This document shows positions 1 to 53,488 of a stretch of DNA of 53,488 nucleotides, piece by piece. Numbering within the stretch: position 1 is the stretch's first letter; each line of letters opens with the position of its first letter. Both the position numbers and the translations under genes were made by a program. The DNA lies in contig JAFVWS010000003.1 of the NCBI GenBank assembly GCA_017501545.1, positions 1 to 53,488 of the forward strand, given 5' to 3'. The DNA is from Clostridia bacterium. Lineage in GTDB: Bacteria; Bacillota; Clostridia; Oscillospirales; CAG-272. The notes below the pieces were generated by a model that was not told where the DNA came from, did not search any database, and saw only the letters and a program-made list of their open reading frames with translations.

Positions 1-141
1 AGGCAAGGCAACAGCATCTGGCACACCAGTAAATGCGCAAGGTACATCAAGTGGTGATGCAATAGTAGTAGGCTTTGATGGTACAGATTACTCACATATT
101 CAAGCAAAGATTACAAACGTTCCAGATGAAAATACAGGACT
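1..141. repeat. Left copy of 141-bp terminal direct repeat
   Basis: Read base by base, positions 1-141 are identical to 53348-53488. The repeat lies inside the coding region for the C-terminal domain of a secreted LRR protein, and the reading frame continues through it. An exact overlap of this kind at contig ends is what a de Bruijn assembler leaves when a path closes on itself. Confidence 0.97.
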
Positions 142-292
142 GTACTGCTCAGCATACGTTATTGATGCAGGCACAGTAACATATCTTTACGAGGGTAGCG
201 CATCAACCACAGCGCAAGTAATTTCACTAAGCAACTATAACCCAACATTGCCAGAAGCAACAGTTCCATCAAACGATGAGGAAAACGCATAA
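1..292 (+). CDS. Secreted LRR (BspA-like) protein, 3' end; continues from right edge
   Basis: This is the C-terminal 96 codons of the gene that begins at 51102. The frame starts at base 2 and ends with TAA at 290-292. It is the same frame that leaves the right edge through the shared 141 bp, so the joined protein would be 845 residues. The segment is a compact domain containing the stretches VVVGKATASG and GLYCSAYVIDAGTVTYLYEG. The equivalent part of the next gene (412-2469) is similar (GITVQYGVMAS and AMNCNAYVAIDGVITYLCGD), so the two are paralogs. No LPXTG motif or C-terminal membrane anchor is visible, so release into the medium or non-covalent wall binding is likely. The function of the domain is unknown to me. 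Confidence 0.85.
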   Translation, partial: GKATASGTPVNAQGTSSGDAIVVGFDGTDYSHIQAKITNVPDENTGLYCSAYVIDAGTVTYLYEGSASTTAQVISLSNYNPTLPEATVPSNDEENA

Positions 293-300
293 CTAAATAA

Positions 301-326
301 AAGAGCCGTACAAACGGCTCTTTTTT
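301..326 (+). terminator. Intrinsic terminator after the LRR gene
   Basis: A 9-bp stem (301-309 with 314-322, core AGAGCCGT/ACGGCTCT) is followed by a run of T residues. It lies 9 bases after the stop at 292 and separates the two tandem LRR genes. Confidence 0.9.
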
Positions 327-342
327 ATTTGTTATATAACAG

Positions 343-372
343 TTGACAAATAATACTAATTTATTATATAAT
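343..372 (+). promoter_or_regulatory. Sigma-A type promoter of second LRR gene
   Basis: TTGACA at 343-348 and TATAAT at 367-372 are separated by 18 bp. The -35 box lies about 20 bases downstream of the preceding terminator, so the gene at 412 has its own promoter. Confidence 0.8.
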
Positions 373-411
373 GTATTTGTAGAAGATTTTTCTAAATTTG
401 AGGAGAAGATT

Positions 412-2469
412 ATGAAAAAGAAATTACTTTTGGCAATTTCCTTAGTAGCTTTATTTGCTTGCTTGTTTGCAATCACAGCGTTTGCTGTTGAGGTTGATGG
501 TGTATATTACACACTTGACACTAATAATAAATTAGCAACAGTATCGACAGAAAACAGAACAGCGACAACACAAATAGTTACAATCCCATCAACGTTTGAA
601 TATGAGGGCGCAACATATAGGGTAACGTCAATTTCAAACGATGCCTTTTATGGCAACAAAACAGTTAAGGAACTCAGAATTTTAAGTGAGTACATTACAA
701 AAATTCCAGCAAGTATGATTGCAAGCACTAATGGTGGTGCTCTTGAGAAAATTTATATTGATTTTTCAAAAATCACCTCAATTGGTAGTGCAGCATTTAA
801 CCCTTCAAGCCAAACAAATGGTAATAGTCCTGTAGCAAATAACTTTTATTACTATGATGCAAAAGCATTTATTGAAAATGGCACAGATGTTGTAATTACC
901 GAGCCAGATTTTTCAAATTGCACATCAATCGGTTCAGCCGCCTTTCAGGGTGCTAACTTTGAAAAGCTTGTAATTCCAGAAGGCATTGCTTTGAACAACC
1001 AGGTTTTTAGATGCTCAACGATTGAGGAGCTCGATATCAAGGGCGCAAACCGTGGTGCAATTTCTTATTACGTTTTCAGTAGCTGCGTAAATCTTGAAAC
1101 AATCCGCATTGAGTCTTTAAGCTCTATCTCTAACGATGTGTTTTCAGGCTGCAAAAATGTAAAAGAAATTTACATTAACTTATCTAACTGTACCTCTATC
1201 GGTTCAAGCGCCTTCTCAATAGGTAATGTAGGCTACGACCAAGGAAACACCACCACACAATGGTATAATTATCAAGGGGAAAAAATCGTTGACCTTTCAA
1301 ATGTTAAAACTATAAACGAAAAGGCCTTTTCTTCATCGAACCTCGGTTCTGCAAAAATCATATGGCCAACGGCGCTCGATACATTAAGCGACCAAGCCTT
1401 TAGAAAATGTAACATTAATCAACCACTCTATATTAATCCTGCAGAAGGCAAGACAATTACCATTCCTTTCTGGTGTATGAACGGAAACAAATTCACATTC
1501 GCATATTTTGGTAAGGGTGTTAAAACGGTTTCATCTTGCTTTGAGACTAACTGTATAGTTGTTTGTGCAGAAGACAGTGTAAACTTTACCCATGAAAAAG
1601 TATTTGACCAAACCACTGGCAATGCAATATATTGCAAGTCATATACAGGTACAGATGTAAGCTCAAGAGCAAAAGTTTATAATATTGCAAGCGCAACATC
1701 AGAAAAATATGGTCTTTGTGGCTTCATAGCTACTGTTAAATTTGCCGATGAAACAACTCAGGAATTTAACTACGCAATTCACAGCTATGAGGGCGTTGCC
1801 GACGAAACGGTTTGTCCAGCAGGCTCACTTATGGTTTATACTTGCACAGGATGCGCAAGCAGCTACGAGAAAAAGCTTGAAAGCTTTATAGGTGACGCAC
1901 ACGATTTCGTTATCGAAAACGGCGCAACAGTTGCTAAAATTGTATATGAAAACAATAATTATTTTGCAAACGGTGTAGTTGTAATTAAGTGCGCAAGCTG
2001 CTCAGCTCAAAATAGCGATACTGAAATTTCACCACTCTTTGAGGCAGTTGGCTACTCATCAAGCGAAGTTGTCAATGGCTTTATTTCACACACAATCAAA
2101 GTAAATGTTGATGTTGTTGATGAGTATAAGAATTATACTGGCATCACAGTACAATATGGCGTTATGGCAAGTGTTGCGGCAAGCAATCCTTTAACCATAG
2201 AAAATGGCAAGGTTGTAGCAAACGGCAAGGCTGTCGCAGCTGAAATGAGTAATACAAACTATACAACACTATTAATCAAGGTTCATGGAATTACAAGCAA
2301 CGAGGCAATGAACTGCAATGCCTACGTAGCAATAGACGGAGTTATTACATATCTCTGTGGCGATGAGGCATTAGAATCACCAGCCGAAAAGTCACTCAAT
2401 ATTTCAAATGAAACTATTGAAGGAATGAGTGTTGAAGCAATTTTACAAGAAACAAAGCAATATGCATAA
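412..2469 (+). CDS. Secreted leucine-rich-repeat (BspA-like, LRR_5) protein
   Basis: This is a 685-residue exported protein. The ATG at 412 is chosen because AGGAGA (401-406) precedes it and a clean signal peptide follows (lysines at 2-4, hydrophobic core, cleavage after AFA near residue 25). A longer frame opening at TTG 343 would begin inside the -35 box. Residues of roughly 60-400 hold irregular LRR_5/BspA repeats of the type TSIGSAAF and LSDQAFRKC. Residues of roughly 430-600 contain paired cysteines (CTGC, CASC), which may form a metal-binding knuckle. The last part resembles the C-terminal domain of the LRR gene crossing the contig ends, whose signal peptide is also nearly the same. Family members are typically surface or secreted binding proteins; the ligand is unknown. 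No wall anchor is seen. Confidence 0.85.
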   Translation: MKKKLLLAISLVALFACLFAITAFAVEVDGVYYTLDTNNKLATVSTENRTATTQIVTIPSTFEYEGATYRVTSISNDAFYGNKTVKELRILSEYITKIPASMIASTNGGALEKIYIDFSKITSIGSAAFNPSSQTNGNSPVANNFYYYDAKAFIENGTDVVITEPDFSNCTSIGSAAFQGANFEKLVIPEGIALNNQVFRCSTIEELDIKGANRGAISYYVFSSCVNLETIRIESLSSISNDVFSGCKNVKEIYINLSNCTSIGSSAFSIGNVGYDQGNTTTQWYNYQGEKIVDLSNVKTINEKAFSSSNLGSAKIIWPTALDTLSDQAFRKCNINQPLYINPAEGKTITIPFWCMNGNKFTFAYFGKGVKTVSSCFETNCIVVCAEDSVNFTHEKVFDQTTGNAIYCKSYTGTDVSSRAKVYNIASATSEKYGLCGFIATVKFADETTQEFNYAIHSYEGVADETVCPAGSLMVYTCTGCASSYEKKLESFIGDAHDFVIENGATVAKIVYENNNYFANGVVVIKCASCSAQNSDTEISPLFEAVGYSSSEVVNGFISHTIKVNVDVVDEYKNYTGITVQYGVMASVAASNPLTIENGKVVANGKAVAAEMSNTNYTTLLIKVHGITSNEAMNCNAYVAIDGVITYLCGDEALESPAEKSLNISNETIEGMSVEAILQETKQYA

Positions 2470-2471
2470 AG

Positions 2472-2505
2472 AAAAATCGCACTCCAAAATTGGAGTGCGA
2501 TTTTT
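2472..2505 (+). terminator. Intrinsic terminator
   Basis: A 14-bp stem (2472-2485 with 2491-2504, core TCGCACTCCA/TGGAGTGCGA) with a five-base loop is followed by T residues. It starts three bases after the LRR stop codon. Confidence 0.93.
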
Positions 2506-2583
2506 ATATATATTAAACAAAAAGGAAGAGAAAAAATTGTGAAAACACTCCAAAAAACAAAAAATGAAAATATGCAGAATTTG

Positions 2584-2597
2584 TGCATAAATATGCA
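2584..2597. promoter_or_regulatory. Possible distal ArgR-like operator
   Basis: TGCATAAATATGCA is a near-perfect palindrome about 90 bp upstream of the argG -35 box. It resembles the ArgR consensus TGAATAATTATTCA, with one change in each outer half-site. The rest of 2506-2687 is AT-rich with no gene. The assignment is weak and rests on similarity and context. Confidence 0.35.
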
Positions 2598-2687
2598 ATA
2601 ATATACAGAAAATATTCATTTTTGAGTGGCAATTCTGAAAAAATTACCTCTATATATAAAAAAGATGAAAAAATATTGAAAAAGGTC

Positions 2688-2716
2688 TTGACAAACGTGA
2701 TAATAGGTTATATAAT
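2688..2716 (+). promoter_or_regulatory. Promoter of the arginine operon
   Basis: TTGACA (2688-2693), a 17-bp spacer and TATAAT (2711-2716) form a full consensus promoter for argG and the genes behind it. Confidence 0.88.
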
Positions 2717-2729
2717 ACTCTCATAAAAA

Positions 2730-2743
2730 TGAATAAACTTTCA
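2730..2743. promoter_or_regulatory. Candidate ArgR operator (ARG box) in the argG leader
   Basis: TGAATAAACTTTCA matches the ArgR half-site pattern TGAAT...TTCA with the expected 14-bp length. It sits just downstream of the predicted transcription start and immediately before the GGAGGA ribosome site (2747-2752). Repression there by arginine-bound ArgR would be expected. Inferred from sequence only. Confidence 0.55.
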
Positions 2744-2759
2744 TTCGGAGGAAATTAAA

Positions 2760-3989
2760 ATGGATAAGAAGAACATTAAAAAGGTAGTGCTTGCATATTC
2801 AGGCGGACTTGATACATCAATTATCATTCCATGGCTCAAGGAAAATTACAATAACTGCGAGGTTATTGCAGTTTCTGGTAACGTTGGACAAGCTGATGAG
2901 CTTGAGGGACTTGAGGAAAAGGCAATCAAAACAGGCGCATCAAAGTGCTACATTGAGGATTTAACAGACGAGTTTGTTGACGACTACGTAATTCCAACAG
3001 TAAAGGCAGGCGCACTTTATGAGGAATATATGCTTGGCACATCATTTGCACGTCCAGTAATTGCAAAGAGAATTGCTGAAATTGCAATCGCTGAGGGCGC
3101 AGACGCAATTTGCCATGGCTGTACAGGTAAGGGTAATGACCAGGTTCGTTTCGAGCTTACAATTAAGGCGTTCGCACCAGATATGCCAATTATCGCTCCT
3201 TGGAGAGAGTGGACAATTAAGTCCCGTGAGGAGGAAATTGAGTATGCTGAGGCACACAACGTTCCACTAAAGATAAATCGTGAAACTAACTACTCAAAGG
3301 ACAAAAACCTATGGCACCTAAGCCACGAGGGACTTGACCTTGAGGACGCAGGAAATGAGCCACTTTACGATAAGGAAGGCTTCCTTGAAATGGGCGTTTC
3401 TCCAATCAAGGCACCAGACGCACCAACATATGTTGAGCTTGACTTCCAAAAGGGTATTCCGGTTGCTATAAACGGCGAGAAGATGAGCGCTAAGGACATT
3501 ATCCTAAAGCTCAATAAGCTCGGTGGTGACAATGGCATTGGTCTACTTGACATCGTTGAAAACCGTCTTGTTGGTATGAAATGTCGTGGCGTATATGAAA
3601 CTCCTGGTGGAGCTATTTTGTACGCAGCACATAGCTATCTTGAAACAATTTGCCTTGACAAGATGACAATGCACGAAAAGCAAAAGCTCTCAATTACATT
3701 TGCTGAGCTTGTATATAACGGACAATGGTTCACACCACTTCGTGAGGCACTTTCAGCATTCGTTGATAAGACTCAAGAAAACGTTACTGGTAAGGTAAGA
3801 ATGAAGCTTTATAAGGGCAACATCATCAAGGCAGGCGTATGGAGTGACTATTCACTCTACTCAGAGGAAATCGCTACCTTTGGTGAGGACAACGTTTACA
3901 ACCAAGCAGATAGTGCTGGATTTATCAACCTCTTTGGTCTTCCAATCAAGGTTCAAGCACAAGTAAACGCAAAAAATAACAAGAAATAA
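2760..3989 (+). CDS. argG: Argininosuccinate synthase
   Basis: Condenses citrulline and aspartate with ATP to give argininosuccinate, the penultimate step of arginine synthesis, in the cytoplasm. At 409 residues it is normal length for the family. The N-terminal PP-loop AYSGGLDTS (about residues 12-20) and the stretch [12 protein letters not shown] (about 119-130) are diagnostic. The start is fixed by GGAGGA eight bases upstream. It is the first gene of argGHCJBDF and is driven by the promoter at 2688. A weak hairpin follows it, before argH. Confidence 0.97.
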
Positions 3990-4000
3990 TCAAAGCACCT

Positions 4001-4025
4001 GCGATGGGCAAAAATTGCCCATCGC
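4001..4025 (+). other. Hairpin between argG and argH
   Basis: A 10-bp perfect stem (4001-4010 with 4016-4025, core GATGGGCA/TGCCCATC) lies 11 bases after argG. The nearest T-run (4034-4039) begins 9 bases after the stem, so it is not a classic terminator. It could be a partial terminator or an RNA-processing or stability stem that sets argG apart from the downstream genes. The stretch that follows (4042-4062) is unusually CpG-rich for this DNA. Confidence 0.6.
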
Positions 4026-4076
4026 TTAACGTGTTTTTTATATCGCGCACGTATACGCGTACGAAAGGACGAAATT

Positions 4077-5450
4077 ATGGACAAAATGTGGGCAGGAAGG
4101 TTTGAAAAGGCGCTTGATAAGCAAGCTGACGACTTTAACTCTTCCATTCATTTCGATAAGAAAATGTACAAGGAGGACATAAGGGGCTCAATTGAGCATG
4201 CGCTTATGCTTTCCTCAGTTGGCATTTTAACAAAAGAAGAATATGAGACTATTGCCGACGGACTAAACTCAATCTTGGAGGACTTGAACAGTGGCGCACT
4301 CGCGTTTGACGAAAACGCTGAGGACATTCATATGTTCAATGAGGCTGAGCTTACAAAAAGAATAGGCGACACAGGCAAAAAGCTTCACACAGCAAGAAGC
4401 AGAAATGACCAGGTTGCCCTCGACCTTCGTCTTTATATGCGTAACCAAACGAATAATATCATAGCCCTTTTAATGGAGCTAATTAAGGTGGTTAAGGATA
4501 AGGCTGAGGAAAACCAAGATGCTATAATGCCTGGCTACACACACCTTCAAAGGGCACAGCCAATCACCTTCGCGCATCATCTTCTTGCATATTGCATGAT
4601 GCTTATGCGTGACGTGACAAGGCTAAAGGACGCACTTGCAAGAATGAACTATTCACCACTCGGCTCATGCGCCTTAGCTGGCACAACCTATCCAACAAAC
4701 CGTGATATGGTTGCTAAAAGCCTCGGCTTTGACGGCGTATGCATGAACTCAATCGACGGTGTTTCTGACCGTGATTATTGCATTGAGCTTGAAGGTGCAT
4801 TCGCAACCATTATGATGCATCTTTCACGCTTTTCGGAGGAAATAATTCTTTGGTCAAGCTGGGAGTTTAAATTTGTTGAGCTTGATGATTCATACACAAC
4901 AGGCTCCTCAATTATGCCACAAAAGAAAAATCCGGATATGGCTGAGCTTGTTCGTGGCAAAACAGGCAGAGTATATGGTGACTTAATGGCGACCCTTACA
5001 ATGCTAAAGGGTATTCCACTTGCATATAACAAGGATATGCAGGAGGACAAGGAAGCAATCTTTGACGCTACTGAAACAGTTATAAAATGCCTTGAGGTCT
5101 TTATTCCAATGATAAGGACAATGACTCCGATTAAGGAGAACATGTATAATGCCGCAACTAAGGGCTTTATAAACGCAACAGACCTTGCCGACTACCTAAC
5201 AAAAAAGGGTATGCCATTTAGAAGCGCATACAAAATTGTTGGCACAATAGTTGGTGAGTGCATTAAAAAGGGTGTCACCCTTGATAAAATGTCACTTGAG
5301 GAATATAAAGCACATTCAGATATTTTCGAGGACGACTTATATAACGAAATCTCACTTGAAACCTGTGTTAAAAAGCGTATTTCCAAGGGCTCAACAGGCT
5401 ACGAAAGCGTAAAGGAACAGCTAAAGTACGTAACGGAGTTTTTAAAATGA
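4077..5450 (+). CDS. argH: Argininosuccinate lyase
   Basis: Splits argininosuccinate into arginine and fumarate, the last step of the pathway. It is 457 residues, the usual size, and belongs to the fumarase/aspartase superfamily. The signature SSIMPQKKNPD (about residues 277-287), TARSRNDQVALD (about 104-115) and GYTHLQRAQPITFAHH (about 152-167) are all present. The start follows AAAGGA. It overlaps argC by four bases (ATGA), so translation is coupled. Confidence 0.97.
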   Translation: MDKMWAGRFEKALDKQADDFNSSIHFDKKMYKEDIRGSIEHALMLSSVGILTKEEYETIADGLNSILEDLNSGALAFDENAEDIHMFNEAELTKRIGDTGKKLHTARSRNDQVALDLRLYMRNQTNNIIALLMELIKVVKDKAEENQDAIMPGYTHLQRAQPITFAHHLLAYCMMLMRDVTRLKDALARMNYSPLGSCALAGTTYPTNRDMVAKSLGFDGVCMNSIDGVSDRDYCIELEGAFATIMMHLSRFSEEIILWSSWEFKFVELDDSYTTGSSIMPQKKNPDMAELVRGKTGRVYGDLMATLTMLKGIPLAYNKDMQEDKEAIFDATETVIKCLEVFIPMIRTMTPIKENMYNAATKGFINATDLADYLTKKGMPFRSAYKIVGTIVGECIKKGVTLDKMSLEEYKAHSDIFEDDLYNEISLETCVKKRISKGSTGYESVKEQLKYVTEFLK

Positions 5451-6379
5451 AAAAGATATTTATAGACGGTAAGGCAGGCACAACTGGCTTAAGAATAGAG
5501 GAGCGCCTTGGCGCGCGTGATGACATTGAAATTGTCACCCTACCCGATGAATTAAGAAAAGACCCAGTGGCTAAAAAAGAGGTTTTAAACTCGGTTGACA
5601 TTGCATTTTTATGCTTGCCAGACGTAGCAGCTATTGAGGCTGTAGAAATGATAGAAAATCCAAACGTATGTGTAATTGATACCTCAACTGCACATAGGAC
5701 AAATCCCGACTGGGCATACGGCTTTGCAGAGCTTGGCAGCGAGTTTGAGGAGAAGATTAAAAACAGCAAGCGTATTGCAGTCCCTGGCTGTCACGCAAGT
5801 GGCTTTATCGCGCTTGTTCACCCACTAATTAAGGCTGGCATTTTGCCAAAGGATGCGCTTCTTTCTGCACATTCCTTGACAGGCTACAGTGGTGGTGGCA
5901 AAAAAATGATTGCTGACTATCAAGCCGAGGAAAGAAGCACCCTTTTAAATGGCCCAAGACAATACGCCCTTGCACAAAAGCATAAGCATATACCTGAAAT
6001 GACAAAAATCACAGGATTAGAAAACGCACCGGTATTCTGCCCAATTGTTGGAGATTTTTATTCAGGTATGGAGGTTACAATTCCTCTTTTTAAGAGCCAG
6101 CTAACAAATGGTGGTAGCATTGAAAAAATAAAAGAAATATACAAAAATACATACAAGGGTCCAATTGTTTCTTACAACGAAGCAAGCGACGAGGAGGGCT
6201 TTTTGTCCTCAGCTCGCTATCAGGACAAGGACTCAATGTCAATTGAGGTGTATGGAAACGACGATAGAATAATTCTCGTTGCAAGATACGATAATTTAGG
6301 CAAGGGCGCCTCTGGTGCCGCTGTTGAATGCCTAAACATCGTCCTTGGCGAGGACAAGACGAAAACACTCGTAATTTAA
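5447..6379 (+). CDS. argC: N-acetyl-gamma-glutamyl-phosphate reductase (short type)
   Basis: Reduces N-acetylglutamyl-5-phosphate to the semialdehyde with NADPH, the third step of ornithine synthesis. The 310-residue length fits the short (type 2) AGPR group rather than the roughly 345-residue form. A Rossmann start (IFIDGKAGTTGLRI) and the active-site cysteine C115 in VPGCHASGF are visible. It overlaps argH by ATGA and is followed after 11 bases by argJ. Confidence 0.94.
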   Translation: MKKIFIDGKAGTTGLRIEERLGARDDIEIVTLPDELRKDPVAKKEVLNSVDIAFLCLPDVAAIEAVEMIENPNVCVIDTSTAHRTNPDWAYGFAELGSEFEEKIKNSKRIAVPGCHASGFIALVHPLIKAGILPKDALLSAHSLTGYSGGGKKMIADYQAEERSTLLNGPRQYALAQKHKHIPEMTKITGLENAPVFCPIVGDFYSGMEVTIPLFKSQLTNGGSIEKIKEIYKNTYKGPIVSYNEASDEEGFLSSARYQDKDSMSIEVYGNDDRIILVARYDNLGKGASGAAVECLNIVLGEDKTKTLVI

Positions 6380-6390
6380 GGAGTAATCAA

Positions 6391-7605
6391 ATGGAAATTA
6401 TTAATGGTGGAGTTTGCGCTCCAAAGGGCTTTTTAGCAAATGGTATTCACTGTGGAATACGCAAAAATAAATCCAAAAAGGACTTAGCCCTTATATATTC
6501 CGAAAAGAAGGCAAGCTGTGCCTCTGTTTACACAACAAATAAGGTTAAGGGCGCACCTTTAACTGTAACAAAAAATAATATTGCCGATGGCTATGCGCAA
6601 GCAGTAATCTGTAACAGTGGAAATGCAAACACCTGCAATGCAAACGGTATTGAAATCGCTGAACAAATGTGCCAAATCCTCGGTGATGAGCTTAATATTA
6701 GCGCAAGCGACGTTGTTGTTGCATCAACTGGCGTTATCGGTCAGCCTCTTGATATTGCTCCAATTAAAAACGGAGTGCCGGCACTTGTTAAGGGTCTAAA
6801 TAACAATGGTAGTCAGGATGCGGCTGAGGGCATTATGACAACCGATACAAGACTTAAGGAAATTGCACTTAGTTTCACAGTTGACGGCAAGGAGTGCAAA
6901 ATCGGTGGCATTGCCAAGGGTTCAGGTATGATTCACCCTAATATGGCAACTATGCTTGTATTTATTACAACCGACTGTAGTATCTCAGCAAAGATGCTAA
7001 ACAAGGCACTTTCAACCGATATTCAAAGCACGTTTAATATGGTTAGCGTTGATGGCGACACCTCAACAAACGATATGGTTACAGTTTTAGCTAATGGTAT
7101 GGCAAAAAACAAGGAAATCACCGACGAGGGCGCTGATTTTGACGCGTTTATGAAGGCGCTTAACACTCTTACCATTAATCTCTGTCGTAAGATTGCAGGC
7201 GATGGTGAGGGCGCAACAAAGCTACTTGAATGTACAGTTGATGGCGCTAAGGACGAAAAGAATGCCAAGATTATCGCTAAAAGCGTAATTTGCTCCTCGC
7301 TTGTAAAAAGCGCAATGTTCGGCTCAGATGCGAACTGGGGTCGCGTTCTTTGTGCAATCGGCTACAGTGGCGCTGAGGTGGACGTTAACAAGGTTTTCGT
7401 TTCCTTTGTGTCAAATAAGGGAGAAATTAGCGTTTGCGAAAATGGGGCAGGCGTTGACTTTTCTGAAGAAATTGCAAAGGAAATCCTACTTCAGGACGAA
7501 ATCACAATTAAGATTGTCCTCGGAGACGGAGAGGGAAAGGCTACCGCTTGGGGCTGTGACCTCACATATGATTACGTAAAGATAAACGGAGATTATAGAA
7601 CATAA
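6391..7605 (+). CDS. argJ: Bifunctional glutamate N-acetyltransferase / ornithine acetyltransferase
   Basis: Moves the acetyl group from N-acetylornithine to glutamate, recycling acetyl in the cyclic arginine pathway; some members also use acetyl-CoA. It is 404 residues from the ATG at 6391, which follows AAGGAG (6378-6383); a longer frame from 6328 would lie inside argC. The self-cleavage site is clear: GSGMIHPNMATML, with nucleophile T187 separating alpha and beta chains. The single-base overlap TAATG with argB indicates coupling. No separate argA is seen, which fits a bifunctional ArgJ. Confidence 0.95.
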   Translation: MEIINGGVCAPKGFLANGIHCGIRKNKSKKDLALIYSEKKASCASVYTTNKVKGAPLTVTKNNIADGYAQAVICNSGNANTCNANGIEIAEQMCQILGDELNISASDVVVASTGVIGQPLDIAPIKNGVPALVKGLNNNGSQDAAEGIMTTDTRLKEIALSFTVDGKECKIGGIAKGSGMIHPNMATMLVFITTDCSISAKMLNKALSTDIQSTFNMVSVDGDTSTNDMVTVLANGMAKNKEITDEGADFDAFMKALNTLTINLCRKIAGDGEGATKLLECTVDGAKDEKNAKIIAKSVICSSLVKSAMFGSDANWGRVLCAIGYSGAEVDVNKVFVSFVSNKGEISVCENGAGVDFSEEIAKEILLQDEITIKIVLGDGEGKATAWGCDLTYDYVKINGDYRT

Positions 7606-8492
7606 TGCAAAATATCGAGCCAATTCACGTAACAAATCAACAAAGGGCAGTGATTCTTACACAAGCCCTTCCATATATCAGAGAATACTACGACAAGGTT
7701 GTTGTTATCAAGTATGGTGGAAACGCAATGATTAACGAACAGCTTAAGGAGCAGGTAATGGAGGACATTGTCCTTTTGCACCTTATCGGCGTTAAGGTTG
7801 TTTTAGTTCACGGTGGTGGACCGGAAATCACCGAAACCTTAAAGAAAATCGGCAAGGAGTCCGTGTTCTTTGAGGGGCTTCGCGTTACCGACAAGGAAAC
7901 TGCTGACGTTGTTCAAATGGTGCTTGCTGGTAAAATCAACAAATCCCTTGTTAATATGCTTGAAATCAATGGTGGCAAATCCATAGGAATTTCTGGTCTT
8001 GACGGACATATGATTAAGGCAGAAATGAAGGATGAGCGCCTTGGCTACGTAGGCAGAATTACCGAGGTTGACGTTACCCCAATTACTGACCTGCTCGAAA
8101 AGGGATATATCCCAGTCGTTTCTACAATCGGCTGTGATAATCAGGGCAACGTGTATAATATCAATGCTGACACAGCAGCTGCATATATTGCAGGCGAAAT
8201 GAGGGCTGAGCGTCTTATCACAATGACCGATATTGAGGGCATTTTGAAGGACAAAAACGACCCACACTCAATCATTTCAGAAATTGACATCAAGGGCTGT
8301 GTTGAGCTTTTTGAAAGTGGCATTATAAGCGGAGGAATGATTCCAAAGGTTGAATGCTGTATCGATGCAATCCATAAGGGAGTAAAGAAGGTTACAATCC
8401 TTGACGGACGTGTTCCTCACGCACTTCTGATTGAAACTTTGACAAATGAAGGAGCCGGCACAATGGTTGTGGCGGATATGAACAACAAATGA
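7605..8492 (+). CDS. argB: Acetylglutamate kinase
   Basis: Phosphorylates N-acetylglutamate, the committed and usually arginine-inhibited step. It is 295 residues, normal for the amino-acid kinase fold. KYGGNAM (about residues 37-43) and LVHGGGPEI (about 66-74) form the phosphate and substrate loops, and GCDNQGNVYNINADTAA lies in the nucleotide-binding part. The N-terminal extension before the first strand (about 25 residues) is like that in arginine-sensitive hexameric enzymes, suggesting feedback control. It overlaps argJ by one base and argD by four. Confidence 0.96.
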   Translation: MQNIEPIHVTNQQRAVILTQALPYIREYYDKVVVIKYGGNAMINEQLKEQVMEDIVLLHLIGVKVVLVHGGGPEITETLKKIGKESVFFEGLRVTDKETADVVQMVLAGKINKSLVNMLEINGGKSIGISGLDGHMIKAEMKDERLGYVGRITEVDVTPITDLLEKGYIPVVSTIGCDNQGNVYNINADTAAAYIAGEMRAERLITMTDIEGILKDKNDPHSIISEIDIKGCVELFESGIISGGMIPKVECCIDAIHKGVKKVTILDGRVPHALLIETLTNEGAGTMVVADMNNK

Positions 8493-9661
8493 TGAGCTTT
8501 AAGGAAGCAGACAAGCAATATGTTGCCAACACCTATGCGCGCTTTGATATCGAAATCACACACGGCAGTGGCGCATTAGTTTATGACGTAAATGGTAAGG
8601 AATATATTGACCTTGCAAGTGGAATTGCTGCAAATACTCTTGGTATGGCTGACGAGGACTGGGTAGAGGCAGTTTATGACCAGCTTAAAAAATGTCAGCA
8701 CACCTCAAATTTATATTATTCTGAGCCCTGCGCGCGTCTTGCAGAAATTTTATGCAAGCGTACAGGTGCAAAAAAGGTTTTCTTTGGCAACTCTGGTGCT
8801 GAGGCGAATGAGTGCGCTATCAAGGTTGCAAGGCTTTGGGGTGCAGAAAATAAGGGCGAGGAATATTATAATATAATCACCCTTCAAAATAGCTTCCACG
8901 GAAGAACTATTACAACCTTAGCCGCAACAGGGCAGGATGTATTCCATAAATACTTTACCCCACTTACCGAGGGCTTTCTTTATGGTGAGGCGAACAACCT
9001 TGAAAGCATTGAAGTGCTTCTTAAGGAAAACAAGTGCTGCGCCGTTATGATGGAGCTTGTTCAAGGTGAGGGCGGAGTTTTGGCGCTCAACCGTGAATTT
9101 GCCGAGGGAGTATCCAAATTATGCGAAAAATACAACGTGCTCTTGGTGCTTGACGAGGTGCAAACTGGTAATGGTAGAAGTGGTGAGCTTTATGCTTATC
9201 AAGCCTACGGACTAAGCCCCGATGTCGTTTCAACCGCTAAGGGACTTGGTGGTGGACTTCCAATTGGTGCGTGCTTAATGTACGATAAAACTGAGGAAAT
9301 TTTAAAGCCTTCGCTTCACGGTTCAACCTTCGGTGGAAACCCAATTGCATGTGCATCTGCAATCCACGTGTTAAATCGCATAGATGATAAGCTGCTTAGT
9401 GATGTTAAGAAAAAATCCGCATATATATTTAATACTTTAAATGGTGCTGACGGCATTAAGTCAGTTAGCGGACTTGGTCTTATGATAGGCATTGAAACTG
9501 TGGGAGATGTGTCTCTGATCTTGCAAAAATGTATGGAAAACGGCATACTTCCAATTAAGGCAAAAAACAAGCTAAGACTTTTGCCAGCCCTAAATATCCC
9601 AATGGAGCTTTTAGTTAAGGCTGTGGATATTATTAAAAGGGTTGCAAGCGAAAATAAATAG
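8489..9661 (+). CDS. argD: Acetylornithine aminotransferase
   Basis: Converts N-acetylglutamate semialdehyde to N-acetylornithine using glutamate and PLP (class III aminotransferase). It is 390 residues. The PLP lysine is K251 in STAKGLGGGLPIGA, the aspartate lies in LVLDEVQTGNGR (about 219-230), and FGNSGAEANECA binds the phosphate. The start is ATGATG; the first ATG overlaps the argB stop (ATGA) and the second begins on the last overlapping base, so either could be used. Confidence 0.95.
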   Translation: MMSFKEADKQYVANTYARFDIEITHGSGALVYDVNGKEYIDLASGIAANTLGMADEDWVEAVYDQLKKCQHTSNLYYSEPCARLAEILCKRTGAKKVFFGNSGAEANECAIKVARLWGAENKGEEYYNIITLQNSFHGRTITTLAATGQDVFHKYFTPLTEGFLYGEANNLESIEVLLKENKCCAVMMELVQGEGGVLALNREFAEGVSKLCEKYNVLLVLDEVQTGNGRSGELYAYQAYGLSPDVVSTAKGLGGGLPIGACLMYDKTEEILKPSLHGSTFGGNPIACASAIHVLNRIDDKLLSDVKKKSAYIFNTLNGADGIKSVSGLGLMIGIETVGDVSLILQKCMENGILPIKAKNKLRLLPALNIPMELLVKAVDIIKRVASENK

Positions 9662-9670
9662 GAGAAAACA

Positions 9671-10657
9671 ATGAATTTTTTAAAGGGAAAAGATTTTTTA
9701 AAGCTTCTTGATTTCACCCCAGAGGAAATAGATAAGCTTATAAATTTAGCAATTGAATTAAAGGCAAAAAAGAAAAACGGTGAGCCACACGAATATCTAA
9801 AGGGTAAAAATATCGCCCTCATATTTGAAAAAACAAGCACACGTACAAGATGTAGCTTTGAGGTTGCCGCACACGACCTTGGTATGGGCGTTACTTACCT
9901 TGACCCAACAGGCTCACAAATTGGTAAAAAAGAGTCAATTGCAGACACAGCACGCGTCCTTTCTTCAATTTACGATGGTATAGAATATCGTGGCTACGGA
10001 CAAGAAATTGTTGAGGAGCTTGCAAAATATTCGCGTGTTCCAGTATGGAATGGACTTACAAATGAGTTTCATCCAACACAAATCTTAGCTGACTTTATGA
10101 CAATAAAGGAGAGATTTGGCAAGCTTAAGGGCATTAAGCTTGTATACATGGGTGATGCAAGATATAATATGGGCAACTCACTTATGGTTGGTGCTGCCAA
10201 AATGGGACTTGATTTTGTCGCATGCGCACCTAAGAAATACTTCCCAGAAGCTTGGCTTGTTGAAAAATGCCAAGAAATTGCAAAGGAAACAGGTGCAACC
10301 ATCACACTTGAGGAATGTCCGGAAAAGGCAACAAAAAATGCCGATGTAATCTACACCGACGTGTGGGTTTCAATGGGTGAGCCAGCTGAGGTATGGCAAG
10401 AAAGAATTAATGACCTCTCAGCTTACCAAGTAAACAAAAAGCTTATGCAAAATGCAAAGGAAAGCGCCGTGTTTATGCACTGCCTACCAGCCTTCCACGA
10501 TATGAAAACTGTAATAGGTAAAGAAATGGGAGAAAAATTTGGTAGAACCGAAATGGAGGTTACAGACGAGGTGTTCGAAAGCGAACAGTCTATCGTTTTC
10601 CAAGAGGCAGAAAACCGTATGCATACAATTAAGGCAGTAATGCTTTCAACTTTATAA
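9671..10657 (+). CDS. argF: Ornithine carbamoyltransferase
   Basis: Joins carbamoyl phosphate to ornithine to give citrulline. It is 328 residues. The carbamoyl-phosphate motif STRTR is at 56-60 and the ornithine/active-site motif [10 protein letters not shown] is near 270. It is the last gene of the operon, nine bases after argD, with a terminator behind it. The operon therefore holds every step from glutamate to arginine; carAB for carbamoyl phosphate is not in this window. Confidence 0.96.
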
Positions 10658-10661
10658 CTGT

Positions 10662-10690
10662 AAAAATCAAGTCGAAAGGCTTGATTTTTT
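10662..10690 (+). terminator. Terminator of the arginine operon
   Basis: The stem AAAAATCAAGTC/GGCTTGATTTTT is closed by a GAAA tetraloop and runs into T residues. It starts four bases after the argF stop. Confidence 0.92.
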
Positions 10691-10750
10691 CTTTATATGT
10701 AACCTTTTATGTATAGATTTCGTCTAATTAAGTGAAGGACGGTGAAATGT

Positions 10751-11356
10751 ATGAAGAGAATTATTCTTGCTTTAATATCACTCGTATGCTTGTTTATTCT
10801 TGTTTCATGCAATCAAGAAAATAAGATTCCAGATGGTGAGTATGCTTTGGCTGTAGAGGATGAAAGCATATTATATGAGCCATTAAAGGAATCATATAAG
10901 CCTGGCGAAAAAATAATTGTTAAAACTCATACTATATGTGATGGTACTGTGAGCGTTACGCTTAATGGCAAAAAGGAACTAAAAAAGGAGTTTTGTAAGG
11001 ACGAAAATAACAATTACTATCATGAATGGGAATTTATAATGCCAGAAAAGGACTCAATTTTAGAATTTCAATATCACTCGGGTATGGACGATATATATTA
11101 TAGTATAACAATTGAGGATGACGAGGGAGTTGTGATAAATAGTTTTCCAAACGTAATAGCTGGCTCTGATACACTTGAAATCCACACATCACGTCTTGAT
11201 GTCGAATTTACAACTACACCTGTAATTGATGTAGATGAATATAAGGAAATTAAAAATCAAAAAGGTGAGGTATTATACTACTCTTGGAGCTTTGTAATGC
11301 CTGAATCTGATTTAAAAATTGAAGTACACACCACGACATATGAGCCGGTGCTTTAG
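10751..11356 (+). CDS. Predicted lipoprotein of unknown function
   Basis: This is a 201-residue exported protein. It starts MKRIILALISLVCLF and has the lipobox LVSC, with the cysteine at residue 19, so it is probably lipidated and held on the outer face of the membrane. The ATG at 10751 is preferred over an in-frame GTG at 10742, because AAGGACGG (10735-10742) is correctly spaced only for the ATG. The mature part is acidic and predicted to be rich in beta strands. It contains two similar segments, WEFIMPEKDSILEFQY and WSFVMPESDLKIEVH, suggesting a duplicated beta-sandwich domain. I do not recognise the family. It stands alone between two terminators. Confidence 0.8.
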   Translation: MKRIILALISLVCLFILVSCNQENKIPDGEYALAVEDESILYEPLKESYKPGEKIIVKTHTICDGTVSVTLNGKKELKKEFCKDENNNYYHEWEFIMPEKDSILEFQYHSGMDDIYYSITIEDDEGVVINSFPNVIAGSDTLEIHTSRLDVEFTTTPVIDVDEYKEIKNQKGEVLYYSWSFVMPESDLKIEVHTTTYEPVL

Positions 11357-11393
11357 CACCTTACTGTGTAACATTGAGGAACGTTATAATCAA

Positions 11394-11422
11394 AAAACCG
11401 CTTGCACCATGCAAGCGGTTTT
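11394..11422. terminator. Bidirectional terminator between convergent genes
   Basis: A 13-bp perfect stem (11394-11406 with 11410-11422, core ACCGCTTGCA/TGCAAGCGGT) has A residues on one side and T residues on the other. It serves the lipoprotein gene on the plus strand and the membrane operon that ends at 11425 on the minus strand. Confidence 0.9.
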
Positions 11423-11424
11423 CA

Positions 11425-11811
11425 TTATTCGATTACTAAATTTGACTTTATTTCTTCGCTTTCAGCTGGGGTTAGCTCACCGAAGCTATCCTCCTTATTT
11501 TTGCGTTGCCTGTTCTTGATTAAATCTATTGTTAAATAAATCGCCCCGGAGAGGGAAAGTGTGCCAACAAAAATGAATATTAGCACTAATAATAATGCAA
11601 AAATCACAGTGCTTATCATTAATATGAGCAAAAGTATATTAGCTGGTGTTATTTGTCCATGATTTATGCCAGCTTCAATGCAGTTTATTATAATAACAAT
11701 GCCATAAAGGCATACTAAAAAAGCTGGTGCTAATGAAAAAAGTGATATTATATAAGAGATAGCGCTTGAGCAATATAGCTCAGCTGTTAGTATCGATTTA
11801 AAGATTTTCAT
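11425..11811 (-). CDS. Small membrane protein, unknown function
   Basis: It is 128 residues with two long hydrophobic blocks (about 13-45 and 58-95), probably three or four membrane spans. A charged cytoplasmic-type tail follows (KNRQRKNKEDSFGELTPAESEE). It is the last gene of a three-gene minus-strand operon starting at 12879, 14 bases after its upstream neighbour. I recognise no family. All three genes encode small multi-span proteins with charged C-terminal tails, which suggests a membrane complex or a diverged family. Confidence 0.7.
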   Translation of the reverse strand: MKIFKSILTAELYCSSAISYIISLFSLAPAFLVCLYGIVIIINCIEAGINHGQITPANILLLILMISTVIFALLLVLIFIFVGTLSLSGAIYLTIDLIKNRQRKNKEDSFGELTPAESEEIKSNLVIE

Positions 11812-11825
11812 TTTCTAACGTAAGG

Positions 11826-12506
11826 CTAATTATTTAGTCTTTCCTCCCTTTTGCGTATTTTTGCCAGACGGCTTTTTTTCTGGATAACCCTTTCAAGCTC
11901 ATCAATTTTTTGATTTTGTGTACCAACAAGCAAGCAAAATGCACCTAAAACACAAGAAATCTGAGAGGCAAAAAAGATGACAACGTAAAATACATCAGCA
12001 AAAATATCAATTAGTGAGTTTGCAATTGAATATGACGAAAGCATAGCCTGGTTTTTTGTAACAATGGCGGTTATAAGGCTTGCTATATCAAAGCCAAAGC
12101 AAATTGTAAACAAGTCCTTCAAAACCGTACATGCTAAAAACACTAAGGCGAGACTAATAATAGAAACTATCCTAAGGGCAAATTGTAGCTTGGATTTTTG
12201 AAATACTGGTGCCTTGAAGTAATAACTGCTTGGAATGTTATTCGCCTTTAAAATTAGAGCATTAATTCGGTTCGCCTTGAAAAATCCTATGCAAATTATC
12301 AGAGAAAGCAAGGTGCATACTGAAAAAATAGGAAAAAATGAAGCTATCGAGGCAATTGACAAGCTATCAACGCCATGGGAAGATGACGCCAAGGAAAGTA
12401 GAAGCTTCATAACTCCCAAAATAAGCGTCAGTGCAGAGAAAAACGAAATTATGGATAGCATCGCAATAAGAGAAAAGCGCACAATCTTTCCGAATATTTT
12501 TACCAT
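11826..12506 (-). CDS. Multi-span membrane protein, unknown function
   Basis: It is 226 residues. The start is the ATG at 12506 (MVKIFGKIVRFS), preceded by AAGGAGG four bases away; a longer frame from 12521 would include the ribosome site itself. Four hydrophobic segments are visible (about 8-36, 52-75, 105-135 and 160-195). A basic helical tail follows (ELERVIQKKSRLAKIRKREERLNN) that could form a short coiled coil. It is the middle gene of the 12879-11425 operon. No family recognised. Confidence 0.72.
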   Translation of the reverse strand: MVKIFGKIVRFSLIAMLSIISFFSALTLILGVMKLLLSLASSSHGVDSLSIASIASFFPIFSVCTLLSLIICIGFFKANRINALILKANNIPSSYYFKAPVFQKSKLQFALRIVSIISLALVFLACTVLKDLFTICFGFDIASLITAIVTKNQAMLSSYSIANSLIDIFADVFYVVIFFASQISCVLGAFCLLVGTQNQKIDELERVIQKKSRLAKIRKREERLNN

Positions 12507-12537
12507 ATGTCCTCCTTTCAAAAAATAATTAATTATC

Positions 12538-12879
12538 CTATTTCTTTCTATTTCTGGGGTAAGCGGAATTTATAATACCTTCAAGCTCCCTGTATTTTTT
12601 GTCACTTTTTTCTATATCAATGTAGATAGCAGCAACTGCGCAGCCAATTGCTATAGAGAAAAAGAACAAAATTAGCACAAGCGATATAACAATATCAAGC
12701 GCACGAGAGGAAAAAATAAGAGTATAATCAATGGTCATATTAGGCTCACCATCTGAAAAGTCACTTATGTGTATAATATTATTTACAAATGCAAATCCAC
12801 ATACAGCCGACGCACATATGGATAGAACAACTATTATCAAAAGAGTAATAGTTATTGCAAGCTTTAGTGTTTTCTTCAT
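12538..12879 (-). CDS. Small two-span membrane protein, unknown function
   Basis: It is 113 residues. AAAGGAGG lies upstream of the ATG at 12879. A hydrophobic N-terminal span (about 6-30), a short loop facing out (HISDFSDGEPNMTIDYT) and a second span (about 58-85) precede the tail KSDKKYRELEGIINSAYPRNRKK. It is the first gene of the operon and is driven by the promoter at 12912-12940. No family recognised. Confidence 0.7.
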   Translation of the reverse strand: MKKTLKLAITITLLIIVVLSICASAVCGFAFVNNIIHISDFSDGEPNMTIDYTLIFSSRALDIVISLVLILFFFSIAIGCAVAAIYIDIEKSDKKYRELEGIINSAYPRNRKK

Positions 12880-12911
12880 TTTATCCTCCTTTTTAATGTT
12901 ATTACATTAAT

Positions 12912-12940
12912 ATTATAGCATTTGGGCATTTTTGTGTCAA
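12912..12940 (-). promoter_or_regulatory. Promoter of the three-gene membrane operon
   Basis: On the minus strand TTGACA (12940-12935) and TATAAT (12917-12912) are separated by exactly 17 bp, 32 bases before the first gene. Confidence 0.85.
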
Positions 12941-13004
12941 CAACGTAACAAAATATTTACACTTTAAATCTACATATGAACATATGAGCATTTTATAATA
13001 AATT

Positions 13005-13030
13005 AAAAAGGCAGAAAATTCTGCCTTTTT
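13005..13030 (-). terminator. Terminator of rarA
   Basis: A 10-bp stem AAAAAGGCAG/CTGCCTTTTT lies five bases beyond the rarA stop codon, followed on the minus strand by a run of T residues. Confidence 0.88.
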
Positions 13031-13034
13031 TAGC

Positions 13035-14279
13035 TTATAGCTTTTTCTTTTTAACGCTTTCCCAGTAAGCCTTTGCGCTTTGCTCCGTTTTGTTTTCACC
13101 AAAGGTATAATATTTTGCATTCTTAATATCATCTGGTAAATACTGTTGCTCGCACCAGTCGTTTGGAAACTCATGTGGGTAAATGTATCCCTTGAAAAGT
13201 GGCGCCTCAAGATGCTTAGGTATAGTTCCGCCCTTGCCCAGCTTAATATCCTCGCTCGCTTTTGCAATTGCCTCATATGCTGTATTAGATTTTGGTGCGG
13301 TTGCAAGCATAATGGCGCAGTTAGCAAGAGGAATTCTTGCCTCTGGTAAGCCAAGCGCTTTTGCGCTTTCGCAAAGAGCATATGTAATCTGCGCAGCCTG
13401 TGGGTAAGCAAGGCCAATATCCTCACTCGCAATCACAAGTAAGCGTCTGATAGGAGACAAAATATCTCCACCCTCAAGAAGCTTGGCAAGATAGAAAACT
13501 GATGCATCAGGGTCAGAGCCACGAATTGATTTTTGTAGTCCTGACAAGAGATTATAGTGTACGTCAGAATCCTTATCAAAAAGTCCGGCACTTGATGAAG
13601 GGATAAATTCCCTTGCTACTTCAATTGTAATTTCATCATCCGAGGCATAGTAAGCACCCTCAAAAAGTGTGAGTGCGTGACGCACATCTCCGTGCGCACA
13701 GGATGCTAAAAACTCAAGTGCATCGTCATTTGCTATTTTATCCTTTTTGTTTTCCTCGTTTAGGCAATCAAGTGCGCGCCTAAGAACGGGAACAATAGAT
13801 TTATATGAAACAGGCTTGAATTCAAAAACAGAGCAACGGGAGATTAGCGCATCATAAATATAAAAATAGGGGTTTTCAGTGGTAGATGCGATAAGAGTAA
13901 CGCGCCCGTCCTCAATGTATTCAAGCAAGGACTGCTGTTGCTTTTTGTTGAAATATTGGATTTCATCGAGATAAAGCAAAATTCCACTCTGACTAAATAG
14001 TCCGTCTGCGCTGGAAATAATTTCCTTAACGTCAGAAAGAGAAGCCGTAGTAGCATTAAGCTTGAAAAGCTGCATACCAGAGTTCTTTGCAATTATATTT
14101 GCAACAGTTGTTTTTCCGGTGCCAGGAGGTCCATAAAAAATCATATTAGAAACTCTGCCAGCAAGCATCATACGACTAATTACTCCACGAGAAGAAATAA
14201 GATGCTCTTGTCCTGCAATTTCACCAAATGAAGTAGGGCGAAGACGCTCGGCTAAGGGAGTATTACTCATAAGCTTCAT
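13035..14279 (-). CDS. rarA: Replication-associated recombination protein A (AAA+ ATPase)
   Basis: This is the RarA/MgsA/WRNIP1-family clamp-loader-like ATPase that acts at stalled replication forks. It is 414 residues. Walker A GPPGTGKTT is at 50-58 and Walker B LLYLDEIQYF at about 101-110. Sensor 1 is IASTTENPYFYIYDALISRC. The C-terminal half (KGGTIPKHLEAPLFKGYIYPHEF) is typical of the MgsA C-terminal domain. The start at 14279 follows GGAGG with a short four-base gap; a second ATG at 14270 is possible. It is a single-gene transcript with its own promoter and terminator. Confidence 0.94.
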   Translation of the reverse strand: MKLMSNTPLAERLRPTSFGEIAGQEHLISSRGVISRMMLAGRVSNMIFYGPPGTGKTTVANIIAKNSGMQLFKLNATTASLSDVKEIISSADGLFSQSGILLYLDEIQYFNKKQQQSLLEYIEDGRVTLIASTTENPYFYIYDALISRCSVFEFKPVSYKSIVPVLRRALDCLNEENKKDKIANDDALEFLASCAHGDVRHALTLFEGAYYASDDEITIEVAREFIPSSSAGLFDKDSDVHYNLLSGLQKSIRGSDPDASVFYLAKLLEGGDILSPIRRLLVIASEDIGLAYPQAAQITYALCESAKALGLPEARIPLANCAIMLATAPKSNTAYEAIAKASEDIKLGKGGTIPKHLEAPLFKGYIYPHEFPNDWCEQQYLPDDIKNAKYYTFGENKTEQSAKAYWESVKKKKL

Positions 14280-14309
14280 TAAACCTCCAAAGAAAAAATG
14301 TACATTTTT

Positions 14310-14338
14310 ATTTTATCATAGTAAGGAGAAAAAATCAA
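14310..14338 (-). promoter_or_regulatory. Probable rarA promoter
   Basis: On the minus strand TTGATT (14338-14333), a 17-bp gap and TAAAAT (14315-14310) lie about 30 bases before the rarA start. It is less perfect than the other promoters in the window. Confidence 0.55.
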
Positions 14339-14375
14339 TATAATAATAAAAACCATTAGAATTTTTGGAGGCAAA

Positions 14376-14672
14376 ATGAAATTTATTATAAGCAAAAAAG
14401 AGGGGGAAAATAAGAGTGGGAAAAAAAGCACAAAACTTCTTTTGGAGCTGACGCTTTTTGCATTTTCTCTTACGGCAATTACTATGCTTTTATTCTTTGT
14501 TGGAACAGAAGGACAAATAGAGTATGAAGGAAATAGCAAATACGAGGAGTACGTATCGGTGTTTAAGGAAAGCTACCTATACGATGCTTTTGATATGGAA
14601 TATTGTGAAAATGAAAAAACGCTTAACCACGTGTCTAAAAATAGCACAAAAAGCATAGAAGTAGAAAAATAA
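14376..14672 (+). CDS. Small single-span membrane protein preceding an M50 protease
   Basis: It is 98 residues, with TTTGGAGG ahead of the ATG. A basic N terminus (SKKEGENKSGKKSTK) is followed by one membrane span (about 25-45), then about 50 residues predicted outside. One base separates its stop from the M50 protease gene, so the two are coupled. In Bacillus the protease SpoIVFB is encoded next to its membrane regulator SpoIVFA. This small protein sits in the equivalent place but lacks the LytM/M23 domain and shows no sequence match that I can recognise. A regulatory partner role is inferred from position only. Confidence 0.72.
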   Translation: MKFIISKKEGENKSGKKSTKLLLELTLFAFSLTAITMLLFFVGTEGQIEYEGNSKYEEYVSVFKESYLYDAFDMEYCENEKTLNHVSKNSTKSIEVEK

Positions 14673-14673
14673 A

Positions 14674-15264
14674 ATGTCGTTTTTTATGGATAAGCTTGCA
14701 ATATTATCAATACTATTTACTGCGCTTAGTATTTCTGTATCACCACACCCACTGATTTTAGTTATTTGTTACGCAATACACGAGTTAGGGCATCTCTTTT
14801 TTGCGACACTGGTCGGGGCAAAAATCAAAAAATTCAAGCTTGGTGCATTCCATTTGTGCTTGTCATATGATTGCACGGAAATAAGCTATCTAAAGGAAAT
14901 GCTTGTGTGCTTCGGTGGGATAATATTTAACGTAATTTCAGCACTAATTTTACTGCTAATTCCTATATTCAAGGGCGAAGTTATCGACTTCTTTGTCCTG
15001 TGCAATTTGTCCTTAGCTCTTATGAATTTATACCCGGCAGCTATACTTGACGGTGGAGGCGTGCTTCGCTCGTTTCTTTACATAGTTACCTCGCAAGAAA
15101 AAGCTGACAAAATATCGAGGGGAGTGTCGATAATTTCGACCTTGATACTGTGGTTGATCTCCGTTTATTTGCAGCTTGTTTTATCATCAAATTTGTCTCT
15201 TTTAGTCATTTCGATAGTGATTTTGATTGAGCTGTGCTTTTCATTGAAATCCAACCCCAGCTAA
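14674..15264 (+). CDS. M50-family intramembrane metalloprotease (SpoIVFB-like)
   Basis: Site-2-protease family enzyme. It is 196 residues and largely hydrophobic. Zinc ligands are in HELGH (36-40, inside a span) and the third ligand motif NLYPAAILDGG (118-128, with D126). SpoIVFB cleaves pro-sigma-K during sporulation, but other M50 proteins have other substrates. No CBS or PDZ domain is present. It is shorter than Bacillus SpoIVFB (about 288 residues). The start at 14674 has no clear ribosome site and probably relies on coupling; an internal ATG (MDKLAIL) is possible. SpoVT elsewhere in the window makes a sporulation role reasonable but unproven. Confidence 0.82.
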   Translation: MSFFMDKLAILSILFTALSISVSPHPLILVICYAIHELGHLFFATLVGAKIKKFKLGAFHLCLSYDCTEISYLKEMLVCFGGIIFNVISALILLLIPIFKGEVIDFFVLCNLSLALMNLYPAAILDGGGVLRSFLYIVTSQEKADKISRGVSIISTLILWLISVYLQLVLSSNLSLLVISIVILIELCFSLKSNPS

Positions 15265-15265
15265 G

Positions 15266-15298
15266 CCCCTTGAATACAAGGGGTTGAGGCTTGTTTTT
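15266..15298 (+). terminator. Probable terminator after the M50 protease gene
   Basis: The stem CCCCTTG/CAAGGGG (15266-15272 with 15278-15284) is followed by TTGAGGCTTGTTTTTC. It is a reasonable Rho-independent terminator, though the T-run is slightly displaced. Confidence 0.65.
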
Positions 15299-15337
15299 CT
15301 ATTTATAAAAAAATATATATTTTTTTGCCCGTTTCTA

Positions 15338-15366
15338 TTGCACAATTTGTAAATATCTGCTATAAT
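15338..15366 (+). promoter_or_regulatory. Promoter of the polyamine transport operon
   Basis: TTGCAC (15338-15343), a 17-bp gap and TATAAT (15361-15366). The transcript would have a leader of about 75 bases before potA. I see no recognisable riboswitch in it. Confidence 0.75.
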
Positions 15367-15445
15367 GCAATTGATTTACTCTTTTTGGCGATTAAAGAGG
15401 ATTTTTGCCAATGTAAGTCAAATCTATGAAAGAACGGGGAAAGAA

Positions 15446-16156
15446 ATGAACGAAAAAAAGATCCTTGAGTCAAAGGGTGTAGAAGCACCAGTAAGCGATG
15501 AAAATGTTCGTTCCAAAAAAATTGTGCAACTTAAAAACGTTGCAAAATCATTTGATGGCGAGATAATTCTTGACCATATTAATCTGGACGTTTATGAGAA
15601 GGAGTTTATTACACTTCTTGGTCCGTCTGGCTGTGGTAAAACAACCACTCTTCGCATTATTGCAGGCTTTGTAACACCAGATACAGGAGACGTGCTTTTT
15701 GAGGACACAAAGATAAACGATGTGCCCCCACATAAGCGTCACGTTAACACCGTATTCCAAAAGTATGCGTTGTTTCCGCATCTCAATGTTTACGAAAACA
15801 TTGCCTTTGCTCTTCGATTGAAGAAGGTTAAAGAACAAGAAATTTATGAGCGCGTAGAGGAAATGCTTGCTATGGTAAACTTGCGCGGATTTGAGAAAAA
15901 GGACGTTAATTTGCTATCGGGTGGTCAGCAACAGCGTGTTGCCATTGCACGTGCGCTTATTAATAAGCCTAAGGTTCTTTTGCTTGATGAGCCTCTCGGT
16001 GCGCTTGACCTAAAGCTCCGTAAGGATATGCAAAATGAGCTTAAAAACATTCAAAGAAAAACAGGAATTACATTCGTTTATGTTACACATGATCAGGAGG
16101 AGGCACTTTCCATGTCCGATACCGTTGTCGTAATGGCAGATGGTAAGATTCAGTAA
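15446..16156 (+). CDS. potA: Spermidine/putrescine ABC transporter ATPase, cut short by an in-frame stop
   Basis: This is the ATP-hydrolysing subunit of a polyamine importer. The start is ATG 15446 ([10 protein letters not shown]); the frame is open back to 15365, but those codons overlap the -10 box. Walker [10 protein letters not shown] is at 59-67. The Q-loop ([11 protein letters not shown]), signature LSGGQQQR and Walker [15 protein letters not shown] follow, then the H-loop YVTHDQEEA. The frame then meets TAA at 16154-16156 after residue 236 (GKIQ-stop). The next codons continue the PotA family sequence exactly (IGSPTDIYNEPENAFVADFIGESNI) in the same frame, where the family normally has a second glutamine (CAA). 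The nucleotide-binding domain is complete, so a truncated ATPase might still work without its regulatory domain. Confidence 0.9.
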
Positions 16157-16627
16157 ATCGGCTCTCCAACTGATATTTATAACGAGCCAGAGAATGCATT
16201 CGTGGCAGACTTTATCGGTGAAAGTAACATTCTTGACGGTGTAATGCTTGATGATTATAGAGTAAAATTTTCAGGGCGCGAGTTTGAGTGCCTTGATAAG
16301 GGCTTCGACAAAAATGAGTCTGTTGACGTTGTTGTACGTCCTGAGGACGTTGACGTTGTGCCACTTGAAAAGGGTATGCTAAGGGGTGTCGTTACCTCTG
16401 TTACCTTCAAGGGCGTGCATTATGAAATTATCGTAAGCATTAAGGACTTTAAGTGGATGATTCAATCAACTGACTACGTTAGCGTAGGACAGGAAATTGG
16501 CGTTTACGTTGAGCCTGATGCAATTCATATTATGAAAAAATCCGAATATTCTAATATGTTCGGTGACTATTCATCCTTTAGTGACGAGCTTGAGCATCTT
16601 TCTGATGCAAGCGAGGAGGACGAGTAA
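16157..16627 (+). pseudogene. potA: potA C-terminal (TOBE) part, separated by the stop codon
   Basis: The 156 codons are in the same frame as the upstream potA fragment. They encode the end of the ATPase domain plus the TOBE-type regulatory domain (VRPEDVDVVPLEKGMLRGVV..., VKFSGREFECLDKG). Without the TAA at 16154 the gene would give a 393-residue PotA, normal size. The only in-frame alternative start nearby is GTG at 16202, with no convincing ribosome site. The stretch has no other lesion, so the stop is recent, is read through at some level, or is a sequence error. It ends four bases before potB. Confidence 0.85.
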
Positions 16628-16631
16628 TAAG

Positions 16632-17459
16632 ATGACTAAAAAGAATAATATTCTCAAGCAAGCAGCGGCATATCCGCATATTGTGTGGGCAGTTTTATTT
16701 ATAATCGCCCCACTATTGTTTGTAGCATATTATGCCTTTACTGACAAGGACGGAAAATTCAGCTTTGCTAATATTGCAAGCCTTGCACAGGCAGCATATT
16801 TAGAGGTATTTTTACGCTCAGTTTGCTTTGCATTTTTAGCAACGGTAATTTGCCTAATAATTGCGTATCCAATAGCATATTTTATTTCAAGGACAAGCCA
16901 AAAGGCGCAAAAAATCCTTGTTATGCTCGTTATGCTACCACAATGGCTAAACTTCCTAATAAGGACGTATTCTTGGATGGCTATTTTGGAGGATACAGGT
17001 ATTATAAATAATATCCTCGGCATTATCGGCATTGAGCTACATATGATAAATACACCAGGTGCAGTAATCCTTGGTATGGTATATAACTTTTTACCATATA
17101 TGATTATTCCTATCCACTCTGCAATGACAAAAATCGACCCAAGAGTCCTTGAGGCTGCCTCTGATCTTGGCTGCAACCCATTCAAGGTAGTTACAAAGGT
17201 CGTTTTCCCACTTAGCATGTCTGGTGTAATTTCAGGTATTACAATGGTATTTGTGCCATCAATTAGTACCTTCTATATTTCTCAAAAGCTCGGTGGAGGT
17301 AACTTCGATTTAATCGGTGACTCTATCGAAAGACAGTTCCAAACACAATATAACTATAATATGGGCGCGGCAATGTCCTTTGTCCTTATGATACTCATAA
17401 TAGTCTCTATGGCGATTATGAATAAATACTCCGACGAAGAGGGAGGAGTAATCGTATGA
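16632..17459 (+). CDS. potB: Spermidine/putrescine ABC transporter permease PotB
   Basis: Membrane permease subunit, 275 residues from ATG 16632, chosen because AGGAGGA (16614-16620) precedes it and the frame upstream lies in potA. Six membrane spans can be read, and the EAA loop that docks the ATPase is VLEAASDLGCNPFKVVTKVVFPLSMSG. The coding sequence overlaps potCD by four bases (ATGA). Its intactness argues that the operon is still in use despite the potA stop. Confidence 0.93.
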   Translation: MTKKNNILKQAAAYPHIVWAVLFIIAPLLFVAYYAFTDKDGKFSFANIASLAQAAYLEVFLRSVCFAFLATVICLIIAYPIAYFISRTSQKAQKILVMLVMLPQWLNFLIRTYSWMAILEDTGIINNILGIIGIELHMINTPGAVILGMVYNFLPYMIIPIHSAMTKIDPRVLEAASDLGCNPFKVVTKVVFPLSMSGVISGITMVFVPSISTFYISQKLGGGNFDLIGDSIERQFQTQYNYNMGAAMSFVLMILIIVSMAIMNKYSDEEGGVIV

Positions 17460-20044
17460 CAAAGAAGAGTAATATCTGGCGCATTGCTTGTATAGTTTTA
17501 GTGTTCCTATTCCTATATATGCCTATAGGAGTTTTGATTCTTTATTCCTTCAACTCAGGCGATAGCACTGCGGTATTCAAGGGCTTTTCCTTTAGATGGT
17601 ATAAGGAGCTATTTACAGACACAGCAACGTTAAATGCGCTCAAAAACACACTCATTTTGGCAATTTTATCATCGCTTATCTCAACGATAATCGGTACTGC
17701 CGCAGCATACGGCATTTCCAAAATGAGAAACAAGCATATAAAGAATATCACTATGTCAGCAACGCAAATTCCGATGATAAATCCGGAAATTGTAACGGGT
17801 ATATCAATGATGCTTCTTTTTGTGTTTGTTGCAAATATTCTTAAGGCATCGTCCTTCCTTGGCTTTTGGACAGTGCTTATTGCACACATTACCTTTAATC
17901 TACCATACGTAATACTTTTGGTGTTACCAAAGTTTAAGGAAATGGACAAAAGCTTGCCTGAGGCGGCACAGGACCTTGGCTGTACACCATTTAAGTCATT
18001 TTTCAAGGTGGAATTACCAGCTATTATGCCTGGTATTGTTGCAGGCTTTATAATGGCATTTACCTTGTCAATTGATGACTTTGTAATTAGCTATTTCACA
18101 ACTGGCAGTGGCTTTGAGACCTTGCCAATTAGAATTTATTCAATGACTAAAAAGCGCGTAACTCCTGATATGTACGCACTTTCAACCCTTATTTTTGTTA
18201 CAATACTTGTTCTTTTGCTTATCTCCAATTTCGCAAGTGGAAAGAACAAAATTGAGCTTTCTAAAAAGGCTAAAACTGCACTAAAATTTGTTGGTGGTGG
18301 CGTTTTTGGAACAATAGCAATTGTCACAGTAGTAATACTTTGTATTTCTGCTGCAACCGAGGTTAAGACGGTTAACGTGTATAACTGGGGTGAATATATT
18401 TCTGATGGCGGAGATGACTCACTTGATGTAAATGATGAGTTTGAAAAGTGGGCAGAGAAGCAGTATAAGGAAAAATATGGCAAAAAGGTTAGAGTTCAGG
18501 TTAACTACACAACCTACGCAAGCAACGAGGACCTTTATGCTAAAATTGCTAATGGCGCAGGTGGCTACGATATCATCGTCCCATCTGACTATATACTTGA
18601 AAAAATGCACAATGAGGATCTTTTACAGCCTATTGATACTGAAAAGATTCCAAACCTAATTTATCTTGGTGAGCAATTTGATAATATGTTCATCTATGAC
18701 CATACGACAACGGATGAAAACGGAAACAAAACGACTGCTAAAGAAACCTATGGTATTGCTTACACCTATGGTGTAGTCGGTATTGTTTATAACAGCTCTG
18801 AGCTTTTTGAAAATGCACCATACCTTCTTGAAAAAATCAAAAAGGATGAGCTTGGCTGGGAGATAATGTTTGGTGTTCCTTTGCGTGATGAAAACGGCAA
18901 TTTTGTCTATGATAGTGAAGGCAAAATGATGCTCGATATGGTTGACCCTGAAAACAAAAAGATTAATGAATCTTATTTAAAGCTAAGTGGTCAAATTCTC
19001 CAATTCAATAACCCACGTGACGCATTCGGCTCAGCAATGTACTACCTCGGCATCGATGTAAACAATCCTAAAGCGGAGGATTGGAAGGCATTATATGGCT
19101 TGCTTGCTATGCAAAAGGAACACGTTCAAGGCTATGTAATGGATGAAATCTACAACAAAATGGAAAAGGGAGAGGCTTGGGTTGCTGCATACTACGCAGG
19201 CGACTGTCTATCTATGATGGGCGAAAACTCCGACCTTGATTTCTATTATCCAAGAAGCGCTGTGGGAGTAAACGACAAGGGCGAAAAGATATACGATTAT
19301 AGAACAAACATCTTCGCCGATGCTATGTGTATTCCAAAAACTGCAGACTCAAACAATCTTGAGCTTGCACACTGGTATATCAACTTTATGATGGAGCCTG
19401 AAATCGCCTACGCTAACGCTGAATATATCTACTATGGTTGCCCATATAACTACGACCCGGTGGATGAAAATGGAAATTATGTGCTTGATGATGTAACACG
19501 TTTTTATAATAATGCCCTAACTGAGCTATATAAAATTAATATGGGCTATTATGAGTTTCTCTATGATAAGGACGGCGAAATCTTGAAGGATGACGACGGC
19601 AATTATCTTTTAGCTACAGATGACGACGGCAATCTAATAGTAGCAGAAAAAAGCGACTTTTCCGTAATTTATGAGTCAAGCTTTGAAAACGACCTTGAAA
19701 ATATGTTCAAGGTATACGCTTTTATGGATTTAACCGAAAGCTATCCACTTGACAAGGACGGCAACGAAATCAAAGAAAAGTCAAACCTAACTATCCTTAA
19801 CGAAAGCTGGGAAAAATTAAAGGTAGAGTCCGCATCAATGACTGGCATATATGTAATATGCGCAGTAATTGCAGTTGGCGCCATTGCTCTTATCGTTTTC
19901 TTACAGGTAAAAAAGAGAAGACAAAGAAGATACTACTGGGGCAAAATTCCTAACCCAAAGGCGAAGGCAAAAAAAGAGACAAACCCTGACCTTTCTGAAA
20001 CTGTGACCGTCGCAATAGCGAAGGCAGAGAAAAAGGATAAATAA
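17456..20044 (+). CDS. potC: PotC-PotD fusion: polyamine permease with tethered substrate-binding domain
   Basis: It is one 862-residue chain. Residues 1-265 are the PotC permease (six spans, EAA loop LPEAAQDLGCTPFKSFFKVELP at 167-188). A further span at about 277-300 leads to an extracellular PotD domain from about 303 (VNVYNWGEYISDG, the family start; [14 protein letters not shown]). The PotD part carries many D-x-[ND]-G-[NE] turns (for example at 420-424, 478-482, 670-674, 712-716, 722-726 and 766-770). These appear to lie in inserted loops. A last span (about 796-815) and a basic cytoplasmic tail follow. The binding domain is thus anchored at both ends. Fused permease-binding proteins are known in Bacillota; the second anchor and the turn-rich insertions are less usual. 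Confidence 0.92.
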   Translation: MTKKSNIWRIACIVLVFLFLYMPIGVLILYSFNSGDSTAVFKGFSFRWYKELFTDTATLNALKNTLILAILSSLISTIIGTAAAYGISKMRNKHIKNITMSATQIPMINPEIVTGISMMLLFVFVANILKASSFLGFWTVLIAHITFNLPYVILLVLPKFKEMDKSLPEAAQDLGCTPFKSFFKVELPAIMPGIVAGFIMAFTLSIDDFVISYFTTGSGFETLPIRIYSMTKKRVTPDMYALSTLIFVTILVLLLISNFASGKNKIELSKKAKTALKFVGGGVFGTIAIVTVVILCISAATEVKTVNVYNWGEYISDGGDDSLDVNDEFEKWAEKQYKEKYGKKVRVQVNYTTYASNEDLYAKIANGAGGYDIIVPSDYILEKMHNEDLLQPIDTEKIPNLIYLGEQFDNMFIYDHTTTDENGNKTTAKETYGIAYTYGVVGIVYNSSELFENAPYLLEKIKKDELGWEIMFGVPLRDENGNFVYDSEGKMMLDMVDPENKKINESYLKLSGQILQFNNPRDAFGSAMYYLGIDVNNPKAEDWKALYGLLAMQKEHVQGYVMDEIYNKMEKGEAWVAAYYAGDCLSMMGENSDLDFYYPRSAVGVNDKGEKIYDYRTNIFADAMCIPKTADSNNLELAHWYINFMMEPEIAYANAEYIYYGCPYNYDPVDENGNYVLDDVTRFYNNALTELYKINMGYYEFLYDKDGEILKDDDGNYLLATDDDGNLIVAEKSDFSVIYESSFENDLENMFKVYAFMDLTESYPLDKDGNEIKEKSNLTILNESWEKLKVESASMTGIYVICAVIAVGAIALIVFLQVKKRRQRRYYWGKIPNPKAKAKKETNPDLSETVTVAIAKAEKKDK

Positions 20045-20045
20045 C

Positions 20046-20075
20046 AAAAAAGCAAGCCATTTGGCTTGCTTTTTT
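20046..20075. terminator. Bidirectional terminator between pot operon and ttcA
   Basis: The stem AGCAAGCC/GGCTTGCT (20051-20058 with 20063-20070) is flanked by A and T runs. The outermost copy of the ttcA tail ends within its T-run on the minus-strand side, so this is probably the native ttcA terminator. Confidence 0.92.
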
Positions 20076-20169
20076 ATTCCTCACATAAGTTTGATTTTTT
20101 TAAATCCTTACGCCTTTTCTTTTCGTCATTATCTATTTGGTCAACGTGAAAGCCATCGACCTCACCCAT
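20074..20169 (-). pseudogene. Outermost displaced copy of the ttcA 3' end
   Basis: This is a 31-codon frame whose sequence repeats the ttcA C terminus (GEVDGFHVDQIDNDEKKRR then KDLKKSNLCEE) but with a different last few residues. It begins with ATG created by the upstream palindromic element, which also supplies AAAGGAG four bases before, so a short peptide could be made. The stop codon abuts the terminator, so this copy probably marks the original gene end. Changes from the tail in use are synonymous or Ile-to-Val. Confidence 0.65.
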
Positions 20170-20455
20170 TGGCTCCTTTATGTAAGGGAGCTGTCAGCTT
20201 GCTGACTGAGGGATAGAAAATTATTCAGCGCTATTTGATTTTTTTAAATCCTTACGCCTTTTCTTTTCGTCATTGTCTATTTGGTCAATATGAAAGCCAT
20301 CTATCTCACCCATTGGCTCCTTTATGTAAGGGAGCTGTCAGCTGTGCTGACTGAGGGATAGAAAATTATTCAGCGCTATTTGATTTTTTTAAATCCTTTC
20401 GTCTTTTCTTTTCATCATTGTCTATTTGGTCAATATGAAAGCCATCTATCTCACC
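20088..20455. repeat. Tail-plus-palindrome array at the ttcA 3' end (3 tails, 2 palindromic elements)
   Basis: Three copies of a 79-bp ttcA tail (20088-20166, 20232-20310 and 20377-20455) recur with a period of about 145 bp. Between them lie two copies of a double-hairpin element (about 20167-20221 and 20311-20366). Its stems are GGCTCC...GGAGC and GTCAGC...GCTGAC, followed by TGAGGGATAGAAAA. The innermost tail is the one used by the gene. This fills the 320-bp gap between potCD and ttcA. Confidence 0.9.
20221..20313 (-). pseudogene. Second displaced copy of the ttcA 3' end
   Basis: This is a 30-codon frame repeating the TtcA C terminus identically in protein sequence, from GEIDGFHIDQ to KKSNSAE. 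Three silent base changes separate it from the tail in use. The preceding palindromic element provides AAAGGAG and an ATG in frame, so it could in principle be translated as a highly charged peptide. More likely it is a duplicated gene end. Confidence 0.65.
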
Positions 20456-21157
20456 GCGCTGAATAGCACCTAAAATTCTATGATAAAGCCCGTGATGCTC
20501 CTTTTCAAATATGGCCAAATAGTCCTTCATTTTTGCGCGCTCAGTATTGCCATCGGCAGGACATTTGGTTTCAACTACTGGAAGGACGGCACCCTTTGCA
20601 AAGCTTTTAATTTCCTTTTCTGGCGCATAAATAAGTGGCCTTATCATAGTTAAATCCTTGCGTGAAAGGTATGTAACTGGTCTAAAGGCACCAATTCTTC
20701 CCTCAAAGAAAAGATTTAGCATAAATGTCTCAACAACGTCATCATAATGGTGCCCAAGCGCAAGCTTGTTACAGCCAAGCTCCTTGCACGCATCGTGAAG
20801 CGCCCCACGTCTCATTCTTGAGCAAAGAGAGCAGGGGCTTTTTTCCTCTCTTACCTTGAAAATTATCTCGTAAATTTGGGTTTTAATTATGTGATATTCA
20901 ACGCCCAAATCTTGACACAGGTCGGCTATTTTTGAAAAATCCATGCCTTCAAGACCCATGTCAATTGTAATGGCAACTACGGTGTAATCAATGCCTAAAA
21001 CACGCTTTAGCTTGGTAAGGGCACAAAGCAATGCAAGAGAGTCCTTGCCACCTGAAACACCAACGGCAATTCTGTCGCCGTCTTCAATCATTGAATATTC
21101 CTCTACAGCCTTTCTCGTTCGGCTGAGTAGTCTTTCAATATTGTCAAATTCCTTCAT
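20366..21157 (-). CDS. ttcA: TtcA-family tRNA 2-thiocytidine synthesis protein
   Basis: PP-loop ATP pyrophosphatase that activates tRNA for sulfur insertion. It is 263 residues. SGGKDS (35-40) is the PP-loop. The CxxC pair C109/C112 in CSLCSRMRRG and C199 in ETKCPADGN are the three cysteines that hold the iron-sulfur cluster in TtcA. The C-terminal 30 residues are hydrophilic (NDEKKRRKDLKKSNSAE). They are encoded by a segment that is repeated twice more downstream, so the end of the protein may have been replaced. Whether the modified base is 2-thiocytidine in this organism is inferred from the family. Confidence 0.88.
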   Translation of the reverse strand: MKEFDNIERLLSRTRKAVEEYSMIEDGDRIAVGVSGGKDSLALLCALTKLKRVLGIDYTVVAITIDMGLEGMDFSKIADLCQDLGVEYHIIKTQIYEIIFKVREEKSPCSLCSRMRRGALHDACKELGCNKLALGHHYDDVVETFMLNLFFEGRIGAFRPVTYLSRKDLTMIRPLIYAPEKEIKSFAKGAVLPVVETKCPADGNTERAKMKDYLAIFEKEHHGLYHRILGAIQRGEIDGFHIDQIDNDEKKRRKDLKKSNSAE

Positions 21158-21215
21158 TTTAACCTCTTTGAAAAAAGTGCATATTATATACTAAAATCTT
21201 AATTTGGGGGATATT

Positions 21216-21779
21216 ATGGCTATAAAAATTTACATAGACCAAGGACACAATCCAAACCCGCCTAACACGGGGGCAGAGGGAAATGGACTGCGTGAGCAGG
21301 ATATTACCTATGAGGTGGGCACCTTGCTCGCACAGCTACTTCGCCAAAATGGCAATTTTGAGGTAAGGCTATCACGCCCAACACGCGAAACACAGCTTGG
21401 CACATCCAATGCATCAAGCTTAAGAGTAAGAGTAAACGAGGCAAATTCTTGGGGTGCAAATTATTTTATAAGTATTCACACAAACGCATCAACACAGTCA
21501 AGCGCTAATGGCACAGAGGTGCTTGTTTATTCCCAACCCTCAACCTCCTCGCGTCTTGCTGAGGATATTTTAAGAGAGGTGACGGAGATAACAGGATTAA
21601 CCTCACGTGGCGTGAAATCACGTCCAGGTCTTTACGTACTTAGAAAAACCACAATGCCAGCCGTGCTTGTTGAGCTTGGCTTTATTTCAAATCCAAGCGA
21701 TGCGCAAAGAATGCGTGACAACCCAAATCTCTTTGCACAAGGAATATACCAAGGCTTGCTCGATTTTCTTAATTTATAA
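21216..21779 (+). CDS. N-acetylmuramoyl-L-alanine amidase (Amidase_3), no signal peptide
   Basis: Zinc amidase that cuts between muramic acid and the stem peptide of cell wall. It is 187 residues. Zinc ligands H11 (DQGHNP), E27 (LREQD) and H88 (SIHTNAS), and catalytic E153 (LVELGFISNP), are all present. The ATG at 21216 follows GGGGG; a TTG at 21204 is in frame but overlaps the ribosome site. There is no signal peptide and no wall-binding domain. Leaderless amidases of this class include the Bacillus mother-cell lytic enzyme CwlC and phage endolysins. With spoVT as the convergent neighbour, a role in sporulation or mother-cell lysis is plausible. Confidence 0.9.
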   Translation: MAIKIYIDQGHNPNPPNTGAEGNGLREQDITYEVGTLLAQLLRQNGNFEVRLSRPTRETQLGTSNASSLRVRVNEANSWGANYFISIHTNASTQSSANGTEVLVYSQPSTSSRLAEDILREVTEITGLTSRGVKSRPGLYVLRKTTMPAVLVELGFISNPSDAQRMRDNPNLFAQGIYQGLLDFLNL

Positions 21780-21813
21780 TAGTATAACATAAATAACCTT
21801 TAACTGCAATAAA

Positions 21814-21840
21814 AAAGTGGCAATATTAATTTGCCACTTT
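21814..21840. terminator. Terminator between the amidase gene and spoVT
   Basis: The stem AAAGTGGCAA/TTGCCACTTT (21814-21823 with 21831-21840) has A and T runs on both sides, so it can work in both directions. The outermost spoVT tail copy stops at 21846, six bases away, marking the likely original spoVT end. Confidence 0.9.
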
Positions 21841-21845
21841 TAAAT

Positions 21846-22264
21846 TTATCCCTCAAATTGCCTACCTAAGAATGTTGCTGCGAAATGGCCTCCTTTGTAA
21901 AGGGAGGGGGACCACCAGCAAACGTACTTTAGGTTAGGTAATCACCAGTAGGTGGTGGAGGGATTGTCAAACCTTACCCCTCAAATTGTCTGCCTAAGAA
22001 TGTTGCCGCGGAATAGCCTCCTTTGTAAAGGGAGGGGGACCACCAGCAAACGTACTTTAGGTTAGGTAATCACAGTAGGTGGTGGAGGGATTGTCAAACC
22101 TTACCCTTCAAATTGTCTGCCTAAGAAGGAAGCTGCGAAACAGCCTCCTTTGTAAAGGGAGGGGGACCACCAGCAAACGTACTTTAGGATAGATAATCAC
22201 CAGTAGGTGGTGGAGGGATTATCAAACCTTACCCCTCAAATTGTCTGCCTAAGAATGTTGCTGC
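21846..22264. repeat. Tail-plus-palindrome array at the spoVT 3' end (4 tails, 3 palindromic elements)
   Basis: Four 36-bp copies of the spoVT tail lie at 21846-21881, 21974-22009, 22101-22136 and 22229-22264 with a period of 127-128 bp. Each encodes AATFLGRQFEG-stop (one copy has S for T). Three 91-92 bp elements separate them. Each holds the palindromes CCTCC..GGAGG and CCACCACC..GGTGGT and the end sequence GGTTTGA. The last tail (22229-22264) belongs to the intact gene. The array fills the 450-bp gap between the amidase gene and spoVT; no other gene is visible there. Confidence 0.93.
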
Positions 22265-22771
22265 GGTTTGAATCAGCTTTGCCTCTGTTGAATGTGGGTC
22301 AAGAGTTACGCCTTCCTCACTTGTCACACAAGCAACAGCGCCAATTACGTCACCCTCGGAAATAATAGGCATAGCATACTTAACGTAGCCACTTGCACCA
22401 TCACAAACGTTTATTTTTGCATTTTCCTTGCAAACATATAGACTGCGTCCGTCCATAATGGACTCAAAATCCTCAGTAAGCTTTTTGTCATTATACTCTT
22501 TTTTAGACACTCCTGCCGACGAAATTACAACGTCACGGTCGGTCACCACCACGCTCATAGAGCAAATTTTATTCAGGGTATCAACATACTGCGCCGCAAA
22601 AGAGGCAAGCTCACCAATAGGGGAGTACTTTTTAAAAATAACCTCACCCTCACGGTCAGTATATATTTCAAGTGGGTCACCCTCACGAATTCTCATTGTC
22701 CTTCTAATTTCCTTTGGAATAACTACACGTCCAAGGTCATCAATTCTTCTAACAATACCAGTCGCTTTCAT
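22229..22771 (-). CDS. spoVT: Stage V sporulation protein T (AbrB-type regulator)
   Basis: DNA-binding regulator of forespore genes. It is 180 residues, the usual length. Residues 1-50 are the swapped-hairpin AbrB domain (MKATGIVRRIDDLGRVVIPKEI), and residues of about 55-178 form the GAF-like domain. The start follows AAGGAG. It is the best evidence in the window that the organism makes endospores. Its last 12 codons lie in the innermost copy of the tail array, and a seven-base inverted repeat (22222-22228 with 22265-22271) brackets them exactly. Confidence 0.95.
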   Translation of the reverse strand: MKATGIVRRIDDLGRVVIPKEIRRTMRIREGDPLEIYTDREGEVIFKKYSPIGELASFAAQYVDTLNKICSMSVVVTDRDVVISSAGVSKKEYNDKKLTEDFESIMDGRSLYVCKENAKINVCDGASGYVKYAMPIISEGDVIGAVACVTSEEGVTLDPHSTEAKLIQTAATFLGRQFEG

Positions 22772-22878
22772 AAAAATCTCCTTTTAACCTTTATTGCTTT
22801 TAGTTGTTGCTATTTTATTGTTTGTCCTTTTTTTGTAGTTATACATAATTTTTCAAGTTAAGTAAAAATTCATATAAA

Positions 22879-22906
22879 AAAATTGCCGTTTGAAAACGGC
22901 AATTTT
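22879..22906 (-). terminator. Terminator of the downstream end of the xylose cluster
   Basis: The stem AAAATTGCCGTT/AACGGCAATTTT (22879-22890 with 22895-22906) lies five bases beyond the stop codon at 22912, with T residues following on the minus strand. Confidence 0.9.
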
Positions 22907-22911
22907 AATTG

Positions 22912-23418
22912 TTATTTCTTTTTGTTCATGCTGCTTCTAAACTTTCTCACAATCTGAGTGTGTGAGGACTTGCTAAGAGCCGAGCGGTCAGCCTTAAGCT
23001 TTAAGCTTACCGAAATTATATAAGCAATTATAAGCTCGATATACATAGTGATAATGGAAAACAGTAAAATTGCAGAATTAAGCTCAGTGCCGAAATTTCC
23101 GTAAAAATCGAAAATGTAAGGAATTAAAACAAAAATGGAAATATAATTTGTGAAAACACAAATTATCGCATTGAGGCTTATAATGCAAAATGCTACGAAA
23201 TAGCCACTTTTTATCCATATTTTGTTATAAAGCCTTTTGTCGCCGTTTAGATTTTTAAGTGCCTTCTTTTTACTCTTAGGTGGAATTGCCCAAACAAGAA
23301 CATTTGCAACTATCATGCACGTAAGAATAATTACGGTTATTATGGACAGCGCAAATAAAGCCTTTGTGCTTACGTAATTTGATATACTGCCGGCACTTGG
23401 AAACAAAGAATTTGTCAT
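22912..23418 (-). CDS. Membrane protein of unknown function downstream of xylB
   Basis: It is 168 residues with about four hydrophobic segments (about 18-44, 70-92, 95-106 and 113-140) and basic ends (RKFRSSMNKKK). It follows xylB by 11 bases and is the last gene before the terminator, so it is likely transcribed with the xylose operon. Nothing in the sequence marks it as a sugar transporter, and I recognise no family. Confidence 0.7.
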   Translation of the reverse strand: MTNSLFPSAGSISNYVSTKALFALSIITVIILTCMIVANVLVWAIPPKSKKKALKNLNGDKRLYNKIWIKSGYFVAFCIISLNAIICVFTNYISIFVLIPYIFDFYGNFGTELNSAILLFSIITMYIELIIAYIISVSLKLKADRSALSKSSHTQIVRKFRSSMNKKK

Positions 23419-23429
23419 AAAATCTCCCC

Positions 23430-24899
23430 TTAAATAATATTGTAAGCATTTTTTAATGCAGGATACAGGATTTTAAAATTAGCGTATTTTTGATTATACA
23501 TTTCGGTAATTTCAGCCACAGGGTAGGTTATATCCTTTGTTTTAACAAGCTTGCTTGTCGCCTCGCTAACTGATGAATACTCACCACTTGCCACCATAGC
23601 CAAAATAGCTCCACCATATGAAGGACCCTCTTCAATTAAAGGACGCACAACAGGAATACCAAGCACGTTTGCAACTATCTTGCGCCAAACCTCGCTCTTA
23701 GCGCCACCACCACATATCTTAGTTGATTCAATTTTCACTCCACTATTACGTGCAAGCTCAACCGAATCGCGAAGCGCAAATGCAACACCCTCTAAAACAG
23801 CCAAGGTCATTTCCTTTCTTGTGGTTGATGGGCGCATGCCAATGAAGGCACCCTTTGCATTTACGTCGTTGTGAGGGGTTCTTTCGCCCATTAGATATGG
23901 TAAGAAATAAACGTCATTTTTGCCAAGAAGAAGATCAAGCCCGTCCTCCTCATTACGGAAATTAGCAGTGCCAAGAATTTCCTCAACCCACCACTTGTTA
24001 CATGATGCCGCTGAGAGAATACAGCCCATTAGGTGATATTTTCCGTTTGCGTGGCAGAAATTGTGTAAAGCGCCACACTCATTTTTTGTAAATTTATCTT
24101 GAGAAATAAATACAGTTCCACTTGTGCCAAGGGAAATATTGCAGTCGCCACCCTCTGAAATACCAGTTCCGATTGCGGCCCCTGCGTTGTCGCCGGCGCC
24201 AATAGCAATAGTTACCTCGCCAAGACCAAGCTTTGATGCAAGCTCTGGCAAAAGAGTGCCGATTTTTTCGTAAGACTCAAAAAGACGCGGGAGAGTGTCG
24301 ATATTTACACTGCAAATTTCACACATTTTTTCTGACCAGCATCTGTTTTTTACGTCTAAAAGTAGCATACCGCTTGCATCTGAAAAATCAGTTGCAAACA
24401 CACCACTAAGCTTGTAAGCGAGGTAGTCCTTGGGAAGCATAATTTTCTTTATGCGTGCAAAATTTTCTGGCTCATTTTCCTTTACCCAAAGAATTTTTGG
24501 GGCAGTGAAGCCTGCAAAAGCGATATTTGCAGTATATTCCATTAACGCCTCTTGGCCAATAACCTCGTTTAGATATTCAGTTTCCCTTGAGGTTCTACCG
24601 TCGTTCCACAAAATCGCAGGACGGATAACCTCGTCGTTTTCATCAAGAATAACAAGTCCGTGCATCTGACCACCAAAGGAGATGCCCTTAACATTTTCCT
24701 TATCACAACCATCAAGTAGCTCGTAAAGACCATCGATTGTAGCATTATACCAATCATTAGGATTTTGCTCACTCCAACCACTTTGAGGGTAGGAAATAGG
24801 GTATTCACGGCTAACGGATTTTTCAATTGAACCATCGGCACTAACCAAAAGCATCTTAACAGATGAGGTGCCTAAATCTATACCAATATATTTATTCAT
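23430..24899 (-). CDS. xylB: Xylulokinase
   Basis: Phosphorylates D-xylulose to xylulose 5-phosphate, feeding the pentose phosphate pathway. FGGY family, 489 residues from ATG 24899. GIDLGTSSVK near the N terminus is the phosphate-1 loop. GQMHGLV carries the substrate contacts, and GAGDNAGAAIGTG and CGGGAKSEVWRKI are later ATP-binding motifs. The start lies one base after the xylA stop; a TTG at 24908 opens the frame earlier but overlaps xylA. Translation is probably coupled to xylA. Confidence 0.95.
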   Translation of the reverse strand: MNKYIGIDLGTSSVKMLLVSADGSIEKSVSREYPISYPQSGWSEQNPNDWYNATIDGLYELLDGCDKENVKGISFGGQMHGLVILDENDEVIRPAILWNDGRTSRETEYLNEVIGQEALMEYTANIAFAGFTAPKILWVKENEPENFARIKKIMLPKDYLAYKLSGVFATDFSDASGMLLLDVKNRCWSEKMCEICSVNIDTLPRLFESYEKIGTLLPELASKLGLGEVTIAIGAGDNAGAAIGTGISEGGDCNISLGTSGTVFISQDKFTKNECGALHNFCHANGKYHLMGCILSAASCNKWWVEEILGTANFRNEEDGLDLLLGKNDVYFLPYLMGERTPHNDVNAKGAFIGMRPSTTRKEMTLAVLEGVAFALRDSVELARNSGVKIESTKICGGGAKSEVWRKIVANVLGIPVVRPLIEEGPSYGGAILAMVASGEYSSVSEATSKLVKTKDITYPVAEITEMYNQKYANFKILYPALKNAYNII

Positions 24900-24900
24900 A

Positions 24901-26217
24901 TTATCCAAAAAGAACGCTATTTACAATGCTTTCAAGTAGCTCTTGTCTGCCACTGCCTGGTAAGCTTGCGCTACCAAGCTTTTCAGCATATTCGCTAAGC
25001 TCTGTAAGTGTTGTCTCTCCACTAAGAATTTTTTGACCAATTTCTGTATTGTAGTAGCTTGAATATCTTTCCTTCTTAAATTCATCTAAGCGTCCGTCCT
25101 CGATAAGCTCAGCCGCCTTAATAAGACCGAGAGCAAACGTGTCCATACCAAGAATAAAGCCGATGAACATATCCTCATAGGTGTATGAAGGACGACGGTT
25201 CTTCGCGTCAAAGTTAAAGCCACCAGTAAGTCCGCCTGCGTTTAATACCTCAAGCATGCAAAGAGTTGCTGTATAAACGTCAAATGGGAACTCGTCAGTG
25301 TCCCAACCAAGTAGGTAGTCGCCTTGGTTAGCATCAATTGAGCCAAGCATGCCGTTAATAGCGCTGATTCTTAAATCGTGCTCAAAGGTGTGACCCGCTA
25401 AGGTTGCATGGTTAGCCTCAATATTCATCTTGAAGTCCTTATCAAGACCATGCGCCTTTAAAAAGCCGATAGCAGTAGCTGCGTCAAAATCGTATTGATG
25501 CTTCATTGGCTCCTTTGGCTTAGGCTCAATATAGAAATCGCCAGTAAAGCCGATTGAACGTCCATATTCAACAGCCATCTTCATAAGTCTTGCTATGTTG
25601 TCCTGCTCAAACTTAACGTCTGTGTTGAGTAGAGTTTCATAGCCCTCACGTCCACCCCAAAATACGTAGCCACGGCCACCAAGCTTAACAGTTAAGTCAA
25701 GCGCCTTTTTTACCTGTGCTGCAGCAAAAGCAAAAACCTCAGCACTGTTTGATGAGCCTGCACCATTGCAGAAGCGTGGGTTAGAGAACATATTAGCAGT
25801 TCCCCAAAGACACTTAATACCAGTTTGATTCATTTTTTCAAGTATGTAGTCGGAAATTTCGTCAAGACGGCGATTTGTTTCCTTAATATCATCAGCCTCA
25901 GGCACGATGTCAACGTCGTGGAAGCAGAAATATTCAATACCAAGCTTTTGCATAAATTCAAAGCCAGCGTCAACCTTAGCTTTAGCATGCTCCATTGTGC
26001 CACGCTCACAGCCAAAGGACTTGTCAGCAACACCACGGCCAAACATGTCAGTGCCCTCAGCGCAAAGATTATGCCACCAAGCCATAGCAAATGGAAGGTG
26101 CTCACTCATTTTCTTGCCCATAATTACTCTGTCGGCATCGTAATACTTAAAAGCAAATGGATTTTTGCTCTTAGGGCCCTCATATTTAATTTTTTCTACG
26201 TTAAAAATCTCGCTCAT
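24901..26217 (-). CDS. xylA: Xylose isomerase
   Basis: Interconverts D-xylose and D-xylulose with two divalent metals. It is 438 residues, the long class II type. The active-site pair H100 and D103 lies in FCFHDVD. Metal and catalytic residues E231 and K233 lie in YIEPKPKEP, and E267 and H270 in [11 protein letters not shown]. It is the middle gene of the GH31-xylA-xylB set, five bases after the alpha-xylosidase gene. Confidence 0.97.
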
Positions 26218-26222
26218 TTTAT

Positions 26223-28220
26223 TTATTCTCCTATAAAAATATTTCTCTTTAGTTTTCCGTTTTCCTTTATGAATAAAGGAATTTTATCAAGTGGAGCATC
26301 AGCCGTAACCGTACTGCCACCATCATATTTTTTGCCAGTCCATACATCTACCCATGAATTTCCTTTAGGTAAATATACCTTTCGTGAATATTCATTTTCA
26401 TATATAATAGGCGCAACCAAAAGGTCAGTGCCAAACATATACTCGTCGTCAATTTCCCAAGCGTTCTTATCACTTGAAAAATCGTAAAAGAGAGGACGCA
26501 TAGGTGGAGTGCCACTTTCGTGCGCCTCAGCCATAAGCTCCTTGATGTACGGCTTTAGTCTTTCGCGAATGAATATGTACTTAGTAAAGATTTTTTCGTT
26601 TTCCTCACCATAAGACCAAATTTCATTTGGAGCACCAGTACCACAAATACCAGCACCACTTATAGGCTCCTCGTTCTCCTCGTGCGTTTCGTTCCATGGA
26701 TTACGACAGCCGTGCAAGCGTAAAACAGGGCAGAAGGTTGCATATTCAAACCATCTTGCAATAAGCTTTCTATATTCGGGGTCGTCGTTTGTGCCACCAT
26801 CAAAGCCACCAATATCGGTTGTCCACCAAGGAATGCCACTCATTGCCATGTTAAGACCTGCGCGTACTTGACACCTAAGCGCCTCGTAGGTAGCCATGAC
26901 ATCGCCCGACCAAACAAGCGCACCATATCGTTGCGAGCCAAGCCAAGCACACCTGATTAAATTAAGTATGTTTTCTTGCCCCTCTTTTTTCATTCCTTCA
27001 TAGAAGTTTTGTGCGTATTTTTGTGGATAAATATTGCCGACCTCTAAGCAGTCACCCAAATGATAGGTGTGATTGTCAAAATCATAAAAATCATATTCAG
27101 GCTCAGCCTCGTCAAGCCAAAAAATCTTAATACCCTTGCTATAATAATTCTTTTTTGCCTTGTTCCAAACAAACTCACCAGCCTCTTCGTTGGTGGTATC
27201 ATAGAAGACAGCAGGCGAAACACATTCTGTGTGATTACGTCTACCGTGATGGTTCTTTATTAGGTAGCCCTTTTCTTCCATTTCTTGATAGTTTTCACTA
27301 TCAAACTGAATTGTCGGCCAAACGGAAACCATAAGCTCAGTTCCCATTTCGTTTAATTCCTTCACCATACCATCAGGGTCAGGGAAGTAGTTTAAATCAA
27401 ATTTAAAATCACCTTGATGTGGCCAATGGAAAAAGTCGCAAACTATAACCGAGAGAGGAATACCTCTTTCCTTATAGCCACGCGCCACCTCAAGTAGCTC
27501 ACTCTGTGACCAATAACGAAGCTTTGATTGCCAAAAGCCCATAGCATATTCAGGCATCATAGGTGGCTTGCCAGTCAATGTCATATACCTTTGTAAAATA
27601 TCGCGTGGTGAGCCTTCAATTATTACTAAATAATCAATCTCCTCACCCATTTCAGCCGACCACGTGGTTATATTTGAGCCAAATGAAGCCTCGCCAACTG
27701 ATGGCATATGCCAAATGAAGCCATAGCCAAGACTTGAAATATAGAAAGGAACAGAAGCCTGTGAATTCCTTTGTGCAAGCTCTAAGGTGCAACCCTTTAA
27801 ATCTAAAATAGGCTGTTGGTACTGTCCCATACCGAATATTTTTTCGTCCTTGTTTGCATAAAAGCTAACTTTTATTCTGTATTTGCCATTACCAATGTCA
27901 TTCCACTCATGTCCCTTAACCTTAAGTGGCTTACCTGTGTAATGCTCTTCTAAAAGAAGCTTTCCAGCTTCATTGTAAAAGCAAATTTTACCATTTTTAT
28001 CAATTGTAGCACGTGCAGTGCCATTTATAATCTCAGCTTTATCTTCGTAAATTGAAATATTCGTGCTTACTTCATTTGCAGGCAAAAGAGCATAGTCTCT
28101 TGCTCCAAAACTATTGTCCTTACGTGCCCTCACACGTAGGCAATTCACTCCGTAAGGTTCAATTTTTATATGGTCGTTCTCGTTTTCAAAAACGAGGGAG
28201 TCATATTCTTTAGAAAACAT
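26223..28220 (-). CDS. GH31 alpha-xylosidase, cytoplasmic
   Basis: Glycoside hydrolase family 31 enzyme, 665 residues, without a signal peptide. An N-terminal beta-sandwich precedes the (beta/alpha)8 barrel. The nucleophile is D370 in [11 protein letters not shown] and the acid/base is D440 in [10 protein letters not shown]. The WLD-x-AEPE form is closer to alpha-xylosidases than to the WxDMNE form of alpha-glucosidases. With xylA and xylB directly behind it, the likely substrate is isoprimeverose or short xyloglucan fragments, giving xylose to the isomerase. AGGAGG precedes the start. No transporter is encoded in the cluster. Confidence 0.9.
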
Positions 28221-28250
28221 AGTGAAGCCTCCTGTGCCTTGATTGCTTTT

Positions 28251-28279
28251 ATTATATCACGCATATTATTAAATTTCAA
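28251..28279 (-). promoter_or_regulatory. Promoter of the xylose operon
   Basis: On the minus strand TTGAAA (28279-28274), a 17-bp gap and TATAAT (28256-28251). It lies nearly back to back with the divergent promoter at 28289. I could not find a convincing XylR or cre operator. Confidence 0.8.
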
Positions 28280-28288
28280 GAAAAACTA

Positions 28289-28317
28289 TTGCATTTAATG
28301 GAAAAGTGTGCTAAAAT
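28289..28317 (+). promoter_or_regulatory. Promoter of the DUF6273 lipoprotein gene
   Basis: TTGCAT (28289-28294), a 17-bp gap and TAAAAT (28312-28317), about 55 bases before the start codon. Confidence 0.7.
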
Positions 28318-28375
28318 AATTTATCATAAAATGTCGCTATATGTCTTGTGCGATATATCTAAAAGGAGAATATTA

Positions 28376-29197
28376 ATGAAAAAGAAGATTTTAAGCATTT
28401 TCTTTATAGTGATGTGCTTGTCAATTGTATTCGTTTTGGCTTCATGTGGCAGTGAAGAATATGAGCCAGAGTATATGTATTTCGGAGAGTATCCACAAAC
28501 AATAAAGGCACAGGATGTCACAATAACAGAAAATCAAAATGAAAAAGGCTATTTTTTGGGCAGCGATGGTGAGTATTATGCACAAGTAGTCGCAGCACCA
28601 TGTGATAAAGAAAATTATAAGTTTTCAAATGGAGAAAAAATAGTAGAGGGTGAAACATATTATTTTAAGGTTGAGCCTATAAGATGGAAGATTATAACTA
28701 AAGCTAACGGCACCGCTTTTGTTGTATGTGATACTATATTAGCAAACCAAAGCTTTGACGCCGAGAAAAACGAATACGATAATAGCGATATAAGAGAATG
28801 GCTAAACGAAGAGTTTTACAAGACTGCATTTTCTGAGCCTGAGAAGAATAGTATTAAAAAGACAATTGTAAATGAAGACAGTAAAGAAAGTGATAAAGTC
28901 TTCTTGTTAAGTGACAAGGAGGCTAAAAACGAAGATCTTTTATTTAGCACGAAGGATAAAGAGCAGGAGTATGACGTTTCAAGACAAATGTCAACAAGTG
29001 ATTATGCAAGAGCAACTGGCGTTTGGATGACAATGAATGAGGACTACTATGGTAACGGTTTTTGGTGGTTACGTTCACCAGCTTCTGATAGTGACCAAAA
29101 AGCACAATATATTTATTACGATGGATATATGTTCAGTGGTGGAATTAAATATGATTACATAGGCGTGGTGCCAGCATTAAACATCAATATTGACTAA
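28376..29197 (+). CDS. DUF6273-type lipoprotein
   Basis: It is 273 residues. ATG 28376 follows AAAAGGAG and begins a lipoprotein signal (MKKKILSIFFIVMCLSIVFV, then the lipobox LASC with the cysteine at residue 24). A frame open from 28289 would start inside the promoter. The mature protein has YFGEYPQT near its start, RWKIITKANG in the middle and GFWWLRSPASDS...GVVPALNI at its end. This is the pattern of the DUF6273 domain found in many gut Bacillota surface proteins. Its role is unknown. It is a single gene between its own promoter and terminator. Confidence 0.85.
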   Translation: MKKKILSIFFIVMCLSIVFVLASCGSEEYEPEYMYFGEYPQTIKAQDVTITENQNEKGYFLGSDGEYYAQVVAAPCDKENYKFSNGEKIVEGETYYFKVEPIRWKIITKANGTAFVVCDTILANQSFDAEKNEYDNSDIREWLNEEFYKTAFSEPEKNSIKKTIVNEDSKESDKVFLLSDKEAKNEDLLFSTKDKEQEYDVSRQMSTSDYARATGVWMTMNEDYYGNGFWWLRSPASDSDQKAQYIYYDGYMFSGGIKYDYIGVVPALNINID

Positions 29198-29206
29198 TTT
29201 TGCAAA

Positions 29207-29243
29207 AAACAACGGCAAGAAAAATTCTTGCCGTTGTTTCTAT
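29207..29243 (+). terminator. Terminator of the DUF6273 lipoprotein gene
   Basis: A 15-bp stem (29207-29221 with 29225-29239, core CAACGGCAAGAA/TTCTTGCCGTTG) is followed by a moderately T-rich stretch. Confidence 0.88.
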
Positions 29244-29260
29244 ATTTTTGCGCCCACGTA

Positions 29261-29289
29261 TTGAAAAACGCGTTATAATGTGATATATT
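29261..29289 (+). promoter_or_regulatory. Promoter of the heparinase-like operon
   Basis: TTGAAA (29261-29266), a 17-bp gap and TATATT (29284-29289). A TATAAT at 29274 is too close to pair with this -35 box. Confidence 0.55.
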
Positions 29290-29330
29290 ATATATGAGAT
29301 TTTACTATGCTAAAGCAAGAGGAGAAAATT

Positions 29331-31004
29331 ATGCTTGATTTTGCAAAGGATAAAAAGCTGTGGGAAAACGTAAGAGTCAGTGATGACTTTGCGCGACACC
29401 GTGAGGAGATTTTGGCTAAGTATCAAAAAAGCTTTGATGTTGAGCCTGCACCTCATACCGTAGAGGAAATTTTAGGCAAGGATGACCACGGCAAGTGGGC
29501 ACGTTCATTAAATCAGCTTCAAACCTCGGCACTTTTGTCACTCATTTATCCTGACAATGAAGAGTATTATAACAACCTATTAAAAATCGTTTGGGCATAT
29601 TGTGACACTTACACCTGGGCACCTCTTGGTCACTATAACAGCTACTACAACAGGACCCCGGACGACTACGATATAGGTCTTATTGATATTTTTGCAGCAA
29701 GCATTGCCTTTTCTCTTGCTGAAATCAAAAATCTTTTCAGCGATAGATTTCCTCAGCTAATTAAGGATAGAATCACTGCTGAGCTTCGTCGTAGAACCAT
29801 TGAGCCATTTGTGGAAAGAAAATACTTCTGGGAAAAGCATCCAAATAACTGGTCAAGCGTTTGTGCTGGTGGTGTTGGTGGCGTTCTTATGTACGAGGAC
29901 CCAGAGTTATATATGGCACAGAGGGAGCGTCTTGATTCTGCAATGCAGGTTTATATCGACAGCTACGCTGATGATGGCGTTTGCGTTGAGGGTGCAGCCT
30001 ATTGGGGCTTTGGCTTTGGATTTTTTGTTTCATATGCCTTGCTTCAAAGAGAGCTAACAAATGGAGAATATGACTGGTTTAAAAATGAAAAGGTAAAGAG
30101 AATAGCTACCTTTATTCAAAAAATGCTTCTCCAAACAAACGTTGTTGCACGCTTTAGTGACTGCAACCCAACTGAAAATTATTGGATAGGACTTCCTCAC
30201 ATACTTCGCGATATTTATGGTGACGCAGTTGAAAAGCTACCCAAAACGGCAGGGACAATAATTGCCTATACACACTTTAATTTTTCCCTTCGTTCTATTA
30301 TCTATTATAAGCCCGAATATACGACTGAAAGGGTTAATGAAAACGTTACATATAATATGGAAAGCACAGCATATTTTACTAAGCGTACAAAATACTACGG
30401 CTTTGCAGCAAAGGGTGGTAATAATGGCGAAAGCCATAACCACAACGACGTTGGCTCATTCATCTTAGCAAGAAATGATAAGCAAATTCTTTGCGATATC
30501 GGCGCAGGCGCATATTGTGAGGGCTATCACACAAACAAAAGATATACATTCTTCCATCCATCCTCATTTTCACACAACCTACCATTCTTTGATGGCGTAG
30601 GTCAAGACGGTTATCGTCGTCAAGATGTAAAAATTGACTACAACCAAGAGGAAGAAAGCATATATATGGACTTTACTCGTGGCTATGGTATTGATTATCT
30701 TGAAAAGGCAGAGAGAAAGTTCTATTTTGAGGACTCTAAAATTACTCTTTGTGATAAATTCACAATGAAAAAGGACAGTGTAATTACTGAGCGCTTTGTG
30801 TCATTTATTGAGCCGGTGGTTGATGGCAAAAATGTTATTTTAGATGACCTTGTTCTTTCACCAAAGGACGAAATTTTACCAAAAATCACACTTGAAAGCC
30901 ACCAAGGCCATATAGCTGGAACAATAGACAATGTTTATTGTATTGACTATATTCTGACTGACAAAACAGATTTTACAATTGAATTTATAACACCCAAAAA
31001 TTAA
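29331..31004 (+). CDS. Heparinase II/III-like polysaccharide lyase family protein, cytoplasmic
   Basis: It is 557 residues from ATG 29331, preceded by AAGAGGAG; an upstream ATG at 29307 lies before the ribosome site. An N-terminal alpha-helical toroid (HPNNWSSVCAGGVGGVL near residues 168-184) precedes a beta-sandwich with the family motif ESHNHNDVGSFIL (about residues 370-382). The latter holds the histidines that bind metal and act in catalysis in heparinase II/III proteins. There is no signal peptide, so it would act on imported oligosaccharides. The uronic-acid substrate cannot be told from sequence. It is the first gene of a run with 18, 26 and 10 base gaps to the next three genes. Confidence 0.85.
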   Translation: MLDFAKDKKLWENVRVSDDFARHREEILAKYQKSFDVEPAPHTVEEILGKDDHGKWARSLNQLQTSALLSLIYPDNEEYYNNLLKIVWAYCDTYTWAPLGHYNSYYNRTPDDYDIGLIDIFAASIAFSLAEIKNLFSDRFPQLIKDRITAELRRRTIEPFVERKYFWEKHPNNWSSVCAGGVGGVLMYEDPELYMAQRERLDSAMQVYIDSYADDGVCVEGAAYWGFGFGFFVSYALLQRELTNGEYDWFKNEKVKRIATFIQKMLLQTNVVARFSDCNPTENYWIGLPHILRDIYGDAVEKLPKTAGTIIAYTHFNFSLRSIIYYKPEYTTERVNENVTYNMESTAYFTKRTKYYGFAAKGGNNGESHNHNDVGSFILARNDKQILCDIGAGAYCEGYHTNKRYTFFHPSSFSHNLPFFDGVGQDGYRRQDVKIDYNQEEESIYMDFTRGYGIDYLEKAERKFYFEDSKITLCDKFTMKKDSVITERFVSFIEPVVDGKNVILDDLVLSPKDEILPKITLESHQGHIAGTIDNVYCIDYILTDKTDFTIEFITPKN

Positions 31005-31022
31005 TTTTGATAAGGAGCTATT

Positions 31023-33338
31023 ATGAATACTGCAATATCCGTTGCAATAACTGTGATATTTTTCGCATGCATAGTAATAGGCTTTGTAAGAGGATTTTTT
31101 AAGGGCGCAATAAAAAGTGTAGTCGACGTGGGGGTGGCACTTTTGTGCGCTATCCTTGCATTGCCTATAACTAAAGGAATTACGAGAATACTTGTGTCCT
31201 CAGATATTTTAAATAAAGTAGCAAATAAGCTAATGGAAATTCTTCCATCTGGCGCTGTGACTTATGTGGATTATGTAAAGGACTATCTCGCGGGTGAGTC
31301 AACTGGTGAGGCGACAAAGGAAATTTTGGAGCTTATTGCTTCACTTCCAACAATTCTTTTATCACCAATCGTTTATTTAATAGTGTTTGTGGTATTATGC
31401 GTTATCGGCTTTATTATCGCATCACTAATCAAGCTTCTTGCTTGTCCAAAGCCTAAAAAGCTCGGCTGGAAGATTCTTGGTGGTGCTTTAAGCGCAGGCG
31501 CATATATCGTTGTATTTGCGGTGCTGTTAGTGCCAGTTATCGGCTATTCAAACTTTGCTGGAAATACTGCAGAGCACTGCATTGAGGTTGTCGAGGCATA
31601 TGAGGAAAAAGAGGACGAAAATGCCCGAGCAGAGGCAAAAATGTTAAGCTCTGACGCTAGCCAAGATGAGCCAACAAAGGAAAAAATAGACCTCTCTGGC
31701 TTGAAATCACCACTTAATGCTGTTCAAAAATTTACGGAGCCAATAAACGATAACTTTATTTCAAAAATGGTTTATGCCTTGGGTGGAAGGGGTACGTTTG
31801 AAAACCTGACCACAACTAAGGTAGCAAGAGTTAAATTAAACCTTCAAAAGGAGATTGACGGCTTAATTGATATTTCAGGTGCTGCTGTATGCTTCATTGG
31901 TACTGAGCCAAAGTATTACGATAGTGAGCAAAGCGATGCTGTAAGCGACATAAACTCAGCGCTTGAAAGGTCAGAATATTTGCCACTCTTGCTTTCTAAG
32001 GCTATCTCCTTCGTTGCAAACGAGTATTATCAGGGCAACGATGTATTTGGAATTGAAAAGCCAGATTTTGGAGAGGATTTTAATCCAACCTTCGATAGAG
32101 TTTTGTTTGTCTTAAAGGACACTGATTCAAGCGATATACGCAAGGATATAAAAACCATTTCAAAGATTGCAAATGGCGCACTTGAAACTGGCTTGATTGG
32201 CGAGGTTACCTCGGAGGAAATTGACGTTTGGAAAATTGTTGAAAACGAGGAGCTTCTTGAAATCATATTAGTTGAGCTTTATAACAATGAAAGAACAAGA
32301 AATATGATTCCATACGTAACAAGTGCTATTACAAATTATATGTATGATTTGTACGATGATATAAACGACACCGAAACACAAAAGGACGAATTTGACTATT
32401 CAAAATACAATGAATATCAATTACGCCAAGAGGCGGCTTATATTTCAAGTGCTATCGAGGAAATTCATAGCTTTCTTGATACAATTAACGTTTCCGAGGA
32501 GGAGTTTGACCCTAAAGAGGTTATAATGACTGCAGATTTCGGTGCTCTCGGTAGAGGACTTGAAAATTTACGTCAAAGCATATTTACCGAAAGACTATTT
32601 AAGCTCTTGCTTCACGCAGTGCTTCGCTCTGAGGCGATTACTGAGCTTGGAATTGTTGACCCTATTCTGATTAAAAATGCAGAAGAGGAGGATTCCGACC
32701 TTGAGGGTATGCTTGTTGCAAGACAAAACGTAATGAAGCTTGCAATTGCAATTCAAGAAAAAGAGGACAGCGCCCAAACACGTGACTTAATGGAGCAGGT
32801 AATTGAAAAGCTTATCGCAGGCGATGACGAATCCCTTAGCTCAATTGTAACAAAGGATAACTTAATTTCCCTTGGTATGAAGGAGTCAGAGGCTGAAAGC
32901 ATAGAGGGCATAGTCGGCTCAATGCTTGAGGGCGCAAATAACTGTGAGTTTGAGTCAGAGGCTGAGCAAAAAGAGGAAATTAAAAAGACAGAAGAAATCA
33001 TTTCTGCTGTTGGAAACACAGTGCTTGATAAAAAAGCAGAGAATATGTTTGATGTCGGCAGTGACACAACCTCTGCAACTGGTATGAGCGCACAGGAATT
33101 TGTTGATAGCATAATTGATTCTAAGCTTACCTCAGCTATGATTCAAGGCGCATCAAATGGAGAAGACGGTGAAACCGTTGATGACCCATACAAAATTCAA
33201 AAGGAGCTAAGCTATGCCGATAAAGAATCAATTAGCGAGGCAATAAACAACGATTATGCAAGCGAGGATACTACAGACGAGCAAAGAAAAACGCTCGAGT
33301 CTTTAGCTAACATCTTCGGCGTAACAATAGAAGAATAA
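31023..33338 (+). CDS. CvpA-family membrane protein with very large C-terminal extension
   Basis: It is 771 residues. The first 180 form a CvpA-like membrane module with four spans (about 4-22, 33-50, 108-138 and 151-175) and the typical GFVRGFFKGAIKSVVDVG stretch. About 590 acidic, mostly helical residues follow, rich in E, D, S and K, with no recognised domain. CvpA proteins are usually 160-200 residues long, so this is nearly four times the normal size. The function of CvpA homologs in Bacillota is unclear. It is co-transcribed with the heparinase-like gene and overlaps, by one base, an unused ATG upstream of the aconitase gene. Confidence 0.78.
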   Translation: MNTAISVAITVIFFACIVIGFVRGFFKGAIKSVVDVGVALLCAILALPITKGITRILVSSDILNKVANKLMEILPSGAVTYVDYVKDYLAGESTGEATKEILELIASLPTILLSPIVYLIVFVVLCVIGFIIASLIKLLACPKPKKLGWKILGGALSAGAYIVVFAVLLVPVIGYSNFAGNTAEHCIEVVEAYEEKEDENARAEAKMLSSDASQDEPTKEKIDLSGLKSPLNAVQKFTEPINDNFISKMVYALGGRGTFENLTTTKVARVKLNLQKEIDGLIDISGAAVCFIGTEPKYYDSEQSDAVSDINSALERSEYLPLLLSKAISFVANEYYQGNDVFGIEKPDFGEDFNPTFDRVLFVLKDTDSSDIRKDIKTISKIANGALETGLIGEVTSEEIDVWKIVENEELLEIILVELYNNERTRNMIPYVTSAITNYMYDLYDDINDTETQKDEFDYSKYNEYQLRQEAAYISSAIEEIHSFLDTINVSEEEFDPKEVIMTADFGALGRGLENLRQSIFTERLFKLLLHAVLRSEAITELGIVDPILIKNAEEEDSDLEGMLVARQNVMKLAIAIQEKEDSAQTRDLMEQVIEKLIAGDDESLSSIVTKDNLISLGMKESEAESIEGIVGSMLEGANNCEFESEAEQKEEIKKTEEIISAVGNTVLDKKAENMFDVGSDTTSATGMSAQEFVDSIIDSKLTSAMIQGASNGEDGETVDDPYKIQKELSYADKESISEAINNDYASEDTTDEQRKTLESLANIFGVTIEE

Positions 33339-33364
33339 TGTCCACGGCAAAGGAGAACACAAAA

Positions 33365-35284
33365 ATGGGACTTACAATAGCACAAAAAATTATTAAAAAT
33401 CACCTAATTTCAGGAGAAATGAAGGTTGGCGAGGAAATCGCATTAAGAATTGACCAAACTCTTACTCAGGATGCCACAGGAACAATGGCATATCTTGAGT
33501 TTGAGGCAATCGGCATTCCACGTGTAAGAACAAAGCTTTCCGTTGCATATATCGACCATAACACTCTTCAATCAGGCTTTGAAAACGCAGACGACCACAG
33601 ATACATTCAGTCTGTTGCTAAAAAGTTTGGCTTGCGCTTTTCAAGACCAGGAAATGGTATTTGCCACCAAGTACACCTTGAGCGCTTTGGCGTGCCGGGA
33701 ATGACCCTTATCGGCTCTGATAGCCATACACCAACAGGTGGTGGTATCGGTATGCTTGCAATGGGCGCAGGAGGACTTGACGTTGCTGTTGCAATGGGTG
33801 GTGGCGCTTATTATATCACAATGCCAAAAATGTATAAGGTGAACCTTACAGGCAAGCTTCAGCCTTGGGTAAGCGCTAAGGATGTTAGCCTTGAAATCCT
33901 TCGCATCCTTTCAGTAAAGGGTGGCGTTGGTGCTATTATTGAATGGGGTGGAGAGGGCATTAAGACCCTTACAGTTCCTGAGAGAGCTACAATTACTAAT
34001 ATGGGTACTGAGCTTGGTGCTACAACCTCAATCTTCCCATCTGACGAAATTACAAAGGAATTTTTAGAGGCGCAGGGTAGAGGTGGCGACTATATTCCAC
34101 TTGAAAGCGACCCTGACGCAGTTTACGATAGAATTATCGACATCAACCTATCTGAGCTTAAGCCACTCTTGGCTTGCCCACATAGCCCTGATAATATCAA
34201 GAGCGCAGAGGAGCTTTCAGGCATTAAGGTTGACCAGGTATGCATAGGCTCCTGCACCAATTCATCACTCCGTGATATGCTAAAGGTTGCAGCAATGCTT
34301 AAGGGCAAGAAAATTGATGACAGCGTTAGCCTTTCAGTTTCCCCAGGCTCAAAGCAGGTGCTTTCTATGCTTGCTGACTGTGGCGCACTTTCTGATATAC
34401 TCGCATCAGGCGCACGTGTGCTTGAATGTGCGTGTGGTCCTTGTATTGGTATGGGCTTTTCTCCTAATTCTGCAGGAGTTTCACTTCGTACCTTCAACCG
34501 TAACTTTGAGGGCAGAAGTGGCACAAAGGACGCACAGGTATACCTCGTATCTCCTGAGGTTGCAGTTGCTTCAGCTCTTACAGGCTACATAACCGACCCA
34601 AGAACTCTTGGTGATTATATTGAAATTGAAATGCCAGAGAAGTTTAAAATTGACGACTCTGCAGTTGTTCTTCCAGCAAGTGAGGAGGAGGCTAAGGACC
34701 TTGAAATTTTACGTGGTCCAAACATTAAGCCATTCCCAACCACATATCCACTTGAAAACGAAATTAATGCAAATCTCACCCTTAAGGTTGGTGATAATAT
34801 TACAACTGACCATATTATGCCAGCAGGTGCTAAGATTTTGCCATATCGTTCAAATATTCCATTCCTTTCAAAATTCTGCTTCGCGGTTTGTGACGAAAGC
34901 TTTGCCACTCGCGCACTTGAGGCAAAAAGCTCAATAATAGTTGGTGGCTCAAACTATGGACAAGGCTCATCAAGAGAGCATGCGGCGCTTGTTCCACTTT
35001 ACCTTGGCGTTAAGGCGGTGGTTGCAAAGAGCTTTGCAAGAATTCACGCAGCAAACCTAATCAACGCAGGCATCTTGCCACTCACCTTTGAAAATCCAGA
35101 GGATTATGACAAGCTTGCCCAAAACGATTCTCTCACTCTTGAAAATGTGTTTGACGGTATGGAAAATGGTAAAATCACCTTGAAATCAAATGGCAAGGAA
35201 ATTCCACTTGTATGCTCATATACAAAGCGTCAAATCGATATACTTAAAGCAGGCGGACTTTTAGCCTACACTAAGGGAGAATAA
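33365..35284 (+). CDS. acnA: Aconitate hydratase
   Basis: Isomerises citrate and isocitrate with a [4Fe-4S] cluster. It is 639 residues from ATG 33365. AAAGGAG lies between this and an upstream ATG at 33338, which is therefore unlikely to be used. Cluster cysteines lie in IGSCTNSSLRDM and CACGPCIGMGFSP. SDSHTPTGGGIGMLAMGAGG and the swivel-domain NYGQGSSREHAALVP complete the active site. The length fits the short mitochondrial-type aconitase found in Clostridia. No citrate synthase or isocitrate dehydrogenase is adjacent. Confidence 0.95.
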   Translation: MGLTIAQKIIKNHLISGEMKVGEEIALRIDQTLTQDATGTMAYLEFEAIGIPRVRTKLSVAYIDHNTLQSGFENADDHRYIQSVAKKFGLRFSRPGNGICHQVHLERFGVPGMTLIGSDSHTPTGGGIGMLAMGAGGLDVAVAMGGGAYYITMPKMYKVNLTGKLQPWVSAKDVSLEILRILSVKGGVGAIIEWGGEGIKTLTVPERATITNMGTELGATTSIFPSDEITKEFLEAQGRGGDYIPLESDPDAVYDRIIDINLSELKPLLACPHSPDNIKSAEELSGIKVDQVCIGSCTNSSLRDMLKVAAMLKGKKIDDSVSLSVSPGSKQVLSMLADCGALSDILASGARVLECACGPCIGMGFSPNSAGVSLRTFNRNFEGRSGTKDAQVYLVSPEVAVASALTGYITDPRTLGDYIEIEMPEKFKIDDSAVVLPASEEEAKDLEILRGPNIKPFPTTYPLENEINANLTLKVGDNITTDHIMPAGAKILPYRSNIPFLSKFCFAVCDESFATRALEAKSSIIVGGSNYGQGSSREHAALVPLYLGVKAVVAKSFARIHAANLINAGILPLTFENPEDYDKLAQNDSLTLENVFDGMENGKITLKSNGKEIPLVCSYTKRQIDILKAGGLLAYTKGE

Positions 35285-35294
35285 GGAGAAAAAG

Positions 35295-36971
35295 ATGAAA
35301 GAATTATCTAAGGAAATTCTAAACACATATAATCTTTGGCGCACTGATGAGCGCTTTGATAAGGAAACCAGAGACGAGCTTAATAAGCCAATGTCAAATG
35401 AGGAAATTGAGGATCGCTTCTGGCGCGACCTTGAATTTGGCACAGGTGGACTTCGTGGCGTTATGGGCGCAGGCACCAATAGAATGAATAAATATATAAT
35501 TAGAAAGGCTACAAAGGGCTTTGCTAATTATCTTATAAACAAGTACGGCGAAGACGTTAAAAGGGGCGTTGCTATCGGCTACGACTCAAGAAATAATTCT
35601 GACACCTTCGCACGTGAGGCAGCGCTTGTAATGTGCGCAAGTGGTATTCCAACCTACTTATATGCATATCTTGTTCCAACACCAACTCTTTCCTTTACTG
35701 TAAGAGAGCTTGGCTGTGTTGGTGGTATTGTCGTTACTGCAAGCCATAACCCAAAGGAATATAACGGCTATAAGGTATACGACGAGGACGGCTGTCAGGT
35801 TCTTATCGAGGACGCAAATGCAATTATTGAATACGTAAACGCAATTACAGATATTCCAGCAATTGAGGTTGCAAATGAGGAAGAGGCAAGAGAGGCTGGA
35901 CTTTTAAAGACAGTTGATGACTCAGTTTACACAAGCTTCTGTGAAAGCGTTAAGAAGCAAGCGCACGACGTTGGTGAAAAGAGTGCAAAAATCATCTATA
36001 CACCACTTCATGGTACAGGAAACGTGCCGGTAAGGCGCGTGCTTAGCGACCTTGGCTACAATGTAACAGTAGTTAAGGAGCAGGAGGAGAAAAACGGCAA
36101 CTTCCCAACAGTTGTTTCACCAAACCCGGAAAATGCTGAGGCACTTTCAATCGGCTGTAAGCTTTGCCAGGAGTTAGGTGCAGACTTAATCCTCGGCACC
36201 GACCCAGACTGTGACCGTGTTGGCATTGCAGTCAATACCAAGGACGGAATGAAGCTGTTCACAGGTAATCAGGTTGGCGCACTTTTAGTTGACTATGTAA
36301 TTAAGATGAACAAATCAGAATTAACAGAGAAGTCAACAGTAATTAAAACAATCGTAACAAGTGAGCTTGGTGCTATTATCGCTAAGCAAAACGGCTTAAG
36401 AGTTATTGAAACCTTAACAGGCTTTAAATTCATTGGCGATAAAATGAACGAGTTTGACAAAAAGGGCAATGGAAGGTTCGTTATCGGCTACGAGGAAAGC
36501 TACGGATATTTAGTGGGCACACACGCAAGAGATAAGGACGCAGTTGTTGCATCTATGCTCATTTGTGAAATGGCTTGCTACTATAAAAACCAAGGCAAAA
36601 CTCTTGTAGACGTAATGGAAGAAATTTATCAAACCTACGGCTACTTCCTTGACAAGCTTGACTCATATACCTTAAAGGGTATTGACGGCGTTGAAAGAAT
36701 TCAAGCTATTATGAAACAGATGAGAGAAAAGGGCAAGGCTCTAATGCCAAATATTGCAGTTGTTAATGACTACACAGTAGGAATTGACGATTTACCAAAG
36801 GCAGACGTACTAAAATTTGTCTTTGAGGACTCCTCTTGGATTGCAATTCGCCCATCAGGAACTGAGCCAAAAATCAAGGTTTATTACTCTGTAAAGGGCG
36901 CAAATAAGGAAGACGCCTCAAAGGTACTCGAATCCCGTCGTGCTGTAATCAACGAAATAATCAATGCATAA
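35295..36971 (+). CDS. Phosphoglucomutase/phosphomannomutase (PgcA-like phospho-sugar mutase)
   Basis: Alpha-D-phosphohexomutase, 558 residues, the long PgcA/PGM2-like form. Phosphoserine S150 is in TASHNPKEYNGYK. The metal loop is GTDPDCDRVGIA (about 295-306), the sugar loop is EESYGYLVG, and the phosphate-binding end is IRPSGTEPKIKVYY. It links glucose 1- and 6-phosphate for wall or storage polymer synthesis. It is the last gene of the operon; a palindromic element and a shared terminator follow. Confidence 0.94.
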   Translation: MKELSKEILNTYNLWRTDERFDKETRDELNKPMSNEEIEDRFWRDLEFGTGGLRGVMGAGTNRMNKYIIRKATKGFANYLINKYGEDVKRGVAIGYDSRNNSDTFAREAALVMCASGIPTYLYAYLVPTPTLSFTVRELGCVGGIVVTASHNPKEYNGYKVYDEDGCQVLIEDANAIIEYVNAITDIPAIEVANEEEAREAGLLKTVDDSVYTSFCESVKKQAHDVGEKSAKIIYTPLHGTGNVPVRRVLSDLGYNVTVVKEQEEKNGNFPTVVSPNPENAEALSIGCKLCQELGADLILGTDPDCDRVGIAVNTKDGMKLFTGNQVGALLVDYVIKMNKSELTEKSTVIKTIVTSELGAIIAKQNGLRVIETLTGFKFIGDKMNEFDKKGNGRFVIGYEESYGYLVGTHARDKDAVVASMLICEMACYYKNQGKTLVDVMEEIYQTYGYFLDKLDSYTLKGIDGVERIQAIMKQMREKGKALMPNIAVVNDYTVGIDDLPKADVLKFVFEDSSWIAIRPSGTEPKIKVYYSVKGANKEDASKVLESRRAVINEIINA

Positions 36972-36977
36972 CAAAAA

Positions 36978-37030
36978 GGCTTCCCCTCGAGGGGAAGCTG
37001 TCGCGTGTCGCGACTGATGAGGTGTAAAAA
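36978..37030. repeat. Solitary double-hairpin intergenic element after the phosphohexomutase gene
   Basis: Two adjacent palindromes, GCTTCCCCTCGAGGGGAAGC (36979-36998) and GTCGCG-TGT-CGCGAC (37000-37014), are followed by TGATGAGGTGTAAAA. The layout (two stems and then a GAGG...AAAA end) matches the element in the ttcA array, with different stem sequences. Here no copy of the upstream gene tail accompanies it. Confidence 0.8.
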
Positions 37031-37044
37031 ACAGTAAACAAACT

Positions 37045-37075
37045 AAAAAAAGAGTGTCGTATGACACTCTTTTTT
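37045..37075. terminator. Bidirectional terminator between the phosphohexomutase gene and addA
   Basis: The stem AAAAAGAGTGTC/GACACTCTTTTT with a short loop has A and T runs on both sides. It serves both convergent operons. Confidence 0.92.
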
Positions 37076-37105
37076 ATATTAAATTCATACACATGTAAGG
37101 CTTTT

Positions 37106-40100
37106 TTATACCTCAACCACCTTAGCAAGTGGAACGGAGTAGATAAATGTTTTTGCAACTGGCCTTTCAAACATAAGAAAGACAGCCTTTTTATAATATT
37201 CAAGCTGATTTTTGTGCCTTTCGGTCAAGACCTCAATGTAGTTATCCTCGGTAACAGCATCGGTTTTGTAGTCAACTAAAACAATTTCTCCACGCTCGTT
37301 TTCAAAGACGCAGTCAATAACACCTTGTACTAAAACACTCTGGCGCTTAATTCTTTCGTCACTTGAAAATTCAGTTGCCGGAAGCATAACGTTAAAGCGC
37401 AATTCTCGATATAATTTTTTGCTCCTTAAAAGCTCGCTAAGTAGCTCGGATTTTATAAATTTCTCGATGTGAGCGCGATTAATTAGCTCAGCATCAGACT
37501 GAGAAATAAACGATAGGTCAGTAAGCCTCTTTAATTCGTGCTCATAGCCGTTTTTATATAGTGACTCAAAGTCGCAAAACTGCATAAAGACGTGTGTTGC
37601 AGTACCCTTTTGTGTGGCAGTTGCGATTTTTCCCTTTTCCATAAGGAATCTTGGTGTCGACTCAAGTGGCTTTTGAATGTCAACCTCGTCGTTTTCCGTC
37701 TGGTCAAGAATGTTTGGATAAAGCTTTGAAACGCTAAGCTTTGATGGAAGCTTGTTTAAATAATCATACTGATATTTAAAATCAAACCTTTGTCGCAAAA
37801 TTTCTCTAAGCCTTGTAGTTTCCTCACTTGAAATTACCTCGTCCTCATTTTTTATAGCCTCACCCATATCCAAAAGAGTATTAGGGTCAACTATATCAAA
37901 GCTTACGAAATCACGTGGTAGATATAGAGCATTTAAAATATACTCAATGTGTGACCTTTGAGAATACACGTAGTATTCCGAGGAATATGGCGCAAGTGAC
38001 TTGACCGTCTCAAGCTGTCTTGTGGCATCGCTAAGAGATGCTGTAACGATTAGCTTCGTGCGTGCCCTGGTCATAGAAACGTATAAAACGCGCATTTCCT
38101 CATTTTTTGTCGCCTTGTCAATTGCTATGCTTGCACATTTTCTCAAAAGAGTATTGTACTTTACTAAGCTACCAGTATTTCCAACGTAGCCGGCAATTCC
38201 TAAGTGCCTTTCAAAGAGAATAGGCTCCTTAGTGTCTTGAGTTGCAAAGCCCGTTTCGGTATTGCAAAGGAAGCAAATTTCAAATTCAAGTCCCTTAGAG
38301 GCGTGCACGGACATAATTCTTACACAGTTATCTGGGTTAGTAAACACAGTCTGCCTTGAGTCAGCACCCTTTATTCCCTCAATGTATAGAAGGAACTTGT
38401 AAAGACCCTTAAACGAGTTCTTTTCGTACTCTCTTGCTTGGTTGTAGAAATTAATTAAATCCTTTCTTTGCGCGCCATTTGACTGGGATATAAGTCCACT
38501 TTCACACATAACGTAGGAAACAGCCTCGTATGCGTTCATTTTAGACACGCCCTCGCGCATTTTATCAAGCTTAGATAAAAAGCTTGATATTTTTTGCATA
38601 GTAGCCTCGTCACCCAAATACTCGGAAACAGCAGTGAAAAGGGGCACCTCAGAGCTATGCTTGCGTATTTTGATTAGCTCATCAAGCGTAAAGCCAAAGA
38701 CCTCTGAGTGAAGGGCTGCTGCCAAATAAGCATCGTTGTATGGGTTGTCAATGACATTTAAAAGAGAAAGCAAAAGCAAAATGTGTGGCTTTTCAAAAAA
38801 CTTGACATCGTCAATATATTCAGAAGCAATACCAAGCTCATTTAGAGCATCAATATAGTAGCCTTTGTGCCTGCCCTTTCGTAGGAGAATTGCAATATCG
38901 CTTGGTTTAATAAATTCACCACTCGGCAGACGCTCACCACTAAGCATTTTCTTAATTCGCTTGGCTACGTATTTTGCTTGAAGCACCTCGTTACCAAGGT
39001 CAGAGTCCTCGTCTATTAAAGCACGGTCAATTACGCGAATTTCGCACACGTCCCCCACGTAATTTTCAGGATTAAGCTTTTTATAGCTTAAATTATCCTG
39101 CTTTTCATAGGGTATTCCACTTGAGGAAAAAAACATATAGTCAGAAACGCAGTTTGTAAAGTCAATTACGCTTTTATCGCACCTAAAGTTGTCCGACATA
39201 AATATGGTTTTGCCCTCGTCTCCCTCGTCCTCGCTTGATGTAATATCCTTAAACGAGGTTCTGTAGCTTGAGAAAATCTCAGGCTCAGCAGAGCGGAAAC
39301 GATAAATGCTTTGCTTAATATCGCCAACCATAAAGCGATTATTTCTTGAAATAGAGGAAAATATTTTGTCCTGCACTGAGTTTGTGTCCTGATATTCGTC
39401 TATATAAATCTCATCGTAATCAAGCGCAATTTTTCTTGCAATATCACTTGGCTCGTCATTTTCACTCACCAAAAGCTTATATGCAAGTCTTTCAATATCG
39501 TTAAAGTCACAAATTCCAACCTTACGCTTTTTGATAGCAAATTCCTCATCAAACCTGCTTAAAACCCTATGCATTGCTGAACAAATTTTCGCATTTTGCT
39601 CAAATGATACTGAAATAGACTCCTCAGATGCAACAAAATACGCACCCTTGAATTTTTCAGCGATAGCTTTTTTGAATTTTTCGCGTATCATTTTTGCAAA
39701 GTCAGAGTCAATATTACTGTCCTTAATGCCGTATACACCCAAAGGAGTGTATGACTCAAAGATTGACTTGAAAACAGAATATTTTGGCTCGTTTAGTGCA
39801 TTTTCAAGCCTGCAAATCAGGTCGAAATCCGAGGTGAACGCGCTTAGATATTTTGGCGTACCATCAAGCTCCATAATATCGTCAATGAGCTTAATGTAAA
39901 TAGGCTTAAAGTGCTTAACAAAAAGAGAAATCTCGTCAAGCAAAACCTTGCCAAAGGGGCTTTGCATAAAGTCACTCTCAAGCTTTTCAGAAATCAAAAG
40001 TGTATCAAGAAATAGAGAGGTTGAAGAAAGCTGATTATATAATGTCAGTAGCTTTTCGTCAAGTGCGTCCTCGCGTGAAAGCTGAGAATATGCGTCGCAT

Positions 40101-40579
40101 ACAAGCAAAAAGTCCTCGCTTGGTGTATCATCCTCGTAAAAGAAGTCGATAACCTCGCTCATTGTCTCTCTTTTTAAAGCCTCAATTTCGTTTTCCTCGC
40201 CAACTCTAAAGTCACTGTCAATAGATAGCTTATCGAAGTTAGGTCTGATTACCTTTAAGCAAAAGCTGTGAATCGTTGAAATGTCAGCACTGCTGATTTT
40301 TACAATTTGTGCGCGCAAATGTAGATTGTCGGGGTCGCTTTTAAGCTCCTTCGCAATCCTTGATGTAATTCTTGATTTAAGCTCATTTGCAGCCTCCTTA
40401 GTAAAGGTTACAACAAGCATTCTTGTGATATCAGCGCCACAAAGAAGCTTTTTGATTATTCTTTCAGTAAGCGTTGCAGTCTTACCACTACCAGCACCTG
40501 CAGAAATCAAAATATCGCTACCTGTGTGTAAAATAGCCTTCTTTTGGGAAGGAGTAAATTCCTTTTTGTCCTTACTCAT
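37106..40579 (-). CDS. addA: ATP-dependent helicase/nuclease subunit A
   Basis: AddAB processes double-strand breaks and loads RecA in Bacillota. AddA is the 3'-5' UvrD-type helicase with a C-terminal nuclease. It is 1157 residues from ATG 40579, set by AAGGAGGG six bases upstream; the frame is open back to 40624 inside addB. Walker A GAGSGKTATL is near 28-37 and Walker B is IYIDEYQDTNSVQ. YVSMTRARTKL is helicase motif VI, and VLVDYKTDAV is the RecB-type nuclease motif. It overlaps addB by four bases (ATGA). Confidence 0.96.
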   Translation of the reverse strand: MSKDKKEFTPSQKKAILHTGSDILISAGAGSGKTATLTERIIKKLLCGADITRMLVVTFTKEAANELKSRITSRIAKELKSDPDNLHLRAQIVKISSADISTIHSFCLKVIRPNFDKLSIDSDFRVGEENEIEALKRETMSEVIDFFYEDDTPSEDFLLVCDAYSQLSREDALDEKLLTLYNQLSSTSLFLDTLLISEKLESDFMQSPFGKVLLDEISLFVKHFKPIYIKLIDDIMELDGTPKYLSAFTSDFDLICRLENALNEPKYSVFKSIFESYTPLGVYGIKDSNIDSDFAKMIREKFKKAIAEKFKGAYFVASEESISVSFEQNAKICSAMHRVLSRFDEEFAIKKRKVGICDFNDIERLAYKLLVSENDEPSDIARKIALDYDEIYIDEYQDTNSVQDKIFSSISRNNRFMVGDIKQSIYRFRSAEPEIFSSYRTSFKDITSSEDEGDEGKTIFMSDNFRCDKSVIDFTNCVSDYMFFSSSGIPYEKQDNLSYKKLNPENYVGDVCEIRVIDRALIDEDSDLGNEVLQAKYVAKRIKKMLSGERLPSGEFIKPSDIAILLRKGRHKGYYIDALNELGIASEYIDDVKFFEKPHILLLLSLLNVIDNPYNDAYLAAALHSEVFGFTLDELIKIRKHSSEVPLFTAVSEYLGDEATMQKISSFLSKLDKMREGVSKMNAYEAVSYVMCESGLISQSNGAQRKDLINFYNQAREYEKNSFKGLYKFLLYIEGIKGADSRQTVFTNPDNCVRIMSVHASKGLEFEICFLCNTETGFATQDTKEPILFERHLGIAGYVGNTGSLVKYNTLLRKCASIAIDKATKNEEMRVLYVSMTRARTKLIVTASLSDATRQLETVKSLAPYSSEYYVYSQRSHIEYILNALYLPRDFVSFDIVDPNTLLDMGEAIKNEDEVISSEETTRLREILRQRFDFKYQYDYLNKLPSKLSVSKLYPNILDQTENDEVDIQKPLESTPRFLMEKGKIATATQKGTATHVFMQFCDFESLYKNGYEHELKRLTDLSFISQSDAELINRAHIEKFIKSELLSELLRSKKLYRELRFNVMLPATEFSSDERIKRQSVLVQGVIDCVFENERGEIVLVDYKTDAVTEDNYIEVLTERHKNQLEYYKKAVFLMFERPVAKTFIYSVPLAKVVEV

Positions 40580-43500
40580 TTGTCCCTCCTTCTGCAAAGG
40601 GCGCGCCATTCGCAATATTCGCACGCGCTTTTACCACCTATTTGGCGTGGCTCGGCACTTGCATTGCCAGAATATATTTCGTTTCCTATGGCAACAACGC
40701 TTTTTACCATTTTTTCATATAGCTCCTCGAATTTTTCAAGGGAAATGTAATTACGCCACTTATTTTTAGGATCGGTTGATGGAAGAAGCGTGCCATTTGG
40801 ACTTTTATCCTGTGCCAAAATGATTTCTTCGTCATCTAAAAATCTACCCTTGAAGGCACTGCCTGTCTCAACCTCATCTCGTTCATTTGCCATTGCATCT
40901 TCAAGCGTATCGGTCAAATCCTTTTTAGATGTTAGCTTGCCAATGTTTAATGGAATGTAGAAAAATCCAGCTGGCACAATTTCGCTTGTGTCGCGAAGAA
41001 GCTTTTTCTTAAACTCACAGTCCTTCATCTTGTAAAGAGAGAATAGATAAATGAGAAGCTGTAATCCGCTACCCTCATCAACCTCGCTCTCAGAAAAGCT
41101 CTTTGAGCCAATTTTGTAGTCGGCAACCCTTATGTATGTCTTATTATTAGCCCTATAGGTGTCCACACGGTCTGCATAGCCGTTTAACGAGACGGTGGCT
41201 CCATTCGCAAGCTCAAACATAAGTGGCTCAGCCGCATCGCTTTTGCCGTGGTAAAAGGGTAATTCAAGATATTCAGGGGCAAAGCTTGAATTCTTAAATT
41301 CGCGAACTAACTTCTTTACAAAAATGTAAAGGAAGCTTTTTAGTCGCTCAAATAAATGCTTTAATCTATTTGAAATCGACGCACCCTTGCAAACCAAAAG
41401 AATATATTCCTCTGTTACACGGTCAACAGTCTTTTCGATTTTTTCATCATCAAGCGCTTCAAATTCGGTGCGCTCCTCATTTAAAATTTTCAGAAAATGC
41501 TCAAATACGCTATGCACAAGCGTTCCTGCCTCTCGAGAGGAGAAGAAATGCTTTTTATTTGAGCCAAGACTCAAAAAGTAATTAGAGTAAAAACCAAACT
41601 TGCAGTTTTTAAAGGTGTCCATCTTCGTTTGAGAAAGGGACATATGTGTACCGAAAAGCGCTTTTACAGTTTCATCACTTAGTCTATCGTCCTCGTTTGA
41701 AAAATCACTGCTTTCGTACACGTCCAAGTTAAGCTCAGCCGAAATTGCATGGCTTAAAGCGCCCTCACCCTTGGAAAGATGCTCCCTTGCAATTTCTGGG
41801 GTGTAAATTCTATCAATTGCATCTGCGCGTGAAGTGTCAATAGGCACAATATCACTAAATATTTCACGTATTCTATTAAAGCCAATAGAAGGCTCCTTTG
41901 CTGAGCCGTCCATAGATGAGGTGAGTGCAGAAATAGTCGCACTATGGCTTGCAACTGCAATGCTGTTTTTGAAGAAAAGTAGCTCGTCATCAGCACGCAC
42001 GTCGCTTTTTTCAGAGAGGTTAATATTAACCGTTTCAAGCGCAATTTTATCACTGTCGCTAAATATTGAGCCACCAGAAATTCCAGCAGGGAATGTTCCC
42101 TCGTTTGCACCTAAAACAAACACGTGCTTTATATTTTGAGCTCTAACCAACGAGGCATCTGCAATTAAAACGTTGTCCTCGCCAGTTGGAATTGTGCCAA
42201 CGGTTGCATCAACAAATGCAAAATGCAAAAGCGTAGCAAAGGTAGGGGCGTCAACCTTAACGTCCTTGCAAATATCATATAACGTATCAAGCGCATCAAG
42301 TACTGCCTGCCACGCTTGAGAAATTACGTATGCATCAAGCTTTTCAGCCTCAGCGCGCTCCCTTTCGAGCTTTTTAAGCACGTCACATTTGTTTAAAAAA
42401 TCAAAAACGGCGCGACAACATTCACCAACGGTAGCACCCTCTAAAAATGAGTTTTCAAGCACAAAAATATCATCAAGCAAAATGTCTCTTGCTAAAACAA
42501 CATTTTTTAGCGTTTCTTTTTGTCTACTTGTTATCTCTGTCACAAAGCCATCAGGGTTTGCTGACCAGTAGTCATCATTTTTGAATTTATTTCCAAAAAT
42601 ATTCCATTTATTAACGTACCCCTCAAGGTCGGAAAGCATTTTTTTGTCAATATCAATGTAACCGCATTTTGCAAATGTGAAAAGGTCCTCGCCACGATAG
42701 CTTGAGATGAAATTAAGCGCAGAAAAAATCATCTTCACAATAGGCTTAGTCAGCCAATCCGATGGAGAAGACATAAAGTGCGGAATATTATATTTTTTTA
42801 GTGTGTAGTCTAAAATACCACGATATGTGTCTGTATTTCTTGCAATAATTGCAATTTCTGAGTACTTGTAGCCATTTCTTATAAGCTTGGAAATTTCACT
42901 GCTAACGAATTCACATTCGTCAAATTCGTCACTGCACCTTGCAAGCTTAATGTTGCCGTTTGAATTGAAGCCCTCTTTAGTGAAATCCCAAAGATTTTTG
43001 CACAAAATAGATAAGTCGTTTGTTTTGTGTTTGTAGTCGTTTTCAAACGAAATTGTTTTATATTCCTTACCAAGCCTTTTGCAAATACCAATAACCGTTT
43101 TTGCGGTTTTTGCAATCTTTGCATACTGTATTGTCTGTTCGGTTGCATTCTTAGGACAGTCAAACGCAAATGTAACGTCCATGGCAGAATCAATAACAGC
43201 TTGAATTACCTCAAATTGCGCATTAGTGTAGCCGTAAAATGAGTCAAAATAAACACGTGTGCCCTTGAAATAGTCATTCTTGTCAATAGCCCTTGCAAGC
43301 ATTGTGGTGGTATCATATGGGTCAGAAAAACGCTCGCAAAGTATTTTTTCATAGCTTGCCCAAACCATTAAAATGTCGCTAAGACGTCTTTTCAAATTAT
43401 CATCATCAAGATTTAAAATTGCCTCTTCAAGCGCTTCAATTGATACACTATAAGACTTAAACTCGCCAATTGCTTCAAGAAAAAGCTTGATACAGCCCTT

Positions 43501-43839
43501 TTCGTGACCTGGCGCAATTTTATATTCGAGTAGCTTATCACGACACTCGCAAATTGCACGATACATAATAAGGTTTTTTCCACTTTTGGAAATATAATTA
43601 TATTTTAGCCCACCTAAATCTCTAAATACAGTATTTGCTAATCTTGTGAAATTTGACACGTTACAATATAGCTGTGCACCAGAGGGCAAAAGAGAGGCTA
43701 TTTGCCTCTCCTTAATCACGGTTTCTTGCTCTGGAACAACAAGAAAGGAGCGAATACCACCTTGGTAATCCGCCTTGATGCTATCAAGAATATGGGTGCT
43801 TTTGCCAGAACCGTAGTCGCCAAATAAAAGCTGTACCAT
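40576..43839 (-). CDS. addB: ATP-dependent helicase/nuclease subunit B
   Basis: It is 1087 residues. The N-terminal P-loop GDYGSGKST (7-15) and the C-terminal nuclease domain are visible. The iron-sulfur staple of AddB is present: one cysteine in TFKNCKFGFYSN (about residue 785) and three in ACEYCEWRALCRR at the very end. VADYKIGS is the nuclease DYK motif. It lies 28 bases after the GtrA-QueG gene and directly before addA, so the three form an operon. Confidence 0.95.
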   Translation of the reverse strand: MVQLLFGDYGSGKSTHILDSIKADYQGGIRSFLVVPEQETVIKERQIASLLPSGAQLYCNVSNFTRLANTVFRDLGGLKYNYISKSGKNLIMYRAICECRDKLLEYKIAPGHEKGCIKLFLEAIGEFKSYSVSIEALEEAILNLDDDNLKRRLSDILMVWASYEKILCERFSDPYDTTTMLARAIDKNDYFKGTRVYFDSFYGYTNAQFEVIQAVIDSAMDVTFAFDCPKNATEQTIQYAKIAKTAKTVIGICKRLGKEYKTISFENDYKHKTNDLSILCKNLWDFTKEGFNSNGNIKLARCSDEFDECEFVSSEISKLIRNGYKYSEIAIIARNTDTYRGILDYTLKKYNIPHFMSSPSDWLTKPIVKMIFSALNFISSYRGEDLFTFAKCGYIDIDKKMLSDLEGYVNKWNIFGNKFKNDDYWSANPDGFVTEITSRQKETLKNVVLARDILLDDIFVLENSFLEGATVGECCRAVFDFLNKCDVLKKLERERAEAEKLDAYVISQAWQAVLDALDTLYDICKDVKVDAPTFATLLHFAFVDATVGTIPTGEDNVLIADASLVRAQNIKHVFVLGANEGTFPAGISGGSIFSDSDKIALETVNINLSEKSDVRADDELLFFKNSIAVASHSATISALTSSMDGSAKEPSIGFNRIREIFSDIVPIDTSRADAIDRIYTPEIAREHLSKGEGALSHAISAELNLDVYESSDFSNEDDRLSDETVKALFGTHMSLSQTKMDTFKNCKFGFYSNYFLSLGSNKKHFFSSREAGTLVHSVFEHFLKILNEERTEFEALDDEKIEKTVDRVTEEYILLVCKGASISNRLKHLFERLKSFLYIFVKKLVREFKNSSFAPEYLELPFYHGKSDAAEPLMFELANGATVSLNGYADRVDTYRANNKTYIRVADYKIGSKSFSESEVDEGSGLQLLIYLFSLYKMKDCEFKKKLLRDTSEIVPAGFFYIPLNIGKLTSKKDLTDTLEDAMANERDEVETGSAFKGRFLDDEEIILAQDKSPNGTLLPSTDPKNKWRNYISLEKFEELYEKMVKSVVAIGNEIYSGNASAEPRQIGGKSACEYCEWRALCRRRDK

Positions 43840-43867
43840 ATTATCCCTCCTAAATCAAATTTAATAG

Positions 43868-45316
43868 TTAAGGCTCGTCAGTAACCTCAAGCTCGCTTGG
43901 CAGAACCTCAGCTTGACATTCCTCGCCGTTAGCTTCGCTTGAAGCTTCACCTTTAGATAACTCGTCTTCAAGCCTGCGCGCCTTTTCCTCTTCCTCTTTA
44001 AGAAGCCTCTCGGCCTCCTCCTTTTCGCGCTTAAGCTTTGCTTCCTCCCAAAAAATAACGTTTCTTTTAATTGTGTCAGGACCACGCCAAGCAAACGGAC
44101 GTGAGTTGAATTCCTCGCTTGACATACTTGAAAGCGTTTCCATGTCTAAACGAGTAATCGCGCTATCAATAAAATACTTAATTGGCGTGTATTTGGCGTT
44201 TTTTGTATAAGGACATACGTTTTGACAGACGTCGCATCCCCAAATAGAGCCGTTTTTGAGCATAAGCTCAACCTCTTCGCTTGATAGCTCGCCCTTCTTT
44301 TGAGTGATTGCAGAAAGACACACGCCCTTGTTTGATGTATCCTTACCGTTTTCGTCTGAATCAATACAGCCAGCAGGGCAAGCCCTCTTACAAAGCCCAC
44401 AGTGCAGGCAGGTGCGCATTTCCTCCTCGTCAGCAAAGGCAAGCCCAAGCTGCTTAGGAGTAAGGCTTGTAATACATTCACCGACAAATACAAAGGAAGA
44501 ATACTTTTCGTTTATAAGCAAGCCGTTATCGCCAATAAAGCCAAGTCCACTCACACACGCCGCGTGTACCTCGTCAATAGGTGAGTGGTCGGTAAACACC
44601 TTGAACTGTGCAGTTGGGTGCTTTCTAAAAATGTATTTTTCAAGCTTGTCCGAAAGCGATTCAACATAAGCGTGATAATCCTTAACAGATGCGTAAGCCG
44701 TTAGATTTTCCGCCTTGACCCTTGTCCTGTATGGGAAAAGCATAACAATAACGTTTGCATTTTTATCAATTCCATTTTTATAAAGAAGATATGGCTTTGT
44801 GATTTTGCACTTTGACAAAGGAATGCAAGCATAATATTCAACGCCCTCTGCCATTAAAATTCTTGCAAAATGATGCACGTGCTTCTTTCTGAAAACCAAA
44901 AATTCTGATACGAAATAGTTAACAAGCGTAACAATTAAGGTAGATGCAATTTTTAAAATATGCTGTCCGCCGGCAAAGTCAAGAAGGTTTATTTGCACAA
45001 ACAGTGCCATAAAGCCAGCGTCCAAAAGGAAGGTAAGAAGCCTAGCCAAAATAAAAGACGTACCCTCTGAGAACAAAACCATAGGTCTGAAGCTTTTACT
45101 TTTGAAAACAAGAACCTTGTTCGTGACAAAGGCAACTATAACGCTAAGCACCCAAGCGATAACTGTGGAAATAACGTTATATAGATTACTTGACATATCA
45201 ACGTTTTTGAAAACTATATCATTGAAAAGCCAATATGTGCCCGAATTTATGAGCGTAGCAAGCACACCACACAAAATGTACATAATAAATTTTCTGTGAC
45301 GTCTTAAAAATCCCAT
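43868..45316 (-). CDS. queG: GtrA membrane domain fused to epoxyqueuosine reductase (QueG-like)
   Basis: It is one 482-residue frame with GGGAG before its ATG. Residues 1-145 are a four-span GtrA-like domain (YILCGVLATLINSGTYWL, AFVTNKVLVFKSKSF, VNYFVSEFLVFRKK). Residues of about 147-423 are QueG-like: catalytic D243 in FTDHSPIDEV, GLGFIGDNGLLIN for cobalamin, then the two-cluster cysteines C303, C306, C309, C313, C333, C361, C364 and C368, and the end motif WRGPDTIKRN. Residues 424-482 are an acidic, partly coiled tail. QueG makes queuosine in tRNA and is normally soluble. HEAT repeats are absent, as in short clostridial forms. Membrane tethering of QueG through GtrA is unusual. Confidence 0.88.
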   Translation of the reverse strand: MGFLRRHRKFIMYILCGVLATLINSGTYWLFNDIVFKNVDMSSNLYNVISTVIAWVLSVIVAFVTNKVLVFKSKSFRPMVLFSEGTSFILARLLTFLLDAGFMALFVQINLLDFAGGQHILKIASTLIVTLVNYFVSEFLVFRKKHVHHFARILMAEGVEYYACIPLSKCKITKPYLLYKNGIDKNANVIVMLFPYRTRVKAENLTAYASVKDYHAYVESLSDKLEKYIFRKHPTAQFKVFTDHSPIDEVHAACVSGLGFIGDNGLLINEKYSSFVFVGECITSLTPKQLGLAFADEEEMRTCLHCGLCKRACPAGCIDSDENGKDTSNKGVCLSAITQKKGELSSEEVELMLKNGSIWGCDVCQNVCPYTKNAKYTPIKYFIDSAITRLDMETLSSMSSEEFNSRPFAWRGPDTIKRNVIFWEEAKLKREKEEAERLLKEEEEKARRLEDELSKGEASSEANGEECQAEVLPSELEVTDEP

Positions 45317-45364
45317 ATAGGTTATCTCCCTTCGCTAAATTTTTGGCGATAGCACCACAATTTT

Positions 45365-45393
45365 ATTATATAAAATTATTAGTGCTTTGTCAA
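45365..45393 (-). promoter_or_regulatory. Promoter of the queG-addB-addA operon
   Basis: On the minus strand TTGACA (45393-45388) and TATAAT (45370-45365) are separated by 17 bp, about 50 bases before the GtrA-QueG start. Confidence 0.87.
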
Positions 45394-45415
45394 GGAAAAA
45401 GGGCAGATAAAGGGC

Positions 45416-45444
45416 TTGCAAAAATAAATTTTATATGTTAAAAT
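45416..45444 (+). promoter_or_regulatory. Promoter of the GyrB-like gene
   Basis: TTGCAA (45416-45421), a 17-bp gap and TAAAAT (45439-45444), divergent from the queG promoter. GGAGGA at 45465-45470 precedes the start. Confidence 0.7.
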
Positions 45445-45475
45445 ATTTATATTAAGAAATTTTTGGAGGATAATT

Positions 45476-47473
45476 ATGGCATCTAAAGGATATACAGACC
45501 AAAGCATCTCCTCACTCAAGGGTGCTGATCGTGTAAGAAAAAGACCTGCCGTAATTTTCGGCTCCGAGGGTCTTGAGGGCTGTCAGCATTCGTTTTTTGA
45601 AATTCTTTCAAACTCGATTGACGAGGCGCGCGAGGGCTACGGAAAAGAAATAACGATAACTGTTTATCAGGACAGGACAATAGAGGTTGATGACCGTGGT
45701 AGGGGCGTTCCTCTCGACTTCAACCAAAAGGAAGGCAGATATAACTGGGAGCTTGTTTATTGTGAGCTATATGCAGGCGGTAAGTACGAAAACAACAGTG
45801 CAAAGGGCGCATATAAGTTTTCTCTTGGCTTAAATGGCCTTGGCGCGTGTGCAACACAGTACTCCTCTGAGTTTATGGACGTTTACTCCTATAAAAATGA
45901 TACGGTTTCTGAAATCCACTTCAAAAAGGGTAATCCTGTTTCTCAGCTCATTACAACTCCGCTTGAGGGCAAGGACAGGCGTACAGGTACACTAACTCGC
46001 TGGCGCCCAGACCTTGAGGTGTTTACAGATACAAATATTCCTAAGGATTACTATCTTGACGTGCTTCATAAGCAGGCAATTGTCAACGCAGGACTTAAGC
46101 TTGTTTTAAGGTATGAAAACGAAAAGGGCAAGTTTGAAAAGAATGAGTTCCTATACAAAAACGGTATTTCTGACTATCTAAGTGAGCTCACGTGTGATAC
46201 CTCAATCACTGCACCAGTTTACTGGGAGATGAGCGATAAGGGTAGAGACCGTGAGGACAAAGAGGACTATGAGCTCAATGCTCAAATTTGCTTCTGCGTT
46301 TCCAATACAATCAACGCACTTGAATATTATCATAACTCAAGCTTCCTTGAGCATGGTGGCTCACCCGACAAGGCTGTGAAGCGCGCCTTCTTAAATGAGC
46401 TTGATAAGTATTTGCGTACCAATAATAAATATACAAGAAACGAAAGCAAAATCACCTTTGGTGATATTCAAGACTGTCTTGTTTTGATTATCAATAGCTT
46501 TTCAACCAAAACCTCATATGAAAACCAAACCAAAAAGGCAATTACAAATAAGTTTATAGAGGATTCGCTTTGTGAGTTTATAAGACGTAAGCTTGAGATT
46601 TACTTTATTGAGAATCGCGCAGAGACTGAGCTTTTTGCTAACCAGGTGCTTATCAACAAGCGCTCACGTGAAAAGGCAGAAACAGCACGTCTTGACATAA
46701 AGAAAAAGCTTGCAACCTCAAATGATATTACAAACAGAGTAGAAAAGTTTGTTGCTTGCCGTTCAAAGGATCCAGACAGACGTGAGCTTTATATAGTTGA
46801 GGGTGACTCGGCATTGACATCATGTAAGCTCGCAAGAGACCCAGAATTCCAAGCAATCATTCCTGTAAGAGGTAAGACACTTAACTGTCTAAAAAGCTCC
46901 TACGATAAGATTTTCAAAAGCGATATTATAGTTGACCTTCTAAAGGTTGTCGGCTGTGGTGTTGAGGTTGAAACAAAGGCAAACAAGGGCAAGGATGCTG
47001 TGGCAACCTTTGATATAAATAGCCTAAGATGGAATAAAATCATTATCTGTACAGATGCCGACGAGGACGGCTTCCAAATCCGTACTCTTATTTTGACAAT
47101 GTTCTATCGCTTGCTTCCAACGCTTATCAAGGAGGGCAAGATTTATATTGCAGAGTCACCGCTTTACGAGATTACAACCTCTAAGGACAAGATTTACTTT
47201 GCATATAATGAACCAGAAAAAGCAGAAATTCTTGAAAAGCTTGGCACGGATAAGTATACAATTCAGCGTTCAAAGGGACTTGGTGAAAACCAACCTGATA
47301 TGATGAAAAAGACGACAATGAGCCCCGAGTCGAGAAGACTAATTCAGGTTAGCCCAGCTGACGAGGAGGCAACAAGAATAATCTTTGAAACCTTGCTTGG
47401 CGACGATATCACTGCAAGAAAAGAATTCATTGCATTAAACGGCCCAAGATATATGGACCTTGCCGATATATGA
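45476..47473 (+). CDS. Divergent type IIA topoisomerase B subunit (GyrB/ParE-like)
   Basis: It is 665 residues with all parts of a GyrB/ParE chain. The GHKL ATPase has E42 and N46 in FFEILSNSIDEA, DRGRGVPLD, GLNGLGAC (GyrB has GLHGVG) and the switch lysine in ENQTKKAI. The TOPRIM domain has VEGDSALTSCK and TDADEDGFQIRTL (GyrB has DADVDGAHI), then QRSKGLGENQP (GyrB has RYKGLGEM). These deviations mark a paralog, not the main gyrase. No GyrA/ParC partner is in the window; tadA follows directly, overlapping by four bases. It may act with an A subunit encoded elsewhere. Confidence 0.85.
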   Translation: MASKGYTDQSISSLKGADRVRKRPAVIFGSEGLEGCQHSFFEILSNSIDEAREGYGKEITITVYQDRTIEVDDRGRGVPLDFNQKEGRYNWELVYCELYAGGKYENNSAKGAYKFSLGLNGLGACATQYSSEFMDVYSYKNDTVSEIHFKKGNPVSQLITTPLEGKDRRTGTLTRWRPDLEVFTDTNIPKDYYLDVLHKQAIVNAGLKLVLRYENEKGKFEKNEFLYKNGISDYLSELTCDTSITAPVYWEMSDKGRDREDKEDYELNAQICFCVSNTINALEYYHNSSFLEHGGSPDKAVKRAFLNELDKYLRTNNKYTRNESKITFGDIQDCLVLIINSFSTKTSYENQTKKAITNKFIEDSLCEFIRRKLEIYFIENRAETELFANQVLINKRSREKAETARLDIKKKLATSNDITNRVEKFVACRSKDPDRRELYIVEGDSALTSCKLARDPEFQAIIPVRGKTLNCLKSSYDKIFKSDIIVDLLKVVGCGVEVETKANKGKDAVATFDINSLRWNKIIICTDADEDGFQIRTLILTMFYRLLPTLIKEGKIYIAESPLYEITTSKDKIYFAYNEPEKAEILEKLGTDKYTIQRSKGLGENQPDMMKKTTMSPESRRLIQVSPADEEATRIIFETLLGDDITARKEFIALNGPRYMDLADI

Positions 47474-47922
47474 TGGATTACGCAAGAGACGAAGAATTCA
47501 TGCGCTTGGCAATTAACGAGGCAATGCACGCCAAGGAAGAGGACGAGGTGCCTGTGGGCGCCATAATCGTGCGAAACGGCGAGATAGTTGCATCAGCCTA
47601 CAACACGCGTGAATATGGCAAAAACGCGCTTTATCACGCCGAAATAAAGGCAATTGATGAGGCTTGCAAAAGGCTTGGTGGCTGGCGCTTAGTTGGCTGT
47701 ACTATGTACGTCACCTTAGAGCCGTGCCCGATGTGCGCAGGCGCGATTATAAATTCAAGGATAGAAAGAGTAGTGTATGGCGCACCCGACCATAAGGCAG
47801 GCGCATTTGGCACAATGATAAACCTAACCGACTATCCACTCTTTAAGCCACAAATAGAAAAGGGCGTTTTAGCAGAGGAATGTGCAAAAATGCTTAGCGA
47901 CTTTTTCAAAAACAAAAGATAA
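47470..47922 (+). CDS. tadA: tRNA-specific adenosine deaminase
   Basis: Converts the wobble adenosine of tRNA-Arg(ACG) to inosine. It is 150 residues. Zinc and proton-shuttle residues H56 and E58 lie in YHAEIKAI, and C86 and C89 in EPCPMCAGAI. The start is ATGATG overlapping the stop of the GyrB-like gene (ATGA). The second ATG, starting on the last overlapping base, is also possible. A terminator follows at once. Confidence 0.95.
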   Translation: MMDYARDEEFMRLAINEAMHAKEEDEVPVGAIIVRNGEIVASAYNTREYGKNALYHAEIKAIDEACKRLGGWRLVGCTMYVTLEPCPMCAGAIINSRIERVVYGAPDHKAGAFGTMINLTDYPLFKPQIEKGVLAEECAKMLSDFFKNKR

Positions 47923-47948
47923 AAGAGGTGCATTTAGCACCTCTTTTT
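47921..47948 (+). terminator. Terminator of tadA
   Basis: The stem AAAGAGGTGC/GCACCTCTTT (47922-47931 with 47937-47946) is followed by T residues and starts at the stop codon. Confidence 0.9.
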
Positions 47949-47953
47949 AATTA

Positions 47954-47983
47954 AAAATCCTCGACACAGTGTCGAGGATTTTA
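47954..47983 (-). terminator. Terminator of the zinc-ribbon operon
   Basis: A long near-perfect palindrome is centred on CGACACAGTGTCG (47962-47974), with AAAATC/GATTTT outer arms, five bases beyond the stop at 47989. The same 13-base core occurs in the terminator at 49249-49276. Confidence 0.87.
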
Positions 47984-47988
47984 TTATT

Positions 47989-48465
47989 TTAGTTAAGCCA
48001 TTTTGCTATTGGCACAAAAATCTTTTCAAGAAAAGCTGCAATTTGCGCAAATACGCCAACAACACTATTTACTGTATTAGTAATCATTGGTGAAGAGAAA
48101 AACTTTTCAACGATTTGTGTATAAAAGTCTGTTAAAAGCGTTGAGATGCTTTCTTGGAATAAAGGCAACAAAAGTGCAAAAACAAACATTTCTGCCACAA
48201 ACACAATGATAGAGATTATTGTGTTTCTAATACATACGTTGCTCATCTTTGAGGAGCGATATTTAAGTCCTGCAAAAACGCTAAATGGAATACCTATAAT
48301 AGGGAAAAATATAGCCAAAATAAGAGATATGGTGCATAAAACAGGAGATTCATACTGGTCTTTTCTTGGCTTTGGAAGTTCTTTTACAGCAATATTAGCT
48401 TCGCCACAGCCATTACAAATGGTGTCGTAATCGCCAATCTGCTTGCCACACTTAGTACAATACAT
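47989..48465 (-). CDS. Zinc-ribbon membrane protein (third of three paralogs)
   Basis: It is 158 residues from ATG 48465, with GGAGG before it; a TTG three bases earlier is less likely. The N-terminal zinc ribbon MYCTKCGKQIGDYDTICNGCG has C3, C6, C17 and C20. Two membrane spans follow (about 40-62 and 77-100). An amphipathic extension (TDFYTQIVEKFFSSPMITNTVN...) is absent from the two paralogs upstream. Function unknown; the ribbon is probably cytoplasmic. Confidence 0.78.
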   Translation of the reverse strand: MYCTKCGKQIGDYDTICNGCGEANIAVKELPKPRKDQYESPVLCTISLILAIFFPIIGIPFSVFAGLKYRSSKMSNVCIRNTIISIIVFVAEMFVFALLLPLFQESISTLLTDFYTQIVEKFFSSPMITNTVNSVVGVFAQIAAFLEKIFVPIAKWLN

Positions 48466-48477
48466 CAAAAACCTCCA

Positions 48478-48771
48478 TTAAATAAAATAGAATAATAGCA
48501 TTGTTATTGCGCAAAGCACGATGAATATTGAAACAGAAATAATAACACCAAGCGCAGACAAATCTCTATTCTTTTTTGATTTATAAACCTCTAATCCAAC
48601 AAGACCAAGGTGAAGGCCAACTATAGGGCAAAGCACTGAGAAAACAAGTGCCAAAATCGCTAAAACAATAGATTCCTTCTTTTCAGCCTCTGGCGAGACA
48701 ATTGCATTGCCACAGCCATTGCAAAATTGATCCTCTGGAGAAGCAAGCTTGCCACATTTAGTACAATACAT
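48478..48771 (-). CDS. Zinc-ribbon membrane protein (second of three paralogs)
   Basis: It is 97 residues. The ribbon MYCTKCGKLASPEDQFCNGCG has C3, C6, C17 and C20. A short linker and two hydrophobic segments (about 34-57 and 72-96) follow. It has the same plan as its neighbours: CxxC-x10-CxxC, then the sequence ESIVLAILALVFSVLCPIVG matching ESPVMWILGMVFAFIAPFIG and ESPVLCTISLILAIFFPIIG in the others. Function unknown. Confidence 0.78.
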   Translation of the reverse strand: MYCTKCGKLASPEDQFCNGCGNAIVSPEAEKKESIVLAILALVFSVLCPIVGLHLGLVGLEVYKSKKNRDLSALGVIISVSIFIVLCAITMLLFYFI

Positions 48772-48784
48772 ACTGGCACCTCAC

Positions 48785-49135
48785 TTATGCAACAGCAATA
48801 GCCGCATCAATAGCAGGCTTTAAGAATTGCATTAGGATTGCAAATGCATATACAAATACAACAGCCTGTGAAAGGAAGTTAGCGCCTGCAACAAACATTA
48901 CAGAAACGCTCTTTCTCTTGAGAAGCTCATCCTTGTAATTTGAACAGCCAATGATACCTAAAAGCAAACCGATGAATGGAGCGATAAAGGCAAAAACCAT
49001 GCCGAGAATCCACATAACAGGGGATTCCTTTTTCTCATTAGATTCGGTTTTGTTTTCAGTAACAACAGGCTTTCCACAATATACACAAGCAATTGCGCTG
49101 TTGTCAATTTCTTTTCCACAGTTATAACAATACAT
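48785..49135 (-). CDS. Zinc-ribbon membrane protein (first of three paralogs)
   Basis: It is 116 residues. The ribbon MYCYNCGKEIDNSAIACVYCG has C3, C6, C17 and C20. An acidic linker (TENKTESNEKKES) and two membrane segments (about 41-63 and 78-102) follow. It heads a three-gene operon (gaps of 13 and 12 bases) driven by the promoter at 49169. The three genes clearly arose by tandem duplication. Function unknown. Confidence 0.8.
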   Translation of the reverse strand: MYCYNCGKEIDNSAIACVYCGKPVVTENKTESNEKKESPVMWILGMVFAFIAPFIGLLLGIIGCSNYKDELLKRKSVSVMFVAGANFLSQAVVFVYAFAILMQFLKPAIDAAIAVA

Positions 49136-49168
49136 ATGTACCCTCCCGAGCGTATAATAACTAAAAAT

Positions 49169-49197
49169 ATTATAACACTAAAAATAAAACTTGTCAA
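49169..49197 (-). promoter_or_regulatory. Promoter of the zinc-ribbon operon
   Basis: On the minus strand TTGACA (49197-49192), exactly 17 bp, and TATAAT (49174-49169), 33 bases before the first start codon. Confidence 0.88.
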
Positions 49198-49248
49198 GAA
49201 AAAAAGAAATTTAGTTGCTTTGACATTAACATTAAGGCGAAAACAAGA

Positions 49249-49276
49249 AAAAACGCGACACAGTGTCGCGTTTTTT
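49249..49276 (-). terminator. Terminator of the aminotransferase operon
   Basis: The stem AAAACGCGACAC/GTGTCGCGTTTT lies four bases past the stop at 49281. It contains the same CGACACAGTGTCG core as the terminator at 47954. Confidence 0.9.
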
Positions 49277-49280
49277 AGCT

Positions 49281-50453
49281 TTATTTCTTTAAACTCTTAA
49301 CAAATGCTTCTATTTTTTCAAGCGCCTCGCTTAGGTGCTTAACAGAGTAAGCATAGGAGATTCTTGCAAAGCCCTCGCCACTTTCACCAAAGGCAGTTCC
49401 AGGCACGATAGCGCATCTTTGCTCATAGAGTAATCTTTCGCAAAATTCATCGCTGGAAAGACCGAATGGGGCAATATTAGGATAAATGTAAAACGCACCC
49501 TCTGGCTCAAAGCATTCAATTCCGATTTTGCGCAGTCCCTCAAGGATAAATATACGGCGTCTGTTGTATTCAGCACGCATCATATCAATATCATCGTCTC
49601 CGTTTTTAAGTGCCTCAATTGCTGCAAACTGTGACATTGTAGGCGCACACATAATTGCGTATTGATGCATTTTAAGCATTTGCTCGAAAAGGGTAGCGGG
49701 CGCACAAATATATCCAAGACGCCAGCCTGTCATTGCATAAGCCTTTGAAAAACCGCTTGCAATAATAGTTCTTTCACGCATACCATCAATTTCGGCAATG
49801 GACGTGTGGCGCTTTCCATATGTAAGCTCTGCATAAATCTCATCAGATAGCACACAAATATTTGTATCGCGAATAACATCTGCAATACCCTCTAATTCTT
49901 CCCTTGTTAGAATTGCACCGGTTGGATTGTTAGGGAATGGCAAAATGAGCATTTTTGTTTTTGGAGTTATAGCATTCTTTAACTCCTCGGGCGTAATTTT
50001 AAACTTGTTTTCAAGCTTAGTATCAATATGAACAACCTTAGCGCCAAGCATTTTTGCAATAGGCTCATAGCACACAAAGGATGGCACAGGTAAAATAACC
50101 TCGTCACCGGGCTCCAAAATAGTGCGCATAGCAATGTCAATAGCCTCTGAGCCACCAACAGTTACTAAGGTTTCATTTTTAGCACAGTAATCAAGGTTGA
50201 ACTTGCGCTTCATATACTTGCAAATTTCGTTTCGAAGCTCAGTCATACCAGCGTTTGAGGTATAGTAGGTTTTACCCTTTTCAAGACTCTCAATTGCGCT
50301 TTCGCGAATGTGCCATGGTGTAATAAAGTCTGGCTGTCCAACCGTTAGAGAAATTACGTCGTCCATCTCTGAAAGGATATCGAAAAACTTTCTAATTCCA
50401 GATGGCTTTATCTCTGTAACAGTTTTAGACAGCATTTTGCTGTAATCTATCAT
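49281..50453 (-). CDS. PLP-dependent class I/II aminotransferase
   Basis: It is 390 residues, fold type I. The PLP lysine is K237 in SGFSKAYAMTGWRLGY, with R245 after it. FPNNPTGAIL (about 173-182) binds substrate and cofactor, and LSDEIYAELTY holds the aspartate. The sequence is of the AspC/PatA kind used for aspartate, aromatic or N-acetyl-diaminopimelate substrates; the exact donor cannot be told. It overlaps the Lrp-type regulator gene by four bases (ATGA), so both are made from one message and the regulator may sense the amino acid handled. Confidence 0.92.
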   Translation of the reverse strand: MIDYSKMLSKTVTEIKPSGIRKFFDILSEMDDVISLTVGQPDFITPWHIRESAIESLEKGKTYYTSNAGMTELRNEICKYMKRKFNLDYCAKNETLVTVGGSEAIDIAMRTILEPGDEVILPVPSFVCYEPIAKMLGAKVVHIDTKLENKFKITPEELKNAITPKTKMLILPFPNNPTGAILTREELEGIADVIRDTNICVLSDEIYAELTYGKRHTSIAEIDGMRERTIIASGFSKAYAMTGWRLGYICAPATLFEQMLKMHQYAIMCAPTMSQFAAIEALKNGDDDIDMMRAEYNRRRIFILEGLRKIGIECFEPEGAFYIYPNIAPFGLSSDEFCERLLYEQRCAIVPGTAFGESGEGFARISYAYSVKHLSEALEKIEAFVKSLKK

Positions 50454-50932
50454 ATAAGTAAGTTTCCTCTTTCGTCAACCTCGCAGCTACCGTAAATAAC
50501 GCCCTTATCCTTGTATTTACGAAGCACAAAGTGTGTTGCAGTTGCAGTAACAGATTCAATAGGAGCAAGCTTTTGCGCAACGAAGTACGCAACCTCACGC
50601 ATTGTTTTGCCCTCGATAATAAGGGCAAGGTCAAATCCGCCACTTGACATAAGATAAAGTGATTGAACCTCAGGATAATTGTAAATCTTTTCTGCAATCT
50701 TGTCAAAACCACGGTCTCTTTGTGGTAGAACCTTAACCTCAATAATAGCACTTACGTACTCGCGCTCAGTCTTGTCCCAGTCAATAAGAGTTTTGTATCC
50801 AAGAATTACGCCATCCTTTTCATACTTTTTAATGGCATCTTTAATCTCGCCAACCTCCTTAGAAAGCATAAGAGCAATTTGCTCAGGAGTTAAGGTTGCA
50901 TCATCCTCAAGAAGCTTTAAAATCTTATCCAT
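50450..50932 (-). CDS. Lrp/AsnC-family transcriptional regulator
   Basis: It is 160 residues from ATG 50932 (MDKILKLLEDDATLTPEQIA), set by GAGGTGG six bases upstream. Frames open further back, to 50992, run through the promoter. The N-terminal winged helix-turn-helix (about 1-60, AIKKYEKDGVILGYKTLID) precedes the RAM ligand domain (about 65-145, VQSLYLMSSGGFDLALIIEG). Members are octameric amino-acid-responsive regulators and often autoregulate. It lies upstream of and overlaps the aminotransferase gene. Confidence 0.9.
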   Translation of the reverse strand: MDKILKLLEDDATLTPEQIALMLSKEVGEIKDAIKKYEKDGVILGYKTLIDWDKTEREYVSAIIEVKVLPQRDRGFDKIAEKIYNYPEVQSLYLMSSGGFDLALIIEGKTMREVAYFVAQKLAPIESVTATATHFVLRKYKDKGVIYGSCEVDERGNLLI

Positions 50933-50963
50933 AATCCACCTCGATAAAATAAAAGATAAAATT

Positions 50964-50992
50964 ATCATATCATAAAAATGCGCCCGTGTCAA
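50964..50992 (-). promoter_or_regulatory. Promoter of the lrp-aminotransferase operon
   Basis: On the minus strand TTGACA (50992-50987), a 17-bp gap and TATGAT (50969-50964), 31 bases before the start codon. Confidence 0.75.
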
Positions 50993-51028
50993 TTATTATA
51001 TAAAAAAATGCATATGTGCTAAAAAAAC

Positions 51029-51057
51029 TTGACAATAATACCATAATATAGTATAAT
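51029..51057 (+). promoter_or_regulatory. Promoter of the LRR gene at the right edge
   Basis: TTGACA (51029-51034), a 17-bp gap and TATAAT (51052-51057) form a full consensus promoter divergent from that of the Lrp gene. Confidence 0.88.
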
Positions 51058-51064
51058 TATTATG

Positions 51065-51088
51065 TAATCGAATAATTAATCGAATAAT
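51065..51088 (+). repeat. Two perfect tandem copies of a 12-mer in the LRR leader
   Basis: TAATCGAATAAT occurs twice without a gap (51065-51076 and 51077-51088). It lies between the -10 box and the AAGGAG ribosome site (51089-51094). It could be an operator or a phase-neutral spacer repeat; nothing proves either. Confidence 0.8.
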
Positions 51089-51101
51089 AAGGAGAAAAAT
51101 T

Positions 51102-53488
51102 ATGAAAAAGAAACTGATAATTATGCTTTCAATAGTAGCAGTGCTTGCATGCTTATTTGCAATAACAGCATTTGCAGCTGATCCGGATAATAGTGGAAAG
51201 ACAGTTACATTGTCTGACGGTACAGTTTGCGCACTCTATGACACAGAGGGCAACCCACTTCTTTGGTATATTACATCAACAGATGCCGACACAGGTGCTA
51301 AAACCTATGCACACATTGCAGCAAATGATGAGGCAGTTGACCGCTATAATGGATGGAATGGCGGTGACCAGCATAACTCAATAAAAATCACAGTAAATGG
51401 AACAGAGTATGGTAACTCATCTTTTGTTGTTTTAAACCTTTATGATGTTACAATTTCTAGTGGACAACGCGTAGGAAACAAGGTTACCTATTTTTCAAAA
51501 ACCTTTACAAGCGCTTCTAATCTTGAGTATGTATTCGTTCCTGTAGGCACAACTGCCTTTGGTGCAGAGGACTTTAAAAACTGCTCAAATCTTAAATATA
51601 TAAACATTGAGGAGCTAACTGAGCTAACCAGCGTAGGCTCTCAAAGCTTTAATGGCTGTCCAAAGCTTTTTGCAGGTCAAAAGCTTGACTTGTCGAACAC
51701 TAAGCTTGTTAGCACAGCAACAAATGCGTTTGCAACCGTCGCAGCTACCGAATTTGTATTCCCAACCACCTTTACATCCTTAGGACAAGAAACCTTTAAG
51801 GACTGTAAATACGTGACAAAAATTACCTTCCTTGGCGAGGTTACAACCATTGCAAATGGGGCATATGCTACATTTAGAAACTGTGAAAACCTTGAAACAG
51901 TAACAGGTACTGCCAAGGCATTCGAGGCAAATAAGCATACTAACATTGGTTATGAAGCTTTCCGCAATTGCAAAAAGCTAAAGCAAGTTGACGGACTTAT
52001 TGAAAATGGTATTTTGACAATTCCGGAGGGCGTTCAAACTGTTAATGCATTTGCGTTTTCATATTGCCAAGCTGTTACATATATTGACCTTCCATCAACA
52101 TTGACTACTGTAAATCAACAGGGCTTTTCATATATGAGCAATGTTAAGCTTATTGATTTTGGAAAGATAACAGGCACATTATCTCTTGGTAACTGTGGTC
52201 ACTTTAGAGATATGGATAACCTTGTTGCTGTTTGCCTACCTGAGGGTATGGTTGAGGTTAACAACCGCGCATTTGCAAGCTGTGATAACCTAACAGCCTT
52301 CTATATGCCAAACTCAATTCAAAGGTTATCAAGTAATGGTGGTGGTCAAGGTTCATTCTGTGACTCTAAAAAAATGTACTTTGTACAACAAAGCTTTACA
52401 GTAAGCCAATGCTTAGTTGATGGCGTGGTTGACACAAGCAAGCTTGTTTTACCAGAAAAGCCAGAAATTTATTATATGCCAACCTCTCTAACAACATTTA
52501 CAGGTCATATATATTCAAACGATACTTGGTCAAATGCAACAATATTTAAAAATTGCACAAGCTTAAATAATGTTTTAGTATTCCCTGAAAGCTTTACAGT
52601 AATGGTAACTATGAGACCATTTGAGGGCATGGGTACAGAAACATCACCAAAGACAATTGTGTTCCTTGGCGATATGACTCAGATGACACTTCCTCATCAA
52701 TCAAGATACATTACTTATGTATTTGCAAACGCAAATGATACGGATTTTGATGACCTTGGCATTATAAGAACCACAGGCAACTCGAACGAAAAGGGTTCAA
52801 GTGCGTACTTCTGCTCAACAGGTATGAGATATGATCTTGCAATTTCTGGCAGACAGGGATCTGATACAGACCCAACAACTGAAGAAAACATTGCTAAAAT
52901 TAATGCAACAATCGCAGCAATCCACGCAACAGGCGTAGCTGACGAGTCTTGCCACGTACGCGATAAGAATAAGGATAAAACAACAGATCCAACCTGTACA
53001 GAAAATTCAGTATCAAATACATATTGCTTCTGTGGCTTTAAAATAGGCTCAGTAGTTAATGAAAATACAGCACTCGGCCATGATGACACGGACGCAGTGG
53101 TAATTATGTATTTTGCAAACAATAATTACTTTGAAAATGCAACCTCAGAGTACACCTGCAAGCGTTGTGAAGAAGCAATAAAGAGCGAGATTGCAAACTC
53201 AGCACTCTTTACAAAGAAGGGCTTTACCGCTCCTGAAAATAGTGAGCAACCTGCAATTTGCCACGCAATTACAGTAAACAATAAAGCAATTGAGGACTAT
53301 AACGCATACCTTGGCGAAAGCAATGCGATTAAGTATGGCGTAGTAGTAGGCAAGGCAACAGCATCTGGCACACCAGTAAATGCGCAAGGTACATCAAGTG
53401 GTGATGCAATAGTAGTAGGCTTTGATGGTACAGATTACTCACATATTCAAGCAAAGATTACAAACGTTCCAGATGAAAATACAGGACT
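51102..53488 (+). CDS. Secreted LRR (BspA-like) protein, 5' part; runs off the right edge
   Basis: It has 795 codons within the window and would reach 845 residues if joined to 1-292. AAGGAG lies seven bases before the ATG. The signal peptide MKKKLIIMLSIVAVLACLF ends at AFA (about residue 25). It is almost the same as that of the gene at 412. Residues of about 100-560 carry LRR_5/BspA repeats (TSVGSQSFNGCPKL, TSLGQETFKDCKYVTKI, VNNRAFASCDNLTAF). Paired cysteines follow (CTENSVSNTYCFCG, YTCKRCE), then the conserved C-terminal domain. It is probably a cell-surface or released adhesin or binding protein. Its promoter is strong and its neighbour on the circle is its own paralog. Confidence 0.88.
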   Translation, partial: MKKKLIIMLSIVAVLACLFAITAFAADPDNSGKTVTLSDGTVCALYDTEGNPLLWYITSTDADTGAKTYAHIAANDEAVDRYNGWNGGDQHNSIKITVNGTEYGNSSFVVLNLYDVTISSGQRVGNKVTYFSKTFTSASNLEYVFVPVGTTAFGAEDFKNCSNLKYINIEELTELTSVGSQSFNGCPKLFAGQKLDLSNTKLVSTATNAFATVAATEFVFPTTFTSLGQETFKDCKYVTKITFLGEVTTIANGAYATFRNCENLETVTGTAKAFEANKHTNIGYEAFRNCKKLKQVDGLIENGILTIPEGVQTVNAFAFSYCQAVTYIDLPSTLTTVNQQGFSYMSNVKLIDFGKITGTLSLGNCGHFRDMDNLVAVCLPEGMVEVNNRAFASCDNLTAFYMPNSIQRLSSNGGGQGSFCDSKKMYFVQQSFTVSQCLVDGVVDTSKLVLPEKPEIYYMPTSLTTFTGHIYSNDTWSNATIFKNCTSLNNVLVFPESFTVMVTMRPFEGMGTETSPKTIVFLGDMTQMTLPHQSRYITYVFANANDTDFDDLGIIRTTGNSNEKGSSAYFCSTGMRYDLAISGRQGSDTDPTTEENIAKINATIAAIHATGVADESCHVRDKNKDKTTDPTCTENSVSNTYCFCGFKIGSVVNENTALGHDDTDAVVIMYFANNNYFENATSEYTCKRCEEAIKSEIANSALFTKKGFTAPENSEQPAICHAITVNNKAIEDYNAYLGESNAIKYGVVVGKATASGTPVNAQGTSSGDAIVVGFDGTDYSHIQAKITNVPDENTG
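53348..53488. repeat. Right copy of 141-bp terminal direct repeat
   Basis: Identical to positions 1-141, in the same orientation and the same reading frame, so the ends can be joined to give a 53,347-bp circle. Confidence 0.97.

Follow-up and report, generated by a model that had tools for sequence, protein, structure and literature searches.

An array of repeated gene ends at a Clostridia spoVT gene, probably left by a miniature element related to DUF559 nuclease elements

The spoVT gene of a Clostridia bacterium (Oscillospirales, CAG-272) ends in four copies of its own tail (T), separated by three copies of a short element (E). We consider it probable that this array began as a single insertion of a miniature element and was amplified later, that E is the terminal module of small elements with the layout rev(E)-DUF559-E, and that the repeated tails were made by duplication of the target. 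The array is not unique and opens onto a larger system. The window referred to below is the whole stretch of DNA that was analysed, 53,488 nucleotides of contig JAFVWS010000003.1, and the source genome (GCA_017501545.1) is an assembled draft of 49 contigs.

Four tails and three elements at the end of spoVT

The gene was identified as spoVT by its domain content, and the array has the following parts in the window:

22229..22771, minus strand: spoVT gene, an open reading frame with the Pfam domains SpoVT_C and MazE_antitoxin; tail T1 makes up its last 36 bp (22229-22264)
22137..22228, minus strand: E1, solo element, 92 bp
22101..22136, minus strand: T2, tail copy, AASFLGRQFEG-stop
22010..22100, minus strand: E2, solo element, 91 bp
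21974..22009, minus strand: T3, tail copy, AATFLGRQFEG-stop
21882..21973, minus strand: E3, solo element, 92 bp
21846..21881, minus strand: T4, tail copy, taken as the original gene end; a terminator-like repeat comes next
21808..21846, minus strand: terminator-like inverted repeat at the end of T4, with arms at 21831-21846 and 21808-21823

A preliminary description of the window, made from its letters, had reported four tails and three elements at 127-128 bp spacing, and the layout was recovered as such: the 36-bp tails are spaced by 128, 127 and 128 bp, the elements measure 91-92 bp, and a terminator follows the last tail. Reading the tails confirmed that all four encode AA(T/S)FLGRQFEG-stop. 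The E copies are identical at 86, 87 and 89 of 92 alignment columns, and TRF detects the array with a period of 128, 3.3 copies, 92% matches and a score of 735. The terminator-like inverted repeat begins directly at the stop of T4, supporting the proposal that the copy adjoining the terminator is most likely the original 3' end. The same description had called E a double palindrome, which fits the spoVT copies weakly, as their DNA folds no better than shuffles (z = -1.1, -0.1 and -0.1), and fits a sister element in the second array clearly (z = -4.2). A match of the Rfam L20-leader family to part of the array was rejected as sub-threshold (E 0.66, 20.1 bits against 58.7).

That the array is an assembly artefact, as might be feared of a draft in 49 contigs, is hardly credible, for its copies differ from one another, and other assemblies, complete E. 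coli genomes among them, show the same arrangement.

A second array at a PP-loop gene

About 1 kb from spoVT, at 20074-20455, a second array holds three tails of a PP-loop ATPase gene, which we take to be TtcA-like, and two elements of 54-55 bp. A further E lies elsewhere in the window:

20366..21157, minus strand: PP-loop ATPase gene (Pfam PF01171); its last 90 bp (20366-20455) are tail T1
20311..20365, minus strand: solo element, 55 bp
20221..20310, minus strand: tail copy T2
20167..20220, minus strand: solo element, 54 bp
20074..20166, minus strand: tail copy T3, ending SNLCEE-stop, then a terminator-like hairpin
36970..37022, minus strand: further solo element, of another subfamily, with no detectable tail copy

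T1 and T2 end in SNSAE-stop, and SNLCEE-stop is found in T3 alone, beside the terminator-like hairpin; the final codons of T1, unlike those of T3, are taken as element-side sequence. At the PP-loop gene of a related genome (G022), the first tail enters the element and ends in element-encoded residues, and the second copy retains its own end. An element can thus shorten a tail and supply a new stop, which is unlike the behaviour expected of an element that carries a perfect copy of the tail.

Tail-E-tail loci across the source genome

Plain DNA search was insufficient for finding further E in the source genome, the spoVT array as query returning only itself and one 24-base match, and degenerate patterns were required. 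In the sampled stretches, 22 E share one general plan, TCCCTC(C/A)GTC-hairpin-GACACCTCCC-hairpin-GGAGGC or CCTCATC-type variants; a strict hairpin finder detected few of them among 12 hairpins of all kinds. We then scanned gene tails over 429 open reading frames in the window and 20 further stretches (about 450 kb), a biased sample in that five of the six other contigs were chosen because of pattern matches. Eleven open reading frames scored above 50, against a shuffled-control maximum of 45. The tail-E-tail layout was found at six loci: PP-loop, histidine kinase, DUF559, jag-type, spoVT and mgsA (the kinase, jag-type and mgsA names are our assumption; the spoVT, DUF559, PP-loop and MGS-like domains are not). 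Five of the 11 matches were set aside as a decayed asd-type tandem duplication, three apparent neighbouring paralogues and one antisense frame at the jag-type locus.

The flanks of E were compared at the DNA level as well. Direct repeats at a score of at least 43 flank 10 of the 22 E, these from just four loci; among controls, cross-locus pairs reached at least 40 in 2 of 400 and inverted comparisons reached 43 in 1 of 22, and the mgsA (30) and kinase (36) flanks fall below the line of 43. The 12 of 22 sampled E that lack a flanking repeat at score 43 count against the model favoured here. E is oriented outward from the gene in 7/7 tail or head sets of the source genome, a regularity that simple target duplication leaves unaccounted for and that likewise counts against it.

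Several of these loci have features of their own. In L143 (G000:C21, 18520-19244), both the tail and the head of a DUF559 gene are copied, three of each being visible, with E between them; the head copy consists of the ribosome site and start codon. Head scans gave mainly paralogues, and it was inspection by eye and the flank-repeat analysis that showed the head copies of DUF559. In L134 (18568-18620) and L126, tails that presumably belong to a rubrerythrin-like gene adjoin E with no intact gene seen alongside, a state that movement of an E-tail unit or loss of the gene might leave. Near position 7440 of L144, the tail and terminator of a gene that we assume to be asd-type are tandemly copied with no element, and the copies are decayed; this is an ordinary duplication for comparison.

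Relatives with and without elements

A spoVT protein match was obtained in 28 of 29 genus genomes searched. Among the 26 loci readable at the gene end, 23 are single-tailed (two of them with short downstream sequence, 163 bp in G015 and 248 bp in G006) and three have extra tails: the source genome with three elements, G025 with two and G022 with one. Relatives with zero, one and two elements, which the preliminary description had suggested looking for, therefore exist, with tail numbers to match. The E copies of the three genomes differ, yet they meet the tail at an identical site (the E|T2 junction). In G025 (C53/C12) and G014 (C37/C5), spoVT is apparently split, codons 23-180 lying in a longer frame and codons 1-35 on another contig, possibly through a larger insertion in the gene.

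The PP-loop gene is tail-E-tail in the source genome, G022 and G025 and has a single tail in 14 other stretches that hold the gene (19 searched); of 28 mgsA loci read, those of the source genome and G025 have the layout and that of G022 does not. A scan of 346 open reading frames in genus stretches found tail-E-tail restricted to the spoVT and PP-loop genes of G022 and G025. In 102 other Clostridia loci (574 open reading frames), the layout appeared only in G022 and G025 among the peptides listed; controls in that scan reached 92, and weaker matches were disregarded. The motif used found no second tail in 80 spoVT loci taken from records of named genomes; at least seven of these loci repeat genus genomes, and one (L097) was unmatched. 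In G017, one query matched 74 times, for the most part over short E-like stretches, and two other genus members gave 5 and 2 matches, so E copy number is strongly variable among relatives.

Ordinary tandem duplication of a 127-bp unit, with no mobile element, would account for the constant period and the near-identity of the E copies, and growth of the array may well have gone that way. It is very improbable as the origin of the layout. It does not fit the single-element T-E-T of G022, the related E dispersed at other genes or the empty alleles, and the plain duplication at L144 looks different, with no E and with decayed copies. As a full account it is refuted by the dispersed E together with an empty/filled pair of alleles in E. 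coli, described below.

E resembles the ends of DUF559 elements

Of the 29 genus genomes, 22 have DUF559 genes (PF04480), with 65 matches listed, and inverted E modules were seen to enclose no gene other than DUF559, as at L121 (Pfam E 6.9e-32). The elements so formed are about 450-500 bp long, with DUF559 as their sole gene between inverted ends. Both sides are present in 26 of 31 genus loci, and 20 of these 26 have inverted repeats around the gene at a score of at least 30, the outer-flank control reaching at most 25; among these 20, L184 matches through a hairpin other than E. Aligned to DUF559-element ends, the solo E of spoVT, the PP-loop gene and mgsA score 46-74, against maxima of 29-37 in 20 shuffles each, the weakest being the spoVT E of the source genome (46 against 37). 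Each solo E aligns to a single end module; the miniature copies do not retain both inverted ends.

Direct repeats across the DUF559 element were scored at 26 loci (29 taken, three cut off). Repeats of 20-134 bp at a score of at least 40 were found at 11 of them, with a control maximum of 30; at three of the 11 (L171, L183 and L137), the bounds set by script for the element leave a gap of 59-194 bp to the left copy, which counts against an insertion of the kind proposed, and the L183 repeat includes E-like sequence. Some of the repeats are gene tails and others are non-coding (L180, L184). The flanking copies are exact at two insertions, over 42/42 bp at L179 and 20/20 at L184, so the duplicate there derives from the target. 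Duplications range from 8 to about 134 bp, in place of one short fixed length, and a few extra bases lie between E and the right copy. Both features are unlike classical transposons and count against the model favoured here.

These loci bear on the origin of the tail. The preliminary description had proposed that a block of tail and element is inserted and the gene end restored each time, much as integrases do at tRNA genes; as a model, this amounts to a small element with a gene-end copy of its own and site-specific integration. Retention of the gene end each time and use of the same spoVT site in three genomes would suit such an element. We nevertheless regard it as quite improbable, since similar E stand beside different tails and beside the non-coding repeats of L180 and L184, which means that the tail derives from the target and not from the element, and DUF559 is the sole gene seen between inverted E modules.

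Empty and filled sites

Target duplication with insertion was read most directly in E. coli. A solo E separates pstA from pstB in strain O157:H7 TB21-1 and is absent from JNEC-KY172 and NIID080884. The filled allele holds 84 bp plus an 8-bp duplication of ACACGGTT, and the PstA end KNKHG-stop is retained, the inserted bases completing the stop. In a 30-row sample across 5,383 matching records, 12 rows had the full 501-bp query, 17 covered 83% of it (409 bp) and one lacked the locus; the alleles read are those of the three named strains. The duplicate here is target sequence, which strains the model of an element-borne tail, and the idea that the gene end is restored on insertion is borne out. 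An integrase-like mechanism is unnecessary, and the restored-end idea stands.

Further pairs come from the genus. A 131-bp segment is present once in G010, a 90% complete genome with no DUF559 match, and twice in G007, around a DUF559 gene; the history could also be read in reverse, with DUF559 lost between the repeats. The solo E in this segment is preceded by 18 bases resembling the last DUF559 codons, which suggests that solo E are left-truncated copies. At a locus that we take to be a dnaJ-type gene, an element lies between tail copies in G012 and G008, and a single tail is found in G021, G002 and G024 (260 bp read). Together with the relatives that carry zero, one or two elements and the pstA-pstB pair, these empty alleles favour insertion over pure tandem duplication, as had been proposed at the outset.

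E. coli also provided a case of loss. Its ycjD is a DUF559 gene that ends tail-E-tail, strain DH1Ec104 included, and a 1.2-kb query containing ycjD matched 3,333 of 5,426 genomes at coverage of at least 80%. In strain 2017-01-4CC, one 106-bp tail-E unit has been lost between identical parts of T1 and T2. Its ycjD is annotated as incomplete, so the case demonstrates tail-tail recombination, not a clean return of the old tail to use, and this counts against the fuller model. No inverted E lies within 250 bp of E. coli ycjD, and no clean empty site was found, the two E. coli strains read without ycjD holding other genes there. At ypfG-tkt, the E. coli alleles differ by replacement with no duplicated tail, which again counts against insertion with target duplication, and the ypfG and zntA alleles compared were uninformative on insertion.

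Silent divergence between tail copies

The observation that nearly all differences between the spoVT tails are silent holds as mostly silent, and it extends beyond this gene. Across adjacent pairs in 12 tail sets from several genes and genomes, 84 nucleotide changes fall in synonymous codons and 29 in non-synonymous ones (67 and 19 once a loose rubrerythrin-like set is left out), where about 20% synonymous would be expected of random changes. These counts cover the alignable part alone (132 of 156 bp in the histidine kinase, whose final residues differ), and most sets were found via protein similarity, which biases them toward conserved copies. The G025 spoVT tails differ by 12 silent changes, and the source mgsA tails by seven silent changes and one S/A codon. 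In both the source genome and G025, the unread second mgsA tail has a common S-to-A codon that is absent from both first tails, other differences being silent. The outermost old dnaJ-type tail of G012 is decayed, indicating that unread tails do decay over time.

The coding constraint and the silent divergence in G025 raise the prospect that some tails may come from other lineages. In its full form, this alternative has T1 and E imported from a diverged donor by homologous recombination or homing, with T2 as the recipient's own end and arrays built by repeated imports. The divergence within single loci (12 changes at G025 spoVT, seven silent and one S/A codon at source mgsA) speaks for it, as does the E|T2 junction common to spoVT of the source genome, G022 and G025. 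Beyond the source mgsA T2, moreover, the sequence resembles what follows the gene in G022, where it lacks E, and T2 differs from the G022 tail at 7 bases and T1 at 9, a small difference by hand count. We consider imports unlikely as the general explanation, since the exact flanking copies at L179 and L184 point to duplicates made from the target and tail-tail recombination could preserve the coding constraint without imports. Turnover by such recombination is one possible reason why extra tails look coding, and import from other lineages another.

A functional account, in which the array is a tail switch or terminator array retained for useful alternative ends or RNA hairpins, could draw on the same constraint on unread tails and on the S-to-A codon common to the second mgsA tails of the source genome and G025. 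We find it quite improbable: the spoVT tails encode nearly one peptide, copy number varies from 0 to 3 among relatives, and the spoVT E do not fold better than shuffles.

A proposed route of insertion by a Vsr-like nuclease

In the insertion model, E would correspond to the terminal module of small rev(E)-DUF559-E elements, and on insertion the stretch of target between a position X within the gene and a position Y at its stop or close to it would be duplicated, over 36 bp at spoVT and 8 to about 134 bp elsewhere. The gene would retain an end, T1, before E, and its old end, T2, would stay behind E beside the native terminator; where Y falls before the stop, E would provide a new stop and C-terminus. 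From T-E-T, recombination between tails would gain or lose T-E units, giving T-E-T-E-T-E-T, on the assumption that arrays grow the way they shrink. The earlier argument that plain duplication leaves no bare tail fails, because once target duplication has made T-E-T, duplication of T-E always leaves a bare T.

The most likely mechanism, judged from the family of the DUF559 protein, is that this Vsr-type nuclease nicks or cuts the target and so drives insertion, and that host repair synthesis then copies E in, duplicating the stretch between the breaks. The variable left end and fixed right end of solo E would reflect left-truncated copying. By sequence, DUF559 is related to the Vsr-like PD-(D/E)XK nucleases: 33 aligned proteins conserve a D and an E-x-D-G..H motif at 90% or more, and the nearest solved structure is the endonuclease-like PDB 3hrl (E 1e-13). 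The Caulobacter protein VsrA, with the same DUF559 domain, is reported to be responsible for an SOS response in a methyltransferase mutant and is proposed to nick DNA; the role put forward for it in the text consulted is in mismatch repair, not in the movement of an element (PMC12907096). Among open-licence papers, we found no description of DUF559 as a mobile element or of an element of this kind.

Sampling beyond the genus gave a mixed picture. Across the phylum sample, 43 of 149 genomes have PF04480 matches, and 23 of the 50 matches listed lie in frames longer than 1,000 aa, which makes these proteins of another kind. In a genome of another family of the phylum (L229), repeated DUF559 tails with a different E were seen by eye. 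Among plasmid DUF559 loci, 6 of 9 have inverted palindromic ends (two in Deinococcus and one each in Azospirillum, Sphingomonas, Sinorhizobium and Novosphingobium). Counting against a general rule, inverted ends are absent at the other 3 of 9 and at two E. coli and one Photobacterium loci (0/3), and target duplication apart from E itself was found at 0 of the 9 plasmid loci.

It is a real possibility, if short of probable, that DUF559 genes with outward palindromic ends form a widespread and undescribed superfamily of transposable elements whose sole enzyme is a Vsr-like nuclease. Such elements would insert through two distant nicks in the target and repair synthesis from the fixed right end, resembling the target-primed synthesis of LINEs with DNA as the template. 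Copying between two nicks would give both the long, variable target duplications and the left-truncated solo copies.

Known systems and meaning

The system is akin to the REP/BIME repeats with their RAYT (TnpA_REP) enzymes (PMC2817692). These are likewise dispersed short palindromic repeats, with the enzyme gene between inverted copies and with gene-less solo repeats. In the genus, inverted palindromic repeats flank the DUF559 gene and also occur solo, which is not the arrangement at the E. coli ycjD loci. It differs from REP/RAYT in its enzyme, a DUF559 PD-(D/E)XK nuclease and not a Y1 (HUH) transposase, and in duplicating 8 to about 134 bp of target at gene ends, and the odds are fair that it merits a separate class.

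MITEs and small insertion sequences share inverted ends, target duplication and short gene-less derivatives with these elements; unlike them, the elements here show no DDE transposase, have long variable duplications and leave solo copies that match one end. Freestanding homing endonuclease cassettes such as T4 mob/seg are similar in having one nuclease gene, in lying beside conserved genes and in leaving gene function intact, and differ in that inverted palindromic ends, target duplications and unrelated sites are found here. The Sinorhizobium RIME are two-palindrome intergenic repeats of about 100 bp, and the pSymB DUF559 gene of Sinorhizobium is bracketed by a 114-bp two-palindrome inverted repeat. 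No attachment tail carried by the element itself, as in integrative elements that restore a gene end, was seen here.

Because the laboratory strain DH1Ec104 carries ycjD with tail-E-tail, the system is directly testable in E. coli. If the superfamily reading is true, such elements would have left, as remnants, many of the palindromic repeats found 3' of genes in gut Clostridia, rhizobia and E. coli. If the model is right, it would supply a partner enzyme and a mechanism for a class of common bacterial palindromic repeats, would account for duplicated gene ends and odd element-encoded C-termini, and would add a Vsr-type (DNA-repair) nuclease to the few enzymes able to drive transposition.
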